Source: Methylopila jiangsuensis (GTDB lineage: Bacteria > Pseudomonadota > Alphaproteobacteria > Rhizobiales > Methylopilaceae). Taken from it: DNA of 64,000 nt. The translations under genes were made by a program, and so were the position numbers. This document shows positions 1 to 64,000 of this stretch, piece after piece; positions within the stretch are counted from its first letter, which is position 1; each line of letters opens with the position of its first letter. The notes below the pieces were generated by a model that saw only the letters and a list, made by a program, of their open reading frames with translations, was not told the DNA's origin and searched no databases. The DNA is taken from assembly GCF_027922305.1 (NCBI RefSeq), contig NZ_BSFK01000016.1, positions 186,001 to 250,000 of the forward strand, in the 5' to 3' direction.

Positions 1-768
1 GACCGGGTGGCCGGCATCGAGCATCAGCCGCAGGCTGAGCGCAAGCGCAACCACGATCACCAGCGGGCGCACCAGCTTCACGCCGTGCTTGAGGGCGAGT
101 CCCGCGCCGAGCCGCGCGCCGATCAGCGCGCCGCAGCCCATGACGGCGCCCACCGTCCACACCACATGGCCGCCGATCACGAAGACGATCAGGCTGGCCA
201 GATTGGACGACAGGTTGAGCAGCTTGGTGCGCGCCACCGCCTTCACCGCGCCGAAGCCCGCGAGCCCCACCAGCGCGATCATGAAGAACGAGCCGGTGCC
301 GGGGCCGAACACGCCGTCATAGGCCCCGATCGGCATCGCCACTCCGAGCGAGAAGGCGACGGGCGACAGCCGGGGGCGGCCGTCCACGTCCGACAGCCTC
401 GGCCCGAAGATGAAATAGAGCGCCACCGCGATCAGCAGGAAGGGCAGGCCGACGCGCATGGCCTCCACCGGCGCCACGGTCACCAGCGCCGCGCCGACGG
501 CGGCGCCGCCGAAGGAACTGGCGGCGAGCCGCCAGGTCTCCCGGCTGCGGAAGTCCAGCATGCCGGCCTGGGTGAAGCGGAAGGTGGCGGTGGCGGTTCC
601 GACCGAGCCCTGCAGCTTGTTGGTGGCGAGCGCCGATACCGGATCGAGCCCGCCCAGCAGCAGCGTCGGCAGGGTGATCAGGCCGCCGCCGCCGGCGATG
701 GCGTCGACGACGCCGGCGAACAGGCCTGCGCCGAAGAACAGGGCCAGCGTTTCAAGCGAGAAGGACAC
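1..768 (-). CDS. TauE/SafE (YfcA-like) sulfite exporter family permease, partial
   Basis: The reverse strand is open from a GTG at 768 to the window edge, giving 256 residues with no stop seen, close to the family's usual length of about 250. The protein is built of hydrophobic helices. It has the glycine-rich N-terminal signature (VVDAIAGGGG followed by ITLPTLLLGG) and the central repeat (IGAYDGVFGPGTGSFF) typical of TauE/SafE carriers. The family moves organic or sulfur anions across the inner membrane; the substrate here is unknown. It is transcribed divergently from bdhA. The start is chosen because the reading frame continues only a little further upstream without a clear ribosome site. 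Confidence 0.9.
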   Translation of the reverse strand, partial: MSFSLETLALFFGAGLFAGVVDAIAGGGGLITLPTLLLGGLDPVSALATNKLQGSVGTATATFRFTQAGMLDFRSRETWRLAASSFGGAAVGAALVTVAPVEAMRVGLPFLLIAVALYFIFGPRLSDVDGRPRLSPVAFSLGVAMPIGAYDGVFGPGTGSFFMIALVGLAGFGAVKAVARTKLLNLSSNLASLIVFVIGGHVVWTVGAVMGCGALIGARLGAGLALKHGVKLVRPLVIVVALALSLRLMLDAGHPV

Positions 769-964
769 GGGGGCAGGGCTCCAGCCTCCGCCTTCGGGCG
801 TGACGCCTTACGCGGAGCGCCGGGAGGCATAGCCGCCATGCGCCCGAAAGGCGAGCCGCGCGCGCCGCAGGGCGGACCCGCGCCGCCGTTTCGCGCGTTG
901 CGGAGCGGGCGCGCGTTTGCGACTGATGGGACGGGCAGCCCAAGCCGCCCTGAGGGAGGACAGC

Positions 965-1747
965 ATGCTGAAGACCAAGACCGCGCTCGTCACCGGCTCC
1001 ACCAGCGGCATCGGCCTCGCGGTCGCCCGCGCGCTCGCCCGCGAAGGCGCCGACGTGGTGATCAACGGGCTCGGCGACGCCGGCGAGATCGAGAAGGCGC
1101 GGGTCGCGATCGAAGCCGAGTTCGGCGTTCAGGCGCTCTATAATCCGGCGGACATGACCAAGCCCGAGCAGATCGCCGCCATGGTGAAGGCGGCGGAGGA
1201 CCGCTTCGGGGCGGTGGACATCCTGGTCAACAACGCCGGCATCCAGCATGTGGCGCCGGTGGACGAGTTCCCGGACGCCGCCTGGGACCGCATCATCGCC
1301 ATCAACCTCAACGCGGTGTTCCACGCCGCCAAGGCGGCGCTGCCGGGCATGAAGAGGAAGGGCTGGGGCCGGGTGATCAACACCGGCTCGGCCCATGCGC
1401 TGGTGGCCTCGCCCTACAAGTCGGCCTATGTGGCGGCCAAGCACGGCGTGGCCGGCTTCACCAAGTCGCTGGCGCTGGAGGTGGCCCAGGCCGGCATCAC
1501 CGCCAACACCATCTGCCCCGGCTACGTATGGACGCCGCTGGTGGAGGCGCAGATCCCCGACACCATGAAGGCCCGCGGCCTGACCGAGGAGCAGGTGAAG
1601 AAGGACGTGCTGCTGGCGGCCCAGCCCACCAAGCAGTTCGTGACGGTGGATCAGGTCGCCGCCTTCGTGACGTTCCTGTGCTCGGACGCCGCGGCCAACA
1701 TCACCGGCGCGTCGCTGCCCATCGACGGCGGCTGGACGGCGGCGTGA
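965..1747 (+). CDS. bdhA: 3-hydroxybutyrate dehydrogenase (SDR family)
   Basis: A 260-residue short-chain dehydrogenase that interconverts (R)-3-hydroxybutyrate and acetoacetate with NAD, the last step in using polyhydroxybutyrate. The nucleotide-binding TGxxxGIG motif is at residues 10-17 and NNAG at 89-92. The catalytic tetrad is visible as N114, S142, Y155 and K159 (Y-x3-K), and the HALVASPYKSAY stretch is typical of this subfamily. The start at 965 follows a GGGAGGAC ribosome site; an in-frame ATG further upstream would add a non-homologous N-terminus. A cytoplasmic enzyme, convergent with the OlsB-like gene across a palindromic repeat. Confidence 0.93.
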   Translation: MLKTKTALVTGSTSGIGLAVARALAREGADVVINGLGDAGEIEKARVAIEAEFGVQALYNPADMTKPEQIAAMVKAAEDRFGAVDILVNNAGIQHVAPVDEFPDAAWDRIIAINLNAVFHAAKAALPGMKRKGWGRVINTGSAHALVASPYKSAYVAAKHGVAGFTKSLALEVAQAGITANTICPGYVWTPLVEAQIPDTMKARGLTEEQVKKDVLLAAQPTKQFVTVDQVAAFVTFLCSDAAANITGASLPIDGGWTAA

Positions 1748-1808
1748 ACGGCGGCGTCCGGACCGCGGGCGTCGCCGCCTGATCCCCGCGATCCGCCGTC
1801 CAGAGACC

Positions 1809-1838
1809 CGTCATGTCCGGCGTTCGCCGGGCGTGACG
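1809..1838. repeat. REP-like palindrome between convergent genes
   Basis: A 13-bp stem (1809-1821 with 1826-1838, two G-T pairs) closed by a GTTC loop lies between the stop codons of bdhA and the OlsB-like gene. It starts CGTCATG and could end transcription on both strands, although no T-run follows. Similar CGTCATG-ended palindromes occur at 22724 and 40185. Confidence 0.55.
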
Positions 1839-1855
1839 CCCGTGTTTCCCAGGCC

Positions 1856-2935
1856 TCAGGCGGCGTGGCGGCTGGCGTCAGCGCCGTAATAGGCCACGTA
1901 GCGCGGGTTGATGACGGCGCGCGGCAGCACGATCAGCACGTCGGTGGTGCCGAACTGGCGGTCGATCACCGCGCCGTCGCCCACGAAGGCGCCGAGCCTC
2001 AGGTAGCCCTTGATCAGCGGCGGCAGCGCCTTCAGCGCCGCCTTGAGGTCGATCGCCTCCTTGGGCATCAGGTTCATGTCGGTGCGGCGGCCGGGCAGCG
2101 CCGCGGCGGCCCATTCGGCCGGCGCGCGGTGGAAGTGGTGCAGGTAGGACAGGGGCAGCGCCATGCGTTCGGGGTCCACGCCTTCGAGGCTGGCGCAGCC
2201 GATCATCACGTCCACGTCGTGGGCCACCACGTAGGACCAGACGCCGTGCCACAGCAGCTCCACCGTGCGCTTGTCCCGGAAGGGCTTGAGCACGCAGGAG
2301 CGGCCGAGCTCCAGGAACGACAGGCCCGGATGGCGGGCGACCAGCGGCGCGATGTCGAATTCGCCGGCGGTGTAGAAGCCGAAGGCGCGGTCCGCCTGCT
2401 CCTGCCGCAGCAGGCGGTAGGTGCCGACCACGCGGGGCTTCTTCGGCTTGGGCGCGGCGGCGCCGATGGCGAAGGGCGCCTTGGCCTCGAAGCCCTTCAG
2501 ATCGAGGCCCTGCAGCCCGGCCAGCAGCTTGCCCGCCACCGGATGGGCCGGCTTCGGCCCGTGGTCGAGCACCAGCAGGTGGTCGCAGACCGCGTCATAG
2601 GCGTCCATGTCGCGGCGGGCGAGCTTGGCCAGCGGGTCGGCGACGGCCGCCATCTCCTTGTAGAACACCTCGTAGCGCAGCCGCTGGGCGCGCTTCACGT
2701 CCTTCGGCCGTTCGGCGAGCCGCAGCTCCAGCGCGCCGATGCGGCCGAGCGGCTTGGGCAGGCGGGCGGCGGAGGCTTCGAGCTGCGCCCGGCTCGGGGT
2801 GGACTCGGGCGCGGCGGCGCCCCGGAAGCTGGCGATCAGCTTGGCGGCGGCGCCGGGGCGCTCCGCCGAATGGTGCGAGCGGAAGCGGCGCACGAGCGCG
2901 GCGGGACCGGTCGGATTGGCGCGGACGATGGCCAT
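1856..2935 (-). CDS. OlsB-like GNAT acyltransferase (COG3176)
   Basis: A 359-residue protein of the hemolysin/OlsB N-acyltransferase group. In rhizobia this family makes lyso-ornithine lipid from ornithine and a 3-hydroxyacyl-ACP, a phosphorus-free membrane lipid. Visible hallmarks are RLRYEVFYKEM (about residues 85-95), VVGTYRLL, FLELGRSCV and the C-terminal block LPPLIKGYLRLGA...GTTDVLIVL...RYVAYYG. The first 70 residues are basic and poorly conserved. The ATG at 2935 is preferred because upstream codons are proline/arginine-rich and unlike a protein N-terminus. The substrate is inferred from family; an acyl-homoserine-lactone or other N-acyl activity is possible. Confidence 0.82.
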   Translation of the reverse strand: MAIVRANPTGPAALVRRFRSHHSAERPGAAAKLIASFRGAAAPESTPSRAQLEASAARLPKPLGRIGALELRLAERPKDVKRAQRLRYEVFYKEMAAVADPLAKLARRDMDAYDAVCDHLLVLDHGPKPAHPVAGKLLAGLQGLDLKGFEAKAPFAIGAAAPKPKKPRVVGTYRLLRQEQADRAFGFYTAGEFDIAPLVARHPGLSFLELGRSCVLKPFRDKRTVELLWHGVWSYVVAHDVDVMIGCASLEGVDPERMALPLSYLHHFHRAPAEWAAAALPGRRTDMNLMPKEAIDLKAALKALPPLIKGYLRLGAFVGDGAVIDRQFGTTDVLIVLPRAVINPRYVAYYGADASRHAA

Positions 2936-3096
2936 GGTCAGCCTCAGCGTGGGGCGGTCGGGCGCCTCTTGTGGACGCCGGAGCGGCGTCGCGTCCGGCG
3001 GCGGGCATCTCGGCCGCAACGAACAGGACACCATACTCCGCCGACGGCCATATGACAGCTCAAACCGCTGTCATCGCTCCGGAAACGGTTGAGGGC

Positions 3097-4806
3097 TCAG
3101 GCGACGCGCGCCGTCGTGCAGCCGTCCAGCAGCTCCGCCAGCCGGGCGGAGTCGAGCGGCTTGACCAGCGCGGCGTCGAAGCCGGCGGCGAGCGTCGCGG
3201 CGCGGTCCTCGTCGGAGGCGTTGGCGGACAGCGCCAGCATCAGCAGCGGGCGCGCGCCCGACTCCGCCTCCCGCGCCCGCACGCGCCGCGCCACCGCGAG
3301 GCCGTCGAGGCCGGGCATGCGGATGTCGAGCAGGGCGGCGTCGAAGGCGGCGCCGGTCAGCGCCTCCAGCGCGGCGAGCCCGTCCCGCGCACGGGTCGGC
3401 GCATGGCCAAGGCGCTTGAGATGGGCGGTGGCGATCAGCGCGCTCACCTCGTCGTCCTCGGCGAGCAGGACCTTGAGGCCCCGACCCGCCGGCGCCGGCG
3501 CGTCCTGCGGCTCGAGGGCGCCGGAGGCGGAGATCGGCCGGGGATCGGTGAGGCGCGACACCAGCGAGGCGGTGCGCACCGGCTTGACCAGAAAGCCGTC
3601 GAAGCCGTCGGCGGCGAGGCCCGGCAGCTCGCCCCGGTCGGCGGGGTTCAGCAGCGCGAGCCGCAGCCCCACGCCGCCGAGCCGGGCGGCGAGCGCGAGG
3701 TCCGCCGGCGCGCGCTCGCCGCCCGGCCGGTCGATCAGGGCGGTGTCCGCGGCGAAGGCCTTCAGCGCCTCGGCCTGGTCGGCCGCGGCGCCGCAGGTCG
3801 CCATCAGCCGAGCCTCCGCGCCGCAGAGCGCGAGCCGCTCCACCAGCCACGGCCCGCTGAACGGCGCGTCGGACAGCACGGCGACGCGACGCCCTTCAAG
3901 GCGCGTTTCCAGCGTGGCGGCGGGCGCCGCGTCGCGCGCGGGCAGGGTGAGGGTGAAGGTCGCGCCCCGGCCGGGCGTCGCTTCGGCGCGGATGGTTCCG
4001 CCCATGGCCTCCGCCAACCGGGCGCTGATGGCGAGGCCAAGGCCGACGCCCGGAGCGCCCGCCTCGTCCGCGCCGCGCTCGAACTCGCCGAACAGGCGGG
4101 CGGCGTCGGCGGGGTCGAAGCCCGGCCCGGTGTCGCAGACGGAGAAGCGCAGGCCCGCGCCCGCCGGCTCCACCCGCAGGCCGACGCCGCCGGCGTCGGT
4201 GAACTTCACCGCGTTGCCGGCGAGGTTGAGCAGGATCTGGCGCAACCGGGCGGCGTCGGCGGTGATCCGCGCCGGCGCGTCGGGCGCGACGAAGACGGCG
4301 AAGTCCAGCCCCTTGGCCTGGGCGCGGGGGGCGAGCAGCTCGGCGACCTGCTCCGCGACCGCGGCCGGATCGAACGGCGCCGGCTGCAGCGCCACCTTGC
4401 CGGCCTCGATGCGCGACATGTCGAGGATTTCGTCCACCAGCCCCAGCATGGCCTCCGCGGAGCTGCGCACCGCCTGGGCGTAGGTGCGCTGCTCGGGCGC
4501 GAGCGCGGTGCCGAGCAGCAGGTCGGCCGCGCCGGCGACGCCGGACAGCGGCGTGCGCATCTCGTGGGTGACGGTGGCGAGGAAGCGGGACTTGGCGCGG
4601 GCGCCCTCGTCCGCCTGCTCCCGCGCCAGGGCGAGCGCCGCGGCGCCGTCGGCGCGGGCGCGTTCCTCCTGCTCGGTGGAGCGCCACAGCGCGTCGCGCA
4701 GCCGCTCCATCTCCGCGTCATGGGCGCTCGCCCGGCGCAGCAGCGCGGCGATGACGAGAAGGGCCGCCACAAGGCCGACGCCCGCGAGGATGGCGATGAG
4801 GGTCAC
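3097..4806 (-). CDS. hybrid sensor histidine kinase with C-terminal receiver
   Basis: 569 residues starting at a GTG preceded by GGGAGA. Order: one N-terminal membrane helix (2-23), coiled segment (about 30-75), HisKA with phospho-acceptor H81 (HEMRTP), HATPase with N198 and DTGPGF at 225-230, a degenerate receiver-like region (about 306-420) and a true receiver (about 445-565) with acidic pair EDD at 450-452, phospho-acceptor D494 and K549. There is no periplasmic sensor domain. No response regulator is adjacent, so phosphate probably passes through its own receiver to an unlinked phosphotransferase. Divergent from the GreA-type gene. Confidence 0.9.
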   Translation of the reverse strand: MTLIAILAGVGLVAALLVIAALLRRASAHDAEMERLRDALWRSTEQEERARADGAAALALAREQADEGARAKSRFLATVTHEMRTPLSGVAGAADLLLGTALAPEQRTYAQAVRSSAEAMLGLVDEILDMSRIEAGKVALQPAPFDPAAVAEQVAELLAPRAQAKGLDFAVFVAPDAPARITADAARLRQILLNLAGNAVKFTDAGGVGLRVEPAGAGLRFSVCDTGPGFDPADAARLFGEFERGADEAGAPGVGLGLAISARLAEAMGGTIRAEATPGRGATFTLTLPARDAAPAATLETRLEGRRVAVLSDAPFSGPWLVERLALCGAEARLMATCGAAADQAEALKAFAADTALIDRPGGERAPADLALAARLGGVGLRLALLNPADRGELPGLAADGFDGFLVKPVRTASLVSRLTDPRPISASGALEPQDAPAPAGRGLKVLLAEDDEVSALIATAHLKRLGHAPTRARDGLAALEALTGAAFDAALLDIRMPGLDGLAVARRVRAREAESGARPLLMLALSANASDEDRAATLAAGFDAALVKPLDSARLAELLDGCTTARVA

Positions 4807-4969
4807 GCTGGTTACGTCTCCCGACCGGCGCCCGGAACAGGCGGCCGGGCCAGCATCGCCGCTTCGCGTTGAGGAAGCGTTAGCCGTGCGCGGGGCTGCT
4901 TTCCTTGCGCCCGTCAACCGTGCGATCCTCATCGGCTTCGCAGACCGCCAGAAAGCCAGACCGACCATC

Positions 4970-5449
4970 ATGAGCGTCGCCTTCACCCGCGAGCAGGACC
5001 TTGAGGCCACCGCCGCGGACCTGCCCGACCGTCCGATCTCCCAGCATCCCAATCTGGTGACGCGGGAGGGGCTCGCCGCGCTGGACGAGGCGCTCGCCGC
5101 CGCGCGGGCGGCCTATGCGGCGGCGCAGGCCTCCGGCGACATCCAGACCGACCGCACCGCCATGGCCCGCGCCACCCGCGACCTGCGCTACTACGCCGCC
5201 CGCCGCGCCACCGCCGAACTGGTGGAGCCGACGCACGATCCGGATGTGGCGGCCTTCGGCTCCACCGTGACCTTCGACCGGGAGGACGGCCGCCGCCAGA
5301 CCTTCCGCATCGTGGGCGAGGACGAGGCCGACCCGGCGAAGGGCTCGGTGTCCTATGTCTCCCCGCTCGCCCGCGCGCTGATCGGCAAGCGGGCGGGCGA
5401 CGCCGCGACGCTGCCGAACGGCGAGGTGGAGATCGTCGCCGTCGGCTGA
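4970..5449 (+). CDS. GreA/GreB-family transcription elongation factor
   Basis: 159 residues, the size of GreA (about 158). The N-terminal half (about 25-80) is an alanine-rich coiled coil that would enter the RNA polymerase secondary channel. The C-terminal half has the FKBP-like fold signature FGSTVTF...VSYVSPLARALIGKRAGD, which binds the polymerase. The N-terminal leader (about residues 1-30, with LPDRPISQHPN) is typical of a second, alphaproteobacterial Gre paralogue rather than canonical GreA, so no gene symbol is assigned. It rescues backtracked polymerase by stimulating RNA cleavage. The start ATG at 4970 has only a weak ribosome site. Confidence 0.88.
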   Translation: MSVAFTREQDLEATAADLPDRPISQHPNLVTREGLAALDEALAAARAAYAAAQASGDIQTDRTAMARATRDLRYYAARRATAELVEPTHDPDVAAFGSTVTFDREDGRRQTFRIVGEDEADPAKGSVSYVSPLARALIGKRAGDAATLPNGEVEIVAVG

Positions 5450-5479
5450 AGCCGCCTCGCAGGGACGCGTGGTCCCGCC

Positions 5480-6226
5480 TTACGCCGCGTCGGCGGGCGC
5501 GGCCTTGCGCGGCCCGGCCGCCGCCTTCTCCACCGTCTTGGGCTCGAACGGGCACAGGTCCGCGATCAGGCAGGCGGGGCAGTCGGGCGCGCGCGCCTTG
5601 CAGACGTAGCGGCCGTGCAGGATCAGCCAGTGGTGGGCGTGGCGGCGGTAGCGGTCGGGCACCACCTGTTCGAGCCCGAGCTCCACCTCCAGCGGCGTCT
5701 TGCCCGGCGCGAGCCGGGTGCGGTTGCCGACCCGGAACAGGTGGGTGTCCACCGCGATGGTGGGCTCGCCGAAGGCGATGTTGAGCACCACGTTGGCGGT
5801 CTTGCGGCCGACGCCCGGCAGCAGCTCCAGCGCCGCGCGCGACGGCGGCACCGCGCCGCCGTGCTCGGCGATCAGCCGCTCGGACAGCGCGATCACGTTC
5901 TTCGCCTTGGTGCGGAACAGGCCGATGGTGCGGATGTGCTCCCGCACCCGGTCCTCGCCCAGCGCCACCATGGCTTCGGGCGTGGCGGCCGCCGCGAACA
6001 GGCCGCGGGTCGCCTTGTTGACGCCCACGTCGGTGGCCTGCGCCGACAGCACCACGGCCACCAGCAGCGTGTAGGGGTTCACGTACTCCAGCTCGCCCTT
6101 GGGCTCGGGATCGCGGGCGTGGAAGCGGCGGAAGATCTCCTCCGCCACGGCGGGCGTCAGCCGCGCCGGGGCGGCGGTGGCGCGGCGCGGACGCGCGGTC
6201 TTCGGGGGGCTCTGGCGAGGCGGCAT
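5480..6226 (-). CDS. nth: endonuclease III (DNA glycosylase/AP lyase)
   Basis: 248 residues, longer than E. coli Nth by basic and proline-rich tails. It removes oxidised pyrimidines and nicks abasic sites in base-excision repair. The helix-hairpin-helix LPGVGRKTA carries catalytic K142, the catalytic aspartate is D160 (AVDTH), and the 4Fe-4S cluster cysteines are C209, C216, C219 and C225 in the usual C-x6-C-x2-C-x5-C spacing. Convergent with the Gre-family gene, with a 30-bp gap holding a short GGGAC/GTCCC hairpin, and divergent from the DUF2244 gene 20 bp away. Confidence 0.96.
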   Translation of the reverse strand: MPPRQSPPKTARPRRATAAPARLTPAVAEEIFRRFHARDPEPKGELEYVNPYTLLVAVVLSAQATDVGVNKATRGLFAAAATPEAMVALGEDRVREHIRTIGLFRTKAKNVIALSERLIAEHGGAVPPSRAALELLPGVGRKTANVVLNIAFGEPTIAVDTHLFRVGNRTRLAPGKTPLEVELGLEQVVPDRYRRHAHHWLILHGRYVCKARAPDCPACLIADLCPFEPKTVEKAAAGPRKAAPADAA

Positions 6227-6246
6227 GGACGGGTTATACTGAGGCC

Positions 6247-6762
6247 ATGGCCCCTCCCGCCAGCCCTGAGCACGCGGCCGACCTTCAGGTCTTCGCCGCC
6301 GAGATCACGCCGCACCGCTCGCTTGGGCGCCGCGGCGCGCTGATCCTCGTGGCGGGCTTCGGGATCGTCTCCGCCGCCGTGAGCCTGCCGTTCGTCCTCA
6401 TGGGCGCCTGGCCGGTGGTGGGCTTCTTCGGCCTCGACGTGGCCCTGCTGTGGCTGGCGCTCCGGGCGAGCTTCGCCCAGGCCCGCGCCTGCGAGCGCAT
6501 CGCGCTCACCTATGTGGAGCTGACCATCGCGAAGATCACCCACCGGGGCGAGCGCCGGGAATGGCGCATGAACCCGCTCTGGACCCGGATCGAGAGCGAG
6601 ACCGACGACGAGTTCGGCATGACGCGGCTCGCGGTGCGGGAGCGGCGCATGGCGGTGGACGTGGCGCAAGCGCTGTCGCCTCCGGAGCGGGCCGAGTTCG
6701 CCGACGCCTTCGGCGCGGCGCTGGCCACAGCCAAGGCCGGGCCACGGCGCGCCGTGGACTGA
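6247..6762 (+). CDS. DUF2244 domain integral membrane protein
   Basis: 171 residues with two adjacent membrane helices around residues 35-80 (LILVAGFGIVSAAVSLPFV and the following VVGFFGLDVALLWLAL) and a basic/acidic C-terminal cytoplasmic domain with WRMNPLWTRIE. This architecture is the DUF2244 family, common in alphaproteobacteria and of unknown function. The start lies 20 bp from the divergent nth start, so the two genes probably share a promoter region. Confidence 0.8.
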   Translation: MAPPASPEHAADLQVFAAEITPHRSLGRRGALILVAGFGIVSAAVSLPFVLMGAWPVVGFFGLDVALLWLALRASFAQARACERIALTYVELTIAKITHRGERREWRMNPLWTRIESETDDEFGMTRLAVRERRMAVDVAQALSPPERAEFADAFGAALATAKAGPRRAVD

Positions 6763-6834
6763 GCCGCCGTCGCTTTCGGGTGGCGGACGCCCGGTGCGCC
6801 CGCCATGCTCCGCCTCCGTTTCCCGGAGACCGCC

Positions 6835-7737
6835 ATGCCGCCCGCCCCGACCCTGACCGCCCTCGCCTCCGTGGAGCCCGCGCCGTCAGATTACGACGTG
6901 GTGCGGCGCGCGCTGGAGCATCTGACGACGCGGTTCCGCGACCAGCCCTCCACGGAGGAGGTGGCGGCGGCGGTCGGCCTGTCGCCCTCCCATTTCAACC
7001 ATGTGTTCCGGCGCTGGTGCGGGCTGTCGCCCAAGGCCTTCCTGCAGGCGGTGACCCTCGATCGCGCCCGGGGCCTGCTGCGGCGGGAGGAGGCCAACCT
7101 GCTGGACGCGGCCTACGAGCTCGGCCTGTCCGGTCCCGCGCGGCTGCACGACCTGTTCGTGACCCACGAGGCCATGTCGCCGGGCGCCTTCAAGGCCGGC
7201 GGCGCGGGGCTCGACATCCGCTGGGGCGTCGCGCCCTCGCCCTTCGGCCTCGCGGTGCTGGCGGCGACGGAGCGCGGCCTGTGCGGGCTCGGCTTCGCCG
7301 ACGACGAGGCCGGCGTTCCCGCCGCGCGGGACGATCTCGCCGGCCGCTGGCCCGCGGCGCGACTGATCCGCGACGACGCCCATGTGGCGGCCTTCGCGGC
7401 GCAGGCCTTCGACCCCGCCGAATGGCGTCCGGACCGTCCGCTGCGGCTGGTGCTGATCGGCGCCGACTTCCAGGTGGAGGTGTGGCGGGCGCTGCTGTCG
7501 ATCCCGCTCGGCCAGGCCACCACCTATGGCCGGCTGGCGGAGACGCTCGGCCGGCCGAAGGCGGCGCGGGCGGTGGGCGCCGCGGTCGGGCGCAACCCGA
7601 TCTCCTTCGTGGTGCCCTGCCACCGGGTGGTGGGCGCCTCCGGCGCGCTCACCGGCTACCATTGGGGCCTGACCCGCAAGCGCGCCATGCTCGGCTGGGA
7701 GACCGGCGACGCAGGCCGCGGGTCCGCCGCGCCCTGA
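6835..7737 (+). CDS. AraC-type HTH fused to methylated-DNA-protein cysteine methyltransferase
   Basis: 300 residues. An AraC-like DNA-binding domain (about 20-120, [19 protein letters not shown]) is followed by an Ogt/MGMT repair domain (about 125-290) with the acceptor motif PCHR, C262. It removes alkyl groups from O6-alkylguanine by transfer to C262. Unlike E. coli Ada it lacks the N-terminal zinc domain with Cys38, so it cannot sense methylphosphotriesters that way. The ATG at 6835 has GGAG upstream; an ATG at 6805 would add ten residues without support. Confidence 0.92.
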
Positions 7738-7741
7738 CGCC

Positions 7742-8377
7742 TTACGCCGTCGGCGCGATCTCCACCCGCGAGAGGCCGCCGCCGTCTTCGGCCATGGCGT
7801 AGATCAGGAACTGCGCCGTGCCGATGTTGACCTCCTCGATGCTGGTGGGGTCGACGCCGTCGAGCCGCATCAGCATGGAGCGCAGGGCGTTGCCGTGGCC
7901 GACCAGCAGCGCCCGGCCGCCGGCCGCCACCACCGGCGCGATCTCGCGCTCGTAGAACGGCCACACCCGCGCCGCGGTGTCGGCGAGGCTTTCGCCGCCG
8001 GGCGGCGTCTCGTGGTAGGACTTGCGCCAGATGCGCACCTGCTCGGTCCCGAACCGGGCGCGAGCCTGGGTCTTGTTGAGGCCCGCCAGCTCGCCGTAGT
8101 CGCGCTCGTTCAGCGCCGCGTCCCGCACGGTGGCGAGGTCCGGCTGGCCGATCTCGTCGAGAATGATCCCGAGCGTCCGCTGGGCCCGCCGCAGGCCGCT
8201 GGTGAAGGCCCGGTCGAAGCGGAGGCCCAGCCCGCGCAACGCCTGTCCCGCGGCGTGCGCCTCCGCCACGCCGCGGGCCGTCAGGTCCGGGTCGCGCAGG
8301 CCGGAGAACAGATCCTGCTCGTTGTCCGCGCTCTGCCCGTGCCGGACAAGAACCAGAAGGCGCTTCATCGTGGTCAT
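7742..8377 (-). CDS. gpmA: 2,3-bisphosphoglycerate-dependent phosphoglycerate mutase
   Basis: 211 residues, the length of the short alphaproteobacterial GpmA form. It interconverts 3- and 2-phosphoglycerate in glycolysis and gluconeogenesis, and in the serine cycle in methylotrophs. The phospho-acceptor histidine is H13 in the RHG motif (12-14); LNERDYGEL gives the acid/base glutamate and LVGHGNALR the second histidine. The start at 8377 follows GGCGAGGAC; a second ATG three codons on is less well placed. Convergent with the Ogt fusion gene, with only a few bases between them. Confidence 0.94.
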   Translation of the reverse strand: MTTMKRLLVLVRHGQSADNEQDLFSGLRDPDLTARGVAEAHAAGQALRGLGLRFDRAFTSGLRRAQRTLGIILDEIGQPDLATVRDAALNERDYGELAGLNKTQARARFGTEQVRIWRKSYHETPPGGESLADTAARVWPFYEREIAPVVAAGGRALLVGHGNALRSMLMRLDGVDPTSIEEVNIGTAQFLIYAMAEDGGGLSRVEIAPTA

Positions 8378-8498
8378 GGCGTCCTCGCCCGGCGGCGCGC
8401 CGGCTCGCAGCGGGCGCCGGCGAACGAGCCCTTGGCCCGCCTCGCGCCCTCCGCTCCGTATGTAAGCCGTGGCGCGCCGGGGAGGGCGCGGCCCGGCG

Positions 8499-10262
8499 TC
8501 ACATTGGTCCAAGGGCTGAGACGCGGGGCGCGGCGGCGGGCGCGGCTTCGTCCTCCGGCAGCGTCACCCGCTCCGCCTCCAGCAGCCCGAGACGCCCGCC
8601 GCCTGCGGTCAGCCGCTGGATCAGGACATAGGGCTCGCCCATCACCGGCGACGGGGCGGAGACGATCCTGAGGTCGCCGCAGCAGAGCGTCCAGTCCACG
8701 TGGCGGTGGCCGTGCATCACCAGCAGGCGGTCGGCGTGGGGCTTGAGCTGGCGCAGGAACCAGCTGCCGTTGATCAGCGCGGTGCCGATGCGTTCCGACA
8801 GCGAGCGCGTCGGGCGCGGATATTCGGTGAGGTGGTGGTGCAGCGCCACGATCCACGCGGCGGAGGGGTAGGCCTTCAGGATGGCGTCCACCCGCCGCTC
8901 CTGCTCGGCCGGCATCAGGCCGAGCGCGTTGGTGAAGGAGAAATGGGTGTCGGCGTTGGAGTTCAGCAGGATGACGCCGAGCCCGTCCGGCGTGGCGGGC
9001 GGCGTCCACATGGGGAACGCCTCGTCCCACACCGCGCGGACGTCCCGGGCGCGCTTGCCCCGCCCGGTGCGCAGGAAGGTGCGGATGGCCGCCTCATGCG
9101 GCTTCAGCCATGCGGACAGCGTCGGCGCCTCGCCCGCCTCCGGCGGCGGGCCGACGCGGACCCGGTCGCCCTGAAGCCCCGCCAGAAGCGCGAGCGCCCG
9201 CAGCTGGCGCAGCCGCTTGCCGGGCGAGAACGGCAGGTCGAGACGGGCCGGGTTGGCCCGGTCCACCACGTTGACGTCGTGGTTGCCCGGCAGGAACAGC
9301 ATCCGCCCTTTCAGCGCCGGGTGGCGATCCAGCGCCTCGAGCAGCTCCGCCCATTCGGCGGAGCGTCCGGCGTCGGTCATGTCGCCGGTGACGAGGATCA
9401 GGTCGAGCGGATCGGCCGCGTCCGCCCGCGCCAGCGCCGCCAGCACGTCCGCGAGCCGCCCGTTGCCCTGCGGCCCCTTGCGGCCGCATTCGATGCGGAA
9501 GCCGAAGCGCTCGCCCACCGTGTGCAGGTCGGACAGATGCGCCACCCGGAGCGGCCGGACGCCGTTTCCGGGTTCCGGATCGCGGCGGGTGAGCGTCACC
9601 GGCTGGCCCATGGCGGCGTCGGCCCAGCCCCACACCAGCGCCGCGACCGCCACGTAAAGGCCGAACAGCACCACGCTGTTCGAGAACGCCGCGCCCAGCA
9701 GCGCCAGCGGATCGGCGAGCTCCCGCCACGATCCGATCCAGCGCGAATGGGGCCAGGCGAGAAAGGCCGCCGCGGCGGAGACGGCGGACATCAGGCCTGC
9801 GGCGGCCAGCGCCGTGAAGCGTCCCACCCGCGCGCCGTCGCGCTTCAGATAGAGCGACAGCCGGCGCGCCAGGAAATGCCGCATCGCCTCCCGGCACAGC
9901 ACGAAGCTCGGCTGAACGGTGAGCGCGTTGAGCGACCAGAAGCTGCGCTCCGCCAGCCGGAAGGCGGGCCTGAGCCCGAGCGCCGCCAGGCCGAGCAGGC
10001 CGGCGAGGACCGCCACCGGCAGCAGGCCGGTGACGAGCTGCGTCGCGCTGTGGGACGCCGAGGACAGCCACGCCGTGATGAGCAGCGGCGCCGCGCCCAG
10101 CAGCAGGCAGGGCAGGCCGAACAGCAGCACGCTCGCCAGCAGCAGCTTCGGGATGCTGATCTCCACCAGCACCCAGCCCGCGAGCGAGGCCAGCGACCAG
10201 AGCTTGGTGCTGGAGGCGTCGTCCTCGATGTCGCCGCGGCGGGGGTCGTTCAGGAACGGCAT
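8499..10262 (-). CDS. membrane-anchored calcineurin-like metallophosphoesterase
   Basis: 587 residues. The N-terminal third has several hydrophobic helices (about 37-100 and 145-220) and the C-terminal part is a calcineurin-fold phosphoesterase. All metal motifs are visible: HLSDLHTVGE, VTGDMTDAG, LPGNHDVN, ALHHHL and MHGHRHVDW, so the enzyme should be active with two metals. Substrate unknown; candidates are nucleotides, phospholipid or lipid-A intermediates. It lies upstream of gpmA on the same strand, separated by 121 bp. The start at 10262 has no strong ribosome site, so the exact N-terminus is uncertain. Confidence 0.85.
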   Translation of the reverse strand: MPFLNDPRRGDIEDDASSTKLWSLASLAGWVLVEISIPKLLLASVLLFGLPCLLLGAAPLLITAWLSSASHSATQLVTGLLPVAVLAGLLGLAALGLRPAFRLAERSFWSLNALTVQPSFVLCREAMRHFLARRLSLYLKRDGARVGRFTALAAAGLMSAVSAAAAFLAWPHSRWIGSWRELADPLALLGAAFSNSVVLFGLYVAVAALVWGWADAAMGQPVTLTRRDPEPGNGVRPLRVAHLSDLHTVGERFGFRIECGRKGPQGNGRLADVLAALARADAADPLDLILVTGDMTDAGRSAEWAELLEALDRHPALKGRMLFLPGNHDVNVVDRANPARLDLPFSPGKRLRQLRALALLAGLQGDRVRVGPPPEAGEAPTLSAWLKPHEAAIRTFLRTGRGKRARDVRAVWDEAFPMWTPPATPDGLGVILLNSNADTHFSFTNALGLMPAEQERRVDAILKAYPSAAWIVALHHHLTEYPRPTRSLSERIGTALINGSWFLRQLKPHADRLLVMHGHRHVDWTLCCGDLRIVSAPSPVMGEPYVLIQRLTAGGGRLGLLEAERVTLPEDEAAPAAAPRVSALGPM

Positions 10263-10345
10263 GCGCTGCGCCCGGGCGTCCGGTTTCAGGAACGCCCATC
10301 ATGCCCGAAGCGGCGCGCCGGAACAGGCGTCCCGGCGCCTCATGG

Positions 10346-11044
10346 TCAGCGGCGGTCGTCGTCCTCGTCGTCGGCGTCGTCGCGCTTGAGCTGCTTCAGC
10401 TTGGCGAACACGCTCTCCACGTCGAGCTCGCGCTCCTCCGCGCCCGCATCCTCGGCGGTGGTGATCTCCGCCGGCAGCAGGGTGTCCTCCTCCTCGCGGC
10501 GCAGCACCGCGTCGGGGTTGGCCTTGGCGGCCTTGGAGACCTCGAAGTCCAGGTCGATCTGCGAGCACAGGCCGAGCGTCACCGGATCGGACGGCGTCAG
10601 GTTGGCCGCGTTCCAGTGGGTGCGGTCGCGGATCGCCGCGATGGTCGACTTGGTGGTGCCGACGAGGCGGATGATCTGGGTGTCCTTCAGCTCCGGATGG
10701 TTGCGCACCAGCCAGAGGATGGCGTTGGGGCGGTCCTGCCGGCGCGAGACGGGGGTGTAGCGCGGCCCCTTGCGCGGCTTCACCGGCGGCAGCCGCACCT
10801 TGGAGACCGCGAGCTGCAGGCGGTGGTTCGGATTGTCCTGGCCGCGCTCGATCTCCTCGCGGGTGATCTGCCCGGAGGTGATGGGATCGAGGCCCTTGAT
10901 GCCCTGGGCGGCGTCGCCGTCGGCGACCGCCTTCACCTCGAGCTCGTGCAGCTTGCAGAAATCGGCGATCTGGGCGAACGACAGCGACGTGTTCTCGACC
11001 AGCCAGACCGCGGTCGCCTTCGGCATAAGCGGCGCGTTTGACAT
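10346..11044 (-). CDS. DUF1013 / TrcR-like cell-cycle transcriptional regulator
   Basis: 232 residues matching the DUF1013 family, found throughout alphaproteobacteria and linked in Caulobacter to cell-cycle transcription (TrcR). Visible blocks are KATAVWLVENTSLSFAQIADFC near the N-terminus, a helix-turn-helix-like segment, WLVRNHPELKDTQIIRLVGTTKSTIAAIRDR around 110-140, and an acidic tail (DDADDEDDDRR). It has no enzymatic motifs and is cytoplasmic. The start ATG at 11044 sits downstream of a plausible sigma-70 promoter. Its proximity to rcdA is notable. Confidence 0.87.
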   Translation of the reverse strand: MSNAPLMPKATAVWLVENTSLSFAQIADFCKLHELEVKAVADGDAAQGIKGLDPITSGQITREEIERGQDNPNHRLQLAVSKVRLPPVKPRKGPRYTPVSRRQDRPNAILWLVRNHPELKDTQIIRLVGTTKSTIAAIRDRTHWNAANLTPSDPVTLGLCSQIDLDFEVSKAAKANPDAVLRREEEDTLLPAEITTAEDAGAEERELDVESVFAKLKQLKRDDADDEDDDRR

Positions 11045-11122
11045 GGGTGCGATGCTCCTCTCGCTCCGGCCGCCGGTTCGCGGCGGAGCCCTGACCATAT
11101 ATCGATGATGGGGGTTCTCCCC

Positions 11123-11151
11123 TGTATAGGGACTGCGTCGGCGGCGCGCAA
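11123..11151 (-). promoter_or_regulatory. candidate sigma-70 promoter for the TrcR-like gene
   Basis: On the reverse strand a TTGCGC hexamer (11151-11146), 17-bp spacer and TATACA hexamer (11128-11123) precede the gene by about 80 bp. The neighbouring sequence is unusually AT-rich (CATATATCGATG at 11096-11107). Assigned by eye only. Confidence 0.4.
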
Positions 11152-11246
11152 CGCGGTCGTGCGCCCTCCGTCCATCGGCGGCTTGCGCCGGGGCGTCCCG
11201 ATGCGGCACGGTCCGCCGTCCCGCAATGACGGATGAGGAGACGGAC

Positions 11247-11447
11247 ATGTCCCTGTTCGACGACGACCGGCCGGCGCGACCCGCGGCTGATTCGGCCCAC
11301 CAGATCGGCCAGCCGCTGGACCGGCTGTCGGTGGACGAGCTCAACGCGCGCGTGGCGGCCCTCCGGAGCGAGATCGCCCGGCTGGAGGCGGCGATCTCCG
11401 CCAAGTCCGCCCATCGGGACGCCGCGGAAAGCGTGTTCCGGAGCTGA
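11247..11447 (+). CDS. DUF1192 small protein
   Basis: 66 residues beginning MSLFDDD, with the conserved core LSVDELNARVAALRSEIARLEAAI, an amphipathic coiled-coil helix. This is the DUF1192 family, a small cytoplasmic alphaproteobacterial protein of unknown function. The ATG at 11247 is chosen because GAGGAG lies seven bases upstream; an ATG at 11226 has none. Divergent from the TrcR-like gene. Confidence 0.8.
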   Translation: MSLFDDDRPARPAADSAHQIGQPLDRLSVDELNARVAALRSEIARLEAAISAKSAHRDAAESVFRS

Positions 11448-11520
11448 AAAGCGCCAAATCCCTCAGGACCGAACGCCTCCGGCGGGTTGGAAACGTTGCG
11501 TTAACCTTTCCGGATCATGA

Positions 11521-11625
11521 ATCGGGGCGTCCAGCTTTCTGGATTTCGAGTGGGTCCTGTCCACTCTGTATGACGCCTCCCTGTCATTCGACTTCAGGCC
11601 GCCCTTCGCAGGCGGCCTTTTTTCG
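11521..11625 (+). ncRNA. structured small RNA candidate with intrinsic terminator (suhB/mmgR-like)
   Basis: The 322-bp gap between the DUF1192 gene and rcdA holds this element. A 7-bp helix pairs 11524-11530 with 11573-11579 (one G-U) and encloses two hairpins: CCAG/CTGG (11531-11534 with 11539-11542) and GAGTGG/CCACTC (11548-11553 with 11561-11566). It is followed by a terminator stem AGGCCGCC...GGCGGCCT with a six-T run ending at 11623. The unpaired CTCC near 11577-11580 could target ribosome sites. The layout resembles, from memory, the alphaproteobacterial suhB/mmgR RNA motif; this needs a covariance search. No convincing promoter was found. Confidence 0.6.
11596..11625 (+). terminator. 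intrinsic terminator of the sRNA / DUF1192 unit
   Basis: AGGCCGCC (11596-11603), a short loop, GGCGGCCT (11611-11618) and a run of six T (11618-11623). It ends the candidate sRNA and would also stop read-through from the DUF1192 gene before rcdA. Confidence 0.8.
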
Positions 11626-11769
11626 TCGCGGCCGGTTAACCATGCGCGGGTCTCCGCCGTGGATAACGGCGCGGTTGGCCCGGTGATTGCCCGTTTCCTC
11701 GCGTTGATGCCATGCTGTGCGGCGGCTAAGTCTGTCGCCGGCCAAAGCGCCGATGAAAGGGCCAGATCC

Positions 11770-12294
11770 ATGAACGACAGGTGGGAGCGCGTCGAACCCC
11801 AGGACGCGCCGGTTTCGTTCGGGGCGCGGCTCGTGGGCTCCGCCGCCTTCACCGCCCTGTTCCGGGAAGGCATGGCGCTGGTGGAGGAGACCGCGGCCTA
11901 TCTCGACGGCGACGGCCGCGCGGAATCCCGCCTGTTGGGCCGCTCCGAATCCATCGCCTACGCCACCGAGAGCATGCGGCTGACCACCCGCCTGATGCAG
12001 ATCGCCTCGTGGCTGCTGCTGCAGCGCGCCGTGAACGAGGGCGAGATGTCGTTCGACCAGGCGCGGGAGGAGAAGCTCAAGGTGCGCCTCTCGCCCATGA
12101 CCTCCACCCTCGCCGCCGACATGCTCGGCCGGCTGCCGGAGCGCCTGCGCGACCTGATCGAGCGCACCGCCCGCCTGCAGGAGCGGGTGCAGATCCTCGA
12201 CGTGCAGCTCGACGGCGCGGTGATGGTGGAGACGCCGGTGCGCCACCCGCTGGAAGGCCAGATGGAGATGCTGCGCCGGGCCTTCGGCGGCTGA
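11770..12294 (+). CDS. rcdA: RcdA-type regulator of CtrA degradation (DUF1465)
   Basis: 174 residues matching the DUF1465 family, whose Caulobacter member RcdA is an adaptor that brings CtrA and other substrates to ClpXP during the cell cycle. The predicted all-helical bundle contains FREGMALVEETAAYLDGDGR and YATESMRLTTRLMQIASWLLLQRAVNEGEM, both typical of the family. The ATG at 11770 follows GAAAGGG. Two GTTAACC sequences (about 11500 and 11635) lie upstream; these resemble CtrA half-sites, but neither is a full TTAA-N7-TTAA box. Confidence 0.85.
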   Translation: MNDRWERVEPQDAPVSFGARLVGSAAFTALFREGMALVEETAAYLDGDGRAESRLLGRSESIAYATESMRLTTRLMQIASWLLLQRAVNEGEMSFDQAREEKLKVRLSPMTSTLAADMLGRLPERLRDLIERTARLQERVQILDVQLDGAVMVETPVRHPLEGQMEMLRRAFGG

Positions 12295-12365
12295 CGGCGG
12301 ACGGGGCGGGGAGAACCGTCCCGTCCCGATTGCGGCGCGGGCCGGGCTCGCGCATGCTTCCCCTC

Positions 12366-12863
12366 ATGACCGCCGCGCCGCGCCGCTCCTATGAAGCCGG
12401 GCATCGCCCGAAGTTCCTCGTCGTGGTGGACGACACCGAGGAGTGCGGCCGCGCGGTCTACTTCGCCGCGCGGCGCGCCGGCCGCGTGGGGGCGACGCTG
12501 GCGCTGCTGTCGGTGGTCACGCCCGGCGAGTTCCAGCACTGGTTCGGCGTCGGCGACGTGATGCGCGAGGAAGCGGAAGCCGCGGCCCGCGCCCATCTCG
12601 CCCGCGTGGCGGCGCACGCCCGCGAGGTGGCCGGCGTGGAGCCGGAACAGGTGGTGCGCGAGGGCGATCGCGCCGGCGAGCTGGCCGCCCTGATCGAGGA
12701 CGACGAGGACATCGCCCTGCTGGTGCTGGCCGCGAGCCCCGGGCCGGAGGGGCCGGGCCCGCTGGTCTCCGCCATCGTCGGCAAGGCGGCCGGCGCCTTC
12801 CCGATTCCGGTCGCGATCGTGCCCGGCGGGCTCACCGACGCCGAGATTGACGCGCTGGCCTGA
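12366..12863 (+). CDS. universal stress protein (UspA-type)
   Basis: About 165 residues with a single Usp domain. The first strand FLVVVDDTEECGRAVYFAARRA carries the nucleotide-binding aspartate, and the C-terminal strand-loop SAIVGKAAGAFPIPVAIVPG matches the family's G-x-x-G region in degenerate form, so ATP binding is uncertain. Cytoplasmic, usually induced by stress. Two in-frame ATGs (12354 and 12366) are possible and neither has a good ribosome site; the later one is used. It lies 71 bp downstream of rcdA and may be co-transcribed. Confidence 0.82.
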   Translation: MTAAPRRSYEAGHRPKFLVVVDDTEECGRAVYFAARRAGRVGATLALLSVVTPGEFQHWFGVGDVMREEAEAAARAHLARVAAHAREVAGVEPEQVVREGDRAGELAALIEDDEDIALLVLAASPGPEGPGPLVSAIVGKAAGAFPIPVAIVPGGLTDAEIDALA

Positions 12864-12906
12864 CGCCGCCGGTCACGGCGAGCCAGGGGAGACGCGAGGA
12901 CCGCCG

Positions 12907-13140
12907 TCAGCCCGCGGCGGCGGCCTTGGCGCGTTTGCGGACCGGCGCCGCCTTGGGGGCCGGCGCCGCGGCCTGCTCGGCCGCGTCCCGCGCCAGGCGG
13001 GCCTCTCTCAGCCGGGCCGTCTTCGCGTCCCGTCGGGCGGTCTCCTGGTCGATGATCGCCCGGGCGGCGCGGGTCGTGGCGTCGCCCTTGACCTCAGCCT
13101 TCGATGGCTTGAACAGGCTTTCTTTCGTCAGCTTCAGCAT
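12907..13140 (-). CDS. small basic conserved hypothetical protein
   Basis: 77 residues starting MLKLTKESLFKPSKAEVKGDATTRAARAI-, with a charged helix in the middle and an Ala/Lys/Pro-rich basic tail. No domain is recognised; from memory similar small proteins occur in other Rhizobiales. The basic tail could bind nucleic acid, but this is speculation. It lies downstream of cspA on the same strand beyond an intrinsic terminator. An AGAAGGGAC ribosome site precedes the ATG, supporting expression. Confidence 0.6.
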   Translation of the reverse strand: MLKLTKESLFKPSKAEVKGDATTRAARAIIDQETARRDAKTARLREARLARDAAEQAAAPAPKAAPVRKRAKAAAAG

Positions 13141-13160
13141 CGAATGTCCCTTCTGAAACG

Positions 13161-13188
13161 AAAAAAGGCCGGGCGAACGCCCGACCTT
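13161..13188 (-). terminator. intrinsic terminator downstream of cspA
   Basis: Read on the reverse strand, AGGTCGGGC, loop GTTCG and CCCGGCCT are followed by a T-run (A-run at 13161-13166 on the plus strand). The stem is nearly perfect. It separates cspA from the small basic protein gene. Confidence 0.8.
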
Positions 13189-13250
13189 CTCCCACTCGCC
13201 TCAACCGCCCGCGCCAGTACATCCGTGGTCGCGGGCCGGAAGCGATATCG

Positions 13251-13460
13251 TCACGCCGCCTGGATGTTTTCGGCGGCGCTTTTGCCCGAGCGGCGATCCT
13301 GCACCACTTCGAACGAGACCTTCTGGCCTTCGACGAGGGTGTGGAGGCCGGAACGCTCGACGGCGGAGATGTGGACAAAAACGTCCGTCGCGCCGGTGTC
13401 GGGCTGGATGAAGCCGTAGCCCTTCTGGGTGTTGAAGAACTTCACGGTGCCGTTGATCAT
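13251..13460 (-). CDS. cspA: cold-shock domain protein (CspA family)
   Basis: 69 residues, the classic single cold-shock domain. RNP1-like KGYGFI and RNP2-like VFVHIS, plus the N-terminal GTVKFFN, bind single-stranded nucleic acid. The protein acts as an RNA chaperone. The start at 13460 follows AAGGAAA. The untranslated leader of about 130 nt from the predicted promoter to the ATG is long, as for temperature-responsive csp mRNAs. A single-gene unit with its own promoter and terminator. Confidence 0.96.
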   Translation of the reverse strand: MINGTVKFFNTQKGYGFIQPDTGATDVFVHISAVERSGLHTLVEGQKVSFEVVQDRRSGKSAAENIQAA

Positions 13461-13599
13461 GACGATTTTCCTTAAATCGACACAGTTTCTCGATCGCCCG
13501 ACCGTATGCCGAGCGCTGCGACTAGATCGATTTTGAAAGGAAGTTCGCCGTCGCGTTTGAAACGCGTAACAAATTTCAACGAGCAAGATCGATGAACAC

Positions 13600-13628
13600 T
13601 ACATAGCCTATGGGAAACGTCTTTTCAA
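13600..13628 (-). promoter_or_regulatory. sigma-70 promoter of cspA
   Basis: On the reverse strand TTGAAA (13628-13623), a 17-bp spacer and TATGTA (13605-13600). Shifted by one base this reads CTTGAA-N17-CTATGT, close to the rhizobial CTTGAC-N17-CTATAT consensus. The predicted start near 13593 gives a leader of about 130 nt. Confidence 0.6.
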
Positions 13629-13644
13629 GGTCGCTCCTATAGGC

Positions 13645-13682
13645 CGATGGTCCCCCGCCGGCCGGGCGGCGGGGGACCATCG
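13645..13682 (-). terminator. perfect 15-bp hairpin after the secreted-peptide gene
   Basis: Arms 13645-13659 and 13668-13682 are exact inverted complements, separated by an eight-base GC loop. The hairpin begins four bases beyond the stop codon at 13687. There is no T-run, so it may stabilise the mRNA 3' end or act with Rho rather than as a classic terminator. Confidence 0.55.
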
Positions 13683-13686
13683 CGGA

Positions 13687-13968
13687 TCAGTAGCCCGGAA
13701 GGGTGAAGGTGGAGGGCAGCGGCCAGCGCTCGAAGCCGCCGGGGCCGCGCGTGGGGGTCGAGGACTGGTAGACGGCGGAGGTGTCGTAATTGGCGCGGCT
13801 GTTGGGGCGCGCCACCGTGCGGGTGTTGAGGTAGTTCGACTGCTTGGTGATGGTGATGGCGACGCCGCTCGACGCGGAGCGGCGCTCGGACGACTGGGCG
13901 GCGGCGGGCGACATCTGGACGGCGGACAGCAACGCGGCGGCGGCGAGAACGGCGAGGGCGCGGGACAT
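13687..13968 (-). CDS. small secreted hypothetical protein
   Basis: 93 residues. The first 25 form a Sec signal peptide (basic MSR, hydrophobic ALAVLAAAALLSAV, cleavage near AAAQS), leaving a mature protein of about 68 residues rich in Ser, Thr, Arg and aromatic residues with no cysteine. No domain is recognised. It is probably periplasmic or exported. Followed by a perfect 15-bp hairpin and upstream of the cspA promoter on the same strand. Confidence 0.65.
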   Translation of the reverse strand: MSRALAVLAAAALLSAVQMSPAAAQSSERRSASSGVAITITKQSNYLNTRTVARPNSRANYDTSAVYQSSTPTRGPGGFERWPLPSTFTLPGY

Positions 13969-14167
13969 GACGGGGCTCCGGGCGTGAAAAGAGGCGCTTG
14001 GCTCTAAGAACTGGCGGAGATCCCGCCGTCATCAATAGGCGTCGGCGCGCCATGATGATTGATTTGCCGGCCGTTTGGCGTCATCAGAGCGGCGCGGCGG
14101 AGCGCCGCAGACACGAGGACGCCGGCGCGTCCCTCAAAAAGCCTTCGCGCCGGCGATGGAGCTGAAC

Positions 14168-15199
14168 ATGGGTTATCGGATCGCCATCGTCGGCGCCACG
14201 GGCAACGTGGGCCGCGAGATGCTGAACATCCTCGACGAGCGGGAGTTTCCGGTCGACGAGCTCGTCCCGCTGGCCTCGCGCCGGAGCCTCGGCACGGAAG
14301 TGTCGTTCGGCGACCGAACCCTGAAATGCAAGGATCTGGCGACCTTCGACTTCACCGGGATCGACATCTGCCTGATGTCGGCCGGCGGCGCCGTGTCCAA
14401 GGAGTGGTCGCCGAAGATCGCCGCCCAGGGCGCGATCGTGATCGACAACTCCTCCACCTGGCGCATGGACCCGGACGTGCCGCTGGTGGTGCCGGAGGTG
14501 AACGCCGACGCGGTCGCCGGCTATGCGAAGAAGGGCATCATCGCCAACCCGAACTGCTCCACCGCCCAGCTCGTGGTGGCGCTGAAGCCGCTGCACGACG
14601 CGGCGACCATCACGCGCGTGGTGGTCTCGACCTACCAGTCGGTCTCCGGCGCCGGCAAGGACGCCATGGACGAGCTGTGGAACCAGACCAAGGGCATCTA
14701 CGTGAACCAGAGCCCCGAGCACGAGGGCGGCAAGTTCCCCAAGCAGATCGCCTTCAACGTCATTCCTCACATCGACGTCTTCATGGAGGACGGCTTCACG
14801 AAGGAGGAATGGAAGATGGTGGCGGAGACCAAGAAGATCCTCGACCCGAAGATCAAGCTGACCGCCACCGCGGTGCGCGTGCCGGTGTTCGTCGGCCATT
14901 CGGAGGCGGTGAACATCGAGTTCGAGAAGCCGCTGTCCGCCGACGAGGCCCGGGACATCCTGCGCGAGGCGCCGGGCGTGCTGGTCGTCGACAAGCGCGA
15001 GCCCGGCGGCTACGTGACCCCGGTCGAATGCGTCGGCGACTTCGCCACCTTCGTCTCCCGCATCCGCGAGGATCCGACGGTGGACAACGGCCTCGCGCTG
15101 TGGGTCGTCTCCGACAACCTGCGCAAGGGCGCGGCGCTGAACGCAGTCCAGATCGCCGAATGCCTCGCCAACCGCGGCCTGCTCAAGAAGGCGGCGTGA
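14168..15199 (+). CDS. asd: aspartate-semialdehyde dehydrogenase
   Basis: 343 residues, normal length. It reduces aspartyl phosphate to aspartate semialdehyde with NADPH, feeding lysine/diaminopimelate, threonine and methionine synthesis (dapD, dapE and metK lie elsewhere in the window). The N-terminal Rossmann motif is GATGNVGREML, and the catalytic cysteine lies in IANPNCSTAQLV. The ATG at 14168 has GGAGCTGAAC upstream; an in-frame ATG twelve bases earlier is less well spaced. Two very small genes follow directly. Confidence 0.95.
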   Translation: MGYRIAIVGATGNVGREMLNILDEREFPVDELVPLASRRSLGTEVSFGDRTLKCKDLATFDFTGIDICLMSAGGAVSKEWSPKIAAQGAIVIDNSSTWRMDPDVPLVVPEVNADAVAGYAKKGIIANPNCSTAQLVVALKPLHDAATITRVVVSTYQSVSGAGKDAMDELWNQTKGIYVNQSPEHEGGKFPKQIAFNVIPHIDVFMEDGFTKEEWKMVAETKKILDPKIKLTATAVRVPVFVGHSEAVNIEFEKPLSADEARDILREAPGVLVVDKREPGGYVTPVECVGDFATFVSRIREDPTVDNGLALWVVSDNLRKGAALNAVQIAECLANRGLLKKAA

Positions 15200-15200
15200 C

Positions 15201-15440
15201 ATGACGGAGCGCTCGCCCGAAGACGTCGAACGGCGGCTTCGGGCGAAGCGCACGAACGAGCGCCTTAAGCTCGCGGCCTCGACGTCGAACGCGGTGGGTC
15301 TCACCATCCTTGGCGCGGCGGTGCTCGTGCCCGTCACGACCGGCAAAGCGTCGTGGTTCGCAGCCCTTTGGATTCTGGCCGCTGTCGCATTACATGTGTT
15401 TGCGCAGGCGGTGCTCGGCGTCCTGCGAAGCGAGGATTAG
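15201..15440 (+). CDS. small two-helix membrane protein
   Basis: 79 residues starting one base after the asd stop codon. A charged N-terminus (MTERSPEDVERRLRAKRTNERLKL) precedes two hydrophobic helices (about 29-47 and 52-75). No family is recognised. The tight spacing to asd and to the next small gene suggests one transcript. Function unknown; co-transcription is inferred from spacing alone. Confidence 0.6.
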   Translation: MTERSPEDVERRLRAKRTNERLKLAASTSNAVGLTILGAAVLVPVTTGKASWFAALWILAAVALHVFAQAVLGVLRSED

Positions 15441-15443
15441 GCG

Positions 15444-15569
15444 ATGCAGCTCCCGCTGTGGTTTCAGCTCGCGGTGCCGATCGGCGGTCTTGCGATCGGC
15501 CTGACCGCGCTCCTCTGGGCCCGCCACGAGGCCGCCAAGTTCGACCGCCGCTACGGCAAGCGCGGCTGA
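15444..15569 (+). CDS. 41-residue single-pass membrane peptide
   Basis: A short reading frame beginning three bases after the previous stop. It encodes one hydrophobic helix (LAVPIGGLAIGLTALLW) followed by a basic tail (RHEAAKFDRRYGKRG), consistent with an inner-membrane peptide with its C-terminus inside. The GAGGATTAGGCG before the ATG gives a usable ribosome site that overlaps the end of the preceding gene. It has no recognised family. Confidence 0.5.
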   Translation: MQLPLWFQLAVPIGGLAIGLTALLWARHEAAKFDRRYGKRG

Positions 15570-15600
15570 TCCCCCCCACGTCTGAAGCGTTGTTCCGGTC

Positions 15601-15807
15601 ATGAAACTCTACCGCCTCCTCACCGGTCCCGACGATTCCGCCTTCTGCAAGCGGGTGTCGGGGGCGCTCAGCAAGGGCTGGGCGCTCGCGGGCTCGCCGT
15701 CGCTCACCTACGATCCGGTCCGGCAGACCGTGATCGCGGCCCAGGCGGTGACGAAGGAGGTTCCGGACGTGGAGTTCTCCGACGAGATCAAGCTGTCGGA
15801 CTGGTGA
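15601..15807 (+). CDS. DUF1737 domain protein
   Basis: 68 residues matching DUF1737: MKLYRLLTGPDDSAFC at the start, then ALSKGWALAGSPSLTYD and AAQAVTKEV. These are small cytoplasmic proteins of unknown function common in proteobacteria. No strong ribosome site precedes the ATG. The last 20 bp overlap the tail of the convergent hypothetical gene. Confidence 0.8.
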   Translation: MKLYRLLTGPDDSAFCKRVSGALSKGWALAGSPSLTYDPVRQTVIAAQAVTKEVPDVEFSDEIKLSDW

Positions 15808-16450
15808 CGATCCGCAGCTGAGGCCGGGCCGCAGGCGTGCGTTGGCCGCCGCCCTCGATCGCCCGCAGGCTGATCGGCTGGGGCTCCGCCGAGACCGTCG
15901 GGGACGGCGCGGGGCGCACGCCGCGCATGATCGATTCCGCACGGAGCAGCAGGCCGCCGGCCGCCTCGTCCGCGCCCGCCGCCTCCAGCGTCGCCGCGAG
16001 CCTGAGGCAGCTCAGCGCCAGGTCCTGCGCCAGCGGCGCGAGGTTCGGCGCCTCCAGCGCCACAAGGTCGAGGGCTGCGGTCGCGGCCGCGCCGGCGGCG
16101 CGGATCTGCCGCCGGTCGCCGGTCACGGCCGGGGCGTCGCCGCCGTCCAGCGCCGCGCGGGCCGCCCGCGTCCAGCTCTCGCCATAGGCCCGGAGCAGGC
16201 AGCGCTGCTCGCAGGCGCGCGCCACCAGCAGCAGCCGCGCCACGTCGTCCGGCTGCGCCGCGAGGTCGGCGGTGAGGATCGCCACGCCGCGCACCAGCGC
16301 GGCCTCCGCGTCGGCGAGCGTGCCTTCGCCGTCCGCGGTCCAGTCGAACGCGAAGCGCAGGTAGCTCGCGGCCAGAGGCGCGGTCCAGCGGCTGTCATGC
16401 GTCGGATCGAGGACGTCGCCAAGCGTCATGGGGGTAAGCTCCTGCGTCAT
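15788..16450 (-). CDS. alanine-rich helical hypothetical protein
   Basis: 220 residues, largely predicted alpha-helical with TPR-like regularity (AALVRGVAILTADLAA..., AATAALDLVALEAPNLAPLAQDLALSCLRLAATLE), and a disordered Pro/Ser/Arg-rich C-terminus. No family is recognised and no signal peptide or membrane helix is present. Composition is protein-like and the frame is open over the full length, supporting a real gene, although its end overlaps the DUF1737 gene by 20 bp. Confidence 0.55.
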   Translation of the reverse strand: MTQELTPMTLGDVLDPTHDSRWTAPLAASYLRFAFDWTADGEGTLADAEAALVRGVAILTADLAAQPDDVARLLLVARACEQRCLLRAYGESWTRAARAALDGGDAPAVTGDRRQIRAAGAAATAALDLVALEAPNLAPLAQDLALSCLRLAATLEAAGADEAAGGLLLRAESIMRGVRPAPSPTVSAEPQPISLRAIEGGGQRTPAARPQLRIVTSPTA

Positions 16451-16502
16451 GCTGCGCCGCCGGCGGCGAAGCGCCGACGGCCATGGACGGACACTGGCAC
16501 GG

Positions 16503-16558
16503 GCCGCTTGAAAGCGGCGTGAAGCGGCATGGGCGAAAGCGGCGCTTTGCGTTCACGC
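16503..16558. other. hairpin-rich intergenic segment upstream of mesaconyl-CoA hydratase
   Basis: The 244-bp divergent gap contains a 7-bp hairpin (GCCGCTT 16503-16509 with AAGCGGC 16512-16518) nested with GCGTGAA/TTCACGC (16517-16523 with 16552-16558). Two TTGACC hexamers follow near 16600-16617, but no clear -10 element was matched. It may hold operator sites; function unknown. Confidence 0.35.
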
Positions 16559-16694
16559 GCTGGAAAGGTGAACGGAAATCGGGCGCGAATGATCGCTTGA
16601 CCCGGCGCTCTTGACCCAAGGTCGATGTCGCCGCGGGCGCCGCAACGTGGCAGATACCGCGCTGCGAAAACCTTCGGATCAGCAGGAGACGGCG

Positions 16695-17738
16695 ATGGCG
16701 GGCGCGGGACGCTTCTTCGAGGACTTCATCGTCGGCGACGTCATCCGCCACGCGACGCCCCGCACCGTCACGCTGGGCGATCTGGCGCTGAACCAGGCGC
16801 TCTACGGCAACCGCTACGCGGTGCAGTCCTCGGACGCTTTCGCGCAAGGTCTCGGCTATCCCCGCAGCCCGGTGGACGATCTGGTCACCTTCCACGTGGT
16901 GTTCGGCAAGACCGTGCCGGACGTCTCGCTCAACGCCTTCGCCAACCTCGGCTACGCCGCTGGCCGGTTCCTGTCGCCGGTCTATCCGGGCGACACCCTG
17001 GCCTCCACGTCGGAAGTGATCGGCGTGCGGCCCACCTCCAAGGGCGACGCCGGCGTGGTGTGGGTGCGCACCCGCGGAACGCGCGCGAACGGCGAACTGG
17101 TGCTGGACTACGTGCGCTGGGTGCTGGTCCGGGTGCAGGGCGGCCGGCCGCTGCCCGATCCGGTGGTCCCGTCGCTGCCGGCGGTGGTCGACCCGGCCGA
17201 GATCGGCGGCGCCTGCCCGCGCATCGACGCCTCCGCCTGGGACGACGCGCTGTCGGGCAGCGCCCGCCGCTTCGACGATTATCAGGTCGGCGAGAAGATC
17301 GACCATGTGGACGGCATGACGGTGGAGGAGGCCGAGCACCAGCTCGCCACCCGCCTGTGGCAGAACACCGCCCGCGTCCATTTCGACGGCTATGCGCAGA
17401 AGTCGTCCAAGATCGGCCGGCGGCTGGTCTACGGCGGCCACGTCATCAGCCTGGCGCGCGGCCTGATGTACAACGGGCTCGAGAACGCCTTCCACGTCGC
17501 CGCCATCAACGGCGGCCGCCACGTGGCCCCGATCTTCGCCGGCGACACGCTCTACGCCTGGTCGGAGATTCTCGACAAGCAGCCGCTGCCGGGCCGCGAC
17601 GACGTGGGCGCGCTGCGGGTGCGGCTCGTCGGCCTCAAGGATGCGACGCCGGGCGCCTTCCCGCTCAAGACCGCCGACGGCAAGGACGACCCGGCCGTGG
17701 TGCTCGACCTCGACCTCTGGGTGCTGCTGCCGCGCTGA
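16695..17738 (+). CDS. mcd: mesaconyl-CoA hydratase (MaoC-like, ethylmalonyl-CoA pathway)
   Basis: 347 residues, the length of mesaconyl-CoA/beta-methylmalyl-CoA hydratases, with two MaoC hotdog domains (about 1-165 and 185-345). Family blocks include FFEDFIVGDVIRHATPRTVT, ALYGNRYAVQSSDAFAQGLGYPRSPVDDLVTFHVVFGKTVPD and FDGYAQKSSKIGRRLVYGGHVISLARGL. It hydrates mesaconyl-C1-CoA to beta-methylmalyl-CoA during acetyl-CoA assimilation. The start at 16695 follows CAGGAGA. No other pathway gene is adjacent, so the reaction is assigned from the sequence alone. Confidence 0.9.
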   Translation: MAGAGRFFEDFIVGDVIRHATPRTVTLGDLALNQALYGNRYAVQSSDAFAQGLGYPRSPVDDLVTFHVVFGKTVPDVSLNAFANLGYAAGRFLSPVYPGDTLASTSEVIGVRPTSKGDAGVVWVRTRGTRANGELVLDYVRWVLVRVQGGRPLPDPVVPSLPAVVDPAEIGGACPRIDASAWDDALSGSARRFDDYQVGEKIDHVDGMTVEEAEHQLATRLWQNTARVHFDGYAQKSSKIGRRLVYGGHVISLARGLMYNGLENAFHVAAINGGRHVAPIFAGDTLYAWSEILDKQPLPGRDDVGALRVRLVGLKDATPGAFPLKTADGKDDPAVVLDLDLWVLLPR

Positions 17739-17809
17739 TCCCGGCGCGCGGAACGCCTCCCGTTTCTCCACGTTCGTCCCTCACGGCGAGGATGCGAGGA
17801 GAGGCGTGC

Positions 17810-18031
17810 ATGACCAGGGCTTACGCGGTCGGCGCCAGGGTGGCGTGGTCCTGGGGCAAGGGCGAGGCCTCCGGCGCGGTGGTCGAGGTGTTCCGCAGGC
17901 GGGTCCAGCGCACCATCAAGGGCGCGCGGATCGTCCGCCGGGCGTCGGAGACGAACCCGGCCTATCTGATCGAGCAGCCGGACGGGGCCAAGGCGCTGAA
18001 GTCCCATTCCGAGCTGAACGCCGACGGCTGA
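17810..18031 (+). CDS. DUF2945 (HVA1/TUDOR-like) small protein
   Basis: 73 residues matching the DUF2945 family: VGARVAWSWGKGEASGAVVEVF, then RTIKGARIVRRASETNPAYLIEQPDGAKALKSHSEL. The small beta-barrel-like fold is shared with fungal HVA1 proteins; bacterial function is unknown. The ATG at 17810 follows GAGGAGAGG. It lies 71 bp downstream of the mesaconyl-CoA hydratase gene. Confidence 0.8.
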   Translation: MTRAYAVGARVAWSWGKGEASGAVVEVFRRRVQRTIKGARIVRRASETNPAYLIEQPDGAKALKSHSELNADG

Positions 18032-18130
18032 GGCGGCGGCGCTTCCATCGTCGCCCTGTCCGCTGAGGCGTCGCGATCTATCTGACCGCGCCCCTGCGCC
18101 GCCCCCGGCGCGCCACCGGTCAGGCGCTTC

Positions 18131-20479
18131 ATGTTTCTGCGATCGCTGCTCACCGCCGCCCTGCTGACGTTCGCGACCGCCGCATCGGCGCAAGGCCCGT
18201 CCGACGCGCCGGCGGCCAAGGCGGACGTGGACGCGCTGATCCGCGTGCTGGAGGACGACGGCGCCCGCGCCGCGCTGATCGAGCGGCTGAAGCGGGAGGC
18301 GCCTGCGGCCACGGCCGAGCCGGGACCGAGCGAGGCCGTCAAGGCGGCTGGCGGGGATGGACCCTCCGCGCCGCCGGACCCGGACGCCGCGCAGGCCGCG
18401 GCCGGAAAAGCGGAAGGCGTCGCCGAGCCCACCTTCGCGCGGCAGGTGGCGGAATACACCCGCGGCGTGGCCGAGGAGGCGGCGAGCGTCATGGGCGCGA
18501 CCGCCGTGTTCGTGTCCGACCTGTCCAGCCTGTTCTCGGCGGGCGTCTCGGGCGCGCCCGTGGACTGGCCGCGGGTCATCGCCGTGCTCGCCACCATCGG
18601 CGTCGCCTTCGGCGTGTTCTTCGGCCTCAGGGCGGTCGGCATCCCGTTCTACCGCGCCATCGGCCGCCGCGCCGCGTCCTTACGCTGGCCGCTCCGCGTC
18701 CCGCTGTTCGTGGCGAGCGTGGTCGTGGACGCGCTGATGATCCTGATCGCCTGGGCGGTGGGCTACGTCTTCGCGCTGCAGTTCGGGACCACGGGGGTGA
18801 TGAACATCCAGGAGGCGCTGTTCCTGAACGCCTTCCTGTTCGTGGAGATGGCGAAGGTCGCCCTGCGCGCCGGCCTGTCGCCGAACCACGGGGCGCTGCG
18901 GCTGCTGCCGCTGTCCGACGAGACCGCCGCCTACTGGTACTTCTGGCTGAGCCGCATGGTCAGCGCGCTCGGCTACACGTTCCTGTTCGCGGCCCCGATC
19001 GTGACCGCGGCGGTGTCGCCGGGCGCGGCGCAGGCGGTGCGTGTGGTGGTGGCCTTCGCGGCGCTGCTGATGGCGATCGCCATCGTGCTCCAGAACAGGG
19101 AGCGGGTGCGCGCGGCGCTCGCCGGCGGCGCCGAGGCGAGCCACAACGACGCCCTGTCGGCCTTCTACCGGCTGCTGGCGCGGCTGTGGCATCTGGCGGC
19201 GCTGGCGTGGCTCGTGGCGCTGTTCGTGGTGTGGCTCGCGAACCCCGACGATGCGCTGCCCTTCATGGCCGCGGCCACGCTTCAGACCGCGATCGCGGTG
19301 GCGATCGGGGCCGCGGTGACGGCGTTCCTGTCGCGGCTGATCGCCGGCGGCATGCGGCTGCCGGCCGAGATGAAGCAGCGGCTGCCGCTGCTGGAGGCGC
19401 GGCTGAACGCCTTCGTCCCCGCGGTCCTCAAGGTGATGCGGATCGTGGTGCTTCTGGGCGTGCTGATCGCCATCGCCCAGAGCTGGGCGCTGGTGGACTT
19501 CCTCGGCTGGGTGTCGAGCGAGGTGGGCGCAAGGGTCGCGACCTCGGTGATCTCCGCCGGCCTGATCGTGCTGATCGGGCTCGCGGCCTATCTCGCCATG
19601 TCGTCCTGGGTGGAGTACCGGCTGAATCCCAATGCGGGCGCGGCCCCGACCGCCCGCGAGCGCACGCTGCTGACGCTGTTCCGCAACGCCTTCACCATCG
19701 TGCTGGCGGTGCTGGTCGTCATGCTGGCGCTGTCGGAGATCGGCGTGAACATCGCGCCGCTGCTCGCCGGCGCGGGCGTGCTGGGCCTCGCGGTCGGCTT
19801 CGGCGCCCAGAAGCTGGTGCAGGACATCATCACCGGCGCCTTCATCCAGATCGAGAACGCCATGAACACCGGCGACAACGTCAAGATCGCGGGCGTCACC
19901 GGCACGGTGGAGCGGCTGACCATCCGCTCGGTGGGGGTGCGCTCCATCGACGGCGTGTACCACCTGATCCCGTTCTCCTCGGTGGAGACGGTGTCCAACG
20001 CCACCAAGCATTTCAGCTATCACATGGCCGAGATCGGCGTGGCCTACCGGGAGAGCGTGCCCGAGGTGAAGCAGGCGATGCAGGACGCCTTCGACCGGCT
20101 GAAGCAGACCGCCCACGGCCCCGCCATCATCGGCCCGTTCGAGATGCACGGCCTGACCGTGTTCGGCGACAGCGCCATCACGGTCCGCGCCCGCATCAAG
20201 ACCGAGCCGGGCAAGCAATGGGCCGCGGGCCGCGCCTACAACGAGATACTGAAGGAGATCTTCGACCAGCGCGGCATCGAGATGCCCTACCCGCACGTCA
20301 CGCTCTACATGGGCGAGGACAAGAACGGCTTCGCCCCGCCGCTGCGCATCGCGACCGACGGGGACGCTCCGCTGGTGCGGATCGAGACGCCCCCGGGCGC
20401 GGAGACGACGGTCTCGGCCGCGCCGGACCGGCTGGACGGCCCCGCGGGCGACGGCGGCGAGGGCTCGCCGGGGAACTGA
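18131..20479 (+). CDS. large MscS-family mechanosensitive channel
   Basis: 782 residues. A signal peptide (1-20, ending ASAQ) and a periplasmic helical segment precede about ten membrane helices. The MscS pore helix and beta domain lie at about 555-625 (PLLAGAGVLGLAVGFGAQKLVQDIITG, then IENAMNTGDNVKI), followed by the alpha/beta vestibule. The channel opens under membrane tension to release solutes in hypo-osmotic shock. The extended N-terminus resembles YbdG/MscK-like large forms. The tail (about 740-782) is low-complexity Pro/Gly. Transcribed alone, upstream of a hybrid kinase. Confidence 0.92.
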   Translation: MFLRSLLTAALLTFATAASAQGPSDAPAAKADVDALIRVLEDDGARAALIERLKREAPAATAEPGPSEAVKAAGGDGPSAPPDPDAAQAAAGKAEGVAEPTFARQVAEYTRGVAEEAASVMGATAVFVSDLSSLFSAGVSGAPVDWPRVIAVLATIGVAFGVFFGLRAVGIPFYRAIGRRAASLRWPLRVPLFVASVVVDALMILIAWAVGYVFALQFGTTGVMNIQEALFLNAFLFVEMAKVALRAGLSPNHGALRLLPLSDETAAYWYFWLSRMVSALGYTFLFAAPIVTAAVSPGAAQAVRVVVAFAALLMAIAIVLQNRERVRAALAGGAEASHNDALSAFYRLLARLWHLAALAWLVALFVVWLANPDDALPFMAAATLQTAIAVAIGAAVTAFLSRLIAGGMRLPAEMKQRLPLLEARLNAFVPAVLKVMRIVVLLGVLIAIAQSWALVDFLGWVSSEVGARVATSVISAGLIVLIGLAAYLAMSSWVEYRLNPNAGAAPTARERTLLTLFRNAFTIVLAVLVVMLALSEIGVNIAPLLAGAGVLGLAVGFGAQKLVQDIITGAFIQIENAMNTGDNVKIAGVTGTVERLTIRSVGVRSIDGVYHLIPFSSVETVSNATKHFSYHMAEIGVAYRESVPEVKQAMQDAFDRLKQTAHGPAIIGPFEMHGLTVFGDSAITVRARIKTEPGKQWAAGRAYNEILKEIFDQRGIEMPYPHVTLYMGEDKNGFAPPLRIATDGDAPLVRIETPPGAETTVSAAPDRLDGPAGDGGEGSPGN

Positions 20480-20617
20480 TCGCGCGGTCCGTCGCCGCTC
20501 GCGGTCCTCATGGGGTGGCGCGCGGTTCAAATATGCTACTGTCCCGCCCGCGCAGGCGCCGGGCGGACTTCGGGGCCATACGTCCTGCGCTGACGCGCAA
20601 CGGGGACGACCGGCTTC

Positions 20618-22684
20618 ATGACCAGCCCTTCGCCGACCGCCGCCACGCCGCGCGAGGAGGGCTCGGCTGCGCCCGTGGACGATCGGACGATCGCGCGGCT
20701 CGAACGGGAGCTCGCGGAGGCGCGTCGCCGCCTGAACATGGCGGCGGAGGAGCGGCGGGACGTCGAGACCGAACGCCGGAGCGTCGACGCCATCTACGCC
20801 GCCTATATCGACAACACGCCGGACGGCGTGTTCCTGGTGAGCGTCGAGCCGGACGAGCGGGTGCGGATCGAGACCGTCAACCGCGTGGTGGAGCGCGCGC
20901 TGGGGCTGCGCCGCGACGGCGTGCGCGGCATGGCGCTGGGCGACGTGATGCCGGGCGCCGCCGCCCAGCGCCTGATCGCCAACATTTCCGCCTGCGTCGC
21001 GAGCGGCGCGCCGCTGCGCTATGAGGAGACCGTCGACCTGCCCATCGGCGAGCGGGTGTACGAGGTCACGCTCACGCCGGTGACCGCGCCCGGCGCGCCC
21101 CCGCGGGTGGTGGGCGCCGCCCGCGACCTCACCGACCGGCGCCACGCCGAGGAGCAGCTGCGGCAGGCCCAGAAGATGGAGGCGATCGGCCAGCTCACCG
21201 GCGGCGTCGCCCACGACTTCAACAACCTTCTGCAGGTGGTGAAGGGCAATCTGGAGCTGCTCGCGGCCGATCTGTCGACCCCGGCCGCGGCCGGGCTGCC
21301 CGCGGCGGTGCAGCGCCGCCTGCGCGACGCGCTGGCGGGCGCCGAGCGGGGCGCGCGGCTGACGCGCCAGCTTCTGGCCTTCTCCCGCCGCCAGCCGCTG
21401 GCGCCCAAATGGGTCGACGCGCTGGCCCTGATCCACGGCATGTCCGACATGCTGGCGCGCACGCTCGGCGAACGGATCGAGGTGGCGATCGACGGCGACC
21501 GGCCGAGCTGGACCGCGCTGGTCGACCCGACCCAGCTCGAGAACGCGGTGCTGAACCTCGCCATCAACGCCCGCGACGCCATGCCGGAAGGCGGCCGACT
21601 GACCATCGAGGTGCGCAACCGCGCCGACGACGTGGAGAAGGACGATTTATGGCTCGAGATCGCCGTGTCCGACACCGGCGTCGGCATGACGCCGCAGGTG
21701 CTGGCGCGGGTCTACGAGCCGTTCTTCTCCACCAAGCCGGAAGGCCGCGGCACCGGGCTCGGCCTGCCGCAGGTGCAGGGCTTCATCGCCCAGTCCAACG
21801 GCCGGATGGAGATCGAGAGCGCGCCGGGCGCCGGGGCCGCGGTGCGGCTGTTTCTTCCGGCGAGCGCCACCCAGGCGGTGGAGCTGGCCGAGCCCCCGCC
21901 CGCGGACGCGCGCGGGCGGGGCGAGCGCATTCTGGTGCTGGAGGACGACGACGACGTCCGCCGCGCCGTGGCCGATCTGGTGCGCTCGCTGGGCTACGAG
22001 GTGACGGAGGCGGCCTCCACCGCCGAGGCGGGGCGCGTTCTCGCCGACGGCCGCGGCTTCGACCTGCTGCTGTCGGACGTGGTGATGCCCGGCCTCCCGA
22101 GCCCGCCCGAATTCGCCCGCGCGGCGCAGAGCGCGCGGCCGGGCCTGAAGGTGCTGTTCATGTCCGGCTACGCCGAGGACGTGGTGGTGCATCAGGGCCG
22201 GGTCGACGCCGACATCCACCTGATCGAGAAGCCCTACCGCAAGGACGCGCTGTCGGTCGCCCTGCGCCGCCTGCTGGACGAGCCGCCTGCGGCGGCGCCT
22301 GCTCCTGTGTCCACGCCGCCCACCCGCCGGCGGGTGCTGCTGGTGGAGGACGACGCCCTGATCGCCATGGCGGTGGCCGATCTGCTGGAGAGCCTCGGCT
22401 ATGAGGTTGTGGAGGCCCGCAACGCCGCCGCCGCCCAGCACGCCGCGCGGACCGGCGCGCCGGTCGATCTCGCCCTGACCGATCTCGGCCTGCCGGACAT
22501 GGACGGCGAGGACCTCGCCCGCTGGCTCCGGAGCGAGCGCCCCGGCCTTCCGATCGTGTTCGCCACCGGACGCTCCGAGTTCCAGCCGCCGCAGGCTCTA
22601 GCGGCGAGCGGGCCGACCCAGGTGGTGACCAAGCCGTTCAACACCCGCGCCCTGCAGGACGCGCTGGCCGCCTGCGGGCTCTGA
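20618..22684 (+). CDS. PAS hybrid histidine kinase with two receiver domains
   Basis: 688 residues, cytoplasmic with no membrane helix. Order: coiled coil (about 22-57), PAS domain (about 58-175), HisKA with H199 in GGVAHDFNNLLQ, HATPase (DTGVGMTPQVLARVYEPFFSTK), receiver 1 (about 435-550, acidic LEDDDD, phospho-acceptor in LLLSDVVMPG) and receiver 2 (about 568-685, VEDD and LTDLGLPDMDG). The AHDFNN type is common in kinases with in-cis receivers. No output regulator is adjacent. The signal sensed by the PAS domain is unknown. Confidence 0.93.
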   Translation: MTSPSPTAATPREEGSAAPVDDRTIARLERELAEARRRLNMAAEERRDVETERRSVDAIYAAYIDNTPDGVFLVSVEPDERVRIETVNRVVERALGLRRDGVRGMALGDVMPGAAAQRLIANISACVASGAPLRYEETVDLPIGERVYEVTLTPVTAPGAPPRVVGAARDLTDRRHAEEQLRQAQKMEAIGQLTGGVAHDFNNLLQVVKGNLELLAADLSTPAAAGLPAAVQRRLRDALAGAERGARLTRQLLAFSRRQPLAPKWVDALALIHGMSDMLARTLGERIEVAIDGDRPSWTALVDPTQLENAVLNLAINARDAMPEGGRLTIEVRNRADDVEKDDLWLEIAVSDTGVGMTPQVLARVYEPFFSTKPEGRGTGLGLPQVQGFIAQSNGRMEIESAPGAGAAVRLFLPASATQAVELAEPPPADARGRGERILVLEDDDDVRRAVADLVRSLGYEVTEAASTAEAGRVLADGRGFDLLLSDVVMPGLPSPPEFARAAQSARPGLKVLFMSGYAEDVVVHQGRVDADIHLIEKPYRKDALSVALRRLLDEPPAAAPAPVSTPPTRRRVLLVEDDALIAMAVADLLESLGYEVVEARNAAAAQHAARTGAPVDLALTDLGLPDMDGEDLARWLRSERPGLPIVFATGRSEFQPPQALAASGPTQVVTKPFNTRALQDALAACGL

Positions 22685-22723
22685 GAGCCGTTTGAAACCT
22701 GCGGAAGCGTGCGTTTCACAGTC

Positions 22724-22820
22724 CCGTCATGCCCGGCGAAGCCGGGCAACCATGACTTTTGCAGGACGAAAGCTTGAAACTCCAAGGCGTGGATGACCGA
22801 GACACGCTCGGGCATGACGG
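22724..22820. repeat. 97-bp inverted-repeat element with 12-bp ends
   Basis: CCGTCATGCCCG (22724-22735) is the exact inverted complement of CGGGCATGACGG (22809-22820). An inner hairpin CCCGGC-GAA-GCCGGG lies at 22732-22746. It fills much of the 279-bp gap between the hybrid kinase and ribB. It looks like a non-coding REP/RPE-type repeat unit; the related end CGTCATG recurs at 1809 and 40185. Confidence 0.6.
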
Positions 22821-22963
22821 CCTGCCTGACGTCTCAAACGGGCTCCGAGCGCAGGGCCGGCGCCCCCGATAAAACCTTGACCGCTCCGCGGCCGCGGGTG
22901 CATTCGAGCCCGGTGCGGGCGGCCCCTGAAGGTTTCGCCCGCGGCAGCGGAAAGCATGGGCCG

Positions 22964-24097
22964 ATGGAACTCGACAGCATTGAGGACGCCATCGCGGCGA
23001 TCGCCGCGGGCGAGCTGGTCGTGGTGGTGGACGACACCGACCGCGAGAACGAGGGCGACCTCATCATGGCCGCCTCCAAGGCGACGCCGGAGAAGCTCGC
23101 CTTCATGATCCGCCACACCAGCGGCATCATCTGCGCGCCCATGACCGCCGACCGCGCCGACGAGCTGAACCTCGCGCCCATGGTCGCCAACAACCGCGAC
23201 CCCATGCGCACCGCCTTCACGGTGACCGTGGACTACAAGATCGGCCTCACCACCGGCATTTCGGCCGAGGAGCGGGCCAACACCGTGCGCGCGCTCGCCA
23301 GCGACAACGCCACGGGCTCCGACTTCCTGCGCCCCGGCCACATCTTCCCGCTGATCGCCCGCGAGGGCGGCGTGCTCACCCGCTCCGGCCACACCGAGGC
23401 CGGCTGCGACCTCGCGGCGCTGGCCGGCCTGCCGGCGGTGGGCGTGCTGGCCGAGATCGTGAACGACGACGGCACCGTGAAGCGCATGGGCGAACTGATC
23501 CCCTTCGCCCGGGAGCACGGGCTGAAGATCGTCTCGATCGAAGACCTGATCGACTTCCGCTCCCGCCGCGAGACCTTCGTCAAGCGCGTGGACAGCTTCG
23601 AGCGCCGCATCAACGGCCTCGACGCCACGGTCTCGATCTACGAGACGCCGTTCGAGCAGACCCAGCATGTGGCCATCACCGTGGGCGACGTGAAGAGCGA
23701 CAGGGCCACGCCCTGCCGCATCCACCGCGAGCACCTGCTGTCCGACCTGCTGCGCGGCGCCGCCACCTCCAAGGGCTGGCTCGACAACGCGCTGGCCCGC
23801 TTCGGCGAGACCCGGCGCGGCGTGTTCGTGCTGATCCGCGATCCGGCCGTGCTGCGCGACGCCGCCGACGTGGGCGGCGCGGTCGCGGACGGCTCGGAGG
23901 AGAAGCACCAGTCCGCCCGGCAGCGCCGCGCCCGCTGGCGCGAGATCGGCGTCGGGGCGCAGATCCTGCGCGATCTCGGCGTGCGCAAGATCGCGCTGCT
24001 CGCCGGCCACGAGCGCCAGTTCGTCGGCATCGCCGGCTTCGGCATCGCGATCGAGAAGACCGAGATCGTCGAGGGCGAAAGCGGGACGGAGCAGTGA
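22964..24097 (+). CDS. ribB: 3,4-dihydroxy-2-butanone-4-phosphate synthase with degenerate GTP cyclohydrolase II domain
   Basis: 377 residues. The N-terminal RibB domain (about 1-205) has the catalytic acidic loop DDTDRENEGDLI and RSGHTEAGCDLA, so it should make the riboflavin precursor from ribulose 5-phosphate. The C-terminal RibA-like domain (about 215-365) retains only part of the fold: the zinc-binding C-x10-C-x-C pattern is gone (CRIHREHLLSDLL holds one cysteine and no CDC motif follows), so GTP cyclohydrolase activity is unlikely. Degenerate RibBA proteins are known in rhizobia. No FMN riboswitch was seen upstream. A second RibA is expected elsewhere. Confidence 0.9.
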   Translation: MELDSIEDAIAAIAAGELVVVVDDTDRENEGDLIMAASKATPEKLAFMIRHTSGIICAPMTADRADELNLAPMVANNRDPMRTAFTVTVDYKIGLTTGISAEERANTVRALASDNATGSDFLRPGHIFPLIAREGGVLTRSGHTEAGCDLAALAGLPAVGVLAEIVNDDGTVKRMGELIPFAREHGLKIVSIEDLIDFRSRRETFVKRVDSFERRINGLDATVSIYETPFEQTQHVAITVGDVKSDRATPCRIHREHLLSDLLRGAATSKGWLDNALARFGETRRGVFVLIRDPAVLRDAADVGGAVADGSEEKHQSARQRRARWREIGVGAQILRDLGVRKIALLAGHERQFVGIAGFGIAIEKTEIVEGESGTEQ

Positions 24098-24840
24098 AGG
24101 CCATCATCCTCAGCGCCGGGCAGGGCCGGCGCCTGCTGCCGCTGACGGCGGAGACGCCGAAGTGCCTGGTGCCGTTCTCCGGCCGCACGCTGCTGGAGTG
24201 GCAGGTGCGGGCGCTCGCCGCCTCCGGCGTCACCGAGGTGGTGGTGGTCACCGGCTTCGAGGCCGACAAGGTGGTCGCGACGCTCGAAGGCATCCACCTG
24301 CCGGGCGCGCGGCTGCGCACCACGCACAACCCGTTCTTCGAGCTGGCCGACAATCTGGCCAGCTGCTGGATCGCCCGTCACGAGATGACGGACGCCTTCC
24401 TGATCCTCAACGGCGACACGCTGATCGAGCCCGCGATCGTGGAGCGGGTGCTGGCCGATCCGCCGGCCGCGCCCATCACGGTGACGATCGACGTCAAGGA
24501 CGACTACGACAGCGACGACATGAAGGTGCGGGCCGAGGGCGACCGGCTGCTGGCCATCGGCAAGACGCTGCCGCTTGATCTGGTGACGGGAGAGTCCATC
24601 GGCTTCCTCCGTTTCACCGCCGAGGGCGGCCGCGCCTTCGTGGCCGAAATCGAGCGTCTGCTGCGCAACGAGGACGGGCTGAAGCGCTGGTACCTGTCCG
24701 CCATCGACGGCATCGCCCGCTACCACGGCCATGTGGGCGTGCGTTCGATCCGCGGCCTGGACTGGAGCGAGCTGGACTTCCCCGCCGATCTCGACCGGGG
24801 CGTGGAGATGACCGGCCGCTGGATCGCCCGCGGCCTCTGA
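24094..24840 (+). CDS. NTP-transferase (sugar/alcohol-phosphate nucleotidyltransferase)
   Basis: 248 residues starting at a GTG that overlaps the ribB stop by four bases (GTGA), so translation is probably coupled. The N-terminal signature AIILSAGQGRRLLPLTAETPKCLVPF binds NTP and metal; LNGDTL carries the metal aspartate. The short single-domain form resembles choline-phosphate or sugar-1-phosphate nucleotidyltransferases more than UDP-glucose pyrophosphorylases. The acceptor substrate cannot be assigned. A role in envelope polysaccharide or phosphonate decoration is possible, while its coupling to riboflavin synthesis remains unexplained. Confidence 0.85.
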   Translation: MKAIILSAGQGRRLLPLTAETPKCLVPFSGRTLLEWQVRALAASGVTEVVVVTGFEADKVVATLEGIHLPGARLRTTHNPFFELADNLASCWIARHEMTDAFLILNGDTLIEPAIVERVLADPPAAPITVTIDVKDDYDSDDMKVRAEGDRLLAIGKTLPLDLVTGESIGFLRFTAEGGRAFVAEIERLLRNEDGLKRWYLSAIDGIARYHGHVGVRSIRGLDWSELDFPADLDRGVEMTGRWIARGL

Positions 24841-25018
24841 GCGCCGTCCGGCGGCGTTCCTTTCGTCGGTCGGTTTCATGTGCGGAGCGCGGCCCGTCGC
24901 TGCGGCGTCATGCGCGGCGGCTATTCTCTCGACGCGCGTTTCGCGGTAAGGCTTGGAGCGATTGCGCGGCGCAGCCTCGTGCAGGAGCCCAAGACCGACC
25001 CGTGACCGACATCTGCGA

Positions 25019-26404
<1,386 letters not shown>

Positions 26405-26415
26405 GCGTTGAGACC

Positions 26416-27471
26416 ATGTCCAAAGGTTTCGATCCGCTGAAAAACGCTCCTGCGGCCAGTCCGCGCAAGCCCGGCTTCGCGCGCGAGGCCCCGTCCTCGC
26501 CGGCCGAGGTGACGCTCGCCTTCGAGGACAACCGCCACGCCTCCAGCCTGTTCGGCAGCCACGACCAGAACCTCGCCTTCCTGGAGCGCCGGCTCGGCGT
26601 GGAGGCGACCGTGCGCGGCAACCACGTGGGCCTGCGCGGCCCCGCGGAAGCCTGCCGGCAGGCCAAGAAAGTGCTGGAGAACCTCTACGACCGCGTCCGT
26701 CGCGGCGAGCCGGTGGCGCTCGGCGACGTGGACGGCGCGATCCGCATGACCACCTCGCAGGGCCAGCTCTTCCCCGCCGACGGCGAAGGCCCGCGCCCCG
26801 GCTTCGCGCAGGTCTCCACCCGCAAGAAGACCATCGTGGCCCGCACCGCCGCGCAGGACGCCTACATCCGCGCGCTCGCCAAGCACGAGCTGGTGTTCGC
26901 CACCGGCCCGGCCGGCACCGGCAAGACCTACATCGCGGTGGCCTGGGCCGCGGCGCTGATCGAGCGCGGCGAGGCCGACCGCATCATCCTGTCCCGCCCG
27001 GCGGTCGAGGCCGGCGAACGGCTCGGCTTCCTGCCCGGCGACATGAAGGAGAAGGTGGACCCCTATCTCCGCCCGCTCTACGATTCGCTCTACGACGTGA
27101 TGCCGGCCGAGAAGGTGGAGCGCGGCATCGCCTCCGGCATGATCGAGATCGCGCCGCTCGCCTTCATGCGCGGCCGAACCCTCGCCAACGCCGTGGTGCT
27201 GCTGGACGAGGCGCAGAACACCTCGTCCATGCAGATGAAGATGTTCCTGACGCGCCTCGGCGAGAACAGCCGCATGATCATCACCGGCGACCCGACCCAG
27301 ATCGACCTGCCGCCCGGCCAGGTCTCCGGCCTCGGCGAGGCGGTGGCGCTGCTGGAGAACGTCGAGGGCATCGGCGTCACCCGCTTCAGCTCCGCCGACG
27401 TGGTGCGGCACGAACTGGTCGCCCGCATCGTGCGCGCCTATGAGGGCGCCCATGACAGCCCGGAGGTCTGA
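26416..27471 (+). CDS. PhoH-like ATPase (PhoL/YbeZ type)
   Basis: About 351 residues. A KH-like N-terminal region (about 30-95) precedes the P-loop ATPase with Walker A GPAGTGKT at 164-171, VLLDEAQNTS as Walker B and SRMIITGDPTQID downstream. Family members work with YbeY in rRNA processing. An in-frame TTG at 26401 overlaps the miaB stop (TTGA) and could be the real start through coupling; the ATG at 26416 is used because it is the first standard codon. Followed by ybeY after 10 bp. Confidence 0.92.
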   Translation: MSKGFDPLKNAPAASPRKPGFAREAPSSPAEVTLAFEDNRHASSLFGSHDQNLAFLERRLGVEATVRGNHVGLRGPAEACRQAKKVLENLYDRVRRGEPVALGDVDGAIRMTTSQGQLFPADGEGPRPGFAQVSTRKKTIVARTAAQDAYIRALAKHELVFATGPAGTGKTYIAVAWAAALIERGEADRIILSRPAVEAGERLGFLPGDMKEKVDPYLRPLYDSLYDVMPAEKVERGIASGMIEIAPLAFMRGRTLANAVVLLDEAQNTSSMQMKMFLTRLGENSRMIITGDPTQIDLPPGQVSGLGEAVALLENVEGIGVTRFSSADVVRHELVARIVRAYEGAHDSPEV

Positions 27472-27481
27472 CGCGAAAGCG

Positions 27482-28000
27482 ATGAGCCCGGACCGATCTC
27501 CCCCCGTCGCGCTCGAAACCGTGCGCGACAGCGAACTCTGGACCGCCCTTCCCGACGCCGAGGCCATCGTCGCCCGCGCGGTCTGGGCCGCCTTCGCGGA
27601 AGGCGAGCTTGAAGCCCGCCCCGACGCGGAGCTGGCGGTGACGCTGGCGGACGACGCCCGCGTGCGGGAGCTGAACACGGACTGGCGCGGCAAGGAAACG
27701 CCCACCAACGTGCTGAGCTTCCCCGCTTACGAACCCGACGAGACCGCGGACGCGCCCATGCTCGGCGACGTCATCCTGGCCTACGAGACCGTAGCGCGCG
27801 AAGCCGACGCCGAGGGCAAGGCCATCGGCGACCACCTGGCCCATCTGGTGGTCCACGGCGTGCTGCACCTGTTCGGCTACGACCACGTCGACGACACCGA
27901 GGCGGAGGAGATGGAGACGCTGGAGACGGCCGCTCTCGCCCGCATCGGCGTGGCCGATCCTTACGCGGACGCCGACGCCGCGACCTCCCTGGAAAGCTGA
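27482..28000 (+). CDS. ybeY: endoribonuclease YbeY (16S rRNA maturation)
   Basis: About 172 residues. The zinc motif H-x3-H-x5-H is visible as HLVVHGVLHLFGYDH, and the upstream block RELNTDWRGKETPTNVLSFP is diagnostic. YbeY acts in 16S rRNA 3'-end maturation and ribosome quality control. The ATG at 27482 avoids overlap with phoH; an ATG at 27452 inside phoH is the alternative. The acidic tail after residue 160 is variable in the family. Confidence 0.94.
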   Translation: MSPDRSPPVALETVRDSELWTALPDAEAIVARAVWAAFAEGELEARPDAELAVTLADDARVRELNTDWRGKETPTNVLSFPAYEPDETADAPMLGDVILAYETVAREADAEGKAIGDHLAHLVVHGVLHLFGYDHVDDTEAEEMETLETAALARIGVADPYADADAATSLES

Positions 28001-28014
28001 ACGGTTCCGACGCC

Positions 28015-29007
28015 ATGTCCTCCTCCGACCATTCCTCCCGCGACCGAGCGTCCCAGACGCACGACGGCGAGGCCCGCCCGGACAGCTGGGTCGACCGAAT
28101 ACGCTCATTCGTCGGCCTCGGCGCCGCGCCCACCCTGCGCGAGGCGCTGGCCGAGGCGATCGAGGACCCGGCGGACGACGCCTCCGTCACCCCGCAGGAG
28201 CGGGTTCTGCTGCGCAACGTGCTCGGCCTGCACGACACCCGGGTCGACGACGTGATGGTGCCCCGCACCGAGATCAAGGCGGCGCCGGCGGACATCTCCT
28301 TCGCCGAGCTGCTGCAGGCGTTTCTCGTCGCCGGCCATTCCCGGCTGCCGGTGCATCACGGCTCGCTCGACGAGCCGGCGGGCATGGTCCACATCAAGGA
28401 CGCGCTCGGCCGGATCGCCGGCGCCTCGGGGCCCGAGGGCCTGCCTGCGGGCGCGATCGACTTCTCCGCCCGCATCGGCGACCTCGACCTGATCCGGCCG
28501 GTGATCTACGCGCCGCCCTCCATGACGGTGATGGACCTGCTGGCGCGCATGCAGTCGCAGCATGTGCATCTGGCGCTGGTGGTGGACGAATATGGCGGCG
28601 TCGACGGCCTGGTCTCGATCGAGGATCTGGTCGAGACCATCGTGGGCGACATCGAGGACGAGCACGACGACGCGGTCGAGGCGCGCATCGCGCCCGACGG
28701 CGCCGGCGGCTTCGTGGCCGACGCCCGCGCCTCGCTGGAGGACGTGGCCGAGGCGGTGGGACCGAGCTTCGACGTCTCCGACTTCATCGACGACGTGGAC
28801 ACGATCGGCGGGCTGATCGTGACGCTCGCCGGCCGGGTGCCGGCGCAGGGCGACGTGATCGCGGGTCCGGGCGGCCGGCTGATCGAGGTGCTGGACGCCA
28901 ACCCCCGCCGGGTGGTGTCGGTGCGCATCTCCCGGCCCGAGCGCGATCCCGAGCGCGACGGCGACGAATCGGATACCTCCGGCAGGGACGCCGCCAACGC
29001 GGCCTGA
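28015..29007 (+). CDS. CBS-domain CorC/HlyC-type protein
   Basis: 330 residues, soluble. After an acidic N-terminus (about 1-65) come two CBS motifs (about 75-200; VDDVMVPRTEI and MQSQHVHLALVVDEYGGVDGLVSIEDLVETIVGDIEDEHDD) and a CorC_HlyC domain (about 210-315; GLIVTLAGRVPAQGD). The family is linked to magnesium/cobalt export and sits next to lnt in many proteobacteria. There is no membrane helix, so it is probably a peripheral regulator rather than a transporter. Starts 14 bp after ybeY. Confidence 0.92.
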   Translation: MSSSDHSSRDRASQTHDGEARPDSWVDRIRSFVGLGAAPTLREALAEAIEDPADDASVTPQERVLLRNVLGLHDTRVDDVMVPRTEIKAAPADISFAELLQAFLVAGHSRLPVHHGSLDEPAGMVHIKDALGRIAGASGPEGLPAGAIDFSARIGDLDLIRPVIYAPPSMTVMDLLARMQSQHVHLALVVDEYGGVDGLVSIEDLVETIVGDIEDEHDDAVEARIAPDGAGGFVADARASLEDVAEAVGPSFDVSDFIDDVDTIGGLIVTLAGRVPAQGDVIAGPGGRLIEVLDANPRRVVSVRISRPERDPERDGDESDTSGRDAANAA

Positions 29008-29049
29008 TCGCCCGCCACGGGGCGGCGCGATCCACCGGGGCCCGACCGC

Positions 29050-30636
29050 ATGACGCGCCGCTCGCCGCTCGCCGCCCTCGCGCAGACCGTCACGCTGGCG
29101 AACGGCTGGCGGCGGGTCATGATCGCGTTTTCGGCCGGCGCAGCCTCCGCTCTCGCCATGCCGCCGCTGTCGCTCTGGCCGGTTCTGGCGCTGAGCTTCC
29201 CCGTCGCCGTGTTCCTGATCGACGGCGCCGCCGGCGCCACCCGCGGCCGGACGATCCTGTCCGCGGCCGTCGCCGGCTGGTGGTTCGGCTTCGGCTATTT
29301 CCTCGGCGGGCTGTGGTGGATCGGCTCCGCCTTTCTGGTGGACGCCGACATCTTCGGCTGGCTGATGCCGCTCGGGGTCGCCGGCCTGCCCGCGGGTCTC
29401 GCGCTGTTTCCCGCCGCGGGCTTCGCGCTCGCCCGCGCGCTCTGGAGCGGCGGCGGCCGGCGCGTGTTCGCCTTCGCCGGCGCGCTTGGACTCGCCGAGA
29501 CGCTGCGCGGCCACGTCCTCACCGGCTTTCCCTGGAACGCCTTCGGCTACGCGCTGGCCGACCAGAGCTGGTTCGGCCAGTTCGCCTCCGTGGTCGGCGT
29601 CGAGGGCCTGACCTTCATCGCGCTCGCCGTGTTCGCGGCGCCGGCGGCGCTCGTCGGTCCCCGTCCGGCCTGGCGCGGCGCCGCGGCGGCGGCGCTGACG
29701 CTCGCGGGCCTCGCCGCCTTCGGCGCCGGCCGTCTTGCGCTCGGGCCGACCGAATACGATCCGCGCGTGACGGTGCGGGCGATCCAGCCGGAGATTCCGC
29801 AGGACATCAAGACCCAGGAGGCTCAGCGCGACGTCGTCATGGACGCCTATCTGGCGTTGTCGGACGAGGCGCGGGGGCCGGAGAGCCGGGGACTCGCCGA
29901 CGCCACGCTGACGGTGTGGCCGGAGTCCGCCTTCCCCTTCATCCTGTCCCGCACGCCCGAGGCGCTGTCTCGCATCGGCGCGAGCCTCGCGCCCGGCGCC
30001 ACGCTCGCCACCGGCGCGGTGCGCGGCGAACTGCGGCCGGACGGAACGCCGCAGTTCTGGAACGCGCTCCATCTTGTCGGGGACGACGGCGCGATCCACG
30101 CCACTTACGACAAGCTGCATCTGGTGCCGTTCGGCGAGTATCTGCCGTTCCAGGCCCTGCTGGAGGCGGTCGGGCTGCAGCAGCTCACCAGGCTGCAGGG
30201 CGGCTTCTCGGCCGGCGACCGCGCCACCCTGATCGCGCTGCCGCAGGGGCCCCGCTTTCGCGCGCTGATCTGCTACGAAGCGATCTTTCCGGGCGAGATC
30301 GCCGGCGGCGAACGGCCGGACTTCCTGCTGAACGTCACCAACGACGCCTGGTTCGGCCACACCCCCGGCCCGCTACAGCATGCGGCGCAGGCGCGGGTGC
30401 GGGCGATCGAGCAGGGCCTTCCGCTGGTGCGCTCCGCCAATGGCGGCGTGTCCATGGTGGTCGACGCTTACGGCCGCGTGCTCGCCGCCCTTCCGCTCGG
30501 TCAGCGCGGCGTCGTGGACTCCCGGCTCCCCTTGAAAATTGCGCCGACGATTTACGACACAACTCGCGGTATGTTATTTCTGCTGTTCCCCATCGTTTTC
30601 ATGCTCGCCGCAGTTCTGCGGCGGCGCAGTGTTTGA
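29050..30636 (+). CDS. lnt: apolipoprotein N-acyltransferase
   Basis: 528 residues. An N-terminal membrane part with about six helices is followed by a nitrilase-like periplasmic domain (about 235-505) and a C-terminal helix. The catalytic triad is in WPESAFPF (Glu), YDKLHLVPFGEYLP (Lys) and LICYEAIFPGEI (Cys). It adds the third acyl chain to lipoproteins in the inner membrane. The window also encodes a probable lipoprotein (52106). The praR-like promoter starts over its stop codon. Confidence 0.96.
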   Translation: MTRRSPLAALAQTVTLANGWRRVMIAFSAGAASALAMPPLSLWPVLALSFPVAVFLIDGAAGATRGRTILSAAVAGWWFGFGYFLGGLWWIGSAFLVDADIFGWLMPLGVAGLPAGLALFPAAGFALARALWSGGGRRVFAFAGALGLAETLRGHVLTGFPWNAFGYALADQSWFGQFASVVGVEGLTFIALAVFAAPAALVGPRPAWRGAAAAALTLAGLAAFGAGRLALGPTEYDPRVTVRAIQPEIPQDIKTQEAQRDVVMDAYLALSDEARGPESRGLADATLTVWPESAFPFILSRTPEALSRIGASLAPGATLATGAVRGELRPDGTPQFWNALHLVGDDGAIHATYDKLHLVPFGEYLPFQALLEAVGLQQLTRLQGGFSAGDRATLIALPQGPRFRALICYEAIFPGEIAGGERPDFLLNVTNDAWFGHTPGPLQHAAQARVRAIEQGLPLVRSANGGVSMVVDAYGRVLAALPLGQRGVVDSRLPLKIAPTIYDTTRGMLFLLFPIVFMLAAVLRRRSV

Positions 30637-30688
30637 CATTCCTAAGGAGACGCCGACTAATGGCGCCACTACGCCGGTAGTCGGCGTC
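30633..30688 (+). promoter_or_regulatory. promoter and inverted-repeat operator of the PraR-like gene
   Basis: TTGACA (30633-30638), which overlaps the lnt stop, a 17-bp spacer and ACTAAT (30656-30661) form a sigma-70-type promoter. A perfect 11-bp inverted repeat (GACGCCGACTA 30649-30659 with TAGTCGGCGTC 30678-30688) overlaps the -10 element and start region, as an autoregulatory operator would. As RNA the same repeat could form a hairpin ending the lnt transcript. Confidence 0.5.
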
Positions 30689-30785
30689 GGGACGTCGAAC
30701 GCCCGTGGCCGTTCGTGCGCACATCGTTGATAATCTTGTACGGCGGGGGCGCGCCGCACGGAGGGACCGCGAGGAGACGAGGACT

Positions 30786-31199
30786 ATGATTAAGAAAACG
30801 CCGAACCCGGTCGACAAGCATGTCGGCAGCCGGGTCCGCATGAGGCGTGTCTTGATCGGGATGAGCCAGGAAAAGCTTGGAGAAGCTCTGGGCATCACCT
30901 TCCAGCAGATCCAGAAATACGAGAAAGGCGCCAACCGCATCGGCGCCAGCCGCATGCAGCAGATTTCAAACGTGCTGGGCGTCCCCGTCTCCTACTTCTT
31001 CGACGACGCCCCCGGGGCCGAGACCGCCCGGGGCGGATTGTCCGAGGCCCCCGGCTCCGATTACGTGGTCGACTTTCTCTCCACCACTGAAGGCCTCCAG
31101 CTCAACAAGGCGTTCGCGCGCATCTCCGACGCCAAGGTGCGGCGCAAGATCGTCGAGCTCGTCGCCTCGCTCGCGGATGTGGAGCCTGCGGCCGGCTGA
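30786..31199 (+). CDS. XRE-family HTH regulator, PraR/PhrR-like
   Basis: 137 residues. The helix-turn-helix (about 18-70) reads GSRVRMRRVLIGMSQEKLGEALGITFQQIQKYEKGANRIGASRM, nearly the family signature. The C-terminal part (YVVDFLSTTEGLQLNKAFARISDAKVRRKIVELV) is an oligomerisation helix typical of the rhizobial PraR/PhrR group between lnt and metK, which influences quorum sensing, attachment or acid response. The start ATG at 30786 follows GAGGAGACGAGGACT. The target genes are unknown. Confidence 0.88.
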   Translation: MIKKTPNPVDKHVGSRVRMRRVLIGMSQEKLGEALGITFQQIQKYEKGANRIGASRMQQISNVLGVPVSYFFDDAPGAETARGGLSEAPGSDYVVDFLSTTEGLQLNKAFARISDAKVRRKIVELVASLADVEPAAG

Positions 31200-31245
31200 C
31201 CGCCGGCCCGCCTTGACCCGCTCGGACGCTTCTGCGAAGAACGGC

Positions 31246-31265
31246 GCGTTCGTTCTAACGAACGC
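31246..31265. promoter_or_regulatory. perfect 9-bp palindrome upstream of metK
   Basis: GCGTTCGTT (31246-31254) and AACGAACGC (31257-31265) are exact inverted complements two bases apart, 26 bp before the metK start. It could be a dimeric operator or an RNA stem next to the ribosome site. No SAM-II or SAM/SAH riboswitch pattern was seen in this short leader. Confidence 0.4.
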
Positions 31266-31291
31266 CCTCGTTCTCGAGTGGGAGTTCAGTC

Positions 31292-32464
<1,173 letters not shown>

Positions 32465-32507
32465 GCTCAAGGCGCGCCGCGTCGGGCGGCATGAAGGTGA
32501 CGGCGTG

Positions 32508-33200
32508 ATGTCCGACGAGGCGATGCGTTACGAAGGGTCGTTCTTCGGCCGACGCCGCGGCAAGCCGCTGCGCGCCGGCCGCGCCGCGCTGATCGCGGAC
32601 GACCTGCCCGAGCTGAAGGTCGACCTCGCCGCCGTGCCGGACGACCTCGGGGCGCTGTTCCCGGTCCCGGTGCGCGAGGTGCGGCTGGAGATCGGCTTCG
32701 GCGGCGCCGAGCACCTGCTGCACGAGGCGACCCAGAACCCGGACGTGGGCTTCATCGGGGTCGAGCCGTTCCTCGCCGGGCTCGCCAAGGGCCTCGCCGG
32801 CATCGAGCGGCTCGGCTTGCGCAACGTGCGGCTCTACGACGACGACGCCACGCAGCTGCTCGACGCGCTGCCCGAGGCCTCGCTCGCCCGGGTGGATCTG
32901 CTCTATCCCGATCCCTGGCCCAAGACCCGGCACTGGAAGCGCCGCTTCGTGTCGGACCAGAACCTCGGCCGCATCGCCCGCGCTCTGAAAGCCGGGGCGC
33001 CGTTCCGCTTCGCCTCCGACATCGACACCTATGTGGCCTGGACGCTGGAGCACGCCCGCCGCTCGCCGGATTTCGAGTGGACGGCCGCCAAGGCCGACGA
33101 CTGGCGGCGCCCCTGGGCCGGCTGGCCGGGCACCCGCTACGAGGCCAAGGCCATCCGGGAAGGCCGCAGGGGCAACTACCTGGTCTTCCGCCGGCTCTGA
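32508..33200 (+). CDS. trmB: tRNA (guanine-N7-)-methyltransferase
   Basis: 230 residues. The SAM-binding motif is [14 protein letters not shown], the catalytic block [18 protein letters not shown], and the C-terminal motif ends with [16 protein letters not shown]. It methylates G46 of tRNAs. A GTG one codon upstream is an alternative start. It follows metK by 43 bp in the common order metK-trmB. The usual downstream rimP is absent here, since the next gene is on the opposite strand. Confidence 0.95.
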
Positions 33201-33206
33201 CGGGCG

Positions 33207-33980
33207 TCAGCCGTAGCGGTGCAGCGTGGCGCCGTGGGCCTTGAGCCAGGCCTCGGCCCGCTCGTAGTCGGGATAGATCGCCGCCACATGGGCCCAGTAG
33301 CGGGGCCCGTGGTTCATCTCCCGGCGGTGCGCCACTTCGTGGGCGGCGAGATAGTCCAGCACATGGGCGGGCGCGAGGATCAGCCGCCACGAGAAGGCGA
33401 GGTCGCCGGAGGACGAGCACGACCCCCAGCGGGTGGTCGTGTCCTTCAGCGTCACCCGGCCGACCGTGACGCCCAGAGCCGACGCGTGGCGGGACGTCGC
33501 CGCCAGCAGGTCCTTGCGCGCCTCGCGCTTCAGGAAATCGGCGACGCGGCGGGCGGCGTGGGGCGGGTGGCCGTGCACCGCCAGCGTCGGCGGCTCGCCC
33601 CGGAGGCCCGGCTCGATCCGCACCAGACCGCGCGCGCCCTCGCGCAGCGCGATGCGATGGCCGACGCCCCGGATCGGGACCATCTCGCCGTCCGCGAACG
33701 GAATCCGGTCCGGCAGCCGCGCAAGGCGCTGCTCGATCCAGTCCACATGCCGCTCCACGAAGTCCCGGGCGGCGGCGATCGGCGTGCGCGCCGGCAGCGT
33801 CAGCGTCACGTCCCGGGCGGCGGCCCGCACCCGAAGCGTCATGCGCCGGGCCCGGGCGGTGCGCCGCACCGCGATCGCCACCTCGCCCATGCGGGTCGCC
33901 ACCGTCAGCGCGTCGCCGAGGGCGCGGGGCTCGGGACGACGGACGGGGGCGCGGAGGCCAAGAGCGCGGAGCAGGGACAT
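33207..33980 (-). CDS. SprT/YgjP-like zinc metallopeptidase (DUF45)
   Basis: 257 residues. The zinc motif is AAHEVAHRREMNHGPRYW (HExxH plus a downstream His), with the DTTTRWGSCSSSGDLAFSWRLILAP block typical of the YgjP/DUF45 group. It has no signal peptide. The substrate is unknown. Its start lies 54 bp from an exact CtrA-type box, the only cell-cycle clue. Convergent with trmB by 6 bp. Confidence 0.85.
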   Translation of the reverse strand: MSLLRALGLRAPVRRPEPRALGDALTVATRMGEVAIAVRRTARARRMTLRVRAAARDVTLTLPARTPIAAARDFVERHVDWIEQRLARLPDRIPFADGEMVPIRGVGHRIALREGARGLVRIEPGLRGEPPTLAVHGHPPHAARRVADFLKREARKDLLAATSRHASALGVTVGRVTLKDTTTRWGSCSSSGDLAFSWRLILAPAHVLDYLAAHEVAHRREMNHGPRYWAHVAAIYPDYERAEAWLKAHGATLHRYG

Positions 33981-34033
33981 CGGCGGCGGGAGGCTTTCGG
34001 CGGACGGGCGAGAGCATCGAAACGAATCAACGC

Positions 34034-34049
34034 TTAACGGGACTTTAAC
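34034..34049. promoter_or_regulatory. exact CtrA box with flanking GANTC sites
   Basis: TTAA (34034-34037), seven bases, TTAA (34045-34048) and C (34049) match the consensus TTAA-N7-TTAAC. GAATC at 34024-34028 and GATTC at 34056-34060 are CcrM-type GANTC sites on either side. It lies upstream of the metallopeptidase gene and downstream of the hydrolase gene, both read leftward. Confidence 0.6.
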
Positions 34050-34076
34050 CGTGCCGATTCCCGCGAGGCGAGCCCT

Positions 34077-34844
34077 TCACGCCGCCGGAGCGATCCCATC
34101 CACCGCCGCGATCAGCCGGGCGATGTCCTCGTCCCGGGACAGGCGGTGGTCGCCGTCCTTGATCAGCGTCACCACCACGTCGTCCTCCGCGAGCCGGTCC
34201 ACCAGTCGCATGGCGTGCTCCCACGGCACGTCCACGTCGCGCATGCCCTGCAGGATGTGGACCGGGGCGCCGATCGTGACCGGCGCGTCCAGGAGGAGAT
34301 GATCGCGCCCCTCCTCGATCAGCGCGCGGGTGATCGGGTAGGGGCCGGGCGCGTAGGCGCTCGGGCGCATCCAGCGGCCGGTCTCGACGATCTCGCGGCG
34401 GGTCTCGTTCGAGAAGCGCTCCCACATCAGCGCCTCGGTGAAGTCGGCGGCGGGCGCGATCAGCACCAGCCCGGCGAGCGGCGCGGCGCTGCGGCGGGCG
34501 GCGAGCAGCGCGATCCACCCGCCCATGGAAGAGCCCACCAGCACCGGCGCGGGGCCTGCGAAGGCCGCGATCGCAGCCTCCGCGTCCTCCAGCCATGTCC
34601 CGATGGTCCCGTCCTCGAAGGCGCCGCTGGAGGCGCCGTGGCCGGAGTAGTCGAAGCGCAGCACGGCGCGGCCCGCGCGTTCGCCCCACTGGTCGATGGC
34701 GGTGGCCTTGGTGGCGGTCATGTCCGAGCGGAAGCCGCCGAGCCAGACGACGCAGGGGCCGGCGCCGGGGCGGAACAGGACCGCGATCTCGCGCGCGTCT
34801 GCGCCGTCTCCCACGGTCAGGACCTTGCGTTCCGGCGCCGTCAT
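34077..34844 (-). CDS. alpha/beta hydrolase (serine type)
   Basis: 255 residues. The nucleophile elbow is GSSMGG, the aspartate is probably in LQGMRDVDVPW, and the histidine in KDGDHRLSR, so the triad is complete. The fold start GPCVVWLGGFRSDM and FDYSGHGASSG are typical of ABHD10/palmitoyl-thioesterase-like enzymes. The substrate is unknown. The ATG at 34844 follows CAGGAGACGG; an ATG 39 bases earlier is weaker. It is read in the same direction as the AEC transporter behind it, 42 bp away. Confidence 0.85.
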   Translation of the reverse strand: MTAPERKVLTVGDGADAREIAVLFRPGAGPCVVWLGGFRSDMTATKATAIDQWGERAGRAVLRFDYSGHGASSGAFEDGTIGTWLEDAEAAIAAFAGPAPVLVGSSMGGWIALLAARRSAAPLAGLVLIAPAADFTEALMWERFSNETRREIVETGRWMRPSAYAPGPYPITRALIEEGRDHLLLDAPVTIGAPVHILQGMRDVDVPWEHAMRLVDRLAEDDVVVTLIKDGDHRLSRDEDIARLIAAVDGIAPAA

Positions 34845-34886
34845 CGGCCGTCTCCTGGAAAATGCGTCGTTCGGATCGGACAAGCG

Positions 34887-35822
34887 TCAGACGACGCCCA
34901 GCACCCACAGCCAGAACGACACCGTGACCACCGACAGCGCGGTGGAGACGGCGACGGCGGCCGAGGAGGTTTTTTCGCCCACCTTGTAGCGCGCCGCCAC
35001 CAGATAGGCGTTCACGCCGCTCGGCATGGCGGCGAACAGCACCGCCACGCCGGCCCAGACCGGCGGGACGGGCAGCGCGTGGACCGCGAGCAGCCAGACG
35101 ATGAGGGGATGGACCACGAGCTTCAGCCCGCTGATGACCAGCACCGGCTTCACGTCGCCCCGCATGCCGTAGCGCTTCAGCGCCAGCCCCATGGCGACCA
35201 GCGCGCAGGGGCTGGCGGTGGCGGCGAGCTGGTCGACGATCGCCTTCAGCGCGCCGGAGGGCTGGTAGCCCGCCGTCTGCGCCGCAAGGCCGGCGGCGAG
35301 CGCCACCACGATCGGATGGGTGAGGATGGTGCGGGCCAGCCGGCCCGCGACGGCGAGGCCGCGCCGCTCGGAGCCCGCGGTCTCGATCTGCAGCGTCACC
35401 ACCGTCATCATGATCGGCAGATGGATGGCGAGCAGCAGGAACAGCGGCGTCGCGCCCGTGGCGCCATAGGCCTGCAGGATCAGCGGCACGCCCACCAGCA
35501 CCGTGTTGGACTGGCCGGAGGCGAAGCCGTGGATCGCGGCCTCCCGCCGGTCCCGGCCGAACAGACGGCGGGCGCAGAGCGCGCCCAGCGTCCAGACCAC
35601 CGCGACGCCGGCGAAATAGGCGACCCAGTAGCCCCAGGGGTTCTGCTCCACCGCGCCGCCGGTCGACAGCGTGCGGAAGATCAGCGCCGGGATCGCCAGC
35701 AGGAACACGTAGTCCGACAGGCCGTCGCCCGCGCGCTCGCCCATCAGGCGCAGCTGCGCCGCGCCGTAGCCGAGGCCGATGAGGCCGAAGGTCGGCAGCA
35801 CGATGGCGAGGAGATCGGACAT
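34887..35822 (-). CDS. AEC family transporter (auxin efflux carrier-like)
   Basis: 311 residues with about ten hydrophobic helices in two halves, opening LLAIVLPTFGLIGLGYGAAQLRLM and containing SGQSNTVLVGVPLILQAYG, the family's asparagine-rich region. AEC carriers export or import organic anions such as malate; the substrate is unknown here. An inner-membrane protein. Divergent from the small hybrid kinase with a 212-bp gap holding a near-CtrA box. Confidence 0.9.
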   Translation of the reverse strand: MSDLLAIVLPTFGLIGLGYGAAQLRLMGERAGDGLSDYVFLLAIPALIFRTLSTGGAVEQNPWGYWVAYFAGVAVVWTLGALCARRLFGRDRREAAIHGFASGQSNTVLVGVPLILQAYGATGATPLFLLLAIHLPIMMTVVTLQIETAGSERRGLAVAGRLARTILTHPIVVALAAGLAAQTAGYQPSGALKAIVDQLAATASPCALVAMGLALKRYGMRGDVKPVLVISGLKLVVHPLIVWLLAVHALPVPPVWAGVAVLFAAMPSGVNAYLVAARYKVGEKTSSAAVAVSTALSVVTVSFWLWVLGVV

Positions 35823-35955
35823 GGGTTGGGCTCAATGGGCGCCGTTCGCGGCGAACGGTCGCGTGTCCCCGATTAGGACAGTCGCGCCGGCCCGGTCAAC
35901 GCGGCGGCGCGGAAGCTGGGGACAGCGCGTTTGCAGGCGGGATTTCGCGATCGGT

Positions 35956-35970
35956 TTAGCCCATCCTTAA
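35956..35970. promoter_or_regulatory. near-consensus CtrA box (7 of 8)
   Basis: TTAG (35956-35959), seven bases, TTAA (35967-35970) differs from TTAA-N7-TTAA at one base. It lies about 65 bp upstream of the hybrid kinase gene and 134 bp from the transporter start. Weak on its own; recorded because two exact boxes occur nearby in the window. Confidence 0.3.
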
Positions 35971-36034
35971 AGCCTCGGGGGCAGGTTCGGGCCGACGTTC
36001 CCGCCGCCGAAGGACCAGAAGGACGATCGCCCGC

Positions 36035-37132
36035 ATGAGCGCGACCGCGAGCTTCGCCGAGGATTGTGAGGCGCCGGACCCGGCGCGGCGGATCGCCGTC
36101 GCCGCGCACGAGATCCGCACGCCCCTCGGCGGCATCCTGGCGCTCGCCGACCTGCTGCTGGCCGAGGAGCTGTCGGAGGCCGCCCGCGGCCACGCCGCGG
36201 CGCTCAAGACTTCCGCCGAACACCTGCTCAGCGTGGCGAGCGCCCTGCTGGGCGCCGACATGGCGCCGCGCCGCGCCGAGGAGGTCGAGCTCGACGCCTT
36301 CCTCGCCCGCGTCGCTCCGGCGCTGGAGGCCCGCGCCCGGAGCAAGGCGCTCGACTTCACGGTCCTCCGCGCGCCCGGCGCGCCGGCGCGGGTGATCGCC
36401 AACGAGGCGGCGCTGCGACAGATCGTGGAGAACCTCGCCGACAACGCCCTGCGCGCCACGGCCTCCGGTTCGGTTTCGCTTGCGATCGAACCCGTCGCCT
36501 GCGACGGCGCGGAGGCGACGCTGCGGATCGTCGTGCGCGACACCGGGCCGGGGCTCGGGCCGACGCCCGAGCGCCTGTTCCAGCCCTTCGTGCAGGGCGA
36601 GAGCGCCCGCGGCGCCGCCGGGCTCGGGCTCGCGCTGGTGGCGGAGATCGCCCGCGGCATGGGCGGCGGGGTCGAAGCCCGCAACCGTCCCGAGGGCGGC
36701 GCGGAGGTGGCGGCCCGGCTGCGGCTCGCCATGCCCCGTCGGCCGGCGCCGGCCGGTCGCCCCCGCCGGGTGCTGGTGGCGGAGGACAACGCGGTCAACC
36801 GCCGGGTCATCGCCACGCTGCTGGAGCATTTCGATCTGGCCTTCGACATGGCCATGGACGGCGCCGAGGCGCTCGCGGCCGTCTCCGCCGGCGGCTACGA
36901 TCTGGTGCTGATGGACGCCACCATGCCGACGCTGGACGGGCTGGAGGCCACCCGCGCCATCCGCGCCCTGCCCGCGCCCCACGGCGCCATCCGCGTCGTC
37001 GGCGTCACCGCCCGCGCCTTCCCGCACGAGATCGCGGCGTTCCGCGCCGCCGGCGCGGACGAGGTGGTGACCAAGCCGCTGTCGGTGGCCGAACTCTGGC
37101 GCGCCATCGCCGGCGAGGCCGCCGCGGTCTGA
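36035..37132 (+). CDS. compact hybrid histidine kinase without sensor domain
   Basis: 365 residues. HisKA begins almost at the N-terminus with H25 (AAHEIRTPLGG), then HATPase (about 125-240; VENLADNALRAT and VRDTGPGLGPTPERLFQPF) and one receiver (about 248-360; VAEDNAVNRR, LVLMDATMP with phospho-acceptor aspartate, VTKP). There is no membrane helix, PAS or GAF domain, so input must come from a partner. The upstream near-CtrA box hints at cell-cycle control. It lies next to a 49-residue membrane peptide gene on the opposite strand. Confidence 0.92.
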   Translation: MSATASFAEDCEAPDPARRIAVAAHEIRTPLGGILALADLLLAEELSEAARGHAAALKTSAEHLLSVASALLGADMAPRRAEEVELDAFLARVAPALEARARSKALDFTVLRAPGAPARVIANEAALRQIVENLADNALRATASGSVSLAIEPVACDGAEATLRIVVRDTGPGLGPTPERLFQPFVQGESARGAAGLGLALVAEIARGMGGGVEARNRPEGGAEVAARLRLAMPRRPAPAGRPRRVLVAEDNAVNRRVIATLLEHFDLAFDMAMDGAEALAAVSAGGYDLVLMDATMPTLDGLEATRAIRALPAPHGAIRVVGVTARAFPHEIAAFRAAGADEVVTKPLSVAELWRAIAGEAAAV

Positions 37133-37141
37133 CGCGGCGGC

Positions 37142-37291
37142 TCAGTCGCCCCCGCCGTCGCCGCCGTCGCCATCTGTTCGCGGGTCATCGCCGAAGCTGT
37201 CCGGCCCGACCGCGCCCGGATCGCGCCGAGCGAAGCCCGTGAGGGCGACGACCACCAGCAGGCCGACGAACAGACCCACGACCACGTTCAT
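37142..37291 (-). CDS. 49-residue membrane peptide with Asp/Gly tail
   Basis: A short frame starting at 37291 behind a strong GGGGAGG ribosome site. Residues 1-20 (MNVVVGLFVGLLVVVALTGF) form one membrane helix; the rest (FARRDPGAVGPDSFGDD... to a DGGGD end) is acidic and glycine-rich. The arginine pair after the helix would keep the tail in the cytoplasm. No family is recognised. The ribosome site and full in-frame length support expression, but conservation is untested. Confidence 0.55.
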   Translation of the reverse strand: MNVVVGLFVGLLVVVALTGFARRDPGAVGPDSFGDDPRTDGDGGDGGGD

Positions 37292-37421
37292 GACCGCGCC
37301 TCCCCAAGCGCCGGCGGCGCCGGCCGCCAGCCTCCGCGAGGAGCTTACAGCCTGTCGGAACGTTGTCGAAGCGGTTCGCGCGCGCCGGCCGCGGCGAGAG
37401 TCGGTCGACGGCGTCGCTCCG

Positions 37422-37916
37422 TCACGTCTCCGGACGGGCGTGGATCGGGTCCACCCAGTAGACCTCCTCCGGCGCCTCGACCGGGTCGACGTCGGCGATG
37501 TTCACCACCACCGCCTCGTTGTCGGAGCGCACCAGCACGCAGTTGAGCGGCTGCTCCGGGTCGGCGTTGATCTCCTGATGGGGGACGTAGGGCGGCACGA
37601 AGATGAAGTCGCCCGGCCCCGCCTCGGCCACGTACTCCAGCCGCTCGCCCCAGCGCATGCGCGCCCGACCGCTGATGACGTAGATCACGCTCTCCAGCGC
37701 GCCGTGGTGATGCACGCCGGTCTTGGCGTCGGGTTCGATCGCCACCGTCCCGGCCCAGATGCGCTGCGCGCCGACGCGGGCGTGGGTGATGGCGGCCTGC
37801 CGGAACATGCCCGGCGTCTGGGCGGTGTTGGGATCGAGCCTGTCGCCCTTGATGACGCGGACGCCGTCGTGCTTCCAGCGCTCCGCCCCGGCGTCGCGTT
37901 CGTGATCGTGGCCCAT
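37422..37916 (-). CDS. cupin domain protein
   Basis: 164 residues, one cupin barrel (about 60-140). Metal ligands are suggested by GVHHHGALESVIYVISGRARMRWG and PGDFIFVPPYVPHQEIN (H-H-E and a final H). It resembles sensor or enzyme cupins that bind small acids; function unassigned. Read toward the small membrane peptide gene and away from dapE, which is 46 bp upstream on the same strand. Confidence 0.85.
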   Translation of the reverse strand: MGHDHERDAGAERWKHDGVRVIKGDRLDPNTAQTPGMFRQAAITHARVGAQRIWAGTVAIEPDAKTGVHHHGALESVIYVISGRARMRWGERLEYVAEAGPGDFIFVPPYVPHQEINADPEQPLNCVLVRSDNEAVVVNIADVDPVEAPEEVYWVDPIHARPET

Positions 37917-37962
37917 GGCGTCCTCCGTTTTTGCGCCAGCATGAAGCGGCGCGGCGGAGGCT

Positions 37963-39105
37963 TCAACCGCAGGCGGCGACGAGCGCGCGCTCGTAGATGC
38001 GGGTCAGGGTCTCGAGGTCGGCCACGGCGACCCGCTCGTCCACCTGGTGCATGGTCTGGCCCACCAGCCCGAACTCCACCACCGGGCAGTAGGACTTGAT
38101 GAAGCGGGCGTCCGAGGTGCCGCCGCCGGTGGTGAGCGCCGGGCGGCGCCCGGTCTCCGCCTCCACCGCGTCCGACACCAGGTCCACGAAGGCGCCCGGC
38201 GCGGTGAGGAAGGCCTCGCCCGGCCGGGGCTGGAAGGCGATGGCGAAGGCGTCCGGGCCGAGCGCCTTGGCGAGCCTGTCCGTCAGCAGCGCCTTCAGGC
38301 TGTCGGGCGTGTGCCGGTCGTTGAAGCGCACGTTGAACTGCAGCGTCGCCGAGGCGGGGATGACGTTGAACGCGCCGGTTCCGCTCTCGACCCCCACCAC
38401 CTCCAGATGGGAGGGCTGGAAGTGCGCCGTGCCTTCGTCCAGCGGCTCGTCCATGAGCGCCGCGAGCGCGGGACCGAGGCGCCGCAGCGGATTGTCGGCG
38501 AGGTGGGGATAGGCCACGTGGCCCTGCGCGCCCTGCAGCGTCACCACCGCGGACAGGCTGCCCCGGCGGCCGATCTTGGCCACGTCGCCGAGCGCCTCGG
38601 GGTTGGTGGGCTCGCCCAGCAGGCAGGCGGAGAAGCGCTCGCCGCGCCCGGCCGCCCACTCCAGCAGCTTGGAGGTGCCGTTGATGGAGGGGCCTTCCTC
38701 GTCGCCGGTGATCAGGAAGGCGACCGGCGCGGCCTCGGGACGGCGGGCGACCGCCGCCACCATGCAGGCGACGGCGCCCTTCATGTCCACCGCGCCGCGA
38801 CCGTGCAGCTCGCCGTCCACGATCACGCCCGAGAACGGCCCCTCGCGCCAGCGGGCGAGGTCGCCGGGCGGCACCACGTCGGTGTGGCCGGCGAAGACGA
38901 AGGCCGGGCCTTCGCCCCGCCGGGCGTAGAGATTGGCCACGTCCGGTGTGTCCGGCTCGGAGAAGGTCGGACGCGCGACCGCAAAGCCCAGCGGCGCGAG
39001 CAGGCTCTCCAGCAGCGCCTGCGCGCCGCCCTCGGCCGGGGTCACGCTTTCGCAGCGGATCAGCGCCTGGGCGACGGCCACGGGGTCCTTGGGGTCGATG
39101 ATCAT
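37963..39105 (-). CDS. dapE: succinyl-diaminopimelate desuccinylase
   Basis: 380 residues. Zinc ligands sit in FAGHTDVVP, GRGAVDMKG, TGDEEGP and GEPT, and the substrate-binding insert follows. It hydrolyses N-succinyl-LL-diaminopimelate for lysine and peptidoglycan. The start at 39105 is supported by GGGAGACAG upstream; an earlier in-frame ATG is non-homologous. dapD lies directly upstream on the same strand, the expected order, but a palindromic element sits between them. Confidence 0.96.
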   Translation of the reverse strand: MIIDPKDPVAVAQALIRCESVTPAEGGAQALLESLLAPLGFAVARPTFSEPDTPDVANLYARRGEGPAFVFAGHTDVVPPGDLARWREGPFSGVIVDGELHGRGAVDMKGAVACMVAAVARRPEAAPVAFLITGDEEGPSINGTSKLLEWAAGRGERFSACLLGEPTNPEALGDVAKIGRRGSLSAVVTLQGAQGHVAYPHLADNPLRRLGPALAALMDEPLDEGTAHFQPSHLEVVGVESGTGAFNVIPASATLQFNVRFNDRHTPDSLKALLTDRLAKALGPDAFAIAFQPRPGEAFLTAPGAFVDLVSDAVEAETGRRPALTTGGGTSDARFIKSYCPVVEFGLVGQTMHQVDERVAVADLETLTRIYERALVAACG

Positions 39106-39128
39106 CGCGCTGTCTCCCGGGACGCGCT

Positions 39129-39247
39129 CCCTCACCCGCCATCGCTTCGCGATGTCGACCTCTCCCCGCCGGGGAGAGGTGGAGGGCGGCGCCGCATCTT
39201 AACCTCTCCCCGGCGGGGAGAGGTCGGCCCGCAGGGCCGGGTGAGGG
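39129..39247. repeat. 119-bp inverted element with twin 23-bp palindromes
   Basis: Two palindromes, 39158-39180 and 39202-39224, have ACCTCTCCCC/GGGGAGAGGT arms with GCC and GGC centres, so each is the exact inverse complement of the other. CCCTCACCC (39129-39137) and GGGTGAGGG (39239-39247) form outer arms. It lies between dapD and dapE and could fold into a large hairpin or act as a mobile non-coding repeat. Confidence 0.6.
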
Positions 39248-39257
39248 GCCTTCGGCC

Positions 39258-40100
39258 TCAGTCCCTGAGCAGCTCGTTGATGGCGGTCTTGGCGCGGGTC
39301 TGGGCGTCGACGCGCTTCACGATCACGGCGCAGTAGAGCGACGGACCGGGCGTCCCGTCCGGCAGCGGCTTGCCCGGCAGCGAGCCCGGCACCACCACGG
39401 AATACTCCGGCACCTCGCCAACGAACACCTCGCCGGTGGCGCGGTCGATGATCTTGGTGGTGGCGGAGATGAACACGCCCATGGAGAGCACGGCGCCCTT
39501 GCGCACGATCACGCCCTCCACGACCTCGGAGCGGGCGCCGATGAAGCAGTCGTCCTCGATGATGACCGGACCGGCCTGCAGCGGCTCCAGCACGCCGCCG
39601 ATGCCGACGCCGCCGGAGAGATGCACGTTCTTGCCGATCTGGGCGCAGGAGCCCACCGTCACCCAGGTGTCCACCATGGTTCCGGTGTCCACATAGGCGC
39701 CGAGGTTCACGAAGGACGGCATCAGCACCACGCCCGGCGCCACATAGGCGGAGCGGCGCACGATGGCGCCCGGCACGGCGCGGAAGCCGGCCGCCCTGAA
39801 CTGCTCGTCGCCCCAGGCGTCGAACTTGGAGGGCACCTTGTCCCACCACGCCGCGCCGCCGGGGCCGCCGGAGATGCGCGCCATGTCGTTGAGGCGGAAC
39901 GACAGCAGCACCGCCTTCTTCACCCACTGGTGAACGGTCCAGGCGCCGTTCTCCGGCGTCGCCACCCGCAGCGCGCCGGAATCGAGCGCCGACAGCGCCT
40001 GCTCCACCGCCTCGCGCACCCGCCCCGTGGTCGAAACCCCGATCTCGGCGCGCTTCTCCCAGGCGTCCTCGATGACGGCGGCGATGTCGGCGTGGGTCAT
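39258..40100 (-). CDS. dapD: tetrahydrodipicolinate N-succinyltransferase
   Basis: 280 residues. A helical N-terminal domain is followed by a left-handed parallel beta-helix of hexapeptide repeats ([48 protein letters not shown]). It makes N-succinyl-2-amino-6-oxopimelate from succinyl-CoA, the step before DapC and DapE. The ATG at 40100 begins the conserved N-terminus; longer frames upstream are not homologous. Divergent from the CoA-ligase pair. Confidence 0.96.
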
Positions 40101-40184
40101 GATGTCTGGTCTCCGGGAGACGTCGTCTTTAAGGTCGCGGGACGTTTGAGGCGCGGCGTCCGCCGTGTCAATCGGCCACGGCGG

Positions 40185-40205
40185 CGTCATGTCCCGAACA
40201 TGACG
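40185..40205. repeat. CGTCATGT/ACATGACG inverted repeat
   Basis: 8-bp perfect arms (40185-40192 and 40198-40205) around a five-base loop, in the 215-bp divergent gap between dapD and the CoA-ligase-like pair. It could be an operator for either gene or a short member of the CGTCATG repeat family. Confidence 0.4.
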
Positions 40206-40315
40206 GGTGCGGCGCCGTGCATCTTTGTGCCAATAGGCAAGCGGTGGCATCGCTTATACCAATGCGGCGACGGCAGGGAGCGGGCGCCTGAGGAAACGTC
40301 GAAAGGGTCTCGGGC

Positions 40316-41488
40316 ATGAGACTGCATGAATTCCAGGCGAAGCGGCTGCTGGCGGACTACGGCCTGACGGCGCCGCGCGGCGCCGTCGCCGTGACGCCGG
40401 CCGAGGCCGAAAGCGTGGCGCGCGACCTCGGCGTCGCGCCGCTCGCGGTCAAGGCGCAGATCCAGGCGGGCGCCCGGGGCGCCGCCGGCGGCGTGCGCAT
40501 GGCGCACGGGCCGTCCATGGTCCGCTCCGCCGCCGAAGCCCTGCTCGGCCAGAAGCTCGCCACCGCCCAGACCGACGGCCGCGGCCTCACCGTGCGCCGG
40601 GTCTATGTGGAGGAGGCGGTGCGCGCCGAGCGCACGCTCTATCTCGCGCTGCTGGTGGATCACGAACTGGGCGCGCTCACCCTGCTGGCGGCCTCTCCCG
40701 GCGGCGAGGACATCGAGGCGCGGGAGCGCGCCGGGACGCTGACCCGCGAACGGCTGGCGCTGTCCGTCTCCGCCGAGCCGGACGAGGCGGAGATCGTGGC
40801 GCTGCTCGGCCGCGTGGGGCTGGAGGGCGAGCCGGCCCGCAAGGTCGCCGCGCTGGTGAAGGGGCTGCGCCGGGCCTTCGTGGAACTGGACGCCAGCCTG
40901 ATCGAGATCAACCCGCTGGCGGTGACCGCCGAGGGCGACGTCCTCGCGCTCGACGTCAAGATGACGCTGGACGACAACGCCCTGTTCCGCCACGGCGACC
41001 TCGCCTCCCTGCGCGACGAGGACGAGGCCGACCGGGAGCGGCTGTCCGCCCATCGGGACCAGCTCAACTTCGTGCAGCTCGACGGCGACATCGGCCTGGT
41101 GTCGAACGGCGCCGGGCTCGGCCTCGCCACCCTCGACATGGTGACGGCCGCGGGCGGCCGGGCCGCCAACTTCATGGACATCCGCACCACCGCCACCAGC
41201 CTCGACATCGCCCACGGCTTCGCGCTGCTGCTGGACAACCCGGCGATCCGGACGCTGCTGGTGAACGTGCACGGCGGCGGCATGCAGTCCTGCGACACCA
41301 TCGCCGAAGGGCTCGGCGTCGCCCTCCGCCGCTCGGGCCGCAAGCTGCCGGTGGTGGCGCGGCTCGCGGGGCTGAACGCGGAGTTCGCCCGCTCCCGCTT
41401 CGCCAATTTCGGCTGCGCGGTGATGGAGGAGCCCGACATGGGCGCCGCCGCCCGCCGGGCGGTCGCCGTCGCGGCCGGGAGGGCCTGA
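40316..41488 (+). CDS. succinyl/malyl-CoA synthetase-like beta subunit, divergent
   Basis: 390 residues, an ATP-grasp beta subunit. It begins with RLHEFQAKRLL and keeps the nucleotide and lysine motif AVKAQIQAGARGAAGG, LIEINPLAV and LALDVKMTLDDNALFR. The C-terminal glycine motif of SucC/MtkA (NFLDVGGGA) is replaced by NFMDIRTTATS (residues 285-295), and NVHGGGMQSCD follows. The position normally contacts phosphohistidine or carboxylate. It probably activates an organic acid to its CoA thioester; the substrate is unknown and succinate or malate is not assured. Confidence 0.8.
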   Translation: MRLHEFQAKRLLADYGLTAPRGAVAVTPAEAESVARDLGVAPLAVKAQIQAGARGAAGGVRMAHGPSMVRSAAEALLGQKLATAQTDGRGLTVRRVYVEEAVRAERTLYLALLVDHELGALTLLAASPGGEDIEARERAGTLTRERLALSVSAEPDEAEIVALLGRVGLEGEPARKVAALVKGLRRAFVELDASLIEINPLAVTAEGDVLALDVKMTLDDNALFRHGDLASLRDEDEADRERLSAHRDQLNFVQLDGDIGLVSNGAGLGLATLDMVTAAGGRAANFMDIRTTATSLDIAHGFALLLDNPAIRTLLVNVHGGGMQSCDTIAEGLGVALRRSGRKLPVVARLAGLNAEFARSRFANFGCAVMEEPDMGAAARRAVAVAAGRA

Positions 41489-41492
41489 CGCC

Positions 41493-42374
41493 ATGGCGAT
41501 TCTTCTGAACGCCGACACCCGCATCCTGGTCCAGGGCATGACCGGCTGGGCCGGCACCCACCACACCACCCAGATGATGGAGTACGGCTCCCGGGTGGTG
41601 GCGGGCGTGCGTCCGGGCAAGGGCGGACGCTCCCACCTCAACCTGCCGGTGTTCGACGGCGTGCGCGCCGCGAAGGAGGCGACCGGCGCCGACGCCAGCA
41701 TCGTGTTCGTGCCGCCGGCCTCCGCCGGCGCCGCCATGCTGGAGGCGATCGAGGCCGAGATCCCGCTGGTGGTCGCCGTCACCGAGCGGGTGCCCGTGCT
41801 CGACATGGTGCGGGTGCGCGAGGCGCTCAAAGGCTCGCGCACCACGCTTGTGGGCGCCAACAGCCAGGGCGTGCTGTCGCCGGGCCTGTCCAAGCTCGGC
41901 GTGATGGCCACGGGCGGCGAGCGGCCCGGCGTGGTCGGCGTGGCGTCGCGCTCCGCCTCGCTCACCTCCGAGGTGGTGGCGCAGATCACCGCGGCGGGGC
42001 TCGGACAATCGACCACGGTTGGCGTAGGCGGCGATCCGGTGCATGGACTGTCCATGCGCGAATGTCTGGAGCTGTTCCTGGCGGACCCCGACACCCGCGG
42101 CGTCGTGCTGATCGGCGAGATCGGCGGGACCGAGGAGCAGGAGGTCGCGGAGTTCGTGGCCGGCGCGAAGCCTTCGAAGCCGATCGTGGCGCTGATCGTG
42201 GGCGCCCATGCGCCCGCGGAGCGTCGCATGGGCCACGCGGGCGCGCTGGCGCTGAACGGCGCGGCGGCGGCCGCCGCCAAGACGCGGGCGCTGGAGAAGG
42301 CCGGCGTGCGCGTCGCTCCGAGCGCCGACCTCGTGGGCCGGACCATCGCGGACGCTCTGGCGCGGACGCACTGA
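41493..42374 (+). CDS. succinyl/malyl-CoA synthetase-like alpha subunit
   Basis: 293 residues, four bases after the beta subunit gene. A Rossmann CoA-binding half (VQGMTGWAGTHHTTQMMEYG) and a flavodoxin-like half carry the phosphohistidine H248 in ERRMGHAGAL and glutamates in LIGEIGGTEEQE. SRSASLTSE matches SRSGTLTYE with a changed residue. The pair should form an (alpha-beta) enzyme. The alpha catalytic residues are intact, unlike the beta glycine motif. A strong terminator follows. Confidence 0.85.
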   Translation: MAILLNADTRILVQGMTGWAGTHHTTQMMEYGSRVVAGVRPGKGGRSHLNLPVFDGVRAAKEATGADASIVFVPPASAGAAMLEAIEAEIPLVVAVTERVPVLDMVRVREALKGSRTTLVGANSQGVLSPGLSKLGVMATGGERPGVVGVASRSASLTSEVVAQITAAGLGQSTTVGVGGDPVHGLSMRECLELFLADPDTRGVVLIGEIGGTEEQEVAEFVAGAKPSKPIVALIVGAHAPAERRMGHAGALALNGAAAAAAKTRALEKAGVRVAPSADLVGRTIADALARTH

Positions 42375-42421
42375 TTTCACAGGCGTTCCGGCGGCCGCCG
42401 GGACGTGCGGGGAACATCTGC

Positions 42422-42457
42422 CGAAGGCCGGCGCGAACCAGCGCCGGCCTTCGTTTC
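42422..42457 (+). terminator. intrinsic terminator after the CoA-ligase-like pair
   Basis: A perfect 13-bp stem (42422-42434 with 42441-42453), GAACCA loop, followed by a short T-run (TTT at 42454-42456). It separates the CoA-ligase pair from the next two genes. Confidence 0.75.
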
Positions 42458-42528
42458 GATCCGAAAGCGCAGCCGTCGGCACGCCGACAGCCGCGCCCTG
42501 AAACGTTTTAGGAAAGGGGACTGAGGCG

Positions 42529-43560
42529 ATGAAGATCTGCATCTACGGGGCCGGCGCGATCGGCGGCTACATGGCCGTCATGCTGAAACGCTCGGGCGTG
42601 GACGTGTCCCTGATCGCGCGCGGGCCCCATCTGGAGGCGATCAAGCAGCGCGGCCTCAAGTTGCTGATCGACGGGCAGGAGCTGCACGCCGAGATGCCGG
42701 CGACCAAGCACGCCGCCGAACTCGGCCCGCAGGACTATGTGATCAACGGCCTCAAGGCGCATCAGGCGTGGGAGTCCGCCGAGGACATGGCGCCGCTGCT
42801 GGGCGACCACACCGCGGTCGTCACCATGCAGAACGGCGTGCCGTGGTGGTACTTCCACGGCCTCGAAGGCGAGCACGCCGACCTGCGCCTTCAGAGCGTC
42901 GATCCGGGCGACCGCCAGTGGAAGGCCATCGGCCCCGAGCGCGTCATCGGCGGCACGGTCTATCCGGCCACCGAGATCACCGAGCCGGGCGTCATCAAGC
43001 ACATCTACGGCGACACCTTCGGCCTGGGCGAGCCCAGCCGACAGAAGACCGAGCGCCTGACCAGGCTCGCGGACGCCATCAACGCCTCCGGCCTCAAGGC
43101 CCGCGTCTACGACGACATCCGCGACGACATCTGGCTGAAGCTGTGGGGCAACCTGTGCTTCAACCCGATCTCCGCGCTCACCCGCGCCACCCTCGACATC
43201 GTGGCGACCGATCCCGGCACCCGTCCGCTCGCCAAGAAGATGATGCTGGAGGCCCAGCAGATCGGCGAGACCTTCGGCGCCACCTTCAAGGTGGACGTGG
43301 AGCGCCGCATCAACGGCGCCGCCCGCGTGGGCGCGCACCGCACCTCCATGCTGCAGGACGTGGAGGCCGGCAAGGCGATCGAGCTCGACGCGCTGTTGAC
43401 CGCCGTGCAGGAGATGGGCCGCCTCGCCAAGGTGGAGACGCCCTTCATCGACACCGTGCTCGGCCTGACCCAGCAGATGGGCCGCTCGCTCGGCGTCTAC
43501 CCGACCTTCCCCGAAGCCGTGGTCGAGGCCCAGCCGGAGCCGAAGGTCGCCAATGGCTGA
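42529..43560 (+). CDS. ketopantoate-reductase-like dehydrogenase
   Basis: 343 residues of the PanE/ApbA fold. The NADP motif is GAGAIG at residues 7-12, N102 is in MQNGVPW, and the catalytic lysine is K204 in DIWLKLWGNLCFNP. A helical C-terminal domain follows. True PanE is usually nearer 300 residues, and the insert LQSVDPGDRQWKAIG (121-135) is unusual, so the substrate may be another 2-keto acid or 2-hydroxy acid. The start follows GGAAAGGGGACTGAGG. The last 8 bp overlap the FAH-family gene, so they are co-translated. Confidence 0.85.
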   Translation: MKICIYGAGAIGGYMAVMLKRSGVDVSLIARGPHLEAIKQRGLKLLIDGQELHAEMPATKHAAELGPQDYVINGLKAHQAWESAEDMAPLLGDHTAVVTMQNGVPWWYFHGLEGEHADLRLQSVDPGDRQWKAIGPERVIGGTVYPATEITEPGVIKHIYGDTFGLGEPSRQKTERLTRLADAINASGLKARVYDDIRDDIWLKLWGNLCFNPISALTRATLDIVATDPGTRPLAKKMMLEAQQIGETFGATFKVDVERRINGAARVGAHRTSMLQDVEAGKAIELDALLTAVQEMGRLAKVETPFIDTVLGLTQQMGRSLGVYPTFPEAVVEAQPEPKVANG

Positions 43561-44341
43561 CGCGCCCAAGGAGCTCTGGGTCCGCTTCGCGCGCGGGGAG
43601 GCGGCCGGCTTCGGCCGTCTCGACGGCGACGCGATCGTGGTCCATGCGGGCGACATGTTCGACCGCCCGCAGCCGACCGGCGAGACCCTTCCCCTCGCCG
43701 GGACCGAGCTGCTGGCGCCGACCGCGCCGTCCAAGATCATCGCGCTGTGGAAGAACCTGAAGGGTCTCGCCGCCAAGCTGAACCAGGACCCGCCGGAGGA
43801 GCCGCTCTACCTGCTGAAGGCGCCGTCCTCCGTGGTCGGCCCGGGCGCGGTGGTGAGGCGGCCGAAGTCCTACGCCGGCCGGGTCGCCTTCGAGGGCGAG
43901 CTCGGCATCGTCATCGGCAAGCGGCTGAAGGACGCGAGCGTCGAGGAGGCCGAGGCCGGCATCTTCGGCTACACCTGCGTCAACGACATCACCGCCGGCG
44001 AGCTGATCGACAAGGACCCGTCCTTCGCCCAGTGGGCCCGCTCCAAGAGCTTCGACGGCTTCGGCGCCTTCGGCCCCGCGGTCGCCACCGGGCTCGACCC
44101 GGCGACGCTCGCCATCCGCACGGTGCTGAACGGCTCCGAGCGCCAGAACTACCCGGTGAACGACATGTTCTTCCTGCCGGCGGATCTGGTCTCGCGCCTG
44201 TCCCATGACATGACGCTGGAGCCGGGCGACCTGATCGCCTGCGGCACCTCCACCGGCGTCGGCGCCATGAAGGACCCCGAGAACGTGGTCGAGGTCATCA
44301 TCGACGGCGTGGGCGTGCTGAAGAACACCTTCCTCGCCTGA
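43553..44341 (+). CDS. fumarylacetoacetate hydrolase-family enzyme
   Basis: 262 residues. Metal ligands are E114 and E116 (FEGELGIVIGK) and D145 (VNDITAGE), with the motif LSHDMTLEPGDLIACGTSTGVGAMKD typical of the family. Members cleave or decarboxylate 2-oxo/1,3-dicarbonyl acids, such as oxaloacetate or acylpyruvates. Its overlap with the reductase gene suggests one pathway acting on a branched or 2-keto acid. The exact reaction is unknown. Confidence 0.9.
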   Translation: MADAPKELWVRFARGEAAGFGRLDGDAIVVHAGDMFDRPQPTGETLPLAGTELLAPTAPSKIIALWKNLKGLAAKLNQDPPEEPLYLLKAPSSVVGPGAVVRRPKSYAGRVAFEGELGIVIGKRLKDASVEEAEAGIFGYTCVNDITAGELIDKDPSFAQWARSKSFDGFGAFGPAVATGLDPATLAIRTVLNGSERQNYPVNDMFFLPADLVSRLSHDMTLEPGDLIACGTSTGVGAMKDPENVVEVIIDGVGVLKNTFLA

Positions 44342-44485
44342 GGCCAAACGCCCCTCTCGTCCGCGCTCCGGCGCGGGCGCGACGGGAACCGCTGATCCCG
44401 GCGTTGTCCGCCTGTCACGCCGGGAACAGCGCCCCAGCCCGCCAACCGCCATGCTCCCTCCCGACGATCACGAGGCGGGCGGAGC

Positions 44486-45298
44486 ATGGCGCGGCGATTC
44501 ACGGCGACGTTCTGGGGCGTGCGGGGCAGCGCCCCCGCCATGGACGGGACCACCGTCCGCTACGGCGGCGACACCTCCTGCGTGGAAGTGGTCTGCGGCG
44601 ATCATCGCCTCGCGCTCGATCTGGGCGGCGGCGCCCGGCGCCTTGGCCTCGCGCTCGCCGACCGGCCTCCGGCGCCGCTCACGCTGCTGCTCAGCCACGC
44701 CCACTACGACCATGTGATGGGGCTGCCGTTCTTCGCCCCGTTCCGCCAAGCGGAGGCGCGCATCCTCGCGCTGTCGCCGGTGGAAGGCGGAGTGGCGCGG
44801 CTCGCGGCGGAGCTGATGCGGCGGCCGTTCTTTCCCGTGGGGCCGGAGGCGCTCGTCGCCCGGATCGTGGATCTGCACGCCGCGCCGGGCGCGGTGTTCG
44901 AGCCGGCGGAGGGCGTGGTCGTGTCCTGCGCCGGCGCCGCCCATGACGGCGGCGCGCTGGCCTGGCGGATCGACTTCGACGGCCGCAGTCTGGTCTATGT
45001 CCCCGACCACGAGGCGGGCGACGCGCAGACCGACCGCACGCTCGCCCATTTCGCCGCCGGCTGCGACCTGCTGATCCACGACGCCACGCTGCCCGAGGCG
45101 GCCCCGCGCGGGCGCCACGGCCATTCGAGCTGGGGCGCGGCGGCGCTCGCCGCGCGCCGGGCCGAGGCGCGGCGGTTGGCGCTGTTCCACCACCATCCGG
45201 AGGCCGGCGACGACCAGCTCGACCGGCTGGCCCATCAGGCGGCGGAGACGCTGCCCGGAACCCTGGTGGCCCGCGCCGGGCAGACGCTCGATCTGTGA
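44486..45298 (+). CDS. MBL-fold metallohydrolase (PhnP-like, COG1235)
   Basis: 270 residues with the metal motif HAHYDH, a second histidine at AAHDGG, and YVPDHEAGD, HDATLP and FHHHPEAGDD closing the site. Many relatives are cyclic or nucleotide phosphodiesterases. The ATG at 44486 follows GGCGGAGC. It stands 33 bp upstream of the FecR gene and in the same direction. Given the cyclase and Crp-type gene nearby, a cyclic-nucleotide phosphodiesterase role is a reasonable hypothesis, not shown. Confidence 0.88.
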   Translation: MARRFTATFWGVRGSAPAMDGTTVRYGGDTSCVEVVCGDHRLALDLGGGARRLGLALADRPPAPLTLLLSHAHYDHVMGLPFFAPFRQAEARILALSPVEGGVARLAAELMRRPFFPVGPEALVARIVDLHAAPGAVFEPAEGVVVSCAGAAHDGGALAWRIDFDGRSLVYVPDHEAGDAQTDRTLAHFAAGCDLLIHDATLPEAAPRGRHGHSSWGAAALAARRAEARRLALFHHHPEAGDDQLDRLAHQAAETLPGTLVARAGQTLDL

Positions 45299-45331
45299 TA
45301 TGCGGAAGAAAACAGGACGGGGGAGACGACC

Positions 45332-45961
45332 ATGACCACAGGCGCGACATCATCCGGCCGGGGCGTCGGCCGGCGCGCGGCGCTGCTGGCGCTGGCGGGC
45401 GCCGCGGCGTGCCCCGGCGCGGCGCTCGCCGGGGCGGGGCCCGTGGGCGAGGTGGCGGAGCTTGAAGGCGGCGCCTTTGCCGAGCGCAACCGGGTGCGCC
45501 GTCTCGCCATGCGCTCCGAGGTGCTGCTGGGCGACACGGTGTGGACCGAGGCCGCCTCCCGCGCCGCGCTCGCGCTCCAGAGCGGCTCCAGGGTCTATCT
45601 CGGCCCGGAGGCCCGGCTCACCATCGACCGTTTCGTGGCGGCGGCGGGCGGCGATCTCCGGCTCGGCGCCGGCGCGCTGGTGTTCGACCGGGCGGAGGGC
45701 CTGCCCAAGACCGACATCGAGGTGCGCTCCGCCTTCGGGCTGATCGGCGTGCGCGGCACCCGCTTCTTCGCGGGGCCGAGCAGGGGCGTGTTCGGCGTGT
45801 TCGTGGCGCGGGGCGCGGTCACCGTGTCGGCGGCGGGCGTCACCCGGCGGCTCGGGGCGGGCGAGGGCGTGGACATTCCCCGCCGCGGCGCCGCCCCCTC
45901 CGACGTCAAGCCATGGGGCAAGGTCCGGATCGATGAGGCGCTGGCCTCCGTGCTCGGCTGA
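45332..45961 (+). CDS. FecR-domain secreted protein
   Basis: 209 residues. A twin-arginine-like signal (GVGRRAALLALAGAAACPGAALA) precedes a FecR domain (about 55-145): SEVLLGDTVWTEAASRAALALQSGSRVYLGP and FGLIGVRGTRFF. FecR-type proteins sense surface or cell-envelope signals, and this form lacks the cytoplasmic anti-sigma part. It is convergent with the cyclase gene, four bases apart. FecR-CHASE2 cyclase pairs are common neighbours in bacteria, suggesting one sensing system. Confidence 0.88.
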   Translation: MTTGATSSGRGVGRRAALLALAGAAACPGAALAGAGPVGEVAELEGGAFAERNRVRRLAMRSEVLLGDTVWTEAASRAALALQSGSRVYLGPEARLTIDRFVAAAGGDLRLGAGALVFDRAEGLPKTDIEVRSAFGLIGVRGTRFFAGPSRGVFGVFVARGAVTVSAAGVTRRLGAGEGVDIPRRGAAPSDVKPWGKVRIDEALASVLG

Positions 45962-45965
45962 CGCC

Positions 45966-47885
45966 TCAGCCGGGCAGCGGTTCGTAGACCTCGATCCGGC
46001 CGAGCCCGCGCAGCTCCACCGCGCCATGGGCCCGGAACGCCACGGCGGACACGCGGGCGCGGGCGGCGGGGCCGACGCAGACCGCCGTTCCGAGCTGCTT
46101 GTTCAGGGCTTCGAGCCGCGCCGCCGTGTTCACCGCGCCGCCATGGGCGGTGTAGTCCAGCTTGGCGCGGGAGCCCACGTCGCCCACCACTGCGAGCCCG
46201 GTCTCGACCCCGACGCGGGTGCGGCCGAAGCCCAGCGCCGCCATGTCCGGCGCGGCGCGGAACGCCTCACCGAAGGCGGCGATGGCGAGCGCCGCCCGCA
46301 CCGCCTGCCCGGCGTGGTTCTCCAGATCGAGCGGCGCGTTGAACAGCGCGTGCGCCGCGTCGCCCACCAGCTTGTCCACCATGCCGCCATGGGCGGTGAC
46401 GATGGCGGTGACGCCGTCGAAGTAGCGGTCGAGCGCGCCGACCACCGCCTCGGCCGGATGCGCTTCGGCGAAGGCGGTGAAGCCCTCCACGTCGGTGAAC
46501 AGCGCCGTCACCTCCCGGCGCTCGCCCGCGAGCTTCAGGAGCTCCGGGTTGCGGGCGATGCGCTCCACCACCGCCGGGGCGAGATGGCTTTCGAACCGGC
46601 GGCGCAGCGCCGCCGCCTTCCGGCGGGCGTCCACCGCCGCGACCAGTCCCGCGCCGCCGCCGGACAGCAGGGCGGCGAGCGCCGACGAAGCGGGATCGAG
46701 CGCGAGGCCGAAGCCGAACAGCGCGGCGAGCGCCCCGGCCGCCCACAGTCCGGCGAGGCCGACCGCCGCCACAGCCGCGAGCGCCGGCCCCGCCAGCGCG
46801 CCCGCCGCCGCGGCGGCGAGGGCGAGGAGGACGGCGCCCGCCGCCTCCACCCGCCCGGCGCCATCGGGCCGCACCGGCGCGGCGCCCGACAGCAGCGTCT
46901 CCACCGCGTCCGCGTGGATCTGGACCGAGGGCGCGATGGCGCTCGCCGCCGTGCGGCGCAAAGCGCCGAGCGCGGGCGCGGAACCGCCGATCAGCACGAT
47001 CCGCCCCGCGAAGCCCGCCGACGGCGCCCGTCCGGCCAGCACGTCGGCGGCGGAGACGCTGCGCCCCCGCCAGCGGTCAGGGCTGGTGGCGCGGAAGCGG
47101 AGGCTCGCCTCCGCGATGAGCGGCGCCGACACGCCGCCGACCCTGAGTCGGCCCGCGCCGCCGTCCAGCACATAGAGCGCCGCGCCTTCCCGCAGACGCA
47201 CGGCGGCGGCGGCGAGACCCGCCAGCGGCTGTTCTCCGGCCAGCGCGAACAGCGGCGCCCGGCGCAGCACGCCGTCGCCATCGGCCGACAGCGACGCCAC
47301 GGCCACCTCGCTGGCCCGCCGGCGCAGCGGCGGGAAGGGCAGCGCGGCGCCCTCCGCCCGCCAGGGCGCGAGCGCGGGCGGCGGCCCCGACAGCGCGACC
47401 GGCGCCGGCGGGGCCGCGTCGCCGGACGCCGGCCCGAGCAGCGCGGCGAGCGCGGTCGGCGCCCGCGCCAGCGCCGCGGCGAGCCGGGCGTCGGGATCGG
47501 GCAGGCGCGCCACGGCCGTTACCGCGTCCGCGTCGCCGGAGCGGGCGGCGAGCGCGCGGGCGAGCGCCTCGGGCGCGCTGCGGTCCGGTCCCTCCAGCAG
47601 GATGTCGAGCGCGAGCGCGGCCGGCGCGCCGTCGGCCACCCGCTCCGCCAGCGCCGCCAGCCGGTCGCGGGGCCAGGGCCACGGCCCTTCCGCCGCGAGG
47701 CTCGCCTGGTCGATGTCGACCACCGTCACGGCGGCGCTCGCCGGGAGCGGCGCCCAGGCCAGCGCGGCGTCCAGCGCCCGCTCGCGCAGCGCGGCGACCG
47801 CGCCTCCGCCGTCGACGGCGGCGGCCAGCGCCGCGAGGCCGGCGAGCGCAAGCCCGGCCAGACCCGCGCGCCAGCGGCCTCTCAC
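45966..47885 (-). CDS. CHASE2-like membrane class III nucleotide cyclase
   Basis: 639 residues from a GTG that overlaps the stop of the regulator gene (GTGA). The N-terminal sensor is CHASE2-like (about 25-340, VTVVDIDQASLAAEGPWPWPRDRLA), followed by about three helices (345-420) and a class III cyclase domain (about 455-600). Metal aspartates D465 and D509, adenine-type K505 and D577, and N586/R590 (VNTAARLE) are all visible, so adenylate cyclase activity is predicted. The residue pattern favours ATP over GTP. The sensor probably faces the periplasm. Confidence 0.9.
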   Translation of the reverse strand: MRGRWRAGLAGLALAGLAALAAAVDGGGAVAALRERALDAALAWAPLPASAAVTVVDIDQASLAAEGPWPWPRDRLAALAERVADGAPAALALDILLEGPDRSAPEALARALAARSGDADAVTAVARLPDPDARLAAALARAPTALAALLGPASGDAAPPAPVALSGPPPALAPWRAEGAALPFPPLRRRASEVAVASLSADGDGVLRRAPLFALAGEQPLAGLAAAAVRLREGAALYVLDGGAGRLRVGGVSAPLIAEASLRFRATSPDRWRGRSVSAADVLAGRAPSAGFAGRIVLIGGSAPALGALRRTAASAIAPSVQIHADAVETLLSGAAPVRPDGAGRVEAAGAVLLALAAAAAGALAGPALAAVAAVGLAGLWAAGALAALFGFGLALDPASSALAALLSGGGAGLVAAVDARRKAAALRRRFESHLAPAVVERIARNPELLKLAGERREVTALFTDVEGFTAFAEAHPAEAVVGALDRYFDGVTAIVTAHGGMVDKLVGDAAHALFNAPLDLENHAGQAVRAALAIAAFGEAFRAAPDMAALGFGRTRVGVETGLAVVGDVGSRAKLDYTAHGGAVNTAARLEALNKQLGTAVCVGPAARARVSAVAFRAHGAVELRGLGRIEVYEPLPG

Positions 47886-48577
47886 GCCCCGCCGTCCGCG
47901 ATCGCGGTCAGCGTGTCGACCTGAAGCCGCAGCGCGCGCCCCTCCCGCGCCACCGCGCCGGCGGCCTCCAGCGCCGCGAGCGCGCCGTTGAGCTTGGGGC
48001 GCGAGGCGCCCAGCATGTCGGCGATCTCGCTCTGGTTCAGCGCCAGCTCCAGCCGCGCCGTCCGGCGGCCGGCCTCCACGTCGGCGCGGGCGAGCGCCAG
48101 CAGGAAGCGGGCGAGGCGCGGCTCCAGCCGGTAGAGCGCGATCGACTCCATCTGGTCGGTGGTGTCGCGCAGGCGCCGGCACAGGAAGCGGACGACCGCG
48201 CGGGCCAGCGACGGGCGCTCGGCGAGAAGCCGGTCCATGTCGGCGCGCGCCAGCGCCAGAACGCGGGCCTCGGTGACGGCGGTCGCGTCCGCCGACCGCG
48301 CGCCGCCGTCGAGCGCGGCCATTTCGCCGATGAGCGCGCCGGTTTCCGCATGGCGCAGCGACAGCTCGCGGCCCTCCGCGGACAGCACCGAGAGCCGGAT
48401 GCGCCCCTCAAGGACGATGAACATCTCGGCGCCCGCATCGCCGCGCTGGAACAGCGTCGCGCCGGCGGAGAAACGGCGCGGCCGGGCGGCGGCGGCGAGC
48501 GCCGCCACGTCCTCCGGGCGCGCGCCGGCGAAAAGATCAAGCCCGCCGATCCGGTCGGCGGCCGCCGTCGCAGCCAT
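47882..48577 (-). CDS. Crp/Fnr-family transcriptional regulator
   Basis: 231 residues. The cyclic-nucleotide-binding domain (about 1-140) keeps the phosphate-binding cassette GALIGEMAALDGGARSADATA, with Glu and Arg in place, and the C-terminal winged helix (about 150-225, LALNQSEIADMLGASRPKLNGALAALEAAG) contacts DNA. No cysteine cluster is visible, so it is Crp-like rather than Fnr-like. It is translationally coupled to the cyclase gene, so the cyclase probably makes its ligand. Confidence 0.92.
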   Translation of the reverse strand: MAATAAADRIGGLDLFAGARPEDVAALAAAARPRRFSAGATLFQRGDAGAEMFIVLEGRIRLSVLSAEGRELSLRHAETGALIGEMAALDGGARSADATAVTEARVLALARADMDRLLAERPSLARAVVRFLCRRLRDTTDQMESIALYRLEPRLARFLLALARADVEAGRRTARLELALNQSEIADMLGASRPKLNGALAALEAAGAVAREGRALRLQVDTLTAIADGGA

Positions 48578-48620
48578 GGTCCGCTCCCCCGCCGCGCGGC
48601 GTCCGCGCGGAGATCAAGAC

Positions 48621-50438
48621 CTACGCCACGCCGTCGATGGGGTTCAAGCCGCCCGCGTGCCGGGACAGATGAGCCACGGGTCCCGGCGCCACGCTCACGG
48701 CGTCGCGGCCGCCCGCCTTCGCGGCGTAAAGCGCGTTGTCCGCAAGCGTCGTCAGCTCGCGCCAGTCCCGCGCGCCGCTCGCCACCCCGAAGCTCGCCGT
48801 GACGGAGAGAAAGCCGGCGCCGTCGGGGAGCGCGACGGGCTCCGCCGCCAGCGCGCGGCGCAGGGTCTCGGCGAGGGCCGCCGTCTCCTCCACGGAACGC
48901 TCCTCGGTCAGGATGGCGAACTCGTCGCCGCCGAAGCGCGCCACCAGATCGCGCCCATGCGTCAGCTCCTGCGCACGGCGCGCCACGTGGCGAATGACCT
49001 CATCGCCCGCGGGGTGGCCGTGCCGGTCGTTGACGGCCTTGAAGTTGTCCACGTCGAACAGGATCAGGATCGCCACCGGCATGCGGCGGCGATCCCGCTC
49101 CATCCGAGCGACGAAGGCCTCCAGGCCGCCCCGGTTCAGCACGCCCGTCAGCGCGTCGGTCGAAGCCTGCCGCTGGAGATCCACGGTCATCTCGTCCCGC
49201 AGGCGCAGGCGCTCGCGCAGCACGTCGATGGCGTCGAACAGCCCGCCGAACTCGCCGGGAGCGCCGCCGGTCCAGGGCGATGCGTCCGCCTCGCCCGCGA
49301 GCGCGATCACCTCGCGCCGCGCCCGCATCAGGGGCGCGAACACCCGACGCTCCGCATACAGCACGACGAGGATGACGACGCCGATCAGCGCGAGAGCGGC
49401 GGCGACGGCGCCAAGAAGCGCGAACAGGGCGTCGTCCCGCCGCTTCGCCAGTCTGGCCTCCGAGGCCGCAAGCATCGCCCGCTGCAACTGCAGCACCGGC
49501 TGAAAGGTCGCGACGAAACGCTGGGTGAACTCCGCCGCGCTCAGGCTGTACTGGCCGGACGAACGGCCTTCACCGATGGTCGTCTCCACCAGACCGAGCC
49601 CTTCGCGCAGAAACACCTGCTCGGTCTCGTGGATGAGCCCGTTCAGCCGCTCGTCCCGGAACGGGCCGCCCGCCATGCCTTCGAACAGGCTCCACAGCCC
49701 GCTGATGTGGCCAATGGTCTGGCGGGCCGCGAGCAGGTTCGTCATCGGCATGGCCTGGTTCAGCGCCAGCGGAGCGATGATGTTGGAGCCGACCCGCCCG
49801 GCGTGATCGCGGAATTCGGCCAGCACCCGCCCGGCCTGCGCCGCGGAGGCGAGATCCGGATCGTTGCGCGCCAACTGCGCCGCCTTCCAGCGCACCAGCT
49901 CCCGATGCATGTCGGAGGCGTGGAACATGGCGGTGATCGCGCCCTCGATGTCCCCGAGCGTCCGATGCTCGAACGGCAGTTCGCGCACCCGGTCCACCTC
50001 GCTTCGCGCCACCGCGAGACGGGCCTTGGCCCGTTCCAGCAGCACCTCGAACGTGGCTTCGGCGGTCGTCGCCGCGCCGGGCAGGACGGAGGCCGCGACC
50101 AGGCCGCCGGCCGTCATGGCAACCTGATCGACGGTCCGCCGGGCGGCGACCAGAGCGGCGGAGGCCTGCGCATCCTCGACGCGCAGGGCCATGGCGGCGT
50201 TGGCCGGTCCGCGCTCCGCCGCGACGGCGTTCGAGAGATCCAGCACGGTGCGGAACGTGGCGAGCGCCGCGCTCCCCGTCTGGGCCAGTTGAAAATCCTG
50301 ATAGACGCGGCCGACAAGCAGTCCCGCCAGAACGGCGACGCAGATCACGGCCGCGCCGGCCGCGAAGCGAAGTCGGCGCTCGAGATGTCGCGCGGACACG
50401 CCCTGTAAATCCTCCGCCGGCGCTGCGCGTCTCTGCAC
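48621..50438 (-). CDS. membrane diguanylate cyclase (GGDEF)
   Basis: 605 residues. Two membrane helices (about 25-45 and 342-362) bracket a periplasmic helical sensor of about 295 residues, followed by a HAMP-like linker and a GGDEF domain with FGGDEF at 502-507. The upstream inhibitory site is HGRD instead of RxxD, so product inhibition may be weakened. No EAL domain follows. It makes cyclic di-GMP. It lies 43 bp upstream of the regulator gene on the same strand. The sensor ligand is unknown. Confidence 0.93.
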   Translation of the reverse strand: MQRRAAPAEDLQGVSARHLERRLRFAAGAAVICVAVLAGLLVGRVYQDFQLAQTGSAALATFRTVLDLSNAVAAERGPANAAMALRVEDAQASAALVAARRTVDQVAMTAGGLVAASVLPGAATTAEATFEVLLERAKARLAVARSEVDRVRELPFEHRTLGDIEGAITAMFHASDMHRELVRWKAAQLARNDPDLASAAQAGRVLAEFRDHAGRVGSNIIAPLALNQAMPMTNLLAARQTIGHISGLWSLFEGMAGGPFRDERLNGLIHETEQVFLREGLGLVETTIGEGRSSGQYSLSAAEFTQRFVATFQPVLQLQRAMLAASEARLAKRRDDALFALLGAVAAALALIGVVILVVLYAERRVFAPLMRARREVIALAGEADASPWTGGAPGEFGGLFDAIDVLRERLRLRDEMTVDLQRQASTDALTGVLNRGGLEAFVARMERDRRRMPVAILILFDVDNFKAVNDRHGHPAGDEVIRHVARRAQELTHGRDLVARFGGDEFAILTEERSVEETAALAETLRRALAAEPVALPDGAGFLSVTASFGVASGARDWRELTTLADNALYAAKAGGRDAVSVAPGPVAHLSRHAGGLNPIDGVA

Positions 50439-50636
50439 GCTCCGCTGCTTGAGACTCAGCTCATAGCGCGCCTTCGGACACGGAGGAACGGAAAACGCGC
50501 GGCCTGCAGAATTTCATCTTATGACAATATTTAGCGACCGTTCGCCCGCCACGGCGTCGCCGCCCCGACGGCGCGCCCGTCCCCGACGTCCCTACGGACG
50601 ACGGCGTCACGCGGCCCGCCGAAGCGATCCGCCGCT

Positions 50637-52106
50637 TCAGTCGAAGGCGGCGAAGGCCGAAGTGACGCGCGGGTCGACCTTCGACGACGGGCGGAAGGCG
50701 TCAGGCATGCGGGCCGAGCGGTCCCGCTTGGGCGGCGCGGCGTCAGCCGGCGCGGACGCGGGCGTCACCGGCGCGGCGGCGGGGGCCTCAGCGGCTCCGG
50801 CCTTGTCCTCGCCGCCGAACAGTCCGCCGACGCTCTTCATCCAGCCGCCGAAACCGTTGCGCGCCGGCTTGACCGAGGCCGTGGCGGCGGGCTCGGCGAC
50901 GCTCGAGGCCAGAACGGGCGGCTGCGGCGCCACTTCGCGGCGGGCGGGGGCGGCGGCGCGGACCGGCGGAACCGGAGCCGCGGCGGCGACCGCCGCGTTG
51001 GCCGGCGCAGGGGCCGCGGCCACGGCGGCCGGCGCGGCGCGGGTCTCCGGCTCGTCGTCCCGGAACATGCGGCTGAACAGCCGGCCTTCGGACTTCATCG
51101 CCACCGGCGCCGCGGCGGGCAGCGCCGCGCCCTCCGCCGCGGGGGCGTAGGCCACGGCCGCGGGCGCGGCGGGAACCGCGGCGACCTGGATCACCGGCTG
51201 GTCCAGCGTGCGGCGCAGACGGCCGTTCTGGGCGACGTACTCCGGCGCGGGCTCGGTGGACTTGGACAGGGCGGCGATCACCGCCTCGTCGGCCCGGCGC
51301 TTGGCGGCCACCGCCCTGGCGATCTCCGGCTGCACCGCATAGCTCGGGCAGGCCGAGGAGGCGTTGAAGCTCGACAGCGCGCCGGCGGAGGCGTTGAAGA
51401 CGTACTTCTTGCCGCAGGCGTCCACCTTCGGCTCCAGCTTCGTCACCTCGAAGTGGTCGGAGCCTTCCTTCAGGTTGCGCCAGAACGCGATGTTCTTGTC
51501 GGAGCGGCGGCGCGCCATGTTCTCCGCCGTCATGCGGAACGGCAGGGCCTGAACCTGGAACGCCTTCTGGCCACCCCGGAACGCCTCGCGCGCCAGCGCG
51601 TAGATCTCCGCCATTTGGGCGTCGGTCATGGCGTAGCAGCCGGCGGACAGGCAGTCGCCGTGGACCATCAGATGCTGGCCGGTGCGGCCGAGCGCCTGAT
51701 CATACTTGTTGGGAAACCCGATGTTGAACGACAGGTAATAGCTGGAGCGCGGGTTCATCTGCCCCGGCGCCACCGAATAGAACCCTTCCGGCGCCTGCTT
51801 GTCGCCTTCCTTGACCTTGGGGCCAAGCTTCCCGGAGAAGCGGCAGATGTCGTAGCTCTTCAGCAGGGCGTAGCGGCCGTCCGACTTGCGCTTCTTCCAG
51901 ATCTCCGCCTTCGAGTCCTCCTTGTAGATCCGCATCAGGATCGGATCGGAGGGCGACATCCCCTTCTCCTGCATCAGGGAGACGGTCTCGATCGACAGGG
52001 GCTGGACGCTGCGGGCGGTGACCGCATTCTCGTCCTTCTGACATCCGGCGAGCGTCAGAGCGGCCGCGGCGACGATGCCTGCGACGCTGGCGCGATGTGC
52101 GGACAT
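50637..52106 (-). CDS. YafK-type L,D-transpeptidase lipoprotein
   Basis: 489 residues. The signal peptide ends in the lipobox LTLAGC (C22 lipidation). The YkuD-like domain (about 60-235) has the catalytic motif HGDCLSAGCYAMTD. The remaining half is long, low-complexity Ala/Pro-rich and basic, perhaps spanning the periplasm to bind peptidoglycan. The ATG at 52106 follows GGGGAGGC; the extra N-terminal codons upstream are not signal-like. It probably crosslinks or remodels peptidoglycan. The lnt gene in the window would mature it. Confidence 0.85.
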   Translation of the reverse strand: MSAHRASVAGIVAAAALTLAGCQKDENAVTARSVQPLSIETVSLMQEKGMSPSDPILMRIYKEDSKAEIWKKRKSDGRYALLKSYDICRFSGKLGPKVKEGDKQAPEGFYSVAPGQMNPRSSYYLSFNIGFPNKYDQALGRTGQHLMVHGDCLSAGCYAMTDAQMAEIYALAREAFRGGQKAFQVQALPFRMTAENMARRRSDKNIAFWRNLKEGSDHFEVTKLEPKVDACGKKYVFNASAGALSSFNASSACPSYAVQPEIARAVAAKRRADEAVIAALSKSTEPAPEYVAQNGRLRRTLDQPVIQVAAVPAAPAAVAYAPAAEGAALPAAAPVAMKSEGRLFSRMFRDDEPETRAAPAAVAAAPAPANAAVAAAAPVPPVRAAAPARREVAPQPPVLASSVAEPAATASVKPARNGFGGWMKSVGGLFGGEDKAGAAEAPAAAPVTPASAPADAAPPKRDRSARMPDAFRPSSKVDPRVTSAFAAFD

Positions 52107-52226
52107 GGATGCCTCCCCAAAGGCGACGACGGACACGTGAGCCGACTTAACGCCAGGTACCCTTACCTCAACGTTACCACGGCCCCGCTCCCGCGTCACG
52201 CGCCAGGCGCAGGCGCAGCGGGCGCG

Positions 52227-53180
52227 TCAGAGCGTGCGGCCGATCGCCAGGAACTTGGCCCGGCGGTCCTCCCGCACCTCCCGCGGCGACAGGCCCGCGA
52301 AGCGCCCGAGCGCGTTGGCGATGGCGTCGCCGGTGGCCGCGATCACCGTGTCGGGGTCGCGATGGGCGCCGCCGAGCGGCTCCGGGATCACGCCGTCGAT
52401 CACGCCGAGGCGCATCAGGTCGGCGGAGGTGATCTTCATGTTGGTGGCGGCGTCCTGCGCCTTGGCGGCGTCGCGCCACAGGATCGAGGCGGCGCCTTCC
52501 GGCGAGATGACGCTGTAGATCGCGTGCTCCAGCATCAGCACCACATTGGCGGTGGCGATGGCGATGGCGCCGCCGGAGCCGCCCTCGCCGATCACGACCG
52601 CCACGTTGGGCGTCGTGAGGTTGAGGCAGGCCTCGGTGGAGCGGGCGATGGCCTCGGCCTGGCCGCGCTCCTCCGCCTCGATGCCGGGAAAGGCGCCGGC
52701 GGTGTCCACCAGCGCCACGACCGGAAGGTTGAAGCGATCGGCCAGCTCCATCAGGCGCACCGCCTTGCGGTAGCCTTCGGGCCGCGCCATGCCGAAATTG
52801 TGCTTCAGGCGGCTTGCGGTGTCCGCGCCCTTCTCCTGGCCGATCAGCATGATGGGCTGGCCGCGGAAGCGGGCCGGGCCGCCCATGATGGCCTCGTCCT
52901 CGGAGAACTTGCGGTCGCCGGCGAGCGGCGTGAAGTCCTCCACCAGACCGGCGGCGAAGTCCTGGAAATGCGGGCGGTTCGGATGGCGGGCGACCAGCGC
53001 CTTCTGCCACGGCGTCAGGCCGGCGTAGAGCTCCTTCAGAGCCTGCAGCGACTTGGCCTCGAGCCGGTTGACCTCCTCGTCGATCCCCACCGCGTCGCCG
53101 TTCTCGCCCAGCGCGCGCAGCTCGAGGATCTTGGCCTGAAGTTCGGCGACGGGCTTTTCGAAATCGAGATAGCTCTTCAT
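52227..53180 (-). CDS. accA: acetyl-CoA carboxylase carboxyltransferase subunit alpha
   Basis: 317 residues, standard length. The carboxyltransferase fold shows IMLIGQEKGADTASRLKHNFGMARPEGYRKA, VDTAGAFPGIEAEERGQ and VVIGEGGSGGAIA, which form the oxyanion and CoA pocket. It transfers the carboxyl group to acetyl-CoA with AccD in fatty acid synthesis. The start at 53180 opens the conserved MKSYLDFEKPVAEL. It follows the xerD group at a distance, with an AT-rich gene in between. Confidence 0.97.
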   Translation of the reverse strand: MKSYLDFEKPVAELQAKILELRALGENGDAVGIDEEVNRLEAKSLQALKELYAGLTPWQKALVARHPNRPHFQDFAAGLVEDFTPLAGDRKFSEDEAIMGGPARFRGQPIMLIGQEKGADTASRLKHNFGMARPEGYRKAVRLMELADRFNLPVVALVDTAGAFPGIEAEERGQAEAIARSTEACLNLTTPNVAVVIGEGGSGGAIAIATANVVLMLEHAIYSVISPEGAASILWRDAAKAQDAATNMKITSADLMRLGVIDGVIPEPLGGAHRDPDTVIAATGDAIANALGRFAGLSPREVREDRRAKFLAIGRTL

Positions 53181-53311
53181 GGGCTCCGCTCCGCGCCGCA
53201 GGCGCCGGAGGATAAGGGGCGCTGGTCCATGCGGAGCGGGCGCAACTTGGTTTGGGCGACCGACGAAAGTCAAGGCTGGGAGCCTCGATAACGGATCAGC
53301 CCAAAGCTCGA

Positions 53312-53689
53312 TCACGTAGGAAAGAGATAAAGGCCCCGATCGAACCCACGTTCGATTTTGGAGGCTTCCGCGCGGCTTGCCGAGGCGATCGTCCGGTACT
53401 CCACGTCGAAAAGTCGCTCCAAAACGTAATCCCGTTTGGCGGAGTTGTTCCGAGCTCCGCATCCGAGCGGCTTGGGCAGGAGAGAAGAAAGTCGAGTGGC
53501 GACATGCCCTGACATTCCAAAAAGGATAAGCTGCTGCGTACTCTTCAACCTTAGTTCATAGCATCCAGGGCCAATGGGCGCGATTAATACTCCAAAAATT
53601 CGAGGATCTGGAAATTCTCTCCACTCCGACCATTCTATGATTATATTTCTATATTCTTCTTTTTGGCTTGTTTTCGCTGCGAATCTCAC
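53312..53689 (-). CDS. AT-rich GIY-YIG-like hypothetical protein
   Basis: 125 residues from a GTG at 53689. Features fit a diverged GIY-YIG nuclease fold: PGCYELRL (GCY 42-44), ILFGMSG (LFG 56-58), R66 in VATRLSSLLP and E109 in SRAEASKIER. Base use is unlike all neighbours; 53641-53700 has 20 G/C of 60, and codons ATA, AGA and TTA occur. The ATG beginning MDVYE upstream is out of frame. Function unknown; possibly a horizontally gained gene in the xerD-accA gap. The start is the least secure part. Confidence 0.65.
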   Translation of the reverse strand: MRFAAKTSQKEEYRNIIIEWSEWREFPDPRIFGVLIAPIGPGCYELRLKSTQQLILFGMSGHVATRLSSLLPKPLGCGARNNSAKRDYVLERLFDVEYRTIASASRAEASKIERGFDRGLYLFPT

Positions 53690-53709
53690 TCGTATACATC
53701 CATTAAAGA

Positions 53710-54645
53710 TTATTCCGGCGCGTCGCCGAGCGGGTGCAGGTCGCGCACCATGGCGCGGGCGCGCTCGTCCAGCACATGGGTGTAGATCTGGGTGGTGGCG
53801 ATGTCCGCGTGGCCGAGCAGCTGCTGCACCGAGCGCAGGTCGGCCCCGTTCTGCACCAGATGGCTGGCGAAGGCGTGGCGCAGCACGTGGGGGCTGACCC
53901 TTGCCGCCGGAATCCCGGCGCGCAGCGCGGCGGCCTTCAGGTCGCGGGCGAAGACCTGGCGGCTGAGATGTCCGCTTTCGCCTGCCGCGGGGAACAGCCA
54001 CGGCCCCGACGCCTCCCGGCCGCAGGCGGCGAGCGCCTCCAGATAGGCGGCCATGGCGGCCTTGGCGACAGGCGTCAGCGGCGCGAGCCGCTCGCGGCCG
54101 CCCTTGCCCTTCACCATCACCGCGGCGGCGCCGGGCTTCGCCGCCGAGCGCGGCAGCGCCATCAGCTCGGACACGCGCAGGCCCGTGGCGTAGGCGAGCT
54201 CCAGCAGGCAGGCGAGCCGGGCGGCTGCGAGGCGCGCCCGGGGCGTCGGCTCCGGCCCGGGATCGGCCGCGGCCGCGATCAGCCGCTCCATCTCGTCCAC
54301 GGCGAGCAGCTTCGGCAGCGGGCGGCCCCGGCGGGGGCCTTCGAGCGTGGCGGTGGGGTCGTCTCCCCGCAGCCCGTCGGCGTAGAGGAACTTGTGGAAC
54401 TGCCGCAGCGCCGACAGCTTCCGCGCCGAGGACGAGGCCTTGAAGCCGCGCGCCGCAAGGTCCGCGAGATAGGCGCGCGCGTCGCCCGCGCCGGCGGTCA
54501 GCGCGTCCTCGCCCCGCGCGGCGAGGAAGGCGCAATAGTCGGTCAGGTCGCGCTCGTAGGCCGCGCGGGTGTTGGCGGCCGCGCCGCGCTCCGCGCTCGC
54601 CATGTCGAGGAAGGCCTCCACATGGCGCCGGTCCGCGGCGGTCAC
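53710..54645 (-). CDS. xerD: tyrosine recombinase XerD
   Basis: 311 residues. Catalytic residues R157 (TGLRVSEL), K181, H253, R256 ([10 protein letters not shown]), H279 ([14 protein letters not shown]) and nucleophile Y288 are all visible. It resolves chromosome dimers at dif with XerC. The neighbourhood with accA and the aroK side favours XerD over XerC. The start overlaps the stop of the small membrane protein gene by four bases (ATGA). Confidence 0.95.
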
Positions 54646-54866
54646 GGCGTGGCGGACCGTTCGCCGGCGGAGGCGGTGGCGTGGGGGCCGCCGTCGGGCT
54701 CGGGCGCCCGGGCCTGCGCCGGCTGGGCGCGCAGACGGTCGACCGGGATGGTGACCGTCATCTCCCGCGGGCGCGGCGTCACGAAGGTGGCGAGCGCATA
54801 GACTGCGCCGAAGCCGAGCGCGGCGAGCACGCCCATGACGGTCAGAAAGCGCATCAGGCTCGGCAT
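54642..54866 (-). CDS. small membrane-anchored protein before xerD
   Basis: 74 residues. One helix ([26 protein letters not shown]) is followed by a proline-rich, charged tail with [18 protein letters not shown]. Similar proteins sit upstream of xerD in rhizobia; function unknown. The ATG at 54866 is chosen because the longer frame's first 23 residues are not hydrophobic or homologous. It overlaps xerD by ATGA and lies 200 bp from aroK in a divergent arrangement. Confidence 0.72.
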
Positions 54867-55066
54867 CGCGACCTCTCGTGTCGCCGGAACAGCGGCCGCC
54901 CGTCTCAGGAGACCACGCCCCGCGCCGGACGGCAACGGCTTAGGTTGTGCCAGCCGAACCTTTAGGACTAGTTTGCGCGCCGTTCGCGCGCGGGTCCGGT
55001 TCCGGCCGGGGCGCGAACGGGACCTTGAGGCGTCGAGGCCCGCCCGTTGGGGCGGCGGAGGATCGG

Positions 55067-55693
55067 GTGAGCGCGGCGACGGAACATCTGAGCCCGGACG
55101 AGGGGCAGGCGAAGCGGACGGCGCGGCTGCGGGCGGCGCTCGGGCCCCGCGCCGTCGTCCTGGTCGGCATGATGGGGGCGGGGAAATCCTCCGTCGGCCG
55201 GCGGCTCGCGGCGGCGCTCGACCTGCCGTTCGTGGACGCCGACAACGAGATCGAGGCCGCGGCCGGAGGCATGACCATCCCCGAGATCTTCGCCACCCAT
55301 GGCGAGGCCTATTTCCGCGCCCGCGAGGCCAAGGTGATCGCCCGGCTGCTGGAGGACGGCCCCCGGGTGCTCGCCACCGGCGGCGGCGCCTGGCTCGACC
55401 CCGACACCCGCGCCCGCATCGCGCGGGGCGGCGTCTCCATCTGGCTCAAGGCGGAGGTGGACGTGCTGCTGAAGCGGGTGCGCAAGCGCTCCAACCGGCC
55501 GCTGCTCGCCACCGCCGACCCCGAGGCGGCGCTGCGCGCGCTGGTGGAGGCGCGTTATCCGGTCTACGGGCTGGCCGACCTCACCGTCATCTCCCGGGAC
55601 GCGCCGCACGAGCACGTCATCGCCGACGTGATCGCGGCGCTGGAGGGCCGGCTCGGCCTGCAGCCTGCGCAGAACAAGGACGCCCAGCCATGA
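55067..55693 (+). CDS. aroK: shikimate kinase
   Basis: 208 residues with a GTG start supported by GGCGGAGG. The Walker A motif is GMMGAGKSS (34-42); substrate binding is in FVDADNEIE and VLATGGGAW. It phosphorylates shikimate for aromatic amino acid synthesis. The N-terminal tail of about 28 residues is longer than in E. coli. It overlaps aroB by ATGA and so forms an operon. Confidence 0.96.
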   Translation: MSAATEHLSPDEGQAKRTARLRAALGPRAVVLVGMMGAGKSSVGRRLAAALDLPFVDADNEIEAAAGGMTIPEIFATHGEAYFRAREAKVIARLLEDGPRVLATGGGAWLDPDTRARIARGGVSIWLKAEVDVLLKRVRKRSNRPLLATADPEAALRALVEARYPVYGLADLTVISRDAPHEHVIADVIAALEGRLGLQPAQNKDAQP

Positions 55694-56826
55694 CCGACGC
55701 CGCTCTCAGCCCGCAGGCGACCGACGGCGCCGTCGTGCGCGTGGCGCTGGGCGACCGCGCCTATGACATCGTCATCGGCCATGGCGTCCTGCGCGAGGCG
55801 GGCGCCCGCGCCAGGGCGCTTGGCGCCCGCAAGGTGGCGGTGGTGACGGACGAGAACGTGGCGAAGGCCCATCTGCCCACCGCGCTCGGCGCCCTCGCCG
55901 ACGCCGGGCTCGACGCCCGGGCCGTCACGGTGGCGGCGGGCGAGGCCTCCAAATGCATGTCGACGCTGGCCGAGGTGACGGACCAGCTCATCGCCGCCCG
56001 CATCGAGCGCGGCGATCTGGTGCTGGCGCTCGGCGGCGGCGTGGTGGGCGATCTCGCCGGCTTCGCCGCCGCGATCCTGCGGCGTGGGGTGCGCTGCCTG
56101 CAGGCGCCCACCAGCCTGCTCGCCCAGGTGGACAGTTCGGTCGGCGGCAAGACCGGCGTCAACTCCCGCTACGGCAAGAACCTGATCGGCGCCTTCCACC
56201 AGCCGAGCCTGGTGCTGGCGGACGTGGACACGCTCGACACCCTGCCGCCGCGCGAGTTCCGCGCCGGCTACGCCGAGGTGGCGAAATACGGCCTGATCGA
56301 CGACGAGGCCCTGTTCGGCTGGCTGGAGCGGTCGTGGGAGGAGATCTTCGCCGGCGGCCCGGCGCGGATCGAGGCGATCGCGGCGAGCTGCCGCTCCAAG
56401 GCCGCCATCGTGGCCCGGGACGAGCACGAGCACGGCGACCGGGCGCTGCTCAACCTCGGCCACACCTTCGGCCATGCTCTGGAGGCGGACGTAGCCTATG
56501 ACGGCTCGCGGCTGGTGCATGGCGAGGGCGTCGCCATCGGCATGGCCATGGCGTTCCGCTTCTCGGCGGCGCTCGGCCTGTGCGCGCCGGACGACGCCCG
56601 CCGGGTGGAGCGCCACCTGCAGGCGGTCGGCCTGCCCACCTCGCCCAAGGCGGTCCCCGGCGGCGTCTCGGACGCCGACACGCTGCTGGAGCACATGCGG
56701 CAGGACAAGAAGGTGTCCGGCGGAAGGCTCACCTTCATCCTGGCGCGGGGCGTCGGCCGGAGCTTCGTTGCGAAGGACGTGGACGCGGACAAGGCGCTCG
56801 CCTTCCTGAAGACCGAACTCGCCTGA
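55690..56826 (+). CDS. aroB: 3-dehydroquinate synthase
   Basis: 378 residues. NAD binding appears in LALGGGVVGDLAGF, and zinc ligands in KYGLIDDEALF, LNLGHTFGHALEA and HGEGVAIGMAMA. It turns DAHP into 3-dehydroquinate, the second shikimate-pathway step. It is translationally coupled to aroK (ATGA), the usual arrangement. Confidence 0.97.
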   Translation: MTDAALSPQATDGAVVRVALGDRAYDIVIGHGVLREAGARARALGARKVAVVTDENVAKAHLPTALGALADAGLDARAVTVAAGEASKCMSTLAEVTDQLIAARIERGDLVLALGGGVVGDLAGFAAAILRRGVRCLQAPTSLLAQVDSSVGGKTGVNSRYGKNLIGAFHQPSLVLADVDTLDTLPPREFRAGYAEVAKYGLIDDEALFGWLERSWEEIFAGGPARIEAIAASCRSKAAIVARDEHEHGDRALLNLGHTFGHALEADVAYDGSRLVHGEGVAIGMAMAFRFSAALGLCAPDDARRVERHLQAVGLPTSPKAVPGGVSDADTLLEHMRQDKKVSGGRLTFILARGVGRSFVAKDVDADKALAFLKTELA

Positions 56827-56918
56827 CCGCGCGCCGCGATCCCGCCGTCACCGGTTCTTAAAGTCCCCCGGGCGATAATTCGCTTTCGTCCCGAACGGAC
56901 CCGCGGGGGAACCTGCCC

Positions 56919-57614
56919 ATGGCGCTCAGGCGCGCCCTCATCGCGCTCGCTTTCGTGCTGGGCGTCCTGCCCTGCCGCGCGGAACAGCCTGCGCCCGCGC
57001 CGTCGCGCCCGGACTACGCCGCGATCGTGCGCGCCGAGGCCGCGGCGCGCGGCCTGCCGCCGGAGGTGGCGGACGCGGTGGCCCACATCGAAAGCGGCTA
57101 CGATCCGGGCGCGGTCGGCGGCGTGGGCGAGATCGGCCTGATGCAGATCCGGCCCGAGACCGCGGCCATGCTCGGCCATGGCGGCGGCGCGCTCGGCCTG
57201 TTCGACCCGAAGACCAACGCCCGCTACGCGGTGCGCTATCTGGCCGAGGCGTGGCGGCTCGCGGACGGCGACCTGTGCCGGGCGCTGATGAAATACCGCG
57301 CCGGCCACCGGGCCGAGACCATGTCGCCGCTGTCGGTGGAGTACTGCCGCCGCGCCAGGGCCTATCTCGCAACATTGGGCTCGCCGCTCGCCGACGGCGC
57401 CGCGCCCGAGAGCGTGGCGATCCGCGCGCTCCCCGGCGACGACGCGCCCCGGCGCGCCGGCGGCGGCCGCAAGGGCGCCTATCTCGGCTGGCGGCCCGGC
57501 CGCCACAGCGCGCAGGACAACGCAAGGTTCTGGGCCGCGCATGAAAAGCGCATCAAGGCGCTGGAGGCCAAGATCGACGCCCGCCGCAAGGTCCGGCTCG
57601 CCCGCGGCGGGTGA
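56919..57614 (+). CDS. lytic transglycosylase (SLT-type)
   Basis: 231 residues with a signal peptide (MALRRALIALAFVLGVLPCRA). The SLT domain (about 32-150) has the catalytic glutamate E58 in HIESGYDPGAVG and GEIGLMQIRPETA. The C-terminal part is basic and may bind glycan. It cleaves peptidoglycan with anhydromuropeptide formation. A GATAAT -10-like hexamer lies near 56873, about 45 bp upstream. Confidence 0.92.
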   Translation: MALRRALIALAFVLGVLPCRAEQPAPAPSRPDYAAIVRAEAAARGLPPEVADAVAHIESGYDPGAVGGVGEIGLMQIRPETAAMLGHGGGALGLFDPKTNARYAVRYLAEAWRLADGDLCRALMKYRAGHRAETMSPLSVEYCRRARAYLATLGSPLADGAAPESVAIRALPGDDAPRRAGGGRKGAYLGWRPGRHSAQDNARFWAAHEKRIKALEAKIDARRKVRLARGG

Positions 57615-57721
57615 CGGGAGGGGCCGGAAAAACGGTCCCGACCGGACAGGCGTCGCCTTTTGGTTTCGACGCGGGGCCGCTACAAGCGGGCCTCCCGCCG
57701 CAAGCCTCGCGATCTCCGCCC

Positions 57722-58525
57722 ATGCCCGTCCGCATCGCCACCTGGAACATCAACTCCGTGCGCCTGCGCATGGGGCTCGTGGAGCGCCTCGTGTCCGAGC
57801 GCGCCATCGACGTGCTCTGCCTGCAGGAGACCAAGTGCCCCGACGACAAGTTCCCGCTGTCGGACGTGCGCAAGATGGGCTTCGAGCACGTCGCCATGCA
57901 CGGGCAGAAGGGCTACCACGGCGTCGCCACCTTCTCGCGCTTCCCCTTCGTCACCACCGCCAAGGAGCGCTTCGCCGACAAGGACGACGCCCGCCATCTG
58001 GCCACCACCTTCGCGGCCGGCCCGCTGGAGGGCGTGACGCTGCACAACTTCTATGTCCCCGCCGGCGGCGACGAACCGGACCCCATCGTCAACCCGAAGT
58101 TCGCCCACAAGCTGCAGTTCCTGAAGGAGCTGACGGACTGGTCGGCGCGGATCGCGGACGCGCCGGGGCGGATTCTGGTCGGCGACCTCAACATCGCGCC
58201 TGCGCCCGAAGACGTCTGGAACCACAAGCAGCTTCTGAAGATCGTCAGCCACACGCCGATCGAGACGGAGGGGCTCGACGCCATGCGCGCGGCCGGCCGC
58301 TGGGTGGACGCGGTGCGCCGGCATGTCCCGCACCCGGAGAAGCTCTTTTCCTGGTGGAGCTACCGCGCCGCGGACTGGGACGCCGCCGACCGCGGCAGAC
58401 GGCTCGACCATGTGTGGATGAGCGCGGACGTGGCCGAACGCTCCACCGCCGTGGAGACGCTGCGCTTCGCCCGCGGCTGGGACCGCCCCTCCGACCACGT
58501 TCCGGTGATCGTCACGCTGGGATGA
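57722..58525 (+). CDS. xth: exodeoxyribonuclease III
   Basis: 267 residues. The endonuclease/exonuclease/phosphatase fold shows ATWNINSVRLR, LCLQETK (metal Glu), GYHGVATFSR, LVGDLNIAP and LDHVW...WDRPSDHVPV. It is an AP endonuclease in base-excision repair, matching nth in the window. The ATG at 57722 begins the conserved MPVRIATWN; upstream codons are unrelated. Confidence 0.95.
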   Translation: MPVRIATWNINSVRLRMGLVERLVSERAIDVLCLQETKCPDDKFPLSDVRKMGFEHVAMHGQKGYHGVATFSRFPFVTTAKERFADKDDARHLATTFAAGPLEGVTLHNFYVPAGGDEPDPIVNPKFAHKLQFLKELTDWSARIADAPGRILVGDLNIAPAPEDVWNHKQLLKIVSHTPIETEGLDAMRAAGRWVDAVRRHVPHPEKLFSWWSYRAADWDAADRGRRLDHVWMSADVAERSTAVETLRFARGWDRPSDHVPVIVTLG

Positions 58526-58566
58526 CGCAGGGCGCCCTCGGGGACGGGGAGACGGCGCACAGGCGC

Positions 58567-59277
58567 TCAGCGCGCCGCTTCGTAGCTCAGCCACCCCTTG
58601 GCGCGCAGGTCGCAGGCGGGGCAGGCGCCGCAGCCGTAGCCCCAGGCGTGGCGCCTGCCGCGTTCGCCCAGATAGCAGGTGTGGCTCTCCTCGACGATGA
58701 GGCCGACCAGCGCCGCGCCGCCGAGGCTCTCGGCGAGGCCCCAGGTTTCGGCCTTGTCGCGCCACATCAGCGGCGTCTCCAGCACGAAACGGCGGTCCAT
58801 GCCGAGGTTGAGCGCCACCTGCAGCGCCTTGATGGCGTCGTCGCGGCAGTCGGGATAGCCGGAGAAGTCGGTCTCGCACATGCCGCCCACGATGCGCCTC
58901 AGGCCCCGCCGCCAGGCGAGCGCCGCCGCGAAGGTGAGGAACAGCAGGTTGCGGCCCGGCACGAAGGTGTTGGGCAGGCCGTCCGCCTCGGCCGCGATCG
59001 CCACGTCGCGGGTGAGCGCGGTCTCGGACAGTTCGCCCAGCACCGGCAGCGCCAGCGTGTGGTCCTCGCCGAGCCGCTCCGCCCATGTCGGGTTCAGCGC
59101 GGCGAGGCCCGACCGGAGCGTGGCCCGCTGGTCGAGCTCCACCCGGTGGCGCTGGCCGTAGTCGAAGCCCAGCGTCTCCACCCGGGCGAAACGGTCGAGC
59201 GCCCAGGCGAGGCAGGTGGCGCTGTCCTGCCCGCCGGAGAACAGCACCAGCGCGCCGTCGTCGGCGGGCGCGGTCAT
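58567..59277 (-). CDS. queC: 7-cyano-7-deazaguanine synthase
   Basis: 236 residues. The PP-loop SGGQDSATC binds ATP, and the C-terminal zinc site is CYLG...[11 protein letters not shown] (four cysteines). It makes preQ0 from 7-carboxy-7-deazaguanine and ammonia, for queuosine tRNA. The start overlaps queD by ATGA. Only queC-D-E are present here; the GTP cyclohydrolase and later enzymes must lie elsewhere. Confidence 0.96.
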
Positions 59278-59630
59278 GCGCCGTCGTGCTCCGCCCAGCA
59301 GAACGGGGTCTCGAACACCTTCACCTGGGCGAGCAGCGGCAGATCGGGCTTCACCCGGTCCCAGATCCACAGGGCGATCAGCTCGGCGGTCGGGTTCTCG
59401 AGCCCCTCGATCTCGTTCAGCGTGTGGTGGTCGAGACGCTTCAGCACCGGGCCGAAGGCGGCCTCCACGTCGAAGAAGTCCACCACGAAGCCGGTCGTCG
59501 GGTCGATCGGGCCCTCGAGCGTCAGCTCCACCCGGTAGGAATGGCCGTGCATGCGGTGGCAGCGGTGGGTGGGCGGCACGTTGGGCAGCCGGTGGGCGGC
59601 CTCGAAGGTGAAGGCCTGAACGATCCTCAT
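59274..59630 (-). CDS. queD: 6-carboxy-5,6,7,8-tetrahydropterin synthase
   Basis: 118 residues. Zinc histidines are H13, H28 and H30, with catalytic C24 and a conserved HHTLNEI later. It converts dihydroneopterin triphosphate to carboxytetrahydropterin for queuosine. The product goes to QueE, encoded just upstream. Between queE and queC, overlapping queC by four bases. Confidence 0.95.
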
Positions 59631-59643
59631 GGGTCTCGATCTC

Positions 59644-60276
59644 TCAACGAATGCCGATGATCTTGTGGGTCTGGACGCTCAGACGCCAGCGGGGATGGGC
59701 GAGACAGTAGGCGATGGCCGCCTGCACGTTCTTCGCCTGCTCCGGCCCGTCCATGGGCTGGAGGAAGAAATGCCGGAAGTCGAGCCGCTCGAACTCCGAC
59801 GGATCGAGCCCCGCCTGCGGATAGACCAGCTTCAGCTCGTCGCCGCCGTCGAGCGCCAGCGGCGCGCCGGCCTTGGGGCTGACGCAGAGCCAGTCCACGC
59901 CCTCAGGGCGCGCCTGCGTGCCGTTGGTCTCCACCGCCACCTCGAAGCCCCGGGCGCGCACCGCGGCGGTCAGCGCCGCGTCGAGCTGCAGCAGCGGCTC
60001 GCCGCCGGTGAACACCACGTAGCGCGGGCCGGGCGCGCCGTCCCAGGCGGCGGCGATGGCGGCGGCGAGGCTCTCGGCGTCGGCGAAGCGGCCGCCGCCG
60101 TCGCCGTCGGTCCCGACGAAATCGGTGTCGCAGAAGCGGCAGACCGCGCGGTCGCGGTCGGCTTCCCGCCCGCTCCACAGGTTGCAGCCCGTGAAGCGGC
60201 AGAACACCGAGGCGCGGCCCGCCTGCGCGCCCTCGCCCTGCAGCGTCTTGAAGAGTTCCTTGACCGCGTAGCTCAT
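59644..60276 (-). CDS. queE: 7-carboxy-7-deazaguanine synthase (radical SAM)
   Basis: 210 residues, normal for QueE. The radical-SAM cysteines are spaced C-x14-C-x2-C (GCNLWSGREADRDRAVCRFCDTDF), the known variant form of this family. The start at 60276 is chosen for length; an ATG at 60297 would add seven residues. It is the first gene of the que operon. No preQ1 riboswitch pattern was seen ahead of it. Confidence 0.95.
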   Translation of the reverse strand: MSYAVKELFKTLQGEGAQAGRASVFCRFTGCNLWSGREADRDRAVCRFCDTDFVGTDGDGGGRFADAESLAAAIAAAWDGAPGPRYVVFTGGEPLLQLDAALTAAVRARGFEVAVETNGTQARPEGVDWLCVSPKAGAPLALDGGDELKLVYPQAGLDPSEFERLDFRHFFLQPMDGPEQAKNVQAAIAYCLAHPRWRLSVQTHKIIGIR

Positions 60277-60307
60277 GGACCGGATCGCGCTGGACATGCG
60301 GGCGCCC

Positions 60308-60326
60308 GCCCCGCCGCATGCGGGGC
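60308..60326 (-). terminator. GC-rich hairpin between GT2 and queE
   Basis: GCCCCGC (60308-60314) pairs with GCGGGGC (60320-60326) around a CGCAT loop, between the glycosyltransferase stop and queE start. There is no T-run. It may dampen read-through into queE. Confidence 0.35.
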
Positions 60327-60393
60327 GCGGGGGAGGCGGGCCGTCAATACCTTCTTGCGCCGGCGCTGTCGCGGTCCGCAGGCGAAATCGCGC

Positions 60394-61362
60394 TCAACGC
60401 CCGGCGTCCGCCTCCCGATAGACCGGATACAGGCCGCCGAGGGAGAGCTTCCCCAGCACCCCCGCCATGCGCACGGTGTGATCGGCGAAGGCCTCGCGCC
60501 CCTTCAGGAGCATGATCGGCGCCAGCGCCGCCAGCGCCGCCGTCTGCGCCGCGGCGAGGGCGCGCACCCGCCACCGGGTGGCGCGGGGCGAGGCGCTGGC
60601 CTTGGACACCGCCGCGGCGTAGGCCTGCCCGCCGGCGTAGACCCGCCGCCGCATATAGGCCGCGTCGCAGCGCGCCGCCGGCACATGCTCGGTCACGCGG
60701 GGGCCGGAGAGCCAGCCGATGCGCCGGCCGGCCGCCTGCAGCCGGCAGAACAGGTCGTAGTCCTCGCCGCCCGCATGGCCGAAGGCGGGATCGAAGCTCA
60801 GGCCCTCAAGCGCGTCGCGCCGGAACAGCGAATTGGCGGTGGAGAGGATCACGTTCGCGGTCTTCTTCGGCCCCATGGCGAACAGCTCGGCCCCGTCCGG
60901 CGCGCCCGTGTCGCGGGAGAACAGGCTGCGCATGGCGGGCGTCGCCTTGTCCGGCGCCTCGAACACGCCGATCATCGGCCCCACGAACACGTCCTGCGGG
61001 TGGCGGCGCGCGCCGTCCAGCATGGCGGCGAGCCAGCCGTCCGCCATCTCCTGGTCGTCGTCGATGAAGGCGATCAGCGGCGAGGCCGCGGCCGCCATCA
61101 GGCCGGCGTTGCGGGCGACCGAGATGTTCGGCGGATGCGCCTGCGCGTAGACCACGGGCACGTCGCCGCCCGCATGGGCCGCCACGACGCTTTCGGCCGA
61201 ACCCTCGTCGCTGTTGTCCACCACCACGATCGCGAAACGCTTGCCCTCGGGCGCGCGCTGCCGGAGCGCGCTCGCAAGCGCCAGCTTGAGCGGCTCCGGG
61301 CGATGGTAGGTGCAGATCACCAGCGCGAGGTCGGCGGGCGGGGCGAGGGGCGTGGCCGTCAC
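60394..61362 (-). CDS. glycosyltransferase family 2
   Basis: 322 residues from a GTG overlapping the upstream gene's stop (GTGA). The GT-A fold shows LALVICTYHRPEPLKLALASAL, VVDNSDEGS and FIDDDQE (metal DxD-like), with CRLQAAGRRIGWLSGP near the C-terminus and one terminal membrane-prone helix. It probably adds a sugar to a lipid-linked polysaccharide. The donor and acceptor are unknown. Last gene of a leftward polysaccharide group. Confidence 0.92.
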   Translation of the reverse strand: MTATPLAPPADLALVICTYHRPEPLKLALASALRQRAPEGKRFAIVVVDNSDEGSAESVVAAHAGGDVPVVYAQAHPPNISVARNAGLMAAAASPLIAFIDDDQEMADGWLAAMLDGARRHPQDVFVGPMIGVFEAPDKATPAMRSLFSRDTGAPDGAELFAMGPKKTANVILSTANSLFRRDALEGLSFDPAFGHAGGEDYDLFCRLQAAGRRIGWLSGPRVTEHVPAARCDAAYMRRRVYAGGQAYAAAVSKASASPRATRWRVRALAAAQTAALAALAPIMLLKGREAFADHTVRMAGVLGKLSLGGLYPVYREADAGR

Positions 61363-62135
61363 GGGGCGTCGCTCCGCCGTCGAAGGTCGCGGAGATAAAG
61401 CAGCAGGATGCGCGGGCTCTCGATCACGTAGCGCCGCCACATCCGGCGCGGTTCGGTGGAGAGACGGAACAGCCATTCGAGCCCGGCGCGGGACATCCAG
61501 CGTGGCGCGCGCGGCCGGCGGCCGACGAAAAACTCCACGCTCGCGCCGATGCACAGGCCGACGCCACGGGCCACGCCGCGCCGGCGCAGCGCCTCCGCGA
61601 GCTTCTCCTGCTGGGGCGAGCCGACCGCGAGCAGCGTGAAGCGCGCCGGATGGGCCTCGACCGCCGCGACCGTGGCCTCGAAGGCGTCCCGGTTGGTGAG
61701 CAGCCCCATGGGGGCTTCGTAATGGTCCGCGGCGGTGAGCCCGGCTTTCGCCGCCAGCGCCTGGAACAGCGCCGAGTCGCCGCCCACCAGCAGCAGCGGG
61801 GCGGCGCGGTCGAAGCGGGGATCGGACAGGAGCCGCGCCACCAGATCGGAGCCGGGGACGGAGGGCAGGTCGAGGCCGCGGGTCTTCGCCAGCAGCTCCA
61901 CCACCCGGCTGTCGTTCAGGCACAGCCACGCGTTGCGGTACGGCTCGGCCTGCGCGCCGCCCTCGGCGATGCGCGCCACATGGGCGGCGTTGGGCGTCAC
62001 CAGCGGGGCGAAGGCCGCGTCCGCCGGCCGCGCCAGCACGGCGTCGAGCGCTTCGTCCGGCGTCAGGCGGTGGTAGTCCACGCCGAGGAACCGCAGGCGG
62101 GGCGCCGGCGCGGGGGGCAGGTCCGGCTCAGCCAT
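61359..62135 (-). CDS. WecG/TagA/CpsF-family glycosyltransferase
   Basis: 258 residues with the family core RFLGVDYHRLTPDEALDAVL, VTPNAAHV, LCLNDSRVVELLAKTRG, SDLVARLL and LAVGSPQQEKLAEALRRRGVARGVGLCIGASVEFF. The family adds ManNAcA-type or other acidic sugars to lipid carriers or teichoic acid linkers. Overlaps the O-antigen-ligase-like gene by 8 bp and the GT2 gene by 4, so the three are translated together. Confidence 0.92.
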   Translation of the reverse strand: MAEPDLPPAPAPRLRFLGVDYHRLTPDEALDAVLARPADAAFAPLVTPNAAHVARIAEGGAQAEPYRNAWLCLNDSRVVELLAKTRGLDLPSVPGSDLVARLLSDPRFDRAAPLLLVGGDSALFQALAAKAGLTAADHYEAPMGLLTNRDAFEATVAAVEAHPARFTLLAVGSPQQEKLAEALRRRGVARGVGLCIGASVEFFVGRRPRAPRWMSRAGLEWLFRLSTEPRRMWRRYVIESPRILLLYLRDLRRRSDAP

Positions 62136-63471
62136 GGGAGAGGCGTCCTTCCCGAGCGAGCGCCCGTCGGCAGGAGAGGGCGGCGATGCACAGGATCGCC
62201 ACGTTGCAGAAGGGAATGCCGCGCACGAACAGGGTCGCCTCGGTCAGGTTGTGCAGCAGGTGAAGCGCGAGCACCGTCCCGATGAGGCCGAGCGCCGCGC
62301 GCTCGGGACGGGGCGCCTGCGCGGAGGCCGCGCCGGCGAGGCCGGCCGCCATGCCCGTGGCCACCACGATGGCCGCCAGCACCACCGCGGGCAGGCCGAT
62401 GTGGAGCCACAGCTCCAGATAGCCGTTGTGGGCCTGGTTGATGGTGCCGACCTCCACGTCGCCGAGCCAGGTGCCGGGGTCGATCCGGTTCAAGGGATCG
62501 TTGTCGGGGCCCACGTCCCAGAAGGCGCCGTAGCCGTGGCCGAGCCAGAACCGCTCCTGCGCCGCCTTCAGCGCGAAGGCCCACAGCTCGTCCCGGCCGG
62601 TGAAGGAGGCGTCGCCGGTGAAGGCGGCGGAGAAGGCGACCGGATCGAAGCCGTAGGCCGCGAAGGCGGCGAGCAGCGCGCAGAGGCCGAAGGCGGCGGC
62701 CGCGCCCAGCAGCAGGGCGAAGCGCGGCCCGAGCTTCTCGGTCAGGGCGAAGGCGGCGATTCCCGCCAGCGCGAGCCCGGTCAGCGCGATCGAGGTCTTG
62801 CTGCGGGTCAGCACGAGGAAGGCCAGCGCCAGCGCCAGCGCCAGCAGGCCGAGCGCCGCGTGGCGGGCGCGGACGCAGCCGAGCGTCCAGGTCGCCGCCG
62901 TCACAGCCGCGATCATGGCCGCGATGCCGGCCACGTTCTTCTGGGAGTACATGCCTCGGAGGCCAAGGTCGGTCACGGCGAAGCCGGGCATCAGCGCGGA
63001 GCCGACGACGTTCAGCGCGATCACCGTCGCGGTGACCGCGAACAGCGCGGTGTGGAACTGGCGCAGGCTGCGCAGGCCCGACGCGCAGGCGGCGGCGATG
63101 ACGGTGAGGAAGGTGAGCAGCAGCGCCCGCCGGATGGTGAGGTCGGGAAAATCCGACCAGACCACGCTCGCGAGGCAGATCGCCACGAGGGCGCCGAGCC
63201 CCGCCAGTCCGGGAGCGAGCGCCGGGAGCCGCCGCCAGTTGAGGGCGAGGACCATGAGCGCCAGGCCGAACAGCGCCAGCACGCCGAAGCGGTCGACGAC
63301 GTTGCCCTCCACGCGCTGGGCGGCGGAGGGATCCTGAAACGGCTGGGCGCCGATGAACACATAGAGCAGGAACAGATGCAGCAGGATCGCGTGCAGCCCG
63401 GCCGCCCACGAGGCCGCCGCGCGCGGCGTGGCCGGCGCGGTCAGATTCGCGGAAAGGGCGGCGTGCGGCAT
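62128..63471 (-). CDS. O-antigen ligase/Wzy-like membrane protein
   Basis: 447 residues with about twelve membrane helices. The conserved periplasmic loop has GHGYGAFWDVGPDNDPLNRIDPG and INQAHNGYLELWLHIGLPA, characteristic of the Wzy_C/RfaL family. It either joins O-antigen to lipid A core or polymerises exopolysaccharide repeats. The start at 63471 begins MPHAALS; an earlier ATG would add an unstructured arginine-rich tail. A CtrA-type box lies 80 bp upstream in the divergent gap. Confidence 0.9.
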   Translation of the reverse strand: MPHAALSANLTAPATPRAAASWAAGLHAILLHLFLLYVFIGAQPFQDPSAAQRVEGNVVDRFGVLALFGLALMVLALNWRRLPALAPGLAGLGALVAICLASVVWSDFPDLTIRRALLLTFLTVIAAACASGLRSLRQFHTALFAVTATVIALNVVGSALMPGFAVTDLGLRGMYSQKNVAGIAAMIAAVTAATWTLGCVRARHAALGLLALALALAFLVLTRSKTSIALTGLALAGIAAFALTEKLGPRFALLLGAAAAFGLCALLAAFAAYGFDPVAFSAAFTGDASFTGRDELWAFALKAAQERFWLGHGYGAFWDVGPDNDPLNRIDPGTWLGDVEVGTINQAHNGYLELWLHIGLPAVVLAAIVVATGMAAGLAGAASAQAPRPERAALGLIGTVLALHLLHNLTEATLFVRGIPFCNVAILCIAALSCRRALAREGRLSHG

Positions 63472-63550
63472 GCGGTGCTCCGGGCGGTCGGGGCCGCAGG
63501 ACAAGCGCCCGCGCGGACGCGGCTTTCGCCGCACTAGGCCGCAAGGCGCT

Positions 63551-63565
63551 TTAATTCCAAATTAA
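63551..63565. promoter_or_regulatory. exact CtrA box between divergent polysaccharide genes
   Basis: TTAA (63551-63554), TTCCAAA, TTAA (63562-63565) matches TTAA-N7-TTAA exactly and sits in a perfect 8-bp inverted repeat (CTTTAATT 63549-63556 with AATTAAAG 63560-63567). It lies 46 bp before the GT2 start and 80 bp before the O-antigen-ligase-like start. A CtrA or related regulator could control both genes. Confidence 0.6.
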
Positions 63566-63610
63566 AGTGACGCGGCCGCAGTTAGAAGCCCCAAGGCCTC
63601 CGGGAGCGCC

Positions 63611-64000
63611 ATGACCACGGTTTCGATCGTCATACCGACGCTGACGCGGCCGGAGCCGCTGAGGCGCGCGCTCGAAAGCGCGCTGGCTCAGGGAGGCGTG
63701 GACGCGCAGGCGCTGGAGGTGGTGGTGGTGGACAACTCCGCCGCCGGCGACGCCCGCGCGCTGGTGGAGCGTTACGCCGCCAATCCCGGCGTCCGGGTGC
63801 GCTATGTGGCGGCGCCCCGGCCCGGCGTCGCCAACGCCCGCAACGCCGGCGTCGCCGCGGCGACGGGATACTGGATCGCCTTCCTCGACGACGATCAGGA
63901 GGCCTCGCCCCGCTGGCTGGCGAATCATCTCGCCGCCGCGATCGCCGCCAATGCGGATGCGAGCTTCGGCCCGGTGGAGGCCCGCGCGGAGGGCGGCGCG
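63611..64000 (+). CDS. glycosyltransferase family 2, partial
   Basis: 130 residues visible before the window ends. The GT-A fold opens TVSIVIPTLTRPEPLRRALESAL, with VVVVDNSAAG, RPGVANARNAG and FLDDDQEASPRW (metal DxD). It is similar in type to the GT2 at 60394 but read in the opposite direction. It is probably part of the same polysaccharide locus. The start ATG follows GGGAGCGCC. Its substrate is unknown. Confidence 0.9.
   Translation, partial: MTTVSIVIPTLTRPEPLRRALESALAQGGVDAQALEVVVVDNSAAGDARALVERYAANPGVRVRYVAAPRPGVANARNAGVAAATGYWIAFLDDDQEASPRWLANHLAAAIAANADASFGPVEARAEGGA

Follow-up and report, generated by a model that had tools for sequence, protein, structure and literature searches.

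Does a short run of neighbouring genes in Methylopila jiangsuensis encode a complete cyclic-nucleotide circuit, in which a signal is synthesized, sensed and possibly degraded within one locus? The question arises from a first-pass annotation of the window, by which we mean the whole 64,000-nucleotide stretch of DNA analysed here (contig NZ_BSFK01000016.1, positions 186,001 to 250,000), in which four genes were described as encoding a hydrolase, a FecR sensor, a CHASE2 cyclase and a Crp-type regulator. The positions of the four genes are confirmed and their products all pass the Pfam cut-offs. The features of the locus, in window coordinates, are as follows.

44397-44424, no strand: inverted repeat CCCGGCGT-N12-ACGCCGGG overlapping the operator (sequence and folding)
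44413-44428, + strand: predicted Clr-type operator TGTCACGCCGGGAACA, centred 65.5 bp before the start codon (ATG) of the MBL gene
44486-45298, + strand: MBL-fold metallohydrolase, putative cyclic-nucleotide phosphodiesterase (PF12706, Lactamase_B_2, 69 bits, passes the Pfam cut-off)
45332-45961, + strand: FecR-domain protein, presumably acting with the CHASE2 cyclase from the periplasm (PF04773, 42 bits, passes the Pfam cut-off)
45966-47885, - strand: CHASE2-class III nucleotidyl cyclase, 639 aa (PF05226, CHASE2, 142 bits; PF00211, Guanylate_cyc, 60 bits)
47882-48577, - strand: Crp-Fnr regulator, Clr type (cNMP_binding 76 bits, HTH_Crp_2 47 bits)
48621-50438, - strand: GGDEF diguanylate cyclase, encoded upstream of the regulator (PF00990, 119 bits)

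Strands and coordinates agree with the convergent arrangement that had been described, the MBL and FecR genes on the + strand facing the regulator and cyclase genes on the - strand, and the FecR gene ends 4 bp short of the cyclase stop codon. The overlap reported for the cyclase and regulator genes is 4 bp long (GTGA), with the GTG start of the cyclase at 47885 and the regulator stop at 47882. The gap between the end of the GGDEF gene and the regulator start is 43 bp. Neither this gene nor the operator-like sequence at 44413-44428 figured in the annotation.

Regulator and cyclase

The closest PDB sequence to the regulator is Clr of Sinorhizobium meliloti (7pza), at 191 bits, while the next PDB sequence scores 105 bits. 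Clr is described as contacting cAMP/cGMP through G85, E86, R95, S96, T140 and T141, and DNA through Q184, S194, R195, K197, N199 and L152 (PMC10127613). The equivalent residues of the window regulator are all identical, both for the ligand (G84, E85, R94, S95, T139 and T140) and for DNA (Q182, S192, R193, K195, N197 and L151), and they include the phosphate-binding Glu85 and Arg94 that the annotation had pointed out. Clr R200, which according to PMC10127613 makes no DNA contact, is replaced by Gly. By these residues the regulator appears to belong to the Clr subfamily of the Crp-Fnr proteins (cluster G), and it should sense a cyclic nucleotide, with cAMP/cGMP as the predicted ligand.

Class III cyclases employ two Asp residues to bind metal, a Lys together with an Asp or Thr to contact the base, and an Asn and an Arg to stabilize the transition state. 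As had been claimed, all six are present in the window cyclase: Asp465 and Asp509 for metal, Lys505 and Thr579 for the base, and Asn586 and Arg590 for the transition state (numbered from the GTG at 47885). The second base-contact residue is Thr rather than Asp, which we take to be the subclass IIIb arrangement, and DYT stands at the equivalent place of the photoactivated cyclase 5x4t. A Lys/Thr base-contact pair favours ATP. Hydrophobic peaks are located at residues 7-25 and 351-390. Judged by these residues, the protein appears to be an intact, membrane-bound class III adenylate cyclase that should make cAMP. It is the sole PF00211 match in a profile search of its genome, and a search of the same genome for a class I cyclase found none.

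Clr-type loci in other genomes

The comparison counted 38 Clr-type loci, leaving out L147, L148, L149, L151, L154 and L163, which were judged duplicates of named loci because their contigs are equal in length, and L034, whose Crp protein is without the Clr DNA contacts. A further 18 lower-scoring Crp loci (L169-L186) were annotated outside the 38, and L162, which stops within its cyclase gene, was scored as having no cyclase. The SRPK-N motif was matched in 36 of the 38, and strict regular expressions for two ligand motifs were matched in 29 and 28. A class III cyclase is present in 35 loci, a CHASE2 domain in 26 and FecR in 18, and the regulator, CHASE2 cyclase and FecR occur together in 18. 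The locus in the window belongs with the clr-cyaD1 type of S. meliloti, having a Clr-type gene that adjoins the CHASE2 cyclase gene with FecR near. The MBL gene is found in 3 of the 38 loci, and in all three it is followed by FecR, convergent to the cyclase.

A predicted operator upstream of the MBL gene

The strict form of the published Clr consensus, HGTYHCNNNNGRWACA, occurs once in the window (0.03 expected), at 44413-44428, within the 144 bp that precede the MBL gene. All three Clr-type loci with an MBL gene have such a site upstream of the MBL start, at 65.5 bp in the window, 76.5 bp in L123 of Methylobrevis albus (differing at one position from the strict consensus) and 87.5 bp in L167 (strict), and GGGAACAGCG is common to the three. 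Across the 38 Clr-type loci there are 36 strict sites compared with 1.55 in shuffles (largest 4), an enrichment of about 23-fold, and in 61 comparison loci selected without regard to Clr there are 4, with 3.3 expected. This pattern makes it likely that the site is a Clr-type operator linking the regulator to the MBL and FecR genes. No strict site was found upstream of the window's own regulator.

The looser core GTNNCNNNNGNNAC, with 13 occurrences in the window against 16 expected, is not enriched and is uninformative alone. TGTTN8AACA has no exact match in the window, and with one mismatch it has 2 matches (1.96 expected), one of which is the strict-consensus site. When up to two mismatches were allowed, TGTGAN6TCACA, the operator of E. 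coli CRP, was found twice in the window (7.8 expected) and was rejected. Genome-wide, the strict motif is not enriched, with 8 rows where the reversed pattern gives 13. Two of the genomic places read TGTTTCACGTGAAACA, presumably parS, and were set aside. Three further strict-motif places lie outside the locus (L117-L119).

The same nucleotides could instead be part of a hairpin that terminates the upstream FAH-hydrolase gene, in which case MBL and FecR expression would be independent of the regulator. A perfect 8-bp inverted repeat, extended by GCTG/CAGC, does overlap the operator, and folding of the whole intergenic stretch upstream of the MBL gene gives a z of -2.61. However, a T run is lacking and nothing resembling a terminator was reported at the repeat, L123 and L167 have the box and GGGAACAGCG without the CCCGGCGT arm of the window, and the enrichment of strict boxes in Clr-type loci also argues against termination, which we consider improbable as the explanation of the site.

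The FecR protein and the genomic setting

Pfam recognises in the FecR protein the FecR domain alone (residues 68-163), behind an N-terminus that by eye is signal-peptide-like, and a PDB search with the protein returned no match. The FecR domain is named for the anti-sigma regulator FecR, and the protein might be a classical regulator of that kind whose position beside the cyclase is incidental. It does not, however, show the cytoplasmic N-terminal domain and the membrane span before the FecR domain by which an anti-sigma regulator would be recognised. Moreover, a FecR match is present in 24 of 34 loci centred on CHASE2 cyclases, FecR is present in 18 of the 26 Clr-type loci bearing CHASE2, and the same FecR-cyclase pairing is described in Campylobacterota and S. 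meliloti (PMC9239204, PMC5498481). An anti-sigma function here seems highly improbable, and the role of sensor first proposed for the FecR protein is plausible.

The diguanylate cyclase has an intact GGDEF motif at residue 503, and its gene is possibly co-transcribed with the regulator, although its link to the circuit is uncertain. Since an adjacent GGDEF gene was found in none of the 37 other Clr-type loci, it is kept out of the mechanism proposed below. Acquisition of the locus by transfer is one possible origin. Among 12 same-genus relatives, a full-length cyclase match and a strong MBL match are each absent from all 12, with one weak MBL match at 4e-4. The GC content, however, is not low and no tRNA was found in the window. 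Of the flanking genes, FAH itself varies in presence, occurring in 4 of 13 genomes, whereas YkuD occurs in all 13.

Identity of the MBL hydrolase

The MBL protein combines the PF12706 fold with SHAHYDH at residues 70-76, which conforms to the [T/S]HXHXDH of atypical class II cyclic-nucleotide phosphodiesterases; this motif is not specific to phosphodiesterases because RNase Z has it too. In an alignment of 16 MBL family members, H71, H73, D75, H76, H153, D174 and H235/H236 are invariant. The nearest fold is YhfI (6kns), with about 20% identity in the structural alignment, and YhfI is reported to prefer cAMP/cGMP (PMC9117128). The family profile reaches Apyc1 (7u2s) at 1.8e-4, which is also among the fold matches, and, lower in the match list, PhnP. 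The earlier label of PhnP-like suits the protein poorly, and membership of PhnP was rejected on score, since TIGR03307 gives 12.7 bits where its cut-off is 272. The PhnP-family 6b9v and PhnP 3g1p are among the fold matches, below YhfI and RNase Z. The cyclic-nucleotide phosphodiesterase model NF041851 gives the MBL protein 32.4 bits, short of its cut-off of 400, and is matched by all 16 family members at E<=0.001; RNase Z models score above it. A PHROGs search with the protein found no match.

The neighbourhoods of MBL relatives point to a cyclic-nucleotide setting. A class III cyclase lies within 8 kb of 19 of 29 relatives, compared with 1.18 expected, a cNMP-binding gene lies near 18 of 29, and these associations span several MBL subclades. 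Ten of the 29 have no class III cyclase inside 8 kb, and none is annotated near the S. meliloti pMl1 copy.

The FecR-cyclase-regulator circuit may be real while the MBL enzyme has a different substrate, such as 2',3'-cyclic nucleotides, the ends of RNA or some other phosphodiester, and serves as a regulon member or an insulator, as has been proposed for SpdA of the S. meliloti locus. The higher scores of the RNase Z models and the 35 of 38 Clr-type loci without MBL favour this alternative, as does the description of SpdA in PMC4222275 as having no detectable activity on 3',5'-cAMP and being specific for 2',3'-cNMP. The likeness to YhfI and the clustering of relatives with class III cyclases and cNMP-binding genes oppose it, and we judge it rather unlikely, though deserving of real weight. 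That the MBL enzyme probably destroys the cyclic-nucleotide signal is the weakest part of the circuit reading. For a wider proposition the chances seem about even. In it, proteins of the WGVRGS-type MBL family would serve the cyclase networks of alphaproteobacteria as 3',5'-cyclic-nucleotide phosphodiesterases, and the cNMP receivers they are paired with would be interchangeable: a Crp regulator, a stand-alone cNMP protein, an Na+/H+ exchanger or an ABC protein. Here, under a Clr operator, one cluster would form a full sense-respond-reset loop.

Proposed mechanism

On balance, we favour, with a fair degree of confidence, a self-contained cyclic-nucleotide unit of the kind formed by Clr and CyaD1 in S. 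meliloti, in which the MBL-FecR pair is under the regulator and provides negative feedback. A periplasmic cue would reach the CHASE2 domain of the cyclase, with the secreted FecR protein probably presenting or gating it, and the cyclase would then produce 3',5'-cAMP, perhaps with some cGMP. The Clr-type regulator with its cyclic nucleotide would bind TGTCACGCCGGGAACA upstream of the MBL-FecR pair and act there as an activator rather than a repressor. As MBL levels rise, the enzyme would most likely hydrolyse the cyclic nucleotide and close the feedback, and the raised FecR protein would reset or tune the input. Of this scheme, the genes with their residues, the operator match and the conservation of both operator and gene order among relatives are observed, whereas the direction of control, the ligand, the MBL substrate and the part played by FecR are inferred. 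The original reading of a one-locus circuit is largely supported by comparison, in its synthesis and sensing parts more than in degradation.

The phosphodiesterase of the S. meliloti locus is described as sparing 3',5'-cAMP (PMC4222275). The locus in the window offers a small test case, with one cyclase, one regulator, a candidate off-enzyme and a predicted operator, and searches of its genome found no further cyclase of class I or class III. Should cAMP or cGMP prove to be a substrate of the MBL enzyme, the relatives encoded next to many class III cyclases would be candidate off-switches of the kind missing in S. meliloti.

Comparison with known systems

Among described systems, the S. meliloti locus clr - cyaD1 - SMc02177 (FecR) - SMc02178 - spdA comes closest (PMC5498481, PMC4222275, PMC10127613). 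As these sources describe it, both loci have a Clr-type regulator adjoining a CHASE2 class III cyclase, a FecR-domain gene, a predicted phosphodiesterase gene and a Clr site, predicted in the window, before a locus gene. The phosphodiesterase slot differs, since SpdA is a class III metallophosphoesterase whereas the window has an MBL protein, and spdA expression is described as independent of clr whereas the window MBL gene is preceded by a Clr-type site. In Campylobacterota, a CHASE2 adenylate cyclase is clustered with a phosphodiesterase, FecR and a TPR protein, and thus resembles the window in its cyclase, FecR and phosphodiesterase genes. In the description in PMC9239204, however, no adjacent Crp regulator or operator is mentioned for that cluster, and the phosphodiesterase type is unstated.

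At the level of the enzyme, the atypical class II phosphodiesterases Rv1339, YhfI and C. glutamicum CpdA share the MBL fold, PF12706 and the motif with the window protein, which differs in its low identity to YhfI and its NF041851 score below cut-off. Apyc1, a phage and bacterial cNMP phosphodiesterase, has the same class II MBL fold, but the context in the window is not phage, and PhnP has the MBL phosphodiesterase fold in common but a model that the window protein falls far below. In the one literature collection searched, no description was found of cNMP-MBL-cyclase gene sets or of Clr with a metallo-beta-lactamase. Comparable gene sets have been described in bacteria of plant nodules, and it is the predicted wiring of a Clr-type regulator to an MBL enzyme that looks new.

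Organization of the locus

The window carries a putative cyclic-nucleotide phosphodiesterase of the MBL fold (MBL) and a FecR-domain protein on the plus strand, convergent with a Crp-type regulator and a class III cyclase on the minus strand:

44486-45298, + strand, MBL hydrolase (Pfam cut-off passed)
45332-45961, + strand, FecR-domain protein (Pfam cut-off passed)
47885-45966, - strand, CHASE2-class III cyclase (Pfam cut-off passed)
48577-47882, - strand, Crp-type regulator (Pfam cut-off passed)
50438-48621, - strand, GGDEF diguanylate cyclase (GGDEF intact, two hydrophobic stretches)

The strands and coordinates bear out both the convergence and the cyclase-regulator overlap claimed in the first-pass annotation, the GTG start of the cyclase sharing GTGA with the regulator stop. 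The GGDEF gene lies upstream, ends 43 bp from the regulator and may be co-transcribed with it. This gene adjoins the regulator in the window and in none of the other loci with a regulator like Clr, the Crp-type cAMP/cGMP regulator of Sinorhizobium meliloti (Clr-type loci), and may represent a connection to c-di-GMP that only this genome has.

Cyclase and regulator

The six positions with catalytic roles in class III cyclases are intact (D465, D509, K505, T579, N586 and R590), in agreement with the earlier claim that all of them are kept. Thr fills the second base-contact position, a feature shared with photoactivated cyclase 5x4t in the alignment, and hydrophobic stretches flank the CHASE2 domain, one on its N-terminal side and others on its C-terminal side. 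The protein is the sole PF00211 match in the 3.7 Mb genome, where a search for a class I cyclase found none.

The closest PDB match of the regulator is Clr of S. meliloti (7pza/7pzb, 191 bits; the next, 105), which the entry 7pza itself names only as a putative cAMP-binding protein. The ligand contacts (G85, E86, R95, S96, T140, T141) and base contacts (Q184, S194, R195, K197, N199, L152) reported for Clr (PMC10127613) all have identical counterparts in the window regulator, including the phosphate-binding Glu and Arg (E86 and R95) noticed before, while the position of R200, which in Clr makes no DNA contact (PMC10127613), is Gly. Since Clr is reported to respond to cAMP and cGMP alike (PMC10127613), a dual response is expected of the window regulator.

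Clr-type loci and the predicted operator

The comparison covered 38 Clr-type loci: the window, L032, L033, 19 named loci and 16 more found by searching 249 genomes of the order. A class III cyclase is present in 35 of the 38 and the MBL in three (the window, L123 from Methylobrevis albus, and L167). CHASE2 occurs in 26 and FecR in 18, without exception alongside CHASE2. The four genes of L123 are arranged as in the window, while L167 has Crp, MBL and FecR on one strand with the cyclase facing them; Pfam confirmed the MBL, FecR and CHASE2-cyclase genes of both. At L155, L156, L158-L161, L164-L166 and L168, the gene after the regulator encodes a different class III cyclase, in which no CHASE2 domain is recognised.

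The published Clr consensus HGTYHCNNNNGRWACA has a single match in the window (44413-44428; 0.03 expected), centred 65.5 bp before the MBL ATG; at S. meliloti SMc02178 the Clr site lies ~68 bp ahead of the start codon (PMC4222275). The motif as such is unenriched genome-wide, because it gives 8 rows at 6 places versus 13 rows for the reversed pattern, and it is the position of the site that carries the weight. Strict consensus matches number 36 in the 38 Clr-type loci versus 1.55 after shuffling (20 shuffles, none with more than 4), 13 of them within 260 bp upstream of an aligned Crp, FecR or MBL gene start and 23 elsewhere; an earlier count in 22 of the same loci gave 24 versus 0.87, and 61 comparison loci gave 4 versus 3.3.

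A predicted operator precedes the MBL gene in all three MBL-bearing loci (at 65.5, 76.5 and 87.5 bp), that of L123 being one position off the strict consensus, and GGGAACAGCG is common to the three. An inverted repeat also overlaps the window site; as that form of repeat is missing in L123 and L167, a predicted operator is the favoured reading. The three distances differ by 11-bp steps, about one helical turn each, in three loci only. Elsewhere in the genome, outside the window, TGTTTCACGTGAAACA occurs twice ~2 kb apart (C16:101932 and C16:103963); both copies match the Clr consensus and also resemble parS sites.

The MBL hydrolase and its neighbourhoods

The enzyme carries SHAHYDH, and its metal-ligand positions H71, H73, D75, H76, H153, D174 and H235/H236 are invariant across 16 family members. 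Among solved proteins its profile is nearest to RNase Z, then BA1088 and YhfI, with PhnP and Apyc1 lower; a Foldseek search of its AlphaFold2 model (two input sequences; pLDDT 75.9, pTM 0.84) placed YhfI best, ahead of RNase Z, a PhnP-family diphosphatase, PhnP and Apyc1. The first description as PhnP-like fits poorly; PhnP is among the fold and profile matches but ranks below RNase Z and YhfI. YhfI is classed with Rv1339 and CpdA as an atypical class II phosphodiesterase (PMC9293780) and is reported to prefer cAMP/cGMP over cCMP/cUMP (PMC9117128). In the family tree the window MBL and its Methylobrevis counterpart group together (100/99); the MBLs linked to CHASE2 fall in separate places.

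A search for the family (80 relatives, E<1e-20) led to 29 other places, 19 of which have a class III cyclase within 8 kb, versus 1.18 expected from per-genome cyclase counts in a uniform-placement estimate over related genomes. A cNMP-binding gene lies within 8 kb in 18; ten have no cyclase at that distance, and the S. meliloti pMl1 MBL is a counter-example. Adjoining receivers include a 150-residue cNMP protein and Na+/H+ exchanger-cNMP and ABC-cNMP proteins, and an Ensifer plasmid has FecR, TPR, cyclase and MBL consecutively in its annotated order.

Other layouts recur. Across many families of the order, a stand-alone ~150-aa cNMP-binding protein, MBL and ~460-aa class III cyclase occur as a set of three, with the genes close together at L092, L095, L096, L098, L104, L108, L111, L113 and L114. 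The same-genus relatives L067-L071 have a FecR protein of ~1,250 aa, a cyclase and a cNMP-domain protein facing it; at L067 the TPR repeats of the FecR protein and the Na+/H+ exchanger-cNMP nature of the cNMP-domain protein were confirmed. At L046, L053 and L058 a CHASE2 cyclase is followed by MBL and a large cNMP-domain protein (confirmed as Na+/H+ exchanger-cNMP at L046), with FecR nearby.

Proposed mechanism and comparison with known systems

A cue would act on FecR/CHASE2, and the cyclase, judging from its residues, would make cAMP; the regulator, with its contact residues kept, would respond and act at the operator, predicted from sequence and conservation, before MBL-FecR, and a rise in MBL would bring more cAMP breakdown. 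Envelope input to the cyclase is plausible, because S. meliloti CHASE2 cyclases are reported to respond to a plant protein via the outer-membrane protein NsrA (PMC13001267).

What is new in the window is the putative MBL phosphodiesterase in the phosphodiesterase place, preceded by a predicted Clr-type operator, an arrangement of which the literature searched gave no description; the unit is readily testable. Its regulator, cyclase and FecR place it in one group with the clr-cyaD1 locus of S. meliloti, as that locus is presented in PMC5498481 and PMC4222275, and it probably works in the same way. It is also similar to the CHASE2-phosphodiesterase-FecR-TPR cluster reported from Campylobacterota (PMC9239204).
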